This document shows positions 1-39,521 of a stretch of DNA of 39,521 nt, in pieces (positions within the stretch are counted from its first letter, which is position 1; each line of letters starts with the position of its first letter). The notes under the pieces are model-generated. The model saw only the letters and a list, made by a program, of their open reading frames with translations, was not told where the DNA came from and made no database searches. The stretch comes from Bacteroidales bacterium. Lineage in GTDB: Bacteria; Bacteroidota; Bacteroidia; Bacteroidales; P3. Made by a program: the position numbers and the translations under genes. Location of the stretch: positions 1 through 39,521 of the forward strand of contig JAFZFU010000076.1 of NCBI GenBank assembly GCA_017555745.1, written 5' to 3'.

Positions 1-3000
1 ATCACTAGCCAAGCAGTATGCAACTTGCCATTTAGTTTCGTTGCCGGCAGCTGTCCATGTAATTGTAGCACCGCTTTCGGTAATATCGTTAGCAGTTACA
101 TTGCTTACAGGATTACATTCTTCTTCGGTAGTAGTGAATGTCACTCTTTCGCTCCATGCACTGTATACACCTTCTTGGCATATAGCGCGTACATATACGT
201 CGTACGACATCGAAGTTTCCAAACCTGTGATTTGGTAAGTTGTGGTAGTAACAGATATTGTAGCTATACCATTGCCTTCGCTGAAGCCTTGCATACCGTA
301 TATTATTTCCCATGCTGTTTGTCCTTCGGCAGGAGTCCAAGTTACGGTAGCATTGGTACCACCTATTTCGTTTACGGTTACATCGCTTACGGTAGCACAA
401 GCTTGAGTGTTGAAAGTATAAACTTCCGACCAGTCGCTAACTACGTCTTCCGAACAACGTCCTTGTACTCTTACAGTATAAGCCATACCTGCGTACAAAT
501 CGGTAAGGTCTACTGATGTAGTGGTTGTTGTTACAGATAGAGTGTTTTCGCCATAGCCATATTCTACAGTCCATTCAGATTGATTTCCTGTAGCGTCTTC
601 CCAGCTAATAGTAGCCGAAGTGTAGCTTATGTTGGTAGCTGTTACATTTATAGGAGCCAAACATGGAAGTTCTGTAGTAGAGAATATAGTTTCGGTCCAA
701 TCCGAATTTTCTGCACCACACAATGCACGAACAGCAACAATGTAGCTAGTTTCGTGTGTCAATCCACTAATTGTATACGATGTAGCGTTAGTTACATCTA
801 TAGTGTCGGCCCATTCTGTAGCGTTAGCTTCTTTGTATACAACTTGGAAGTCGCTAGCCGAAGAAGTCCATGATACAACAGCGTCGTTGTGAGAAGGAAC
901 AACTCCTGTAATAACAGGTGCTGCACATGATGATAAAGCTACAACAGATATGTTGTCGATGTGCCAATCGTTGTCGCTGCCAGATACTGTTGAATAACCC
1001 CAGAATGCTATCTTAACTACATTACCTACATATCGGCTCAACGAAATTGTTGGAGTGATACCTGTATTGGTAATAGTGTTGTAGTCATAAGCACAAGTAG
1101 TAGTATCATGACCCCAAATTATAGCATTTGTGTCAGCCCAAGTAGCACCACCGTCCAACGATACTATTACGATAAATTGGTCGTCGCTACTAGCTTGGCC
1201 TGCATCAGAACTATTCCAAGCTGTAATTGCGATATCGAACGAAAGTTCAGCATCTGCAACATTTGTAAGGTCTATTTCAGGAGTAGCAAAGCCATATTTG
1301 TATGAGTTGTAGATATTTGCTTTTATGTGGCTTGTTGGTAATCCATTTGAGCTGGTAGTTTGACTCCAACCACTATAGTTTGAAGGATTGGTATAATTAC
1401 CTTCCAAACCGCTCCAGCAATTGTATGGGAAACCACTGTTTTCGAAAGTTTCGATAAATGGCAATTGTACAGCACCACATAATGTAGTAGTCGACACAAT
1501 ATCGCTATATCTGCTTTCGTCGGTAGCACTACATGCCGATTTTACGCGGAAATTGTAAGGTGTAGATGGCATTAGGTTGCTAACAGTAGTTGTAGTAGTT
1601 GTTATACCACTTATAGCAGTCCATACTGTATCGGCAGCTTTTTTGTATTCAACAACGAAGTTGTTTACAGCATTAGCATTATTCCAGCTTAAGTCTACAA
1701 AGGTTTGTCCGATACTATCTACGGTAAGACCCATAGGACGAATACAAGTAGGAGCAAAGTCTACAGCTATATCTTCAAACATAGCAGTATAGTTTGCATT
1801 TGCACTGGCAGGAGCTTTGAAGCGGATAACAATGTTATAATTGTTGCCGGTCAATGAATCCATCGAGAAATAATGTTCTGCCAATGTGTAAGTAGTAGTC
1901 AATGGTAATGTTTCCAACGATACGAATGTTGATGTATCGCTAAGGTCGGTCATTACACCTATTTCAGGTTTGCCATTATAACCTTCAGAAGCACTATATG
2001 TTCTATATTTCATAGATAGATACAACGACGAAATAGGTTCATTGAATTTAGGAAGAGCAGCATATATAGTTTTGCCATAATCTGCACTAAGAACTAAATA
2101 GTTGCTATTGTCTGCTGTATTGTAATAGTAAGACGATAGGTATGCTTGAGGGTGTAATCCCGAATTGTCGCTTATGTTGATAAATGTCCAGCATGAAGGC
2201 AACGAATGATAAGGATAAGCAGAAGGAGCACCGCTTGATGAAGCAATACCATCGCTATATCCATTGAAGTTTTCGCTATATGGTACTGAGATAGCCGAGC
2301 ATGTAGTAACGAATGACGACATATACGACCAATCGCTAGTGTCGGTAGCACTACAAATAGCACGTACATATACATCGTATCTCATACCTTCGGTAAGACC
2401 GGTAAGAGTAACATTGTTTGTAGTAGAATTTATTACTTGATAAGCGTTAACAGAATCCATACTGAAACCGTGAGGACCGTATGCTATAGTGAAGTTAGTT
2501 GCTGCCGAAGTCCAAGAAGCATCAGCTTGTGTAGGTTGAATGTTAGATATAGTAATATCCGAAGGACGAGGACAAGCAGGTGTAGTCGAACATCCTTCAA
2601 AGCGAATGTTATTACGTCTTGTAGTAGGATAAATATTTACCGACCAACCGGCATCATATTTGTACACACTTCTGTTTACTCCTGTTTGACCATCGCTAAT
2701 TTTAAAATTACCGGAGGTATTTATTCCGCTTGTACGATCAACAGCTATCATAACATTGCCACCTGTATAAGCAAATGCAGTATTAAATTCAATAACTGAC
2801 CATGTAGTAGCATTGCTGAATGTAACAGGTCCTTCGTATACCAATGTCATTTGGTTTGGTCCCAAAGTATCAGCAACTCCCATAGTGCTAAGGGTAGTAT
2901 TGGCAAGATATACTCTGATGTTTGTATTTACCGGAGCAGAGCCATCAAATTGGAAACCTACGCTATATATGCTTCCGCTATACATGCCTTCCATTTCCAA

Positions 3001-6000
3001 TTCTTGAGCAGTAACTAATTGCCATGTTTTTGCTTTAGTATAGCTAGTGCTGTAAGAATAAATAGGTAAGTAGCTATTGCTTGTAGAACCGGTTACAATT
3101 TCTACTTCTTCGAATGTGTTAGTACCACAATCTATAGCAGTTCTGAAATCAGATATTGCACTCCATGCACTGGAATCTCCGTCGCATACTGCTCTTACTG
3201 TATAGTAATAAGTAGCATAAGTTTCAAGGTTGTCGATGTTGATACTATTTGCAGTAGTAGCTATAGCAGCTGTACAAGTATCAGGATTGAAGTTGGCATT
3301 AGTAGAATATGCTACTACATACGAATCGCCACTACCTGCCCACGATAAATCTGCAGAATAGCTGGTAACGTTAGATGCTACAAGGTTTTCAGGAGCTACA
3401 CATGTAGGAAGATATTCAACGCTTACATTGTCTATACTCAAGTAGTAGTTGTTAGATGTACCACCGGTGTAGCGGAATGCTATAAAATATCCTCTTCCGC
3501 TAATTGAACTACTCCAGAAATTGTGAGTAATAGTTGTTAGAGTGGTTGTGCGGTCATAGGTTGCCAATTCAACAAATGTAGACGCATCGTTAGGATTGGT
3601 CACAACACCAAGACTTAATATACCATCAGAACCTGATGTTCCTTCGTTGCGGTATGTAAAGTTGATTCTCAACGAATCTATAGATGCATCCATTGGAGGC
3701 AATATAGCATATACAGAGGTATTTGACTTAGATAAGAAGAATAAAGAGTTTCCGCTAACATTGTATCCGGGATTACTACTCATGAATACTTTTGGCATAT
3801 TGTCTGCCGACATGTTTAGGAAATTCCAACAAGTAGGCATTTCATGGTTAGGATATCCTGTAGGAGCACTGGATCCCGTACTTACATTAGTGTAGTTGTT
3901 AAAGTCTTCGCTGAAAGGAATAGCAGTAGCACCGCAAGAAGTACGGATAGATTCTACGTATGACCATTGGCTTGTAGATGTAGGATTGCTACAGTTAGCA
4001 GCAACATATACATCGTAATTGGTATTTGCCAATAAACCTGTAAGAGTAACACTGTTTGTATTTGATGTAGTAGTTTGATATGCCGAAGCATCGTTTATAC
4101 TGAACCCACTAATGCCGTATGCTATAGTGTAAGTGTCGCCGATACCGGTCCATGCAACATCAACTTGAGAAGATTGAATGTTAGAGAATGCTACATCGCG
4201 TGGACGTGTACATGTAGGTATTACTTCTACAGAAACATCATCGATGCAGAAACTATAGCTGCTTGTATTTACGACAAATGCCAAACGTACATTACCCGAT
4301 AGGCCTGTTAATGGTATTATGTATTCTTCCCATTGATTAGCATCTGCACCGGATCTTCTTATACTATCGCCTATTTGGATAAACGAAGCAGTGTTTAATG
4401 TGTCGATATTTGCATCTACTATGTAGTAGTATAACTTCATATTCGCAGAATATTCATTAGATGCAGAATTCGAAGTGTTTCTCATCCAGAAGGTGATTTG
4501 TTCGTTGCCTGTCAATTGTAATTCAGGAGTTATCAACCAGTCATCATTAACAGTGCTAGAGTATGATGAACCATAGAAATACAAAGCACGTCCTGAACGT
4601 ACATCTGATGCCGATTCGCTATAACGCCAGCTGGAAGTTTCGCCACGATTGATTAGTTCCCAACAAGTAGGAGCTGCATTATTTGTGTTGGTATGGCGGT
4701 ATACATTGTAGTGTCCGTCTAACTTAGCAACCCATGGCAATTCAGTAACAACATCGCATGATGTTTGGAATGTTCCTGGAGCAATAGAATATTCCGAAGT
4801 GTCGCTTCCACAAACGGCGCGAACATATACATCGTAACGAGTGCTGTGGTCAAGGCCTGTAAGTGTAAATGGGTTGGTGTTAGCTACAACCATATTGCCT
4901 GTTCCGGCAGTGAATCCTTCGTGGCCATATTCTACTATCCAATTTGTAGCAGTAGAAGTCCACGATATTTGAGCAGATGTAGTAGTTATAGTAGAATCGA
5001 TAGCGGCGATATTTTCAACTCGTCTACATGTAGGAGCTAGGTCAACTACTATATCGTCGATACCTAAATACCAGTTTTCGATATCACCAAATCTGAATGT
5101 AATATGGTATCCGGTACCATAAAGTTCATATTGGTCAAGCAAATATTCGTGACGAATTTTGCTTTCGTTGTTTGCTATAGTATCTAGAGGAATAAATGTA
5201 GATTCATCATTTGGATCGGTCATTACACCAAATACAAGAACACCTCTATCTTCATCTTCAAAGCATGTTGTAAATGCAACACGTATCAAATTTAAACTTT
5301 CGTTGAACTTAGGTAATGTTACAAAAGCATTGACACTGGCAGAACCTTTAAAGAATAGACAATTGCCGGATACAGCGAAACTAGAATTAGAAGATAAAAA
5401 CATTTGAGGATAGCCGTATGTCGAAGACGCCATATTTAAGAAACTCCAACATTGAGGCATTGTATGGTTAGGATATGTTCCGGGAGCATAGGAAGTGGTT
5501 GCTATATCTGTAGTATAGCTATTGAAATCTTCGATAAAAGGATTGTCGGAAATATCAACAAATTCTGCACAATTAGTGCGTACAACCATCGGTCCAATCC
5601 AGTTACCTGATTCCGAACCACAATTTGCACGTACGTAGACGTCATACGAAGTATTAGCTACAAGATTACCAACAACTATGCTGTCTGTTGTAGATGTAAC
5701 TGTTGTGCCATTGGCTAAATCGAAACCATGTAATCCGTATATTACATCAACACCTTGTGTGCCGGTATTGGTAAAGTATATTTTAGCTTCGCTTGAACTG
5801 ATTGCTACTGCATTAAGATTGATAGGGTCAGAACAGAAGGAAGCATATTCTACAACTATACTATCGATATAATTATAAGAACCTGCAGGAGATACAAGTG
5901 TGATATATTTTTCTGTGCCTTGGTATGAAGTTAAGGTTACAGATTTGCGTTCCCAAGAGTTGGTATAGCATCTAATAGTGGCTACAGTGTCGAACGACGA

Positions 6001-7974
6001 TAAGCCGGTAGGATCGTCAGTCAAACCAACTAATACAGGATAATCATCGCTGCCATCTCTTTTCATACTAAACGATATTTGCAACGAGCCTACTTCTGCT
6101 GTAAAAGCAGGCATAGAAAGCCACATTTTAGCATAACTACTACCCATGTATAATGATTTAGTACCATCCATAAAATGAGCTGTGGATATAGAAGGTTGAG
6201 GATATTCAGCCGGCATGCCATAGCATGGGTTAGAATTGATGTTTTCCCATGTGTCGAAACTTTCGATGTATGGTAATTCAGATTCTGCTACAGGAGCACA
6301 TGCAGTGCGTATGGTGATAGGTCCAATCCAGTTTCCTGTATCACCACCACAATCCGAACGCATATAAAAATCATACGAAGTATTTGGGGTTAATCCGGTA
6401 ATGAATATTGTGTCGCCGGCAGTAGATAAGTCTTGCATAGCATTAACGTTGCCACGGGTATAACCTGTAGTGTCGTATTCCAATATATAGCTGGCAATAT
6501 CACTTGTAGCGATATATGTAATTACTGCTGTTTCGCTACCGGTAGCTGCTGCTGCAAAGTTGATAGGATCGGGACATGCAGGTAAGTTCTCTAGTACTAA
6601 TTCGTCCAAATAAACATTACCACGTTCGCCATTAGCACCATAAACTACAAAAGCAAGGTAATTATTTGTGCCTTCATATATGCTTAATGGTAAGGTGTAA
6701 GAATGATATTCGCCATCGTTGTTGTCAAGAATAGCTATAGTATCTAAAGTAGTGATGTCGTTAGGATCCGACATTGCTCCAACTACAAGTTGGCGGCTAA
6801 GTATTTTGCAGTCGAATTTAACTTGCAATTGGTTTAGGTCTATTTCGTAAGCAGGTAATGCAAACCAGCAATATCCTGTTGCAGGTGCATATAAATATAC
6901 GGCTTTGTTTCCATTGCTAGCATCATAAGAACTGGTAGAAAGACTTGGCCAACCATGCGATGTAGAAGAATTATGAGTGGCTACATAGCAAGGATCGAAG
7001 CTAATGCTAGGCCATGTTTCGAAACCTTCTGCTAATGGTAACGCGCTGGCAGGATAAGGAGCACAATTAGTTCTAAATGTTATAGAATTCCATCCTGTAG
7101 TATCGGTTCCACAAACACCTTGAAGGTAGAATATGTAGTCTGTGTTTGGTAAAAGATTCGAAATAGTTACTTCTGAATTATTTACAGAAGTAGTATTGTA
7201 TGTGCGTGTGGTATCCGAAACTATACATTCATAGTTAAAGGAACCGGTAGCGCCACCATTCCACGATATAGTAGCAGTATTTGCAGTAATATTTACTAAC
7301 TGAATATTACCGGGTCTTGGACAAGATACTTCTTGTACAGAAATGTTATCAACTGTAAAGGGAGGGTTGTTACCACCCGAATAATCGTTTTTCCAATAAA
7401 ATACTAATCTGTATGTTCCGGCAGCCAATACAATTTCTTCGCTGGTAAATGTTTGCCACGAACTTTGGCTTGCAAAAGCAGAGTTGTTGTCGATGGCAAT
7501 CCAACCGCTGGGAGTTCTGTCGTTTCCCAATCCTGTAGGAGTAGCATAGCGACTTCCATCACATTCTTCAAAAGTAGCAGTTGCAGGTGTTAAAAACACA
7601 CGGCCAAAATCATACACGCTGTAACTACTTGCCTCTCCGCTACATTTCCAGTCGAAGGAGAATGTAAACGAACTGCTTGTTACCGTTATTTCGCGGTAAG
7701 CATAAGCAAACGAAGTATTGCTGTTGTTATAGCCGGCAGTACTTCCATCTGTGCTATTGGAAATGTACAAAGATTTTGCACCTCCATTGTTATCGGCAGT
7801 ACCAATAAAAAACTTATTGGTAGCAGCACCGTTTACAAAGGTCCAATTAGCATTCTCTGTGTCATCCTCAAAGTTACAACTATAGGGCAAAGTAGCCGGA
7901 GTTGCAGTTTGAGCTTGTGTTGCAAATGGCAAAAGCATTGCCAAGAACAACAAAATTGAAACTAATTTTCGCAT
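1..7974 (-). CDS. Giant secreted Fn3 / cleaved-adhesin (choice-of-anchor J-like) repeat protein, C-terminus beyond window
   Basis: The frame is open from the ATG at 7974 to the left edge (2658 codons, no stop found where I read it), so the C-terminus is missing. An N-terminal signal peptide (MRKLVSILLFLAMLLPFATQ, then AQ) marks it as exported. After a first adhesin-like domain (about residues 30-217), Fn3 domains each open with a C-x-x-P-like motif at residues about 218, 467, 714, 983, 1255, 1525, 1801, 2077, 2350, 2438, 2526 and 2620. The first eight are each followed by a beta-rich domain of about 150-190 residues, most of which end in D(D/N)I(S/V)V, as in cleaved-adhesin/MAM-like or choice-of-anchor J domains. 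From residue 2350 the Fn3 domains are tandem. The domain after the sixth Fn3 (about 1615-1795) is of a different type. By family knowledge such proteins are surface adhesins or scaffolds, often type IX secreted; the C-terminal sorting signal that would prove this lies outside. No function beyond adhesion can be inferred. Confidence 0.88.
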   Translation of the reverse strand, partial: MRKLVSILLFLAMLLPFATQAQTATPATLPYSCNFEDDTENANWTFVNGAATNKFFIGTADNNGGAKSLYISNSTDGSTAGYNNSNTSFAYAYREITVTSSSFTFSFDWKCSGEASSYSVYDFGRVFLTPATATFEECDGSRYATPTGLGNDRTPSGWIAIDNNSAFASQSSWQTFTSEEIVLAAGTYRLVFYWKNDYSGGNNPPFTVDNISVQEVSCPRPGNIQLVNITANTATISWNGGATGSFNYECIVSDTTRTYNTTSVNNSEVTISNLLPNTDYIFYLQGVCGTDTTGWNSITFRTNCAPYPASALPLAEGFETWPSISFDPCYVATHNSSTSHGWPSLSTSSYDASNGNKAVYLYAPATGYCWFALPAYEIDLNQLQVKFDCKILSRQLVVGAMSDPNDITTLDTIAILDNNDGEYHSYTLPLSIYEGTNNYLAFVVYGANGERGNVYLDELVLENLPACPDPINFAAAATGSETAVITYIATSDIASYILEYDTTGYTRGNVNAMQDLSTAGDTIFITGLTPNTSYDFYMRSDCGGDTGNWIGPITIRTACAPVAESELPYIESFDTWENINSNPCYGMPAEYPQPSISTAHFMDGTKSLYMGSSYAKMWLSMPAFTAEVGSLQISFSMKRDGSDDYPVLVGLTDDPTGLSSFDTVATIRCYTNSWERKSVTLTSYQGTEKYITLVSPAGSYNYIDSIVVEYASFCSDPINLNAVAISSSEAKIYFTNTGTQGVDVIYGLHGFDLANGTTVTSTTDSIVVGNLVANTSYDVYVRANCGSESGNWIGPMVVRTNCAEFVDISDNPFIEDFNSYTTDIATTSYAPGTYPNHTMPQCWSFLNMASSTYGYPQMFLSSNSSFAVSGNCLFFKGSASVNAFVTLPKFNESLNLIRVAFTTCFEDEDRGVLVFGVMTDPNDESTFIPLDTIANNESKIRHEYLLDQYELYGTGYHITFRFGDIENWYLGIDDIVVDLAPTCRRVENIAAIDSTITTTSAQISWTSTATNWIVEYGHEGFTAGTGNMVVANTNPFTLTGLDHSTRYDVYVRAVCGSDTSEYSIAPGTFQTSCDVVTELPWVAKLDGHYNVYRHTNTNNAAPTCWELINRGETSSWRYSESASDVRSGRALYFYGSSYSSTVNDDWLITPELQLTGNEQITFWMRNTSNSASNEYSANMKLYYYIVDANIDTLNTASFIQIGDSIRRSGADANQWEEYIIPLTGLSGNVRLAFVVNTSSYSFCIDDVSVEVIPTCTRPRDVAFSNIQSSQVDVAWTGIGDTYTIAYGISGFSINDASAYQTTTSNTNSVTLTGLLANTNYDVYVAANCSNPTSTSQWSYVESIRTSCGATAIPFSEDFNNYTNVSTGSSAPTGYPNHEMPTCWNFLNMSADNMPKVFMSSNPGYNVSGNSLFFLSKSNTSVYAILPPMDASIDSLRINFTYRNEGTSGSDGILSLGVVTNPNDASTFVELATYDRTTTLTTITHNFWSSSISGRGYFIAFRYTGGTSNNYYLSIDNVSVEYLPTCVAPENLVASNVTSYSADLSWAGSGDSYVVAYSTNANFNPDTCTAAIATTANSINIDNLETYATYYYTVRAVCDGDSSAWSAISDFRTAIDCGTNTFEEVEIVTGSTSNSYLPIYSYSTSYTKAKTWQLVTAQELEMEGMYSGSIYSVGFQFDGSAPVNTNIRVYLANTTLSTMGVADTLGPNQMTLVYEGPVTFSNATTWSVIEFNTAFAYTGGNVMIAVDRTSGINTSGNFKISDGQTGVNRSVYKYDAGWSVNIYPTTRRNNIRFEGCSTTPACPRPSDITISNIQPTQADASWTSAATNFTIAYGPHGFSMDSVNAYQVINSTTNNVTLTGLTEGMRYDVYVRAICSATDTSDWSYMSSFVTTCSAISVPYSENFNGYSDGIASSSGAPSAYPYHSLPSCWTFINISDNSGLHPQAYLSSYYYNTADNSNYLVLSADYGKTIYAALPKFNEPISSLYLSMKYRTYSASEGYNGKPEIGVMTDLSDTSTFVSLETLPLTTTYTLAEHYFSMDSLTGNNYNIVIRFKAPASANANYTAMFEDIAVDFAPTCIRPMGLTVDSIGQTFVDLSWNNANAVNNFVVEYKKAADTVWTAISGITTTTTTVSNLMPSTPYNFRVKSACSATDESRYSDIVSTTTLCGAVQLPFIETFENSGFPYNCWSGLEGNYTNPSNYSGWSQTTSSNGLPTSHIKANIYNSYKYGFATPEIDLTNVADAELSFDIAITAWNSSDAGQASSDDQFIVIVSLDGGATWADTNAIIWGHDTTTCAYDYNTITNTGITPTISLSRYVGNVVKIAFWGYSTVSGSDNDWHIDNISVVALSSCAAPVITGVVPSHNDAVVSWTSSASDFQVVYKEANATEWADTIDVTNATSYTISGLTHETSYIVAVRALCGAENSDWTETIFSTTELPCLAPINVTATNISYTSATISWEDATGNQSEWTVEYGYGENTLSVTTTTTSVDLTDLYAGMAYTVRVQGRCSEDVVSDWSEVYTFNTQACATVSDVTVNEIGGTNATVTWTPAEGQTAWEIIYGMQGFSEGNGIATISVTTTTYQITGLETSMSYDVYVRAICQEGVYSAWSERVTFTTTEEECNPVSNVTANDITESGATITWTAAGNETKWQVAYCLASD

Positions 7975-8042
7975 AAACTTGTTTAATTAATTGATAAAAT
8001 ATTTAATTTGTTTGTTATTATTTTTCTAAAGAAAATAAACTG

Positions 8043-8050
8043 CAAAGATA
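8043..8050 (-). promoter_or_regulatory. Bacteroidetes -7 box for the giant Fn3 protein
   Basis: The minus strand reads TATCTTTG, matching the Bacteroidetes sigma-ABfr -7 consensus TAnnTTTG. It lies about 70 bases before the ATG at 7974, giving a leader of roughly 60 AT-rich bases. No clear TTTG -33 element is visible at the usual spacing. Confidence 0.6.
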
Positions 8051-8256
8051 CGATTTTTTTTTCATATATATCTTGATTTTCTTATAAATAAATTTGTCTA
8101 CCCTTAATTGTTTTTGATAATTAGAATATTGTGTAGGTTGCTGGGACTTTGAATTTTATCAATAAACAATAACTATTTATCATAAAAGGGGTGTGTGAAC
8201 GATAAATTTTCATCGAAATATTGTATTGATATTGTGTCAAAAAAACTATGAAAAAA
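8051..8256. other. AT-rich non-coding stretch
   Basis: No ORF or RNA gene is supported here. The sequence is AT-rich. It separates the promoter of the giant gene from the 22-bp-period repeat array. Confidence 0.6.
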
Positions 8257-8339
8257 ACATCGCGATGTAGATCTAAAAACATCGTGATGTTGTGCGAACA
8301 ATGTCGCGAGGAAAATGCAATAGCATCGCGAGGGAAAAT
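8257..8339. repeat. Four-copy 22-bp-period array with CATCGCGA core
   Basis: The 8-base core (CATCGCGA, CATCGTGA, TGTCGCGA, CATCGCGA) begins at 8258, 8280, 8302 and 8324, exactly 22 bases apart. The first copy sits in a perfect 12-base palindrome (ACATCGCGATGT, 8257-8268) and the second in a near-perfect 14-base one. The last two are followed by AGG(G)AAAAT. The array starts a few bases after the stop of the methyltransferase-like gene (8348) on the minus strand. On that strand the palindromes run into T-tracts, so part of it could act as a terminator. A related motif forms the terminator stem at 24703. Confidence 0.7.
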
Positions 8340-8347
8340 ATCTGGTG

Positions 8348-8863
8348 TTAGCGCAGGATATAATTTTCTTTGTGTAGGCGAGGGAGGAATAACACTATGG
8401 CTATACTGTACATGTCTAATGTTACTTTAACTATTGAGTCTTTTTTCAGCATTTCGTATTCCTGTTCTATTTGTTTGTTGCGGTGTTGGTTTTGCCATAT
8501 TACAACACTACTGTCGTGTATTTTATTTTTTATTGCGTTCCATTCATCTATTGATGTTATTATGGCCATATCGATAGTAGGGGGTAGGGTAGAAGTTGTT
8601 GTCGCTATAGTGTCGATCTTGTATACTGCATTGTTTATTATAGAGTGTGTATATGTATTACTATTGGATGATATGTATATATTCTTGGGTTGGAATGTGT
8701 TGGCAAGTTTGTATGTTATTTTGTCGCCACGGCGTGGGTGTGTTATTCCTAGTTTTTTGTTTGGTATGGTTGAGTTTATTATTTCGCAATATAGCTTAAA
8801 AAGATATGGACTATGTATGTTATATTGAGTCTTGGATATAAGTAAATATGTTAGGTATCTCAT
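8348..8863 (-). CDS. Short degenerate class I SAM-methyltransferase-like protein
   Basis: The 171-residue product resembles both ends of a Bacteroidales SAM-dependent methyltransferase family usually around 250 residues long. The N-terminus has the hallmark NIHSPYLFKLY (compare HSPFVFDF) and then KLANTFQPKNI, which normally leads into the SAM motif LE-GTSLGIST. Here that position reads YISSNSNTYTHS, so the glycine-rich SAM-binding loop is gone and the middle of the domain is shortened. The C-terminus (LDMYSIAIVLFLPRLHKENYILR, split around residues 149-171) matches the family ending. The ATG at 8863 is 24 bases after a terminator-like hairpin downstream of ftsZ. It may be a decaying gene or a non-catalytic derivative. 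The family assignment is from memory of motifs and is moderately sure. Confidence 0.55.
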   Translation of the reverse strand: MRYLTYLLISKTQYNIHSPYLFKLYCEIINSTIPNKKLGITHPRRGDKITYKLANTFQPKNIYISSNSNTYTHSIINNAVYKIDTIATTTSTLPPTIDMAIITSIDEWNAIKNKIHDSSVVIWQNQHRNKQIEQEYEMLKKDSIVKVTLDMYSIAIVLFLPRLHKENYILR

Positions 8864-8886
8864 TTTATTGATGTTTGATTAATATT

Positions 8887-8924
8887 AAAGAACGCAACGG
8901 CCGTTGTTGCGCCGTGCGTTCTTT
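8887..8924 (-). terminator. Hairpin downstream of ftsZ
   Basis: AAAGAACGCA at 8887-8896 pairs perfectly with TGCGTTCTTT at 8915-8924, and CGG/CCG extends the stem past one bulged base; the loop is about 11 bases. On the minus strand the stem is followed by TTTAATATT, a weak U-tract. It lies some 55 bases after the ftsZ stop, so it probably ends the dcw transcript. Some readthrough into the methyltransferase-like gene is possible. Confidence 0.65.
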
Positions 8925-8977
8925 TGTGTTATATCATATTTAGATATTAGATGAGTAAAAATCTTAATTGTGTGTTA

Positions 8978-10672
8978 TTAATCCGGAGTGTCGGCTAGAA
9001 ACGGAGTATTTGTTACAATATTTCCGAAGCTATTTATAGTAGCTCTTATTGAACTAACCGAAGAATCCTCGTTATCAACCAAATCTCTTCCATAGATTTC
9101 AACAGCCGGAGTTGCTTCTAGTTCTGTCATTCCTTGTGGTGTTCTCAACTTTTCAAGCATTTGACGTATACGTGTTTGACGATCGCTGACTTCTTTTTGA
9201 GTTATATGTTCAATAGGATTTATCGTCCTTGCTTCATTGTTTGGACTTATCGAAATCCTATTGTTTTCGACAGCGCTTGGATTTGAATATTGAGTAGCGT
9301 CTGCCACATTTTGAGGTGCAGTTTGCACACTGGGTTGTTTTATAGTTATATTGATAGAAGCATCTTCTGCAATAGTAGCGTTAGTTTTTTGTTTAGTATA
9401 CATCACGGGGTCGTCATCGAGAGTGTGTGTTATTGGGCCACGTGGTTCTGCCGGTTGAGAAACTTGTTTGGGTTGTTCGGGTTGTGCAACAATATGTTGT
9501 GGTGTACTATTGTCGGTATGTCCTCCATAAAGACCTTCAGGATTGAATTGTTTTACTCCTTCCGGTTTGGATATATATGGTTCATAAGTTTTCTTAGGTT
9601 CGTCAGTTTTGGGGGCTTCAGGTTTTTTATCGTCAATTTCCGGACCTTTAAATATCTTTGGTCCTTCAATCTTTTTTGATTCGAAACCTGTAGCAATAAG
9701 AGTTATAGAGAGTTCTTCGCCCAAACTATCGTCCGTACCCATACCCCATATAAGGTCACTATTGCCACCTGTAAGTTTTCCTATGTATTCGGTAACTTCG
9801 TCAATCTCGTCCATTTGAACTTCTCTTTCCGGACCATAAGAGAAATAAAGAAGAATATTTTTTGCACCGGAAATATCGTTGTCGTTTAGTAGTACACTGG
9901 TCGAAGCAAGCTCGATGGCCTTTGCGGCACGTTTTTCTCCGGAGGCAATACCGGCACCCATAAGAGCAGTACCTGAATTGGCCATTACGGTGTTGACATC
10001 GTTGAAGTCCACAGCAACATATCCTTCAACGGTGATGATTTCGGCAATACCTTTTGCGGCAGTAAGAAGTACATCGTCGGCTTTGGCAAAGGCTTCGCTC
10101 ATCTTCATATTACCAAATTCGCGTAGTTTGTCGTTGTTTATAATGAGTATGGAATCGACATGTTTTCGTAGTTCGGCTATGCCTTCTTCGGCTTGTTTCT
10201 TACGACGCGGACCTTCGAATGAATAAGGGTATGTAACAATGGCAACCACCAATATTTCATCCATATCATCTTCGGTCTTTATTTGTTTAGCTATCTCAGC
10301 TATTACCGGAGCGGCTCCCGTACCGGTGCCACCACCCATACCGGCTGTGATAAATATCATTTTGGTATTGTTGGAGATTACATCTCTTATTTCGTCGGTT
10401 TTTTCGCGTGCTGCAGCTTCTGCAACTTTGGGATTATTGCCGGCACCAAGTCCTTTGCCCAATTTTATCTTGGTTGGTACAGGACTTTGGGCAAGAGATT
10501 TTTGGTCGGTGTTGCATACCACAAAGTCTACACCTTTTATACCTTGGCGATACATGTGGTTGACAGCATTGCTTCCGCCACCGCCTACGCCTACTACTTT
10601 TATGAACGATGCTTGCTCTTCTAATGCATCAAATGTTATGCCGTTGTTGCCGTTTAATATGTCTTCTTCCAT
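8978..10672 (-). CDS. ftsZ: Cell division GTPase FtsZ
   Basis: This tubulin homologue polymerises into the cytoplasmic Z-ring and recruits the divisome. The GTP-binding signature GGGTGTG is at residues 113-119 and the early glycine loop VGVGGGGSNAVNH at about 27-39. The synergy-loop region (VAVDFNDVNTVM) is near 219-230. The folded core ends at about residue 332. A long, Pro/Gln/Lys-rich variable linker of some 200 residues then leads to a C-terminal peptide (NTPFLADTPD) resembling the Bacteroidetes ending rather than the proteobacterial IPAFLRR. The 564-residue length is long for FtsZ overall but the linker explains it. It is the last gene of the dcw cluster, separated from ftsA by an unusual 263-base spacer with an inverted repeat. 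Confidence 0.98.
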   Translation of the reverse strand: MEEDILNGNNGITFDALEEQASFIKVVGVGGGGSNAVNHMYRQGIKGVDFVVCNTDQKSLAQSPVPTKIKLGKGLGAGNNPKVAEAAAREKTDEIRDVISNNTKMIFITAGMGGGTGTGAAPVIAEIAKQIKTEDDMDEILVVAIVTYPYSFEGPRRKKQAEEGIAELRKHVDSILIINNDKLREFGNMKMSEAFAKADDVLLTAAKGIAEIITVEGYVAVDFNDVNTVMANSGTALMGAGIASGEKRAAKAIELASTSVLLNDNDISGAKNILLYFSYGPEREVQMDEIDEVTEYIGKLTGGNSDLIWGMGTDDSLGEELSITLIATGFESKKIEGPKIFKGPEIDDKKPEAPKTDEPKKTYEPYISKPEGVKQFNPEGLYGGHTDNSTPQHIVAQPEQPKQVSQPAEPRGPITHTLDDDPVMYTKQKTNATIAEDASINITIKQPSVQTAPQNVADATQYSNPSAVENNRISISPNNEARTINPIEHITQKEVSDRQTRIRQMLEKLRTPQGMTELEATPAVEIYGRDLVDNEDSSVSSIRATINSFGNIVTNTPFLADTPD

Positions 10673-10843
10673 GTGTATATGTTTCTAAATATTTGATAAT
10701 AAAAAGATTATTCTCTTTTATGACTATTCTAATCCAAGTGTAAAATTACATTTTATTTTGTTATCGAGAAAAAACATTCAATAGCAATTTTCAACACATT
10801 GTTGTTAATTGGCTTAATTGTTCTGTTCTTTTCGATATTTTTG

Positions 10844-10899
10844 GGCAACTTTCGTCAATTATTTCTATTTTTTGCAGAGTGTAATCTTCGAAAGTTGCC
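10844..10899 (-). promoter_or_regulatory. Long inverted repeat in the ftsA-ftsZ spacer
   Basis: GGCAACTTTCG at 10844-10854 is the exact reverse complement of CGAAAGTTGCC at 10889-10899, with a 34-base AT-rich loop. The 263 bases between ftsA and ftsZ are otherwise unassigned, and I saw no perfect TAnnTTTG box reading towards ftsZ. The repeat could be an RNA stem acting as attenuator, processing site or partial terminator, or a protein-binding site. The sequence alone cannot decide. Confidence 0.45.
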
Positions 10900-10935
10900 G
10901 GTTGTTATAATCTGTGTACTAATTATGTGACTTGT

Positions 10936-12252
10936 CTAATTTCCGGTTTTATTTTCATCTTCTGTAAAGAAGTCTTTAAAGAAACCTGTTACTGCATCGA
11001 CAAATCTTTTTTGTTTAGGAGCTTCCGGTTGTGGTTTTGGTTCCGAATCCGGATTTGTAGTAGTTATTTCTTCGGGTTCGATTTCTTCTTTTACACTTTG
11101 TGAGCGTTTATCTTTTAAGCCATATAGCAGTAGACCTATGCCTGTTGCATACATAGGGTGTATGATTTCTTCGGCTGTATCTTCTACAAGATGTTCGTTG
11201 GGCAAACCTATTCGAGTATCGGTGCCTGAAATAAAAGCTGCCAATTCATCAATATATGTTAGTTTGGAACCACCTCCTGTAAGTACTATACCACCCCTAA
11301 GTTTTCTGCATCCCGACGAAATTATCTCAGATGTAGCCATTTCTAAAATCATTTGAGCACGAGCATTAATGATTTGAGCTAATGTTTTCATAGATATTTC
11401 GCGTGGTGCTTGATTGCGGTAGCCGGGGATAGATATTATATCATCTTGTTTTACCATTTCGGGTAGGCACGATCCGAATTTTATTTTTAATTGTTCCGCT
11501 TGTTTTCGCATTATGTTGCAAGTGGTTTCCACGTCAGCGGTAATAACATTCCCTGCCATTGCTATCACTGAAGTATAGCGAATAACACCTTCTTCGAATA
11601 TTGCGATATCAGTTGTTCCACCACCGATGTCGACTAATGCCACACCAGCTTCTTTATCTCTAGCGTCTAATACACTTTCGGCTGATGCTATAGGCTCCAA
11701 CACTACACCTTTTATTTTTAGATTGGCACGTTTTACACTTTCTTTTATGTGCCATAGATTGTTGGTTTTTCCTGTAACTATAAGGAAATTGGCTTCTAAA
11801 CAATTGCCATGTACCCCTACCGGATTAACGGTTAGTTCTTCGCCATCAATAAAAAATGTTTGTGGCAAAACGTGGATTATTTCTTCACCCGGTTCCAAAA
11901 GAGTATTGTATTGATTGTTTATAAGTTCTTCAATATCTTTTTCTTCTGTTATTTTGGGACCGGGTTTTAATATGAGACTACCTCTTGATTGTGTGCTACG
12001 GATATGTTGACCGGCAATACCAACATATACTTCTTTCACTTCATAGTCAGCTTTGGCCGATGCTTCTTCAACGGCTTTTTTGATTGATTCGGCAGTGTCA
12101 TCGATGTTTTTAACTACACCACGTTCAACACCAATGGATTCTGTTTTGCCAAATCCTAAAATTTTTATTTTTCCGTTTTCTGTAGCTTGTCCTATAAAAC
12201 AAGCTATTTTTGTTGTTCCAATGTCGAGACCGACGATAATTTCATTACTCAT
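10936..12252 (-). CDS. ftsA: Cell division protein FtsA
   Basis: This actin-like ATPase anchors FtsZ to the inner membrane and links it to later division proteins. The N-terminal phosphate-1 loop is VGLDIGTTKIACFIG (residues 7-21). The phosphate-2 region is VALVDIGGGTTDIAIFEEG and the adenosine region GGIVLTGGGSKL. The 438-residue length is normal for Bacteroidetes. After the ATPase domain comes an acidic, Pro-rich linker, then a C-terminal FVDAVTGFFKDFFTEDE that looks amphipathic and is the likely membrane-targeting helix. It follows ftsQ by six bases in the same operon. Confidence 0.97.
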   Translation of the reverse strand: MSNEIIVGLDIGTTKIACFIGQATENGKIKILGFGKTESIGVERGVVKNIDDTAESIKKAVEEASAKADYEVKEVYVGIAGQHIRSTQSRGSLILKPGPKITEEKDIEELINNQYNTLLEPGEEIIHVLPQTFFIDGEELTVNPVGVHGNCLEANFLIVTGKTNNLWHIKESVKRANLKIKGVVLEPIASAESVLDARDKEAGVALVDIGGGTTDIAIFEEGVIRYTSVIAMAGNVITADVETTCNIMRKQAEQLKIKFGSCLPEMVKQDDIISIPGYRNQAPREISMKTLAQIINARAQMILEMATSEIISSGCRKLRGGIVLTGGGSKLTYIDELAAFISGTDTRIGLPNEHLVEDTAEEIIHPMYATGIGLLLYGLKDKRSQSVKEEIEPEEITTTNPDSEPKPQPEAPKQKRFVDAVTGFFKDFFTEDENKTGN

Positions 12253-12258
12253 AATTAA

Positions 12259-13041
12259 TTATTTTTTAGTACACACAACTTGATTTTTATATTTTAAATT
12301 TAATTTCACGTATCTATCCCAACTAGAGTTCGCAAATCCTTCTTTGTAAACAGCTAGTAAGTTTTCAAATTTTTCATCTAAATTATCCATGCTACCCAAT
12401 ACTACGATGTGGTTACCTACTTTTGGAACCAATTCGATATCTCCAGTTTGAGATATGTATATATGGTCGAACATGTGTTTTAAAACATCATCATCCAAAA
12501 GGTATGATGTGAGTTTATATATCTTATAAATATCATTGTTTATCATGTTGTTAGTGTCGTTGATCAATGATATTTTTTTGTTTATGTCTCCCTTTATATA
12601 TCCACTAGCCAATATTACGTTTTGACTTCCTATATTACTTGTAGGCATATAGTATCCGTTGTTGTCGATATAAAAGTGTTTTGAATTTTGTACCACACGA
12701 ACTATAGGTGTACGTTGTTCGGCCTGTATTTGAATTGTACCTTTTATACTTACCGATACATCTGAGTTGGATATATATGGATTTGAATTGACTATTTCTT
12801 CTATCTTTTTTTTGTCAATCTCTTTTACTGTTAGTAATTCAATGTTTGTTATCTCTGTTCGTAATTTGTTTTCGATATTATTTGCTGTTACTAATGTGTC
12901 GCGATTGTTGTAATCAATATCAATTTTTATGCCATTGATATTCGACTCATTTCGCGAGATATTTGCGCAGATAATGCCGACAACTATAAGAATAATTGCC
13001 GCGATTTTAGATGCGATGGAGTAACTGCGTTTTATTTTCAT
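12259..13041 (-). CDS. ftsQ: Cell division protein FtsQ
   Basis: A 260-residue bitopic membrane protein. A short basic cytoplasmic tail (MKIKRSYS) precedes one transmembrane helix (about residues 10-26), then a periplasmic part with a POTRA-like region (about 37-105) and a beta domain. The motif VNSNPYISNSDVSVSIKGTI, where POTRA meets the beta domain, is typical of FtsQ. It forms the periplasmic FtsQ-L-B-type scaffold of the divisome. It lies between murC (9 bases) and ftsA (6 bases). FtsQ is poorly conserved, so the call rests on topology, the POTRA-like motif and position. Confidence 0.9.
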   Translation of the reverse strand: MKIKRSYSIASKIAAIILIVVGIICANISRNESNINGIKIDIDYNNRDTLVTANNIENKLRTEITNIELLTVKEIDKKKIEEIVNSNPYISNSDVSVSIKGTIQIQAEQRTPIVRVVQNSKHFYIDNNGYYMPTSNIGSQNVILASGYIKGDINKKISLINDTNNMINNDIYKIYKLTSYLLDDDVLKHMFDHIYISQTGDIELVPKVGNHIVVLGSMDNLDEKFENLLAVYKEGFANSSWDRYVKLNLKYKNQVVCTKK

Positions 13042-13050
13042 ATCTATTGA

Positions 13051-14415
13051 TTATTGTATATTAAGTTCTTGTAAAAAAGCTTCTTCTATTTTAGGTACTA
13101 TTGCATCTATGTCACCTGCACCTAATGTAATTAGTACTTCGGGCGAAAGAGCTATAAGTACATTAATAAGTTCTTCTTTTCCACATAAGTATTTAGTCAT
13201 TTTATTTATCTTATGAAGTATGGTCTTCGATGATACCCCTGGTATAGGTTGTTCTCGTGCCGGATATATATCGAGGAGTATTATTTCGTCAAGTGGCATT
13301 AAACTATCTGCAAATTCTTGAGCAAAGTCTTGTGTGCGAGAGTATAGATGAGGTTGAAATACTCCTACAATGCGTTTTTGAGGATATATAGCTTTAAGCG
13401 ATTTTATAACTGTAGAAAGTTCTTGAGGGTGATGAGCATAGTCGTCGATAAAAACGAAGTCGTTGGTTTTTATTCTATAGTCAAATCTTCGTTTTATGCC
13501 TTTGAATGTTTTAAGAGCATAACGTAGTTCGTGTTCTGTTACGCCACATTGCAATGCAACAGCTGCTGCTGCAACAGCATTTTCTATGTTATATAGTGGA
13601 GCACCCATTAATTCCATGTCGTAGTATACATGGTTTGGAGTGTGAAGGTCGAAATAGTAGTTTCCCTTGTATATGCGCACATTCCAAGCGTAATATTCTG
13701 ATTCTATATTATCGAATGAATATCGTTCAGTATGTATATCTTCGTTTATCTCTAAATCAATATTTTGTTTGAGAAATAGTTTGCCATTTTTATTTGTTTG
13801 GTTGCCATATTGTTTAAAGGCTTCAATAAGGTTTTCGTGAGTTTTGTATATGTCTAAGTGGTCCGGGTCTGTAGCTGTTATAATTGAGTATGTAGGATAA
13901 AGTTGATGAAACGAACGATCGTATTCATCTGCTTCTACAACGATGTATTCACTTTCGGGATTTATTACAACGTTGCTATCGAAGTTTTTTACTATCCCTC
14001 CCAAAAAAGCAGAACATCCAACGTGACTTTTGCTTAAAATGTATGCAATCATACCCGATGTAGTTGTTTTGCCATGACTTCCGGCTACGGCTATACATTT
14101 TTTATCAGTTGTTATTTCCCCTAATACTTGGGCTCGTTTTTTTATTGGTATATTGTTGGTTTTTATATAAACATATTCTTCATTGTCAATAGGTATTGCT
14201 GGAGTGTAGATTACTAAATCAACATTTTTTGGAATAAGATTAATGTTGGGAGTATAGTGTATTTCTATACCTTCAGCTTCGAGTTGTTTAGTCAAAGCTG
14301 TAGTTGTGCGATCGTAGCCACAAACTTTGTGTCCCATACTATTGAAGTATCGAGCTATGGCACTCATTCCAATGCCTCCGATTCCTAAGAAGTAATATGT
14401 TTTTTCTCTTTTCAT
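13051..14415 (-). CDS. murC: UDP-N-acetylmuramate--L-alanine ligase MurC
   Basis: This cytoplasmic ATP-dependent ligase adds L-Ala to UDP-MurNAc, the first peptide step of wall precursor synthesis. The N-terminal nucleotide motif FLGIGGIGMSAIARYF is at about residues 9-24. The Mur-ligase P-loop AGSHGKTTTSG is at 111-121. The central-domain segment VVEADEYDRSF and the C-terminal IDDYAHHPQEL and GVFQPHLYSRT motifs are present. The 454-residue length is full. Its ATG overlaps the murG stop (TAATG), suggesting translational coupling. Confidence 0.97.
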   Translation of the reverse strand: MKREKTYYFLGIGGIGMSAIARYFNSMGHKVCGYDRTTTALTKQLEAEGIEIHYTPNINLIPKNVDLVIYTPAIPIDNEEYVYIKTNNIPIKKRAQVLGEITTDKKCIAVAGSHGKTTTSGMIAYILSKSHVGCSAFLGGIVKNFDSNVVINPESEYIVVEADEYDRSFHQLYPTYSIITATDPDHLDIYKTHENLIEAFKQYGNQTNKNGKLFLKQNIDLEINEDIHTERYSFDNIESEYYAWNVRIYKGNYYFDLHTPNHVYYDMELMGAPLYNIENAVAAAAVALQCGVTEHELRYALKTFKGIKRRFDYRIKTNDFVFIDDYAHHPQELSTVIKSLKAIYPQKRIVGVFQPHLYSRTQDFAQEFADSLMPLDEIILLDIYPAREQPIPGVSSKTILHKINKMTKYLCGKEELINVLIALSPEVLITLGAGDIDAIVPKIEEAFLQELNIQ

Positions 14416-15536
14416 TATTTTACAAGTGAGTTTTTTATCTTTGTTTTAATAATGGTTTCTATTTCGTTAACAATTTTGTTTGCAGCATCCCGTACTCCCA
14501 TCGCTCTACAAGCTTGACTTAGCGTTTCTTGTTTGGTTTTGTCGTTTATTAATTCTGTTAGTGTTGCTATTAGTGTCGTGTTGGCATCTTTATCGGCTAC
14601 CATTATAGCAGCACCTTTGTTTACCAATGCCATTGCATTTTTGGTTTGATGGTCTTCCGAAACGTTAGGAGATGGTATCAATATGGTTGGTTTGCCTACT
14701 AAGCAAAGCTCCGATATGGCTATAGCACCAGCTCTTGATATTATACAATCGGCTATAGTGTATGCTTTGTCCATAAAGGATATGAATTCAAATACTTTTA
14801 TATTTTCTTCAGCATTGGCACGCTTCACTGCATCCACAGCTATTTGATAATACCCTTTTCCGGTTTGCCATATAAGTTGTATATCGTTATCTTTAAAAAA
14901 GTTTATATTATTGGTTATTGCTTCGTTTATAGTGTAGGCACCCAAACTGCCACCTACTGATAATATTGTTTTTTTAGATGAATTTAGGTTGAAGTATTCG
15001 TAGCTTTCTTCTTTGCTTGAATTGATATACTCTATGCTTTTTCTTACAGGATTACCTGTAAATACTATTTTCTCTTTTGGGAAAAAACGTTCAAGCCCAT
15101 CGTAAGCTACACATATTTTTGTAGCTTTTTGAGCGAGCATCTTATTGGTAAGTCCCGGATATGAATTTTGTTCTTGTAATATAGTAGAATATCCCAACTT
15201 TGTAGCCATTTTCAATGTTGGAGCACTGGCATATCCTCCCACACCGATTACGATATCGGGATTGAATTGTTTTATTAATTTTTTTGCCTTAAGTTGGCTT
15301 TTTATTAGTTTGAATGGCAATGCCAAATTTTTTAGAGTGAGTTTGCGTTGTAGACCTACTATTGGCAATCCTTCTATAGGATAACCTGCTGCCGGAACCT
15401 TTTCCATCTCCATTTTTCCGATGGCGCCTATAAAAAGAATATCTGACTCTGGATATCTATCTTTTATGGCATTTGCTATTGCCAATGCCGGAAATATATG
15501 TCCTCCTGTTCCTCCTCCACTAATTATTGCTTTCAT
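14415..15536 (-). CDS. murG: UDP-GlcNAc--undecaprenyl-PP-MurNAc-pentapeptide transferase MurG
   Basis: This GT28-family glycosyltransferase turns lipid I into lipid II on the inner face of the membrane. The N-terminal glycine-rich loop SGGGTGGHIFPALAIA (about residues 6-21) and VGVGGYASAPTL (near 99-110) are lipid I-binding or donor-site signatures. The C-terminal domain has SVGGSLGA and the UDP-GlcNAc motif SRAGAIAISELCLVGKPTIL. The length of 373 residues is normal. Its ATG overlaps the ftsW stop by ATGA and its stop overlaps the murC start, so the three genes are tightly coupled. Confidence 0.97.
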   Translation of the reverse strand: MKAIISGGGTGGHIFPALAIANAIKDRYPESDILFIGAIGKMEMEKVPAAGYPIEGLPIVGLQRKLTLKNLALPFKLIKSQLKAKKLIKQFNPDIVIGVGGYASAPTLKMATKLGYSTILQEQNSYPGLTNKMLAQKATKICVAYDGLERFFPKEKIVFTGNPVRKSIEYINSSKEESYEYFNLNSSKKTILSVGGSLGAYTINEAITNNINFFKDNDIQLIWQTGKGYYQIAVDAVKRANAEENIKVFEFISFMDKAYTIADCIISRAGAIAISELCLVGKPTILIPSPNVSEDHQTKNAMALVNKGAAIMVADKDANTTLIATLTELINDKTKQETLSQACRAMGVRDAANKIVNEIETIIKTKIKNSLVK

Positions 15537-16753
15537 ATTCTATTGTTTTTTTTGTTATCGTTAATGTTTTCTTCGTTCTTATCTTCCAAAACTTCTTCGT
15601 TGTTATTTGATAGGTTGTTTGAATGTGCTATTGATTGTATTATTCCTATTGCACAGCCTGATAGTATATACGATGTGCCTCCATAACTTACGAATGGCAA
15701 CGTTTGTCCGGTTACCGGGAGATATCCTACTGCAACGCCCATATTTATGAGAGCTTGTAGGTATATGTTTAATCCCAATCCTGATACTGTAAGTACTTTA
15801 AATAAATTATTACTTTTCCCTGCTATCACCACACATCTATAAAATAATGTCGTATATAACAATAATATTGCGATACCTCCAAGAGCTCCTAATTCTTCGA
15901 TAATTATAGCATATATAAAGTCGTTGTGCGATTCGCTTAATAGTCGTCCTTGTATAGTGCTTCCGGGTTGATTGCCTATAAGACCTCCCATTGCAACGGC
16001 CCTAAGTGCAATGTTTCTTTGTGTGTTTTTATCAAGATCATCATCTAACCACTCTGATATACGTCCGCCCCATGTGGCAGTACGCATTACTTCATCTTTT
16101 TCAAGTTCACCTGAGTTATATTCTAAAGTAAGAAAACTAAGTCCGGCTACAAAAATTAAGGTGCATATTCCTGCTACGATGGTCCAATATTTTTTGTTTA
16201 CATTACCCAAAAGCATCATTACGAAACAGCAAACGAATATAATTCCTGCTGTAGATAGGTTTTGTGGGAAAATAAGTCCGACTATTAATCCAATAGCACC
16301 TAATGTTAAGTAAAAGGTCTTTTTTTCTTTTATAGTATCTTGTGAATTTGTTAGAAAGCGAGCTATGAATAAAATAAGTAGATATTTAGCTATTTCTGAC
16401 GGTTGTAGTTGCCCTAGAAAAGGTATTTCGATCCAACGTCCGGCGGCTTTGTCGCTATAGCCGGCTTTATACATAAACAATGCGGCCACAAGCAGAATTA
16501 TCGAAATAAAGTATCCTATAGGTGATAATTGTTCAAATTTACGGTAGTTGATGTGCGAAATAAATACAATTACTAGGTAAGTAAAGCAAATGATGCGAAA
16601 ATGCTTAAACAATAGAAAAAAAGTAGCTATATCTCTATCGTGAGCATGTTTACCTATAGAGCTAAACACTTCTACTAATGAAACAAAACTGAGTAGAATA
16701 AGTACAACCCATATAATTTTATCACCTCGGATGAAACTCTTTATATTCTTCAT
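15533..16753 (-). CDS. ftsW: SEDS glycan polymerase FtsW
   Basis: This SEDS-family membrane protein polymerises lipid II into septal glycan together with FtsI. About ten hydrophobic segments are visible. The family signature near the C-terminus (YLPVTGQTLPFVSYGGTS), the AAGRWIEIPFLGQLQPSEIAKY segment in two parts, and SESHNDFIYAIIIEELG with its conserved acidic residues all fit. I chose the ATG at 16753 (MKNIKSFIRGDK, 406 residues). An in-frame extension to 16870 would overlap the murD-like gene and gives an unfamily-like N-terminus. Its stop overlaps the murG start (ATGA). Confidence 0.96.
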   Translation of the reverse strand: MKNIKSFIRGDKIIWVVLILLSFVSLVEVFSSIGKHAHDRDIATFFLLFKHFRIICFTYLVIVFISHINYRKFEQLSPIGYFISIILLVAALFMYKAGYSDKAAGRWIEIPFLGQLQPSEIAKYLLILFIARFLTNSQDTIKEKKTFYLTLGAIGLIVGLIFPQNLSTAGIIFVCCFVMMLLGNVNKKYWTIVAGICTLIFVAGLSFLTLEYNSGELEKDEVMRTATWGGRISEWLDDDLDKNTQRNIALRAVAMGGLIGNQPGSTIQGRLLSESHNDFIYAIIIEELGALGGIAILLLYTTLFYRCVVIAGKSNNLFKVLTVSGLGLNIYLQALINMGVAVGYLPVTGQTLPFVSYGGTSYILSGCAIGIIQSIAHSNNLSNNNEEVLEDKNEENINDNKKNNRI

Positions 16754-16778
16754 TGTGGCTATATTATGTGTATTGTTT

Positions 16779-17318
16779 TTATAAGTCGAAAACTTCGCGT
16801 TGATATTCTTTGCCTTGCTCTGTTGCCGGTATTCCATTTTCACATGCGGGCGAGAATAGAACTGCAGCATTTTCGATGTCGGAATATAATGCGGTGTTAA
16901 CGGCTTCTTTTATCGATTTTACATCTGTTATAGTAGGTATTATTCCCGAAAATACATCATGCAAACGAGTATTGTCGTTTCCTACACATACAAGCATACG
17001 TATTTTGCGTAGTGCTAAAGGGATAAGAGTTGTAAAATCGGTAGTGTTGTTGTCGCCGTTGGCTATCCAGATAACTGCTTTATCCATTGTTTCGAGCGAA
17101 TACCAAGTGGCATTAGGTGTACGCGACATGGCATCGTTGATAAACTCCATACCATGTATGCGTGCTGTAAATTGCAAACGGTAGGGTTCCTTATCGAAAT
17201 GGGTGAAGCAATCTATAAGGTTTTTGTTTCTTAGTTTTTTTAGTTTCTCTACATCTATTCCGGCCAATCCGTTGTAAACTTTTTCTCTGCCTTGTGTTGC
17301 TAATGTTTCTATATTCAT
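16779..17318 (-). CDS. Stand-alone, degenerate MurD C-terminal domain (murD remnant in the dcw cluster)
   Basis: The 179-residue product sits exactly where murD (about 440-450 residues) belongs, 18 bases after mraY. It matches only the MurD end. REKVYNGLAG (11-20) corresponds to the close of the ATPase domain, YRLQFTARIHGMEFIND (46-62) to the start of the C-terminal domain, then TWYSLETMDKAVIWIANG and VCVGNDNTRLH. The Rossmann and P-loop ATPase domains are absent. An in-frame TAG at 17328-17330 and the mraY stop exclude an upstream extension. The usual DSKATN motif reads DAMSRTPN, losing the lysine, and the usual SPACASFDLF reads SPACENGIPA. It cannot catalyse D-Glu addition on its own. The ORF is intact and still tracks the domain to its end, so it may be retained for a non-catalytic role or be a decaying gene. 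A full-length MurD must exist elsewhere. Confidence 0.85.
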   Translation of the reverse strand: MNIETLATQGREKVYNGLAGIDVEKLKKLRNKNLIDCFTHFDKEPYRLQFTARIHGMEFINDAMSRTPNATWYSLETMDKAVIWIANGDNNTTDFTTLIPLALRKIRMLVCVGNDNTRLHDVFSGIIPTITDVKSIKEAVNTALYSDIENAAVLFSPACENGIPATEQGKEYQREVFDL

Positions 17319-17336
17319 ATTATTATACTATTTTTA

Positions 17337-18590
17337 TTATCGAAGTTTTAATGTTATTATTGTTATTATTGCCAAAACTATCCCTATCAAAAAGAATCGT
17401 TGAACTAATTTTTGTTCAGGTATTCCTTTTTTCTGATAGTGATGATGTATAGGCGCCATCAAGAATACTCTGCATCCCTGGCCATATTTCTTTTTTGTGT
17501 ATTTGAAATATGATCGTTGTATTATTACAGATAAGTTTTCTATTACAAAAATTCCGCAAAGTATTGGGATTAGTAGTTCTTTTCTGATAAGGATTGCAAA
17601 TACCGCTATTATACCTCCCAAAGCCAATGAACCGGTATCGCCCATAAATATTTCGGCAGGGTGAGTGTTGTACCACAAAAAACCAATAGTGGCACCTACA
17701 AAAGCTGATATAAAAATTGTAAGTTCACCGATGTTCGGCAAAAACATTATGTTTAGGTAATTGGAGAATATTATATTGCCCGACACCCATGCCAATATTG
17801 CTAATGTGCTACCAATTATAGCCGATGTTCCCGTAGCCAGCCCATCTATGCCATCTGTAAGATTGGCTGCATTGGATACGGCCGTTACTATGAATATCAC
17901 TATAACTACAAATATGATCCATACCCAATTTTTTGTCCAATCCCCCATCCAAGATATTAGGTCGGCATAGTCAAACTCATTATCTTTGACAAAAGGTATG
18001 GTTGTTTTTGTAGATTTTACAGGGTGTTCAACAAATTCTTTTTTTGCTTTTTCGTAGTTTTTGTCGATGTTTACATTGTGAGTCTCAACAAATGTTTCCA
18101 CAGATTTGCGTTCTTTTATGGTTATATCGGGGTGAAACATTATTATAAGACCTACTACAAGTCCAAGTCCTACTTGTCCTAATATCTTATATTTGCCTGG
18201 TAGTCCTTCTTTATTCTTTTTGAATACTTTTATGTAGTCATCCAAAAAGCCTAATAGGCCTAACCATATAGTTGTAATAATCATCACTATTACATATATG
18301 TTGTCTATTTTGGCAAACAATAAGGTCGGTATCAGTATAGCAGCAAGTATTATGATGCCACCCATTGTAGGTGTACCTTCTTTTTGTTTTTGCCCTTCGA
18401 GTCCCAAGTCTCGCACGGTTTCTCCTATTTGTTTTTTTCGCAAATACTTTATTATAGGTTTGCCAAAAACAACAGTTATAATCAACGATGCTATTGCAGC
18501 CATTGAGGCACGAAACGAAATGTATTGAAATACACCTGCTCCCGGTAAATCAAATGCTTTATCAAGCCAATCGAATAAGTAGTATAGCAT
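17337..18590 (-). CDS. mraY: Phospho-MurNAc-pentapeptide transferase MraY
   Basis: This polytopic inner-membrane enzyme moves phospho-MurNAc-pentapeptide onto undecaprenyl phosphate, making lipid I. Signature segments are [13 protein letters not shown] (about residues 70-82), [14 protein letters not shown] with the catalytic-site aspartates, [27 protein letters not shown], and the histidine motif [12 protein letters not shown] near the end. The 417-residue length exceeds the proteobacterial 360 because of a soluble, charged insertion (about residues 155-210) between transmembrane segments, as is usual in Bacteroidetes. It lies 9 bases after murE and 18 before the murD remnant. Confidence 0.97.
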
Positions 18591-18599
18591 AATGTTGTT

Positions 18600-20042
18600 T
18601 TATTTTAGTATGTTAATTAATTCTTCTTTGTCATCGAAATGGTGTTTTACACCATTTATATCTTGATATTTTTCGTGTCCTTTGCCTGCCACCAAAATTA
18701 TATCGCCATTTTGTGCCAACTTACAAGCTGTTTTTATAGCTTGTTGTCTATTGGTGATACGTATAGTTTTTTCCTTCAAAGTGTTGTTAAGACCCTCTTC
18801 CATATCATTGAGTATTTTTTCTGGATCTTCGGTACGAGGATTGTCGGATGTCAGTATCACTGTGTCGCTCATGTTGGCAGCTATGTTCGCCATTACCGGA
18901 CGTTTAGAACTATCTCTATCGCCACCGCAGCCTACTACTGTAATTAGTTTTTGATTATCAAGGCGTATGTCATTTATTGTTTGTAATACATTTTTCAAAG
19001 CATCAGGGGTATGAGCATAATCTACAATGGCTGTTTTGCCTTCTCCAGTTACGTATTCAAATCTGCCTTCTGCTGCTTGTAGGTTGCTTAGTTGTGTAAG
19101 TGCTTCCATTTCATCTATTCCACATAGACGTGTAGTTGCGTATATTGCCAAAAGATTATAGGCATTAAAACGACCTACAAGCCGTGTCCATACATCTTTG
19201 CCATTAATGTTTATAAGTAACCCTTGAAAAGTGTTTTCCAGTATCTTGACATTGAAGTCGGCTATTTCTTGTATGCTGTATGTATATTTTTTTGCTTTAG
19301 TGTTTTGAAGCATTACAAGGCCGTTGCGGTCATCTATATTAGTAAGTGCAAATGCAGATGTCGGCAAATTGTCGAAAAACATCTTTTTTGCTGCTATGTA
19401 TTCGGCAAATGTTTTGTGAAAATCAAGGTGATCGTGGGTTATATTGCTGAATATGGCTCCATAGAATTGTAATCCGGCTATTCGTGCTTGAACTATGGAA
19501 TGTGAACTAACTTCCATAAAACAATACTCACAACTATTGTCAACCATTTCCGATAACAATCTGTTTAGTGCTACTGCATCGGGGGTAGTGTGAGTTGATG
19601 GTATTTCTTTTTCGTTTATTTTGTTTACTATAGTCGAAATAAGTCCGGTGTTGTATCCTATTTGTCTAAATAGTTTGTGTAATAGTGTTACTGTTGTAGT
19701 TTTGCCGTTAGTTCCGGTTATGCCTATAAGTTTCAATTTTTTTGATGGGTTGCCATAAAATGTCGATGCCATCAATCCCAAAACTTTACTACTATTTTCT
19801 GTTTTAATATATACCACATCTGCTTTTATATCGGCAGGTAATTGTTGACATACTATGGCTGAGGCACCTTTTTCTATGGCCGAGGCTATGTAGTTATGTC
19901 CGTCAACATGTACTCCTGATTGAGCAATAAACAATGCGCCCTCGTGTATATCACGCGAGTCGAAAGTAATCTGAGTTACTTCTATGTTGCGATTGTTTAT
20001 TATTTCGCAGTCTATGTTATATAATAGTTCGTTTAATTTCAT
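18600..20042 (-). CDS. murE: UDP-MurNAc-tripeptide synthetase MurE (meso-DAP type)
   Basis: This cytoplasmic Mur ligase adds the third amino acid to UDP-MurNAc-L-Ala-D-Glu. The N-terminal domain has TFDSRDIHEGALFIA (residues 27-41). The P-loop GITGTNGKTTTVTLL is at 107-121, and the central STHTTPDA and VSSHSIVQARIAG motifs are present. The C-terminal domain has DYAHTPDAL and DNPR at 400-403. DNPR is the known determinant for meso-diaminopimelate rather than lysine. The length of 480 residues is normal. The ATG overlaps the ftsI stop by one base (TAATG). Its substrate is the product of MurD, whose local gene is truncated. Confidence 0.97.
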   Translation of the reverse strand: MKLNELLYNIDCEIINNRNIEVTQITFDSRDIHEGALFIAQSGVHVDGHNYIASAIEKGASAIVCQQLPADIKADVVYIKTENSSKVLGLMASTFYGNPSKKLKLIGITGTNGKTTTVTLLHKLFRQIGYNTGLISTIVNKINEKEIPSTHTTPDAVALNRLLSEMVDNSCEYCFMEVSSHSIVQARIAGLQFYGAIFSNITHDHLDFHKTFAEYIAAKKMFFDNLPTSAFALTNIDDRNGLVMLQNTKAKKYTYSIQEIADFNVKILENTFQGLLININGKDVWTRLVGRFNAYNLLAIYATTRLCGIDEMEALTQLSNLQAAEGRFEYVTGEGKTAIVDYAHTPDALKNVLQTINDIRLDNQKLITVVGCGGDRDSSKRPVMANIAANMSDTVILTSDNPRTEDPEKILNDMEEGLNNTLKEKTIRITNRQQAIKTACKLAQNGDIILVAGKGHEKYQDINGVKHHFDDKEELINILK

Positions 20043-22432
20043 TAGTTTTTCTTGTCGTTATTTGTTACTGTTATTTTCTTGCTGTCTTTTGGAATATTTG
20101 TTCCCGAAGTTATACCAAGTTGTAGATGTATTTTACTTCCTTTGTTGTATTTGCTTCCGGCTTTGGGCGATTGTCTCACTACCTTGCCATGTCCCGAAAA
20201 TGTTACTTTCAATCCTAATTTTTCGAGCATATATATAGCATCTTTTATTGTCATGCCGTGACAATTAGGCACAATGCCCAAGCGTGTATTGTAGGCTCTG
20301 TAGGTTAGATTATCGTTGCTGTCGATGTAGCACTCGTTCCACATAGCTTTAGTATCTAAGTCATCGTTTTCGATATCTATTGCTTCAAAGAATTTTTTAA
20401 TTTCTTTGCTATTCCCTTTCATTATAAAGGGTTTTTCTTTTTCTGCGTCGGTTGCTGTATGCATTTCGCTGTTCAACATTGTTCCACATACCCTGTCTGC
20501 TAAGTTTTTGAATACCGGAGCGGCTATTTCGCCACCATGTTGTTTGTTCTTTTTAGGGTTAGTAATTACTACGATGCATGAATATTTAGGGTCGTTAGCC
20601 GGGAAATATCCGACAAACGATGCTCTGTATTTCATGTGGCTTTTGCCTTTTTGTGCGTAGTTTATTTGTGTAGTGCCAGTTTTTCCGGCTATGCCGTAAG
20701 GTGTTTTCGACAAACGACGTGCCGACCCGTTTTCTACTACTCCAACAAGCATCGAATGTATTTTATCGAGGGTTTGTTGTGAACATATTTTTTCTTTGAT
20801 TACTACCGGTTCTATTTTCTTTATCGACGAGTTGTTGTTTTTTATCTCGCTGCAAAATAGTGGTTTTACCATTTTTCCATTATTGGCTATCGCATTGTAG
20901 AATGTTAGCAACTGCAACGCTGTTAAACTTGACGAATATCCGTATGCAAAAGTCAAGAAGTTGCGGTCGGGACCAAAGTCGTCGCTTATCTTGGGCATTG
21001 GTTCTCCACCTACATTTAGGTCTATGTTTAGTTTCTTGTATGGTAGAAAACGTTGTACTTCGTTTGCAAAAGCTTGTCGTTTGTCTTTGTAAAAATCCCA
21101 TACAGGTTGACAGGTACCAACGTTCGATGAAATTTCAAATGAACGTTTCATCGAAATAGTATCTTTAGATTCGCTGTTAACATCGTGTATTATTGATTCC
21201 TTATTTTTAGGATTGAATTGTTTTGTTCCTGTTGGTACTAAATATGATGTGTCGCATAGTTCGTTTTCGAGCAGTACCATAGCTGTAACTGTTTTGAATG
21301 TAGAACCCGGGTCGTATAAGTCCATACAGGCAGTGTTGCGTATTTCGCGATATCCTATTGAGGAATCTATATGGTTAAGGTTACTTATGGCTCTGATATA
21401 TCCTGTTTCTACTTCCATAAGTACCACACAACCATAGTCGGCTTGGTTTTCTATTAAGCATTTTCGTAGCGACGATTCGGCAAGGTCCTGCAAACGAGTG
21501 TCGATGGTGGATACAATGTCGTCGCCATCGATAGCTTTGCGTTGTTCTTCATCGTCAATAGGAATCCAAACACCTCTTGTTAATAGTCGTACTTTGCGTT
21601 TGCCTTGTTGGCCTCTTAGATAAGAATCGTAAAAACCATCTAATCCTCTGTATTTGACGGTGTCTACTTTTTCTTTTTTGCCATTGGCCTTAGTAATCTC
21701 TTTTTGGTCGATAACGGCAATGCCTATGGTGTGGCGTGCCAAGTTACCATAAGGATTTATACGAACAGAACGTTCGTCAACTATCACTGCACGACGAAAT
21801 TGATAGGGTTTGTTTAAGCTATCATATCTAAACTTGATATTTTCTTTCGTGCTTTGAATTGTTGCAATGGTATCAATTATTTCGTTTTTCTTTGATTTCT
21901 TTTTTTGAAGCTGACGACATAGTATTGGAAATGTCTTCATTTTCTGCAATTGGTCGTAGTTTATGTTTTTATGTATTGGACAGCGACGATTTTTATTGTT
22001 TCGTTCTTTTGTTAGTGTGGCTAAGTATTCTTCGGCTGTTTTGTCTTGGAATAGGTCTGCCAAATTTTTGCATAGTTCTTCTATGTCTGCGTTAAAAACC
22101 GAATCCGGAACCATTTGTATGTACTCAAATTCAGGTTCGTTTTCTTTTCTACTTGCGTTTTTTTGTTTGTGTTCACCAAGATCGATGTATACATCGTATA
22201 TAGGTAGTGATGTTGATAATATTTTTCCGTCAGCAGAATATATGGTGCCACGATGGGCTTCTACTTTTTCCCATCGTATGCTGTTTTCTTCGGCGTTTTT
22301 ACGATGTATTTCAATATCGCTCACTTGCGCATCGAAGATTTTGTATATTATAGGTCCACAAAATCCCAACACCAATATCAAGAGTATAACTCCAAGCTGT
22401 ACTGTTATTATATTTTTATTATTATCACTCAT
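20042..22432 (-). CDS. ftsI: Septal transpeptidase FtsI / PBP3 with PASTA domain
   Basis: A class B penicillin-binding protein that crosslinks septal peptidoglycan with FtsW. One N-terminal transmembrane helix (about residues 10-30) anchors it. The dimerisation domain includes EAHRGTIYSADGKILS (58-73). The transpeptidase domain has the active-site STFK at 377-380, SSN at 436-438 and KTGT at 584-587. The C-terminus (about 715-780) is a single PASTA-like domain (PNCHGMTIKDAIYMLEKLG then VVRQSPKAGSKYNKG), which in related proteins contacts peptidoglycan or regulates activity. At 796 residues it is longer than E. coli FtsI, as expected with a PASTA end and an expanded Lys-rich N-terminal region. 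It sits between ftsL and murE. Confidence 0.96.
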   Translation of the reverse strand: MSDNNKNIITVQLGVILLILVLGFCGPIIYKIFDAQVSDIEIHRKNAEENSIRWEKVEAHRGTIYSADGKILSTSLPIYDVYIDLGEHKQKNASRKENEPEFEYIQMVPDSVFNADIEELCKNLADLFQDKTAEEYLATLTKERNNKNRRCPIHKNINYDQLQKMKTFPILCRQLQKKKSKKNEIIDTIATIQSTKENIKFRYDSLNKPYQFRRAVIVDERSVRINPYGNLARHTIGIAVIDQKEITKANGKKEKVDTVKYRGLDGFYDSYLRGQQGKRKVRLLTRGVWIPIDDEEQRKAIDGDDIVSTIDTRLQDLAESSLRKCLIENQADYGCVVLMEVETGYIRAISNLNHIDSSIGYREIRNTACMDLYDPGSTFKTVTAMVLLENELCDTSYLVPTGTKQFNPKNKESIIHDVNSESKDTISMKRSFEISSNVGTCQPVWDFYKDKRQAFANEVQRFLPYKKLNIDLNVGGEPMPKISDDFGPDRNFLTFAYGYSSSLTALQLLTFYNAIANNGKMVKPLFCSEIKNNNSSIKKIEPVVIKEKICSQQTLDKIHSMLVGVVENGSARRLSKTPYGIAGKTGTTQINYAQKGKSHMKYRASFVGYFPANDPKYSCIVVITNPKKNKQHGGEIAAPVFKNLADRVCGTMLNSEMHTATDAEKEKPFIMKGNSKEIKKFFEAIDIENDDLDTKAMWNECYIDSNDNLTYRAYNTRLGIVPNCHGMTIKDAIYMLEKLGLKVTFSGHGKVVRQSPKAGSKYNKGSKIHLQLGITSGTNIPKDSKKITVTNNDKKN

Positions 22433-22438
22433 CTTGGT

Positions 22439-22861
22439 TTAGTCTTTGTTTATTATTACTTTTGATGGACGGTCGGTAGATTGTTGTATGCCTTTAGATT
22501 CTAATCGCTTACTCATTTCGCTGATTTTTATCATATTTACATAGTCGCATTCTACTTGAATTTTACGTATTTGCAACTCGTCGATTTCTTTTTGTAGATC
22601 TTTTATTTCTATTGATGTTTGTTCGATATAGTATCGGTTTGCCACCATAGAGATGGAGTATATCACTATCATGATTAATAGTGGTATTTGTGATAGCACG
22701 GATTTTTTTACCAAAATGCGCCCCCCGATAATGTCGATAACACCTATTTTGGATGTTTTCGAACTATTGTTAGAAGCATTTTCGGCGTTTGGCTCGTTGT
22801 TGTCCGATGCCTTACCTTTCTTCCCAATATATTTTTTATATATGTTTGATATATTTATCAT
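22439..22861 (-). CDS. ftsL: FtsL-like divisome protein
   Basis: A 140-residue bitopic protein. A charged, Asn/Ser-rich cytoplasmic part of about 55 residues leads to one transmembrane helix (about 57-75, IPLLIMIVIYSISMVANRYY). A periplasmic coiled-coil-like stretch follows (IEIKDLQKEIDELQIRKIQV). This is the topology of FtsL, which partners FtsB and FtsQ. Primary sequence is poorly conserved in the family, so the call rests on topology and position between rsmH (1-base gap) and ftsI (6-base gap). The cytoplasmic tail is longer than in E. coli. Confidence 0.85.
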   Translation of the reverse strand: MINISNIYKKYIGKKGKASDNNEPNAENASNNSSKTSKIGVIDIIGGRILVKKSVLSQIPLLIMIVIYSISMVANRYYIEQTSIEIKDLQKEIDELQIRKIQVECDYVNMIKISEMSKRLESKGIQQSTDRPSKVIINKD

Positions 22862-22862
22862 G

Positions 22863-23765
22863 CTATCCTATTTTTTCTGCTATTCTTAATTTCGCGCTTC
22901 TCGATCTGTTGTTCTCTTGTAGTTCTTCGTCTGATGGTGTTATAGGTTTGCGAGTTATGGGTTTTAGGTTTGTTATTATGTTGCCATAAAAGTCTTTTTC
23001 TATTTTGCCTTCAATATTGCCTGATTTCATTAGGTTCTTCACTATTCTGTCTTCTAATGAGTGGTACGATATCACAACCAATCGGCCGCCGGGATTTAGT
23101 ATATCCACCGCTTGTTGTAACATAATTTCTAATGCTTCCAATTCGTTGTTTACTTCGATGCGAAGGGCTTGAAACAACATGGCCAAGTATTTGTTTTCTT
23201 GGTTTCGAGGTATGTGTTTTTCAACTGCTTTGCATAGTTCGAACGTGGTTTCGATGGTTTTTTGTTGTCTGGCTGTGGCTATAGCGTTGGCAATACGTCC
23301 TGCATTCGGCATTTCGCCATATAGTGATAGTATTTCCTTTAATCTTGTTTCGCTTTCGCCGTTTACTACATCTTTGGCTGTTTGTTTTTGTCGTTGGTCC
23401 ATTCGTAGGTCGAGAGTGGCATCAAATCGTATCGAAAAACCGCGTTGACCTTCATCGAATTGGTGGCTAGATACTCCCAAATCGGCTAATAAACCATCTA
23501 TTTTTCTTACACCTTCTAAGCGTAAGAAACTTTTTAGGTACTTAAAATTTTCATGGATAAGTGTAAATCTGTTATCGTTTATGCTGTTTGCCAATGCATC
23601 AGAGTCTTGGTCAAAAGCATACAATCTGCCTTGTTCGCTTAGTTGTTGTAGTATACTACGCGAATGCCCGCCACCTCCAAAGGTTACGTCAACGTATATT
23701 CCATCGGGGTTTATGGATAACCCATCTATGCTTTCGGTTAATAATACCGGCGAATGATAACTCAT
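22863..23765 (-). CDS. rsmH: 16S rRNA (cytosine1402-N4)-methyltransferase RsmH
   Basis: RsmH (formerly MraW) methylates N4 of C1402 in the decoding centre of 16S rRNA with SAM. The N-terminal YHSPVLLTESIDGL and the SAM-binding VDVTFGGGGHSRSIL (about residues 25-39) are family signatures. DGLLADLGVSSHQFDEGQRG (in two parts near 90-110) and VISYHSLEDRIVKN (about 242-255) are the conserved catalytic-core motifs. At 300 residues it is full length. It is the second gene of the cluster, 14 bases after mraZ. Confidence 0.97.
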   Translation of the reverse strand: MSYHSPVLLTESIDGLSINPDGIYVDVTFGGGGHSRSILQQLSEQGRLYAFDQDSDALANSINDNRFTLIHENFKYLKSFLRLEGVRKIDGLLADLGVSSHQFDEGQRGFSIRFDATLDLRMDQRQKQTAKDVVNGESETRLKEILSLYGEMPNAGRIANAIATARQQKTIETTFELCKAVEKHIPRNQENKYLAMLFQALRIEVNNELEALEIMLQQAVDILNPGGRLVVISYHSLEDRIVKNLMKSGNIEGKIEKDFYGNIITNLKPITRKPITPSDEELQENNRSRSAKLRIAEKIG

Positions 23766-23779
23766 TATATATCTCGAAA

Positions 23780-24244
23780 TTATAAGGTTTCACTATTAGT
23801 GTTTACCCCCAAACGATTGTTTACAAGACTTGCATAATCAGTCTCTTCTCCATTCATACGGGTGTATTTGTCGTAATCCCAAATTTCGATAAAATTACCT
23901 GTCGCTGTTAAAACTATGTCTTTTGCATCCTTTATGCATGATTTCTGCTCGGCAGGAATCAGCAAGCGGTCGTTGGTGTCGAGTTCTATGATGTTGCCAT
24001 CGGTAAGTTTGCGAAGAAGTTTTCGGTCTTCAATGTTGTAAGGGTTTAGATTTTTTTGCAAAAATTCTACCTCTTCTTGAAAAGATGCGTAGGTCCATAA
24101 TTCCAAACACTCGGCATAGATACTTTGGCGTATGACAAAACGACCATCTTCCGAACTCGGAAGTTGGCGTTTCAACGCAATTGGGAACTTAAATCGCCCA
24201 TTGTTATCTATTCTACAATATTCTTTACCAAGTATTAACGACAT
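23780..24244 (-). CDS. mraZ: Transcriptional regulator MraZ
   Basis: MraZ is an AbrB-like DNA-binding protein that forms ring oligomers and, in E. coli, represses its own dcw operon. The two internal repeats are visible: RIDNNGRFKFPIALKRQL (about residues 11-28) and ELDTNDRLLIPAEQKS (about 87-102). These correspond to the family's D-x-x-GR-x-x-P motif; in the second the Gly is replaced by Asp. Length (154) is normal. It is the first gene of the cluster. The region just upstream carries phased TGGAA boxes overlapping the promoter, consistent with autoregulation. Confidence 0.95.
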   Translation of the reverse strand: MSLILGKEYCRIDNNGRFKFPIALKRQLPSSEDGRFVIRQSIYAECLELWTYASFQEEVEFLQKNLNPYNIEDRKLLRKLTDGNIIELDTNDRLLIPAEQKSCIKDAKDIVLTATGNFIEIWDYDKYTRMNGEETDYASLVNNRLGVNTNSETL

Positions 24245-24268
24245 TTTTATCTACTCTTTTTCAATTTG

Positions 24269-24276
24269 TAAAGGTA
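24269..24276 (-). promoter_or_regulatory. Probable -7 box of the dcw operon
   Basis: The minus strand reads TACCTTTA, one base off TAnnTTTG, 25 bases before the mraZ ATG. The predicted start near 24264 would leave a leader of about 20 bases. The expected -33 region (about 24296-24300) falls inside the phased TGGAA boxes, so a bound repressor would block RNA polymerase. Confidence 0.55.
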
Positions 24277-24285
24277 CGAATAATT

Positions 24286-24340
24286 TTCCAAAAATATCCA
24301 TATAATTCCATTAGATGTTGAAAACTTCCATAAAATTCCA
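24286..24340 (-). promoter_or_regulatory. Putative MraZ operator: five TGGAA/T boxes phased at 10 bp
   Basis: On the minus strand TGGAA occurs at 24336-24340, 24326-24330, 24306-24310 and 24286-24290, with TGGAT at 24296-24300. All are in one 10-base register with 5-base spacers, and only the 24316-24320 position is missing. E. coli MraZ is known to bind TGGGN repeats separated by 5 bases upstream of mraZ, so sequence, spacing, orientation and place agree closely. The boxes cover the -33 region of the predicted promoter. Confidence 0.7.
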
Positions 24341-24702
24341 TTTGTTACCTAAAACGGATATTTCTATAAAAGGTTACAAATATGTGAATGTTTTTTGTAT
24401 CTTATTGATTATTACTCTTGTTCTCCTGGCAAATTTCTTCCTTTTTTATTCTGGTTTTTTTTGGCAGCCGATGGCAGATATTTTATATTGTTGATAAGTT
24501 TTGTATTTTTGAACCCTTCTCCTTTTTGGTTGAATGTTGTTCAAAAAAGTGGCTCGTATATCATTTTTAGAGGAATAATCAGAACTTGTTAATTAGTGGG
24601 AAAGAATATTTTTTATGAAAATGATAATATGTTGTTATATGTATGTTTAAGGTTTTTTATCCTCTTGCAGTTGTATATTGGATTTTCTTTCGATGTTGCA
24701 AA
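24341..24702. other. AT-rich non-coding stretch
   Basis: The stretch is T-rich and contains only short, low-complexity reading frames with no recognisable domain. A plus-strand TATTTTTG (24504-24511) matches the -7 consensus by chance or could drive an unrecognised small RNA. Nothing else is supported. Confidence 0.5.
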
Positions 24703-24742
24703 AAAACATCGTGAGGAAAATTTAATTTCTTCACGATGTTTT
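24703..24742 (-). terminator. Rho-independent terminator of the TonB receptor gene
   Basis: AAAACATCGTGA (24703-24714) pairs perfectly with TCACGATGTTTT (24731-24742), with partial pairing inside the loop. On the minus strand the stem is followed by further Ts. It lies about 80 bases after the receptor stop. The left arm continues as GGAAAAT, the same motif as in the 22-bp array at 8257-8339. Confidence 0.8.
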
Positions 24743-24822
24743 ATTCGGTTTCTCTACCTTTTTTTAATAATCCGGTCGATGGATCGGTTGTTTCAATTGT
24801 AGAAACTATGTCGATAGTAAAG

Positions 24823-27129
24823 TTATATGCTCATTTTGATACCTACAAATATAGTGCGGGGCAAACCCGGACCATATATAAAGCCGGCATCGCGGTTGAC
24901 ACCCTTGTCAAAATCGTTTTGGTAGGAGTTGAAAATATTTTTGATACCAGCATTTACTTGCATAGTGCTATTGTTCGACACCTTGATGTCGTATGCAATT
25001 TTCAGCGTCATATCGAAAAACTGAGGGGTTTCCACCTGCTCGTCTTTTTCGACATATCCGGCAAAGTGCTGTACCAGCATGCTACCGGTATATGTTCCGG
25101 AAAGCGAAAACTTAAGTGAATTGAGCATAGTATAGTCGATGGTGAAATATCCGTAATGGTCCGGAGTGCGGAACATTCGGGTTTGAGCCTCCACATCGTC
25201 CGACCATTGTTCGGGTTCCTTGTATCGACTTTGCTGATAGGTATAGCCCAGCTGGAAGTTTAGGTCTATGAATGGCGAATAGGTTGCCTCCATATTTACC
25301 CCGGCTACGTATGCTCCCGACCCGTTTTGGCGTTCGAGCAATAGGTTACCTTGTGCATCAAATCCTTTTTCTGTTAATACAAACACATCGCTTAGGTTGG
25401 TATAAAAACCTTCGGCAAGAAGCATCAATTCGTTGTTGCCTATCTTGGGGGTCCATGTCAGCGACCCACTTATACTTTTTGAGTGTTCGGGTTCAAGTTC
25501 GGGACTTAAACTTATGATGGCCACTTCGCCACCTACAGCCATAATGTGCAAATCCTCGTCGAAAGCTTGCGGCGCTCTAAAGCCCGACGAGTAGCTGATG
25601 CGACCTATCAGTGATTCCTTTATGGCATAGCGTAAGTTGGCACGCGGACTAATCTCTACATTGTCTACCAAATTATGCTTATCGGCACGCACACCCAAAA
25701 GCAATCCCATACGTTGATTTTTCCATTCGTTTTGGGCAAAAGCACTGGCTATATAAATATTTTGTTCCAATGTTCTATTGTAAGCAAGTTGTATATCCTC
25801 CAACTGATTGACGGAGTATTCCAACCCGGCCACAAACTCCGATGGCATAAAGAGCAGCTTGTCGAACGAATAATTGAACTGTCCACCACTTACCAAACTA
25901 AAGTCATTCGAAGTTCCATAAGCATTCACATCATATTGTGTGCCATAATAGGTTTTTCGGTCAACGGTTTGTATCGACGAGAATAGCGAGAAGCGAGTTT
26001 TTGTATCATTTGATATAAAATCGTAAGTAAGGCTTCCACCATTAATGTAATGTTCGGCTTGCTCGGCCACCGTTACTTGGTGAGGCATCATATCTATACT
26101 ATCGCCACCTCTACGAAATTCGTGCATTGCATGGTATTCGGCCGATAGTTTAGAGTTATCGGAGAATTTGTAGTAGGCTCTCAGTCCAATTGAAGTTCCT
26201 TTTAGTTTTCCTAGTTCGGTATAGCCGTCATCGTCATGGTCGTAACCTTGTCTATCTCGAGCCATTCCAAAAATGTAAGCGCCCATTTTTCTATTGGGAG
26301 CTACCAGTGCAGCATTCACCGATGTAACGTTGTCCCATGCTTTTCCGCCTATCAACTGTGTGGTGTTGGATATATCTAATGAGTTTCGTAAGGGTTCGCG
26401 GGTTATTATGTTTACTACTCCGCCAATGGCATTGGCTCCGAATATTGCTGAGCCTCCTCCGCGTATTACTTCTACACGTTCCATCATAGATACTGGAATT
26501 TGTTCTAAACCATACACGCCTGCCAGCGAGCTGAAAACAGGGCGACTGTCGATGAGTATTTGAGAGTATTTGCCTTCCAAACCATTTATGCGCACTGCGT
26601 TTACTCCACAGTTTTGACAAGTGTTCTCTACCCTCAATCCGGCTTGGAAGTTCAACCCTTCGGCAAGGTTTACCGAATTGGTATTGGCAAACACATCGGG
26701 ACTTATGATATTCACAATAGTGGCTGCTTCTTTGCGATCTACTTCGCAACGGTTGGCCGATACCACTACATCTTTTATCACCATGGCGTTTTCTTCTATT
26801 TCGAAATGTAGCTGAACATTGGTCTTATGCGATTTTATAGTTGCTGTTTTTTCCACTGTTTTGTAACCCATACACGATGCTACTACAGTGTGTGTTCCTA
26901 TAGGCAAGTTTTCGATATGATAATGCCCGCTTTCGTTGGTAACAGTACCAATGTTGGTACCTTTAATGTATATGTTTACATACGGAAGATGTTCGCCGGT
27001 GTTGGCATCTAATACGTGTCCGTGTATGTGTGAGTCGGTTTTTGTTTGTGCCATCGATGATTGCATGGCTATGCCAAGTATTATGCTTATTGCAAATAGT
27101 ATTTTATTTGTTATATGTATGTATTTCAT
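24823..27129 (-). CDS. TonB-dependent outer-membrane receptor with CarboxypepD-reg-like domain
   Basis: A 768-residue outer-membrane transporter. After a signal peptide (about 1-27) comes a carboxypeptidase-regulatory-like domain (about 35-110; VLDANTGEHLPYVNIYIKGT). A plug domain follows (about 130-240) with VERVEVIRGG-like MERVEVIRGGGSAIFGANAI. A 22-strand-type beta-barrel ends in RTIFVGIKMSI. The plug contains CQNCG at 171-175 followed by RINGLEGKYSQILIDSRP, a subtype I remember from Bacteroidetes CirA-like receptors. Substrate is not determinable. The N-terminal SHIHGH and the neighbouring HxH-rich protein hint at a metal ion or metal complex, which is inference. The gene follows that neighbour after a structured 146-base spacer. 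Confidence 0.93.
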   Translation of the reverse strand: MKYIHITNKILFAISIILGIAMQSSMAQTKTDSHIHGHVLDANTGEHLPYVNIYIKGTNIGTVTNESGHYHIENLPIGTHTVVASCMGYKTVEKTATIKSHKTNVQLHFEIEENAMVIKDVVVSANRCEVDRKEAATIVNIISPDVFANTNSVNLAEGLNFQAGLRVENTCQNCGVNAVRINGLEGKYSQILIDSRPVFSSLAGVYGLEQIPVSMMERVEVIRGGGSAIFGANAIGGVVNIITREPLRNSLDISNTTQLIGGKAWDNVTSVNAALVAPNRKMGAYIFGMARDRQGYDHDDDGYTELGKLKGTSIGLRAYYKFSDNSKLSAEYHAMHEFRRGGDSIDMMPHQVTVAEQAEHYINGGSLTYDFISNDTKTRFSLFSSIQTVDRKTYYGTQYDVNAYGTSNDFSLVSGGQFNYSFDKLLFMPSEFVAGLEYSVNQLEDIQLAYNRTLEQNIYIASAFAQNEWKNQRMGLLLGVRADKHNLVDNVEISPRANLRYAIKESLIGRISYSSGFRAPQAFDEDLHIMAVGGEVAIISLSPELEPEHSKSISGSLTWTPKIGNNELMLLAEGFYTNLSDVFVLTEKGFDAQGNLLLERQNGSGAYVAGVNMEATYSPFIDLNFQLGYTYQQSRYKEPEQWSDDVEAQTRMFRTPDHYGYFTIDYTMLNSLKFSLSGTYTGSMLVQHFAGYVEKDEQVETPQFFDMTLKIAYDIKVSNNSTMQVNAGIKNIFNSYQNDFDKGVNRDAGFIYGPGLPRTIFVGIKMSI

Positions 27130-27275
27130 TATGTTATTTTATATTGTCGTTTGTGATGAATAAAAATAATTACTGCAGACCATTGGCCATGTTTGTCACA
27201 TAGTCAACAGCCTACTGCTTTCTCGGAAAGAAAGTATTTATCTTCCCAAGATAAAAAAGGATATATGATTTGTTT
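27130..27275 (-). promoter_or_regulatory. Structured spacer/leader before the TonB receptor
   Basis: Between the HxH protein stop and the receptor ATG three small stems can be drawn on the minus strand. One is TTATCTT-CCC-AAGATAA (near 27238-27254), one CTTTCT/AGAAAG (near 27219-27235), and one six-pair stem with a GACAA loop (near 27188-27204). The first is followed by AT-rich sequence and could be a weak terminator. Together they could form an attenuator or cis-regulatory leader. I do not recognise a known riboswitch: the cobalamin-box elements are not convincing. Confidence 0.35.
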
Positions 27276-27632
27276 TTATTTATGTAAGAGGGCAGGAGGT
27301 GCTCGCAACGAGTAGTGTACGATGTGTTTCCTTATGTAGGTTTCTATATCGTGTTTATATTGTTTGGCAAGCACCACAAACAGCACACCCAATGCTATCA
27401 TGGCAGACATACCTACAAACAAACTCGACGAGATGAAATGTATAAATAAGGATTGCGACAGAGTGTGGCTGTGGTTTAATGCTCCACCTTCACCCATGAC
27501 AAAGGGATGGGAGTGTACTACAAACTGTCCATCGTAGTTGTGTGTGTGAACAAACAGCGTCGTAGACGCAGTATAGCACATATAAAGCGCTATAAATAAA
27601 TATCCTGCTATGTTTCGTGCTGTTCTGTTCAT
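27276..27632 (-). CDS. Small membrane protein with HxH motifs
   Basis: The 118-residue protein has an N-terminal hydrophobic helix (about 8-27), then a periplasmic-looking segment with three HxH pairs (H29/H31, H40/H42, H54/H56). A second helix (about 68-89) and a basic tail follow. The segment VHTHNYDGQFVVHSHPF resembles small Bacteroidetes proteins encoded next to TonB receptors. The histidine pairs suggest divalent metal binding, but no activity is shown. It lies upstream of and co-directional with the receptor and may be cotranscribed. Its -7 box ends five bases before the ATG, implying a leaderless mRNA or a start further in. Confidence 0.6.
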   Translation of the reverse strand: MNRTARNIAGYLFIALYMCYTASTTLFVHTHNYDGQFVVHSHPFVMGEGGALNHSHTLSQSLFIHFISSSLFVGMSAMIALGVLFVVLAKQYKHDIETYIRKHIVHYSLRAPPALLHK

Positions 27633-27636
27633 TTTG

Positions 27637-27644
27637 CAAAGATA
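27637..27644 (-). promoter_or_regulatory. -7 box for the HxH protein / receptor operon
   Basis: The minus strand reads TATCTTTG, a perfect TAnnTTTG match, ending five bases before the ATG at 27632. Transcription would begin at about the A of the ATG, so the message is predicted to be leaderless. The box faces away from the trmH box at 27697. Confidence 0.6.
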
Positions 27645-27696
27645 CGAAAATTATTTATTTTATCAACATCGAAAAATATAAAACAAAATAAATTAC

Positions 27697-27704
27697 TATC
27701 TTTG
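27697..27704 (+). promoter_or_regulatory. -7 box for the TrmH-family gene
   Basis: TATCTTTG, a perfect match to TAnnTTTG, stands 54 bases before the ATG at 27759. With the box at 27637-27644 it makes a divergent promoter pair. No TTTG -33 element is evident at the usual spacing. Confidence 0.6.
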
Positions 27705-27758
27705 CATATAATTAAACAAATCTCATTGATACTTTAACTATCATAAAAATAGATTGAT

Positions 27759-28505
27759 ATGCCAGAAATTAAACAAAAATATAATCAATTATTCAGTCAT
27801 TATAGCTGTTTCGAAAAAGAACAATTATACAATGCTTTAACTGATTTTTTCTCCGAAAACAAACGTCAATTACTCGATCAAAACATACAAAACCGCACCA
27901 AATATCTAACTTTGGTGATGGAGGATATATTTCAATCGCAAAATGCCAGTGCGGTTCTTCGTACTGCCGATTGTTTTGGGATTCAAGATGTACATATAAT
28001 AGAAAATCAATATGAGTATACTTTAAATCCCGATGTGGCAATGGGATCGTCGAAGTGGGTAAACTATTATCGCTACAATAAAAAAGATCAAGATAATACT
28101 TTGTCAGCCTACAACGATTTGCGAAATAAAGGTTATAAGATAATAGCTACTTTGCCTCACGAAAATGATGTGATGTTGCAAGATTTGGATATATCTCAAC
28201 CGATAGCATTAGTGTTTGGTACCGAAAAGACCGGTCTTTCTGAAACTGCCATAAAAAATGCCGATGGATTTGTAAAAATACCTATGTATGGTTTTACCGA
28301 AAGTTTCAATATATCGGTTTCGGCTGCTTTGTGCTCATTTTATCTTACCGAAAAAATGCGAAACACCGAAGGGTTGAATTGGCGCCTTTCGCCCGAAGAA
28401 CAGATAGAACAAAAATTGTATTGGGCAAGACAGGTGGTGCGTGAAGCCGATAAAATAATGAAAAAACTTGCCGAAGATATGTCTTTGCCTCCTTTGTGTC
28501 TATAG
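27759..28505 (+). CDS. trmH: TrmH-family (SPOUT) tRNA/rRNA 2'-O-methyltransferase
   Basis: A 248-residue SPOUT methyltransferase. All three motifs of the trefoil-knot fold are present: NASAVLRTADCFGIQDVHI (motif 1, about 62-80, with the catalytic Arg68), ALVFGTEKTGLSETAI (motif 2, about 150-165), and IPMYGFTESFNISVSAAL (motif 3, 174-191). These bind SAM and form the dimer interface. Architecture, with short N-terminal and C-terminal extensions around the SPOUT domain, fits TrmH, which methylates the 2'-O of G18 in tRNA. A 23S rRNA-specific relative cannot be excluded. It has its own promoter box and stands alone. Confidence 0.85.
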   Translation: MPEIKQKYNQLFSHYSCFEKEQLYNALTDFFSENKRQLLDQNIQNRTKYLTLVMEDIFQSQNASAVLRTADCFGIQDVHIIENQYEYTLNPDVAMGSSKWVNYYRYNKKDQDNTLSAYNDLRNKGYKIIATLPHENDVMLQDLDISQPIALVFGTEKTGLSETAIKNADGFVKIPMYGFTESFNISVSAALCSFYLTEKMRNTEGLNWRLSPEEQIEQKLYWARQVVREADKIMKKLAEDMSLPPLCL

Positions 28506-28555
28506 CTAAACCTACTGTCGGCCGATATATGGTTTGTACAGATGTATATTGTATA

Positions 28556-28754
28556 AAGGCAACTTCTAAAAATTGCTTTGTAGGTGGTTTGCGGAATTTC
28601 ACTAGAAAGATTTTTACTTTCTTTTGATTGAGCATAGCGGGCTATACGATTGAAAAAGAAATAGAAAGATTTCGGTGAAAAACGTAAACCACACAAAAGT
28701 TTAAAGAAGATTTCTTCTATCTTACTAAAACGTGGAATTTTTAAAAGTTGCCTT
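28556..28754. mobile_element. 199-bp MITE-like element with 19-bp terminal inverted repeats
   Basis: AAGGCAACTTCTAAAAATT (28556-28574) is repeated in inverted form at 28736-28754 with 18 of 19 bases matching. Partial internal symmetry is visible: GTGGTTTGCG towards the left and CGTAAACCAC towards the right, with a GCATAGCGGGCTAT segment near the middle. No ORF of plausible coding quality lies inside. This is the build of a miniature inverted-repeat element. Solo copies of the end occur at 29883 and 37786. No convincing target duplication was found. The rest of the 28506-28875 gap is AT-rich with no other feature. Confidence 0.55.
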
Positions 28755-28875
28755 AAAATATATTAATAGATAAAATTAATACAAAAGGTTTACCTTACTA
28801 ATGTAACTAAAAATTGTTATCATTACAATTATGGAACAAAATTAAAACTAACTAATAATTAATAATAGAATAAAG

Positions 28876-29322
28876 ATGAAAAGAAGAAACAACATCCTAT
28901 TAATGATAGGAATATCGGTAGTAATGACATTAAGCAGTTGCAAGGATGAACAAAGAAAAATAACATTTAACGACCTTCCTTTTGTATCGCAAGAATTTTT
29001 GAGTGCTCATTTTCCTAACGAAGTGGTTTCGTATATAATGGAAGATGATGAGATGTTTGATAAAACCTACGAAGTGCGTTTTATTGATGGCGACAATGTG
29101 GATTTCGATGCCGAAGGTGTGTGGGATAATGTAGATTGCCACAACGACAGCGTGCCGGAAAGTATTTTGGATGTCAAAATATTGGATTATATAAATCTTC
29201 ATCATCAGGGAACTTATGTGGTTGAAATCGACAAAAATCGCTACAACTATGATGTTGAGTTAAACAACGGATTGGATTTGGTTTTTGATAGCGACTTTGA
29301 TTTTAAACGCTACGACGATTAA
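28876..29322 (+). CDS. PepSY-like lipoprotein
   Basis: The 148-residue product starts with a lipoprotein signal peptide ending in the lipobox LSSC (Cys22). The following KDE fits a Bacteroidetes lipoprotein export signal, suggesting display on the cell surface. Two PepSY-like (beta-lactamase-inhibitor-like fold) units follow, of the form DLPFVSQEFLSAHFP then YEVRF-DG--VDFDAEGVW, and a second with YDVELNNGLDLVFDSDFDF. Such domains are structural or inhibitory modules with no assigned substrate. It is followed by a paralogue 67 bases downstream. Confidence 0.8.
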   Translation: MKRRNNILLMIGISVVMTLSSCKDEQRKITFNDLPFVSQEFLSAHFPNEVVSYIMEDDEMFDKTYEVRFIDGDNVDFDAEGVWDNVDCHNDSVPESILDVKILDYINLHHQGTYVVEIDKNRYNYDVELNNGLDLVFDSDFDFKRYDD

Positions 29323-29389
29323 AAAACTTTTTATCTCAACGATTGTTATACGATAAATGAAAGATTTTGCTAACAAAAATAATAAAACG

Positions 29390-29824
29390 ATGAAAAAGAT
29401 TTTTTTATTGATAATAGGATTAGTGATGGGAACAACAGTGGCATTTGCTCACGATCATCCCATTAAAGTAAACCAATTGCCCGAAGTTGCTCAAAAATTT
29501 CTTACGACCTATTGGAATGATGTTAAGGTAACTCGTGCCAAAATGGATAAAGATGTGTTAGAAGTAACTTACGATGTGCATCTCGACAATATGACTAAAA
29601 TAGAGTTCGACAAAAAGGGAGAATGGAAAGAGATAGAAAGTCCTAATGTTGAAATACCAAAAGGTATTATACTCCAAAGCATTGTCGACTATGTGGCCGA
29701 CAATTATGATGGTAGTCGTATAGTTAAGATAAAACGCGAGCATCATCACTTTGAAGTGGAATTGGACAACGATGTAGAACTTAAGTTTGATAAAAAAGGA
29801 AATTTTAAACGAATAGATGATTGA
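29390..29824 (+). CDS. Exported PepSY-like protein
   Basis: A 144-residue paralogue of the preceding gene. I start it at the ATG at 29390 because MKKIFLLIIGLVMGTTVAFA is a clean signal peptide; a start at 29357 would add eleven polar residues before it. There is no lipobox, so the mature protein (from HDHPIKVN) should be periplasmic or secreted. The same double-unit pattern is seen: QLPEVAQKFLTTYW, then LDNMTKIEFDKKGEWKEI and ELDNDVELKFDKKGNFKRID. Lys/Asp content is high. A terminator with a GAAA tetraloop follows. Confidence 0.8.
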   Translation: MKKIFLLIIGLVMGTTVAFAHDHPIKVNQLPEVAQKFLTTYWNDVKVTRAKMDKDVLEVTYDVHLDNMTKIEFDKKGEWKEIESPNVEIPKGIILQSIVDYVADNYDGSRIVKIKREHHHFEVELDNDVELKFDKKGNFKRIDD

Positions 29825-29847
29825 TCTCTTGATAGACTTTTGAAAGA

Positions 29848-29880
29848 AAAACGGTCGAGGAAACTCAGCCGTTTTTTTTA
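29848..29880 (+). terminator. Terminator after the PepSY-like pair
   Basis: AAAACGG (29848-29854) pairs with CCGTTTT (29869-29875), with an inner GAG/CTC stem closing a GAAA loop. A run of Ts follows. It is about 25 bases after the stop. Confidence 0.85.
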
Positions 29881-29882
29881 TT

Positions 29883-29910
29883 AAGGGTAACTTCTAAAAA
29901 GTGCTTTTTG
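29883..29910 (+). repeat. Solo end of the MITE-like element
   Basis: AAGGGTAACTTCTAAAAAGT closely matches the left terminus of the element at 28556. The match continues through TGCTTT and ends at the -33 region of the ung promoter, so the insertion may have supplied promoter sequence. Confidence 0.45.
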
Positions 29911-29938
29911 GTCGATTGTAAAAAAAATCGTACTTTTG
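29907..29938 (+). promoter_or_regulatory. Promoter of ung (TTTG-N20-TACTTTTG)
   Basis: TTTG at 29907-29910 and TACTTTTG at 29931-29938 are 20 bases apart, matching the Bacteroidetes -33/-7 pattern. Transcription should start near 29943, giving a leader of about 46 bases. The leader begins with a small hairpin (AAATTGC / GCAATTT with a T5 loop, 29940-29958). Confidence 0.65.
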
Positions 29939-29988
29939 CAAATTGCTTTTTGCAATTTTATAACTACATATTCCAGATATATACAATT

Positions 29989-30675
29989 ATGAACGAAGTA
30001 AAACCTATAATAGAAGAGAGTTGGTTGGAGGTGTTAAAATCCGAATTTGAATCGGAATACTTTGCCAATTTAAAAAGTTTTTTGGTCGAAGAACGCAAGC
30101 GTTACCAATGTTTTCCTAAGGGTAAGGATATTTTTTCGGCATTTTGGCATACTCCTTTTAATGATGTTAAGGTAGTGATATTGGGTCAAGATCCCTATCA
30201 TGGCGAAGGTCAGGCTCATGGATTATGTTTTTCGGTACCCGACGGTATTGCATGTCCGCCTTCATTGGTAAATATTTTTAAAGAGATAAATTCCGATCTT
30301 GGGTGCAATATTCCCACTACTTGTGGTACCCTTACCGGATGGGCTAAACAGGGCGTCTTTTTGCTCAATACCACGCTTACTGTGCGTGCTCATTATGCAG
30401 GCTCGCATTTCGGACATGGTTGGGAGCAGTTTACCGATAGTGTGATATGCAAACTTTCCGACCAAAAAACCGGTATAGTATTCTTGTTGTGGGGTAATCC
30501 GGCTATTGCCAAAAGCAAACTTATCGATACTTCGAAACATTACATACTTACGGCTCCACACCCTTCGCCACTGTCGGCATATAGAGGCTTTTTCGGCTGT
30601 AAGCATTTTAGTAAGGCCAACGAGATACTTGTAGGCTTGGGTAGACAACCTATCAATTGGGAGCAGACGCGATAG
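29989..30675 (+). CDS. ung: Uracil-DNA glycosylase (family 1)
   Basis: Ung excises uracil from DNA at the start of base-excision repair. The water-activating motif GQDPYHGEGQAHGL is at residues 66-79, with catalytic Asp68. The DNA-intercalating leucine loop HPSPLSAYRGFFGC is at 191-204, and LLNTTLTVRA and FLLWGNPAI complete the active site. I chose the ATG at 29989 (228 residues, normal). An upstream in-frame extension begins before the predicted transcription start and adds non-homologous residues. It converges on comEC with only seven bases between the stops, and no separate terminator is visible. Confidence 0.97.
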   Translation: MNEVKPIIEESWLEVLKSEFESEYFANLKSFLVEERKRYQCFPKGKDIFSAFWHTPFNDVKVVILGQDPYHGEGQAHGLCFSVPDGIACPPSLVNIFKEINSDLGCNIPTTCGTLTGWAKQGVFLLNTTLTVRAHYAGSHFGHGWEQFTDSVICKLSDQKTGIVFLLWGNPAIAKSKLIDTSKHYILTAPHPSPLSAYRGFFGCKHFSKANEILVGLGRQPINWEQTR

Positions 30676-30682
30676 TCTTGTT

Positions 30683-32863
30683 TTATTGTTTCCCTATATA
30701 TGCACCATCTTGGGCTGTATAATGGTAAGGTATGCCTAATGCTTTGCATTCGTCAATCCACCTTTTGGCTTTGCGGTGGTAGTTGTCGGAGGTTATTATA
30801 AGGGTGTCAAAATCAAAATTATTGCATAGCTCCGAAATTGATACTTCGGCATTGTGTGTTACTATTATATGGCTTAGATGTAGTTTCTGAGAACTGTGGT
30901 TGTTAATACTTTGGGTTATTATTCCGATGCGATGATTACCGAAGGCTACAAACAATTTGTTTTTATATATAATATCGTTGTGTAGTGTGTCGTCGAGTGA
31001 TATGTTGTCGGTTTTGTATATGCAATGTCGTGTACGATAGTTGTCGGTAAAATACTTTACTTGTTTGCTGTCGGCAAGCAGTGCACTGTCGGCTATAAAC
31101 CAACTTTCGTTTCCACTCATCACTTCCATGGCTAAGCCTTTCGAAGTGTCATATACCGTCCATTTCGATTGCGAAGAAGTCGATATTTTGATGTATGAAC
31201 TATATAGTACTATTACCGATAGCGATAGCAGTGCGGTATATAAATAGTATTTCCATTTACGACCTATCCATAGAACAAACGCCACTATACTGATAATTCC
31301 TAATCCGAACATAAATTCGTCGAAACAGATACCTTTGATGGAGACGTAGGGAAGATTTGATGTAAATGATGTAATCAAATCAATAAAAGTTATTTCTTTC
31401 GAAAATAAGTATTCAAATATTTGCCCTATTATGCCGATGTTATGAAACATAAGCATAGCTATGGATGTTGCCAATATTATTCCTACAAATGGAACAATAA
31501 GTATGTTGGCAATGAGGAAATATATCGGGAATTGATTAAAATAATACAATAGGAAAGGGGTAACTGCCAGTTGTGCTGCTATCGATATGGTGGCGAAGTT
31601 CCATATCTTAGACAAGAGCCATAATGTGGCGTTGCTTATCCATTGCCATGCGTATAAAAGAGCATCAACTATGTTTGAAGGTTTGCCGTTTTTGTTGTAA
31701 TATGCTTTTATCCAATCTTTGTTGGAAAACGAAAATAGATTGTATAGCGCAGGATGAATAGATACAATGCCTATTACTGCAAAATAGGAAAGTTGAAACC
31801 CTATGTCGTATATCAAATAGGGGTCTGCCACAAGAAGTATCAATGCCGATGTGGCAAGGTTGTTGTAAATATTGGCTCGCGATAAAAACATTTCGCCTAT
31901 CACTACAAGCGAAAACATAGTGGCTGCCCTCGATGCCGAGGGTGCCAAGCCGGTTATTCCGGCAAATATCCACAAAATTATTATCTGTATGCATCCTTTT
32001 ATGATGCGGTGTTTTTTGGAGTTGCCTATAAAAAATAAACACCAACCGACCATGGTTGCTATTATTCCTAAGTGTAGTCCCGATACGCAAAGTAGATGCG
32101 ATATGCCGGCATTCGAAAACTTAAGTATGGTGTCGTCGTCAAGGTTTTCGTCCCATCCCAATAGCATAGCCTCGGCTATGGCCTTTTCTTGTGTTGTTAG
32201 CGATGTGGAGTTTATGATATCCATCATGCCTTGTCGCAGTTTGTATACTGTGGATTTTATATCGTTGCGATTGCTTTTTTCTATAATGCTGTATTGGTCG
32301 GAAATGTAAGCATTACCATATATCTTTTTTCGCGATAGATATTTCTTATAGTCAAATTCGTATGGATTTTTTGGCGTGTTTATATCTCGCAGTTTTGTTT
32401 TTAGTAGTAGTACGTCGCCGTATTGCAGTGTTTCGGATGTCGAATCGATTGTAAAATACAATATTGCTTTGCCATTTACAGCTTTCCACCCTTCGGGCTG
32501 ATGAGCCATGTTTATTTTTGCTATCGCTTTTACATATTTGTCTGTATGTGTCGGCATATTGTCAACCATTACTTCATACATATCGGCAGAAGGTATATAG
32601 TGGCTATAATGATATTGACTGCGTAGGGGTGATTCCAACAGTGCCAAACTATATCCAAACGTCACCGATATTGCCACTATCAATGCAGTGCATACTATCT
32701 GTGTCAACTTGTGGCGATATGTAAAACGAAGGCATACAATGAAAGCAACTATACACAATACGCAAAATATCATAGGAATCAATGCGTGTTTTATTTCAAA
32801 CACACCTTCCAATAATATTCCACATATAAACGGAAATATCCATTTTACGACAGACGAATTCAT
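30683..32863 (-). CDS. comEC: ComEC/Rec2-family DNA-uptake channel protein
   Basis: A 726-residue polytopic membrane protein. Three N-terminal hydrophobic segments precede a soluble DUF4131-like domain (about 95-200; YGDVLLLKTKLRDINTPKNP). The competence domain carries its signature HLLCVSGLHLGIIATMVG (about 260-277) and GLAPSASRAATMF. In naturally competent bacteria ComEC carries single-stranded DNA across the inner membrane. The C-terminal part after about residue 580 occupies the position of the beta-lactamase-like domain but lacks an obvious HxHxDH metal motif, which is frequent in Bacteroidetes. Other competence genes are not in the window. Its gene is divergent from the arginase-family gene. 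Confidence 0.92.
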   Translation of the reverse strand: MNSSVVKWIFPFICGILLEGVFEIKHALIPMIFCVLCIVAFIVCLRFTYRHKLTQIVCTALIVAISVTFGYSLALLESPLRSQYHYSHYIPSADMYEVMVDNMPTHTDKYVKAIAKINMAHQPEGWKAVNGKAILYFTIDSTSETLQYGDVLLLKTKLRDINTPKNPYEFDYKKYLSRKKIYGNAYISDQYSIIEKSNRNDIKSTVYKLRQGMMDIINSTSLTTQEKAIAEAMLLGWDENLDDDTILKFSNAGISHLLCVSGLHLGIIATMVGWCLFFIGNSKKHRIIKGCIQIIILWIFAGITGLAPSASRAATMFSLVVIGEMFLSRANIYNNLATSALILLVADPYLIYDIGFQLSYFAVIGIVSIHPALYNLFSFSNKDWIKAYYNKNGKPSNIVDALLYAWQWISNATLWLLSKIWNFATISIAAQLAVTPFLLYYFNQFPIYFLIANILIVPFVGIILATSIAMLMFHNIGIIGQIFEYLFSKEITFIDLITSFTSNLPYVSIKGICFDEFMFGLGIISIVAFVLWIGRKWKYYLYTALLSLSVIVLYSSYIKISTSSQSKWTVYDTSKGLAMEVMSGNESWFIADSALLADSKQVKYFTDNYRTRHCIYKTDNISLDDTLHNDIIYKNKLFVAFGNHRIGIITQSINNHSSQKLHLSHIIVTHNAEVSISELCNNFDFDTLIITSDNYHRKAKRWIDECKALGIPYHYTAQDGAYIGKQ

Positions 32864-32958
32864 CTTTATTGTAATTTTCTAATTCTATGTATACCTTCCC
32901 AAAAGGGTCTAACGAGGTGCAAAATTCGGATTTTTCTGTCATATATGCAAATTTTTCG

Positions 32959-32966
32959 TATCTTTA
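32959..32966 (+). promoter_or_regulatory. Probable -7 box for the arginase-family gene
   Basis: TATCTTTA, one base from TAnnTTTG, lies 25 bases before the ATG at 32991. The predicted leader is about 20 bases. Confidence 0.45.
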
Positions 32967-32990
32967 CATTTCCAATAATAAGACTTGAAT

Positions 32991-34169
32991 ATGAATTTAG
33001 ATACTTATTTAGAGCCAATTAGCTTTGATGAAATTAATTTTGTTCACAACGAATTTTTGCCAAGATTAGGCGATAAAGTGGTTGCATATACCCAAAAAGG
33101 TAACTTTCCGGAGATAAAGAATGCACGTCTTGCTCTTTTGGGAATAAAAGAAGGACGTAACTCTTATAACAACCAAGGATGCGAAAATGCGCCCAACGAG
33201 ATTAGGAAGAAACTATACGATTTGTCGATTCCTAACTACGATATGGACCTTGTGGATATTGGAAATATTGAGATGGGCAAAAAGCCCAAAGATACTTATT
33301 ATGCCGCTACCGAAGTGGTGGCCGAACTGCTACATCGCAATATCACCCCTATAATATTGGGCGGTGGCCACGAACTCACATACGCCATATACAAAGCTTA
33401 CGAAAAACAGGGACAGATAATAAATATATTCAATGTCGATCCTCGTTTCGACCTTGGTGCCGAAAACGAAAATCTTAATTCGCGTTCATATTTAAGCAAG
33501 ATTATTCTTTCGCAACCCAATTTCCTTTTCAATTTTACCAATATAGGCTATCAGTCGTATTTTGTGGATAAGAATATGGTTGAATTGATGGATAGCTTGC
33601 ATTTTGATACCTATCGTTTGGGATTGGTGCGCAATAATATGCAAGATGTGGAGCCTCTTGTGCGTAATGCCGATATGGTAACTATCGATGTGTCGGCTAT
33701 ACGGCAAAGCGACGCACCGGCTTGTGGCAATCCTACTCCTCATGGTTTTTATGGCGAAGAAATATGTCAGATAACACGTTATGCCGGAGCTAGCGACAAA
33801 TTGTCGTCTATAGGCTTTTTCGAATTAAATCCAAATTTCGAAAATAATGGACAAACGGCCCATCTTATAGCTCATGCCATATGGTATTTTATCGATGGTT
33901 TTTACAATCGTTGTTCCGACTTTCCTTATATCGACAAGCAAAACTATAAGAAGTATACCATAGCAATGCACGACGAATCGGTCGATTTGGTGTTTTATAA
34001 GAGCAAGAAGAGCGACCGTTGGTGGATGGAAATACCTTGCGAAGAGGATATGAAAAAGCGTTATGCCCGCCATCTGTTGGTACCCTGTTCGTATTCGGAT
34101 TATAAGCAGGCATTAAAAAACGAAATTCCCGACCGTTGGTGGAAATTCTATCATAAGCTGGGATTGTAA
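32991..34169 (+). CDS. Arginase/formimidoylglutamase-family protein with altered metal site
   Basis: A ureohydrolase-fold protein of 392 residues, counted from the ATG at 32991; a TTG two codons earlier is less likely. The first ligand motif is GGGHE (124-128), equivalent to GGDHS, keeping the His. The second is DPRFD (150-154) where catalytic members have DAHxD, so the His is replaced by Arg. The third is TIDVSAIRQSDAP (231-243) where SxDxDxxDP is usual, so the second Asp is Ser. Two of six manganese ligands are therefore changed. Related Bacteroidetes proteins are annotated formimidoylglutamase, but no other histidine-degradation genes are nearby. It may bind one metal, have another substrate, or be non-catalytic. 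MmcQ-like gene follows in 17 bases. Confidence 0.8.
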   Translation: MNLDTYLEPISFDEINFVHNEFLPRLGDKVVAYTQKGNFPEIKNARLALLGIKEGRNSYNNQGCENAPNEIRKKLYDLSIPNYDMDLVDIGNIEMGKKPKDTYYAATEVVAELLHRNITPIILGGGHELTYAIYKAYEKQGQIINIFNVDPRFDLGAENENLNSRSYLSKIILSQPNFLFNFTNIGYQSYFVDKNMVELMDSLHFDTYRLGLVRNNMQDVEPLVRNADMVTIDVSAIRQSDAPACGNPTPHGFYGEEICQITRYAGASDKLSSIGFFELNPNFENNGQTAHLIAHAIWYFIDGFYNRCSDFPYIDKQNYKKYTIAMHDESVDLVFYKSKKSDRWWMEIPCEEDMKKRYARHLLVPCSYSDYKQALKNEIPDRWWKFYHKLGL

Positions 34170-34186
34170 CGAGACAGGCCGAAAAA

Positions 34187-34531
34187 ATGATGGATATAGA
34201 AAGCCTACGTGAATATTGTTTGAGTAAAAAAGGTGCCGATGAAAGCTTCCCTTTCGATGACGAAACTCTGGTGTTTAAAGTAGGAGGGAAGATATTCGCA
34301 TGTATATCGCTCAATCAGCCCGATTGTTTGGCGCTAAAATGCGATTCCGAACGTGTTATAGAATTGCGCGAACGATATTCTTATATCCAACCTGCATATC
34401 ATTTCAACAAAAAGTATTGGAATCAAATCCGACTTTCGATGGCCGGCAACAGTTTTGTAAAAGAACTCATAGATCATTCCTATAGCGAAGTGCTGAAAAA
34501 ACTTACCAAAAAACAATTAAGCAACCTATAA
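34187..34531 (+). CDS. MmcQ/YjbR family protein
   Basis: A 114-residue protein of the MmcQ/YjbR family (a CyaY-like fold with a double-wing DNA-binding-like surface; physiological role unknown). Family features are the N-terminal LREYCLSKKGADESFPFDDETLVFKVGGKIFA (in two parts, about 6-37), CLALKCD, and IQPAYHFNKKYWNQI followed by a C-terminal helix with the YSEVLKKL pattern. The start could be either of two adjacent ATG codons (34187 or 34190). It is 17 bases after the arginase-family gene and probably cotranscribed. Confidence 0.88.
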   Translation: MMDIESLREYCLSKKGADESFPFDDETLVFKVGGKIFACISLNQPDCLALKCDSERVIELRERYSYIQPAYHFNKKYWNQIRLSMAGNSFVKELIDHSYSEVLKKLTKKQLSNL

Positions 34532-34537
34532 ATAAAT

Positions 34538-34572
34538 AAAAAAGGTGAGAATCGAAATTCTCACCTTTTTTT
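34538..34572. terminator. Bidirectional terminator between mmcQ-like gene and tRNA-Leu
   Basis: GGTGAGAAT (34544-34552) pairs perfectly with ATTCTCACC (34557-34565) around a CGAA loop, flanked by A6 on the left and T7 on the right. It can end the plus-strand operon and the minus-strand tRNA transcript. Confidence 0.9.
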
Positions 34573-34577
34573 GTTTG

Positions 34578-34662
34578 TACTCCGGGCGGGACTTGAACCC
34601 GCACGACCGCAATGGTCACAGGATTTTAAGTCCTGCGTGTCTACCAATTCCACCACCAGAGC
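34578..34662 (-). tRNA. tRNA-Leu (anticodon UAA)
   Basis: An 85-base class II tRNA on the minus strand. The acceptor stem GCTCTGG pairs with CCGGAGT, and the discriminator is A. The anticodon loop CTTAAAA gives UAA, flanked by AGGA/TCCT. A long variable arm and GTTCAAGTC T-loop are present. CCA is not encoded. Confidence 0.96.
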
Positions 34663-34696
34663 AGACTTCAATGCACTCTCGCTTGTGCTTTGTGTC

Positions 34697-34720
34697 AAAA
34701 AAAACCCGAATCACTTCGGG
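34697..34720 (-). terminator. Terminator after tRNA-Gly
   Basis: CCCGAA (34705-34710) pairs with TTCGGG (34715-34720) around a TCAC loop. On the minus strand it is followed by eight Ts. It separates tRNA-Gly from tRNA-Leu, so the latter may need readthrough or its own promoter. Confidence 0.8.
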
Positions 34721-34730
34721 TATTTTCTTG

Positions 34731-34803
<73 letters not shown>

Positions 34804-34882
34804 TTTCTCAATTTCACACATCATCTGTGTTTCGTTTACGAGTGCAAAATTACTACTTTTTTTTATACTGACCAAATTTTTT

Positions 34883-37519
34883 TTACTTTTTCTTTACAAT
34901 TTTTTTTATCTCGTTCAGTTTTAGTAGTGCTTCAATGGGTGTAAGTGTATCTATGTCAATGTCTAATATGCGGTCGCGAATTTCCAATAAAGTTGGGTCG
35001 TCGAGCTGAATAAAACTGAGTTGATAGCCGTTTTTTTCTGTTTTTTCGGTGTCTTTTTTCTGTTTTTTCGCATTTTTCGATGTGTTTTTGTCAGTTTTTT
35101 CATCGTTTTTTTCGCTCTTTTTTTCCAGTATTTCCAGCATATTTTGTGCTTTTTTCAATACCGATGTGGGCATTCCTGCCATGCGTGCTACATGTATACC
35201 AAAGCTGTGTTCGCTTCCCCCTTCGGTAAGTTTTCGCAAAAATATTACCTTATTATCTATTTCTTTGACCGAAATATGGTAGTTCTTTATTCTCTCAAAT
35301 TGGTCTTCCATGTCTATCAGTTCGTGGTAGTGGGTAGCAAACATTACCTTTGGGCGGCAACCGGGTTGGTTGTGTAAATATTCGGTTATGGCCCATGCTA
35401 TCGATATGCCGTCGTAGGTGCTGGTGCCTCGTCCTATCTCGTCGAGCAGCACAAGACTTCTGTCCGATATATTGTTCAATATATTGGCTGTCTCGTTCAT
35501 CTCCACCATAAAGGTCGACTCGCCCGACGATATATTGTCCGATGCTCCCACGCGAGTAAATATTTTGTCTACCACGCCTATTTTGGCTTTACGTGCCGGT
35601 ACATAGCAGCCTATCTGTGCCATCAGCACTATAAGCGCTGTTTGGCGTAGCAGTGCCGATTTACCCGACATATTAGGTCCCGTTATTATTATTATTTGTT
35701 GGTTGTCGCTATCCAGCAGCACATCGTTGGCTATGTATTCCTGACCTATGGGTAACTGTGTTTCTATTACGGGGTGGCGGCCGTCTTTTATATCTATCAC
35801 TCCGCTGTTGCTAAGCTCGGGGCGACAATAGTTAGAGGCTATTGCCAAAGTAGCAAAACTTTGCAAACAGTCCAGGCGGGCTATAAGCTGTGCATTGTAT
35901 TGTATGGGTTGTATATATTCTGAAAGGGCTATCAATAGTTGCTCAAACAGTTGCGACTCCAATACCGCTATGCGTTCTTCGGCTCCCAATATCTTGCTTT
36001 CATATTCTTTCAGTTCGTCGGTTATATAGCGTTCGGCATTGGTAAGGGTTTGTTTTCGTATCCATGTTTCCGGTACTTTGTTTTTGTGGGTATTGGTTAC
36101 TTCCAAATAGTAGCCAAACACGTTGTTGAATCCTATCTTCAGCGATGGTATGCCGGTGTTGTCGCTTTCGCGTTGTTGTATGGCGGCCAAATAGTCTTTG
36201 CCCGATGTCGATAGCGATCGCAGTTCGTCGAGTTCGTTGTTAACTCCGGCGGCTATCACATTGCCTTTCGATACCAATACCGGGGCTTCTTCGCTTATCT
36301 CGCGTTCTATTCTTTCGCATATTATATGGCAGGCGTTAAGTTGTTCGCCAATACTTTTAAGGGTATCGTTTTTGGTGTTGCTGCATAGCAGTTTTATCTC
36401 GGCCACTGCCTTTAGCGAGCGTTTGAGATGCAACACTTCACGCGGATTTATCTTTCCCACAGCCACTTTCGATATCAGCCGTTCAAGGTCGCCTATTGAG
36501 CGTATGTGTTCTTTTAATCTGTCCGAAAAGTCGGGGTTGATGATTATGAAGTCCACTATGTTCAGGCGGTTTTCTATAAGCGATATTTCTTTTAGCGGCA
36601 ACATTATCCAGCGTTTCAGCTGTCGTGCCCCCATGGGGGTTGTGGTTTTGTCTATTATGTCTACTAAGGTTTTGGCATTGTCGTTGGCCGAGTATATAAG
36701 TTCAAGATTGCGTGCCGTAAATTTGTCTATCCACACATATTTATCCTCTTCTATGCGTGTTATCTTGCATATATGTTTGGTGCGGTCGTGTTGTGTTTCC
36801 GAAAGGTAGTATAGTGCAGCACCTGCTGCCACTATGCCTGCTTCTAACTGCTCCACGCCAAAGCCTTTCAGCGAGGTGGTGCCAAATTGTTTCAGCAACA
36901 GTTCGTTGGCAAAATCGGGTGTAAACACCCAATCGTCGAAGGTTTGAACGTAGTATCTTTCGGATATGGTATCGTTGAAAGTCTTTAGTTTCTTTTTTTG
37001 CAATATCACCTCCGATGGCTTAAAGTTTTGCAATAACTTTTCTATGTAGTTGATATCGCCCTGTGCTATGTAAAATTCGCCTGTCGACACGTCGAGAAAC
37101 GATATTCCGTTCACTTTATCGGCAAGGTGCAAGCCGCAAAGGAAATTATTTTCTTTCACTTCCAGTACTTTGTCGTTGTACGATACTCCCGGTGTTACCA
37201 ATTCGGTTATGCCTCTCTTTACCAGTCCTTTTACCAGTTTAGGGTCTTCGAGTTGTTCGCATATCGCCACTCGCAACCCGGCTTTTACCAGTTTGGGTAA
37301 GTAAAGGTCCAACGAATGGTAGGGAAATCCTGCCAACTCGCTGCCGGCACGGCTGGTAAGCGTTATGCCAAGTATCGACGACGAGCGTACCGCATCTTCG
37401 CCAAAGGTTTCGTAAAAATCGCCTACGCGAAACAGAAGCATAGCATCGGGATGTTGCTTCTTTAAAGCATAATACTGCTTCATTAAAGGAGTTTCCTTAT
37501 CGGTGGTTTTTGCTGCCAA
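34883..37519 (-). CDS. mutS: DNA mismatch repair protein MutS
   Basis: MutS recognises mismatches and, with ATP, recruits MutL. The N-terminal mismatch domain has [20 protein letters not shown] and [14 protein letters not shown] with the Phe-x-Glu reading motif. The ATPase domain has Walker [14 protein letters not shown] (about residue 614), then [21 protein letters not shown] and [10 protein letters not shown] start at the TTG at 37519 (878 residues, [15 protein letters not shown]). A TTG at 37549 overlaps the predicted -7 box and would precede transcription, and the first ATG at 37483 would cut off conserved ETPL. A Lys/Glu-rich linker (about 805-830) is unusually low in complexity. No mutL is nearby. 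Confidence 0.97.
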
Positions 37520-37546
37520 AACGATTGTTTTTATAGTTATATGGTG

Positions 37547-37554
37547 CAAAGGTA
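37547..37554 (-). promoter_or_regulatory. -7 box of mutS
   Basis: The minus strand reads TACCTTTG, a perfect TAnnTTTG. Transcription would start near 37543, which decides the start codon: the TTG at 37549 lies upstream of it, whereas the TTG at 37519 leaves a leader of about 24 bases. Confidence 0.6.
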
Positions 37555-37785
37555 CTAACTTTTGCTTTTATGGCAAATGTATGTTGTCGATTTTAATTAC
37601 ACAAAAATATGTAATGTTTTGATGAGGTGCGGTTTGCGGTTTAATAAATTCTTTTTGTATGTCGCTTTTTAATAAACTATATGTCGTGAATTAAGTGCTT
37701 TTTTGTGACTGATGAGTTGTCTTTTTGAGGGTAATTATAATTTTTTCGTTTGAAGGCGATATAGTCAATAAAGTAAGTTGTTTTT
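37555..37785. other. AT-rich non-coding stretch between mutS and the RHS locus
   Basis: No ORF, RNA or clear hairpin is supported. The sequence is T-rich, with many short homopolymers. Confidence 0.5.
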
Positions 37786-37804
37786 AAAGCAACTTCTAAA
37801 AAGT
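37786..37804 (+). repeat. Solo end of the MITE-like element
   Basis: AAAGCAACTTCTAAAAAGT matches the terminus of the 28556-28754 element, sharing the exact 12-mer AACTTCTAAAAA. It stands 30 bases before the end of the RHS remnant. Confidence 0.45.
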
Positions 37805-37935
37805 CCATGGTTGCAATAAATTATCATACTATGCTAAATAGGATCCACGCTTAACAACCCCGTCATCAAATCCGAGTCGTAATACCGTGCTCCGAAGTAG
37901 GAAAAGCCTGTCTCTGCATGAAGCGAACCTAGTAG

Positions 37936-38015
37936 GTTCGCGATAGCGTTTCCGTTAGGAATTTGTGCGGTAAGTGTAGTGGTAACGAAACGATAGCACA
38001 AAAGCGGAGAACAAG
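37936..38015 (-). repeat. Short repeat copy 1 in the RHS remnant
   Basis: An 80-base unit that shares with copy 2 the blocks GCGATAGCGTTTCCG, AGGAATTTGTGC and TAGCACAAAAGCGGAGAACAAG (plus-strand sense, the last read in two parts). The middle differs by indels. The copies are separated by 13 bases. Confidence 0.75.
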
Positions 38016-38028
38016 AAAAAACCTGTGA

Positions 38029-38096
38029 GTTTGCGATAGCGTTTCCGCAGGAATTTGTGCTGTTAGCTTTGCGGTAGCACAAAAGCGGAGAACAAG
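38029..38096 (-). repeat. Short repeat copy 2 in the RHS remnant
   Basis: A 68-base unit homologous to copy 1 and in the same orientation. It abuts the SFTGK codons of the RHS core. The identical ends of both copies and their variable middle suggest a dispersed element that inserts in tandem. Its frame stays open through the remnant. Confidence 0.75.
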
Positions 38097-38147
38097 TTTT
38101 CCCGGTAAAGGATTGAGTGATATTTTAGTCCTATATTTTGATAGTAA

Positions 38148-38645
38148 TTAATCATGTTCTTTTTCATTATTATCAATGATATGATAAATATTAAATCCTA
38201 CCAAATTCCATTTATTTTTTGACTTCTTGACAGTAACACCTATAATTAGATAGGTTTCTTTCGCTTTAAAAGATGTATATAGTATCGCATCAGTACAATG
38301 TTCGTAATCATCACATTTGAAAGCCATTTCAATCATCCAATAATAGTCTTTTGAATTACATGTATCTGATATAAATACTATTTTATTATTCAAGAAATAC
38401 TCTAATCCAACATTTGAAGTGAAAACCGGACGAAAATATGAAGTATCAATATTATACAAACTATTTATCCATAAAAATTGTTCACTTTTTATAAAACAAT
38501 CAAATATCTCTACACAAACAGTATCAATTTCTTTACGAGACATTTTAGTCGGAGAATCACAACATTGTGATGTAACCCTTATTGAAAATAAACTAATGAA
38601 TAAAAAAGTAAATAAAACTTTTATTTTTATATTATTGATTTTCAT
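38148..38645 (-). CDS. Secreted probable immunity protein for the RHS toxin
   Basis: A 165-residue protein with an N-terminal signal peptide (about 1-26; MKINNIKIKVLFTFLFISLF onward) and no clear lipobox. I recognise no named domain. The mature part is acidic-aromatic with about five cysteines and a C-terminal segment (YLIIGVTVKKSKNKWNLVGF) typical of a beta-sheet. Its start overlaps the end of the RHS gene by 14 bases, the usual arrangement for a toxin's immunity partner. Export to the periplasm is what would be needed against a peptidoglycan-cleaving toxin. The immunity role is inferred from position, coupling and the signal peptide only. Confidence 0.6.
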   Translation of the reverse strand: MKINNIKIKVLFTFLFISLFSIRVTSQCCDSPTKMSRKEIDTVCVEIFDCFIKSEQFLWINSLYNIDTSYFRPVFTSNVGLEYFLNNKIVFISDTCNSKDYYWMIEMAFKCDDYEHCTDAILYTSFKAKETYLIIGVTVKKSKNKWNLVGFNIYHIIDNNEKEHD

Positions 38646-39521
38646 TTGGAATTGATTTTATTTGACCATACCCTCTAAATACAAGGTTTGTACCACCATC
38701 TAATTTCCATGTTCCATTTCTTTGTTTTGCAAAAGTATATTCTTTTTCACCAAAGTTGTCAGGATCACTATCTGATTGGGTACTTAAAGTATGTAATGTC
38801 ACTGTTTCTATTGTTGTACCATCTTCATTTATGTAAGTTCCAAATTGAGGAGGAGCATTTAAAAGTGCTGTATGTCCATTCATGCTTACACAATCTCCCA
38901 TAAAAATAATATCTCCTAATTCTCCCTTACTTATATCTGTTTCAAATGTTCTATCTTTTCCATTTCCATTTTTAAACCAGTCTATTCCTCCTGGATATTT
39001 GCAACGACCGAAAAAAGTACCATTTGGTGTAGAAAAACCTGTATTCATCAGAAATTTCACAATATTTTCATCGGAATTCATATAAGCAACAAAACATGCA
39101 TCATAACAATATAATTCATTTGGGATACTTCCTCTTGAATAGTTCCAACCTTTTGCATCATTAAATCCTGGACCAAATGGAATTCCCTTATTTGATAGAT
39201 TTTCTCTTGCCCACTTTAGTGCTGATAAATTTTCTCTTCCATCCGGGTCCACCAACCTAACAGGGTTCCAAGCACAATAAGCATAAGGCGACAAGCTAGG
39301 ATACTTATCCGCCATAGGATCCACACTAAGCCACCCCGTCATAAGATCCGAATCGTAATACCTCGCTCCGAAGTAGGAAAAACCTGTTTCTGAGTCTCTT
39401 TCTTTCCCGGTGAAAGAGTATAATCCCAAACCATGGTAAACATATTCTTTTACAGCGGCTTGAGAAGTGTTGGAGATGTGGAAATTTTGTGGTTTTTTAC
39501 TCAAAAAAACAGCCGATACTC
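38632..39521 (-). CDS. RHS-repeat protein C-terminus with NlpC/P60-CHAP-like toxin domain (5' end beyond window)
   Basis: The frame is open to the right edge, so only the last 295 residues are seen; a TTG at 39504 is an internal codon, not a demonstrated start. Counting from it, the RHS core (SFTGKERDSETGF at 30-42, YFGARYYDSDLMTGWLSVDP 44-63, NPVRLVDPDGREN 80-92) ends the conserved shell. The polymorphic tip follows. LYCYDACFVAYM (131-142) and GELGDIIFMGDCVSMNGHTALL (in two parts, 195-215) look like the nucleophile Cys and the GD...H motifs of NlpC/P60 or CHAP cysteine hydrolases, which cut peptidoglycan. Catalytic Cys133 or Cys137 and His211 are proposed. The RHS-tip call is firm; the enzymatic class is inferred. 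Confidence 0.8.
   Translation of the reverse strand, partial: VSAVFLSKKPQNFHISNTSQAAVKEYVYHGLGLYSFTGKERDSETGFSYFGARYYDSDLMTGWLSVDPMADKYPSLSPYAYCAWNPVRLVDPDGRENLSALKWARENLSNKGIPFGPGFNDAKGWNYSRGSIPNELYCYDACFVAYMNSDENIVKFLMNTGFSTPNGTFFGRCKYPGGIDWFKNGNGKDRTFETDISKGELGDIIFMGDCVSMNGHTALLNAPPQFGTYINEDGTTIETVTLHTLSTQSDSDPDNFGEKEYTFAKQRNGTWKLDGGTNLVFRGYGQIKSIPNENQ

Follow-up and report, generated by a model that had tools for sequence, protein, structure and literature searches.

The MurD2/MurL route for installing D-glutamate has been described in Xanthomonas and in a small number of other genera. A glutamate and an arginine are the L-glutamate determinants of Xanthomonas MurD2 (PMC8788868). Mur-ligase domains have also been reused in complexes, as in MurT of MurT-GatD and in the MurE-like subunit of the plastid RNA polymerase. 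In Bordetella, MurG binds a MurE-MurF fusion, and MurG has been proposed to be a scaffold (PMC6420597). We regard the Bordetella, MurT-GatD and plastid complexes as possible, indirect precedents for a docking piece derived from a Mur ligase.

The locus that we describe here lies in a 39,521-nt stretch of DNA (the window; positions 1 to 39,521 of contig JAFZFU010000076.1) from a Bacteroidales genome, GCA_017555745.1. Its dcw cluster has a short gene in the same position as a full-length murD, and the product is predicted to share the MurD C-domain fold. Unlike full-length MurD, this is a stand-alone protein of 179 aa without the N-terminal and ATPase domains and without the catalytic and glutamate-binding lysines. 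The genome resembles Xanthomonas oryzae (PMC8788868) in that a MurL homologue accompanies a MurD2-type ligase carrying the E and R residues, and in that we found neither MurI nor a D-amino-acid transaminase. It differs from the X. oryzae route in that MurL and MurD2 of Bacteroidales may be fused (~890 aa) or unlinked, and in that the old murD has been kept, as a C-domain or at full length. The Bacteroidales MurL is also divergent: the homologue in this genome scores 267 bits, below the equivalog cut-off of 700 bits of NF041275, a model built for Xanthomonadales. MurT and the plastid MurE-like subunit both match our structural model of the short protein, but they are larger Mur-ligase proteins of other subfamilies, and the short protein's partner is hypothetical. 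Our search of the open-access literature turned up neither a description of MurL/MurD2 from Bacteroidales nor one of a MurD C-domain standing alone.

The short gene and its neighbours

A preliminary description, made from the letters of the window, had read the gene as an intact frame for the last third of MurD without the ATPase domain, and the profile searches bear this out. The only NCBIfam match of the protein is TIGR01087 (MurD), with E 3e-25 over profile positions 266-419 of 441; the score of 89.1 bits is below the curated whole-protein cut-off of 211.95 bits, so the protein falls outside the three-domain MurD equivalog. Mur_ligase_C is the only Pfam match (23.6 bits, E 1e-4, below the cut-off of 28.4), and the Pfam search found no Mur_ligase_M middle domain with its P-loop and carbamylated lysine. 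The DSKATN lysine is indeed replaced (NDAMSRT). SPACASFD had been called missing, and here the description was half right: SPAC is retained and the remainder is gone (SPAC-EN...GIP). With NDAMSRT, NGDNNTTDF and SPACEN in these places, the window protein lacks both catalytic lysines of the C-domain (E. coli K319 and K348) and the SFD.

The fold comparison with MurD that had been proposed came out in favor of a shared fold. An AlphaFold2 model of the protein had a pLDDT of 83.7, with values of at least 90 over most of residues 51-179 and low values for the first ~40. The model matched MurD C-domains in the PDB with Z 17-23 (mostly 19-23) and an rmsd of 1.6-2.3 Å over ~138 residues, against Z ~12-13 for other Mur ligases. 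Profile A1 matches MurD structures at 2e-24. From the model, we conclude that the protein has a Mur ligase C-domain fold.

The neighbouring genes are full length and tightly spaced, as had been noted (Table 1). The frame called as ftsW (15533-16870, 445 aa) begins within the short gene, which is too early. We placed the start at the ATG at 16753 because orthologues start at the matching residue.

Table 1. Features of the window, of the genome that it comes from and of related genomes.
Feature	Location	Strand	Length	Remarks
murC	13051..14415	-		full length
murG	14415..15536	-		full length
ftsW	15533..16753	-	~405 aa	from the likely ATG; downstream of the short gene, 25-nt gap
Stand-alone MurD C-terminal-domain gene	16779..17318	-	179 aa	ATG start, TAA stop
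N-terminal helical extension of its product	residues 4-37			low confidence
C-domain fold of its product (predicted)	residues ~43-179
mraY	17337..18590	-	417 aa	full length; upstream of the short gene, 18-nt gap
murE	18600..20042	-		full length
MurD2-type ligase	contig C106, L008:3440-4837		465 aa	MurD-type, full length
MurL homologue	contig C30			NF041275, 267 bits, E 2e-79, positions 32-396 of 447
MurL-MurD2 fusions, several genera of the family	L049:4601-7267, L050:2565-5255, L051:4409-7120, L052:4196-6856, L053:2765-5521		~890-918 aa
Intact dcw MurD in genomes with MurL and MurD2 and without MurI	L134, L136, L137, L138, L143, L145, L148, L154, others

A sequence search across 121 genomes of the window's family matched the short gene in 119 of them and in all 12 genera. 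Among the matches listed, those in the dcw cluster lie in frames of ~180 aa, mostly 175-230 aa. Every locus of the family that we read with both flanks has the order mraY, short gene, ftsW, with a gene of about 174-186 aa. Also conserved in the family is the part of the N-terminus that came from the middle domain of MurD (Q9, G10, A19, R30). The preliminary description had proposed looking at the syntenic gene of relatives and computing dN/dS; the relatives have the same gene, and comparison with a congeneric genome gave 0.069 for it. The neighbours in the same comparison gave 0.057 (murG), 0.059 (murC), 0.049 (murE) and 0.124 (ftsW). Because of the family-wide conservation and the low dN/dS, we explain the gene neither by neutral decay nor by an assembly error. 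An error hiding a full murD is ruled out by the same arrangement in independent genomes of the genus and the family.

We also compared the residues of 46 short forms with those of 49 full-length C-domains. Those relaxed in the short forms are H275 (kept in 2%), K354 (E. coli K348; 22%), N276 (26%), K327 (K319; 50%) and F425/D426 (57%), and S424 is likewise relaxed. Retained are D325 and I348 (100%), W335, W347, A402 and F438 (98%), and V369, G376 and P420 (96%); the H309-R310 position has R or K in all short forms. Since catalytic residues have relaxed and fold residues have been retained, the fold has been preserved and the chemistry with glutamate and ATP has not.

A MurD2-type ligase and a MurL homologue in the same genome

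There are seven Mur_ligase_M proteins in the genome: MurE, MurC, MurF, MurF-Alr, FolC, an Mpl/MurC-like ligase and one MurD-type ligase, on contig C106. The genome thus has a stand-alone MurF as well as a MurF-alanine racemase fusion (L002, L003). The MurD-type ligase has E, R and I at the positions of D182, K348 and K319 of E. coli MurD (motifs ...FQEHLD... and GGFDRGIDYS). Of 37 MurD2-type proteins, all those that can be read at the specificity sites have E and R, against D, K and K in 48/48 full-length dcw MurDs examined. By this signature the protein on C106 is of the MurD2 type, and its L-glutamate-adding activity is putative. It is 85% identical to the enzyme of a congeneric genome, which rules out contamination as the source of the contig.

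The preliminary description had suggested that a functional murD lies elsewhere. A full-length MurD-type ligase does, but it is a distinct paralogue of the MurD2 type, which probably works with the MurL homologue, and not a murD that has moved. We ruled out a relocated canonical murD because the genome's other full ligase is of the MurD2 type, and a split MurD with its N-terminal and middle domains elsewhere because all Mur_ligase_M matches in the genome are in full-length Mur-type ORFs.

In relatives, MurL is either fused to MurD2 or encoded next to it, whereas the two are unlinked in the window's genus (C30 and C106). In one locus (L056) they are separate genes lying side by side. This genetic link and the absence of MurI support the assignment of the C30 protein to MurL. 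Our searches of the genome found no glutamate racemase MurI, and no D-amino-acid transaminase above the cut-off. The genome is 89% complete, but incompleteness is not the reason for the absence of MurI because MurI is also missing from relatives that are 99-100% complete. D-glutamate is probably installed through the MurD2/MurL route as in Xanthomonas, with the L-glutamate chemistry predicted from the specificity residues.

Distribution and probable repeated truncation in Bacteroidales

We surveyed 295 genomes of the order Bacteroidales, from 184 genera, with a profile of the short gene and by reading loci. MurL matched in 100/295 genomes (64/184 genera); two of the matches are mere fragments (G195, G306), leaving ~98 genuine ones. 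None of the genuine MurL genomes in the survey had a MurI over the family cut-off. Among the matches listed, 37 MurL genomes, in ~20 families, have the short gene, ~52 have an intact full-length murD, and a few have no readable locus. All ~79 genomes without MurL among the matches listed have a full-length murD and none has the short form. It had been thought that a dcw cluster without murD would be unusual. On the contrary, it is typical of the window's family and recurs in those ~20 families of the order.

There are exceptions on both sides. Two short genes in genomes with no MurL match were found separately, in G135 and in G360 (68% complete). G135 is 98% complete, with its short gene at L181:1417-1989; MurL, MurI and any MurD-level ligase are all unmatched in it. 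The short gene of G360 (L183:1495-2292) is longer, at 265 aa, apparently because a repeat found throughout the genome has been inserted into the domain in several places without breaking the frame. An intact D-type MurD (D/K/K) is present in the dcw cluster of about half of the MurL genomes, which also have MurD2 and show no MurI. We ruled out that these full-length genes have pseudo-enzyme ATPase domains, since their motifs are intact. In family f78 (G197 and G300, with A+T-rich genomes), mraY stands apart in a broken-up dcw cluster and is followed by neither murD nor a short gene (L234, L235). MurL adjoins mraY in G300. The short gene can evidently be lost, because f78 has MurL and no short gene. 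G140, G248 and G354 are not usable as losses since their assemblies have no true mraY match, and we left out G279, whose murD runs off the contig end. An independent-contrast test of the short gene against MurL gave 2.8 pairs for and 0 against, which is consistent with an association but not significant, the test having low power.

Short and full forms occur side by side within families f4, f6, f13, f27, f35, f50, f74 and f120. A tree of the mraY and ftsW flanks (99 loci) has 13 changes between short and full, at least 7 of them forced by well-supported branches. Regrowth of two lost domains is unlikely, so separate truncations are the best reading of these changes. The murD gene is best read as having been trimmed to its C-domain independently several times, and recombination within the dcw cluster may have contributed. 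We think it quite unlikely that the short gene arose just once or twice and then spread by such recombination. In most lineages, the short product does start at the same internal Met (~264) with a length of 180-182 aa, as one would expect from few events. The C-domain tree alone, which has few supported branches, also leans that way, in that its starred branches force only 2 changes. However, the short domains of f13, f50, f74 and f120 are closest to the full-length C-domain of their own family (64-69%, as compared with 53-64% for the other short forms), and the flank tree stands against it as well. Long branches in the C-domain tree show that the short forms change more quickly than the full-length C-domains do.

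What the retained domain may do

We believe, with somewhat more confidence than doubt, that MurD was displaced by MurD2/MurL and that its C-domain was kept as a non-catalytic docking, scaffold or regulatory protein. Free D-glutamate would not be detectably made in this lineage, which has no MurI. The MurD2-type ligase would probably add L-glutamate to UDP-MurNAc-L-Ala and the MurL homologue would epimerise it to D-glutamate. The dcw murD, freed of its catalytic duty, could then have lost its UDP-binding and ATPase domains, with the C-domain from an internal Met near codon 264 being kept as a separate ~180-aa protein under strong purifying selection. This protein, presumably expressed, would most likely serve the cytoplasmic wall-precursor enzymes that are its dcw neighbours (MraY, FtsW, MurG and the other Mur ligases) non-catalytically, as a scaffold, docking piece or regulator. 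We find such a role the simplest because the protein is non-catalytic, is encoded in the wall cluster and is constrained like an enzyme, and has lost the residues for chemistry. A regulatory or scaffolding role was one of two options in the preliminary description, and it has turned out to be better supported than decay, with the role itself being what we infer. Several observations count against the displacement and docking explanation, namely the loss in f78, G135 without MurL, the fast evolution of the short forms, the contrast test that fell short of significance and the MurL match below the cut-off. The catalytically intact MurD in about half of the MurL genomes counts against pure displacement, which does not predict it.

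More tentatively, and at somewhat less than an even chance, the MurD C-domain may have a general role in the wall machinery that is independent of catalysis, perhaps in ordinary MurD too, and that was unmasked when many Bacteroidales lineages independently cut murD down to precisely this domain after the switch to MurD2/MurL.

The short protein could instead act in trans on the MurD2/MurL pair, as a subunit or an activator that might stabilise MurL or channel UDP-MurNAc-L-Ala-Glu from one enzyme to the other. Short forms are almost confined to MurL genomes among the matches listed, nearly all MurL genomes retain a MurD C-domain (alone or in full-length MurD), and Mur ligases can act with a partner, as in the MurT-GatD structures that our model also matched. 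We still regard this as unlikely because MurD2 already has its own C-domain, and no third protein is reported for the recombinant MurD2 and MurL of Xanthomonas, which were active (PMC8788868). Neither f78, with MurL and no short gene, nor G135, with the reverse, fits a helper. A regulator that binds nucleotide, glutamate or UDP-MurNAc-peptide and reports the precursor level to MraY or FtsW is decidedly unlikely. D325 and H309-R310, which presumably contact ATP in E. coli MurD, are conserved while the glutamate-binding residues are relaxed, but they may be conserved for structure. In addition, the lost domains carried most of the active site, and K354, S424 and F425 are relaxed.

Two readings remain. 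Tight spacing, and loss of the gene where the dcw cluster is dispersed (f78), would suit a mere spacer for translational coupling between mraY and ftsW, with the protein itself irrelevant. A spacer needs neither a dN/dS of 0.07 nor fold residues conserved at 96-100%, and it would hardly keep a constant length of ~180 aa or reach the same domain boundary repeatedly, so we consider it very improbable. To neutral decay of a redundant murD, the other option of the preliminary description, we give almost no credence. There is a full ligase elsewhere and the motifs are degenerate, but no stop codons occur across 12 genera, and the purifying selection, the constant length throughout the family and the recurrence of the same truncation rule out decay of this genome's copy.

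Many gut Bacteroidales appear to have exchanged MurD for an alternative L-glutamate route, with its last third repeatedly kept in the old position. Our survey assigns the MurD2/MurL route to roughly one in three of the genomes sampled from the order, many of them from gut bacteria. If the route operates as we propose, MurI inhibitors should fail in the Bacteroidales that use it, and MurL would be a narrow-spectrum target there instead. That the last third of MurD is so strongly conserved suggests that this domain has another, concealed function. If that is true, an essential and much-studied antibiotic-target enzyme does something besides catalysis through its C-terminal domain, and a separation-of-function allele of MurD has already arisen many times in nature.
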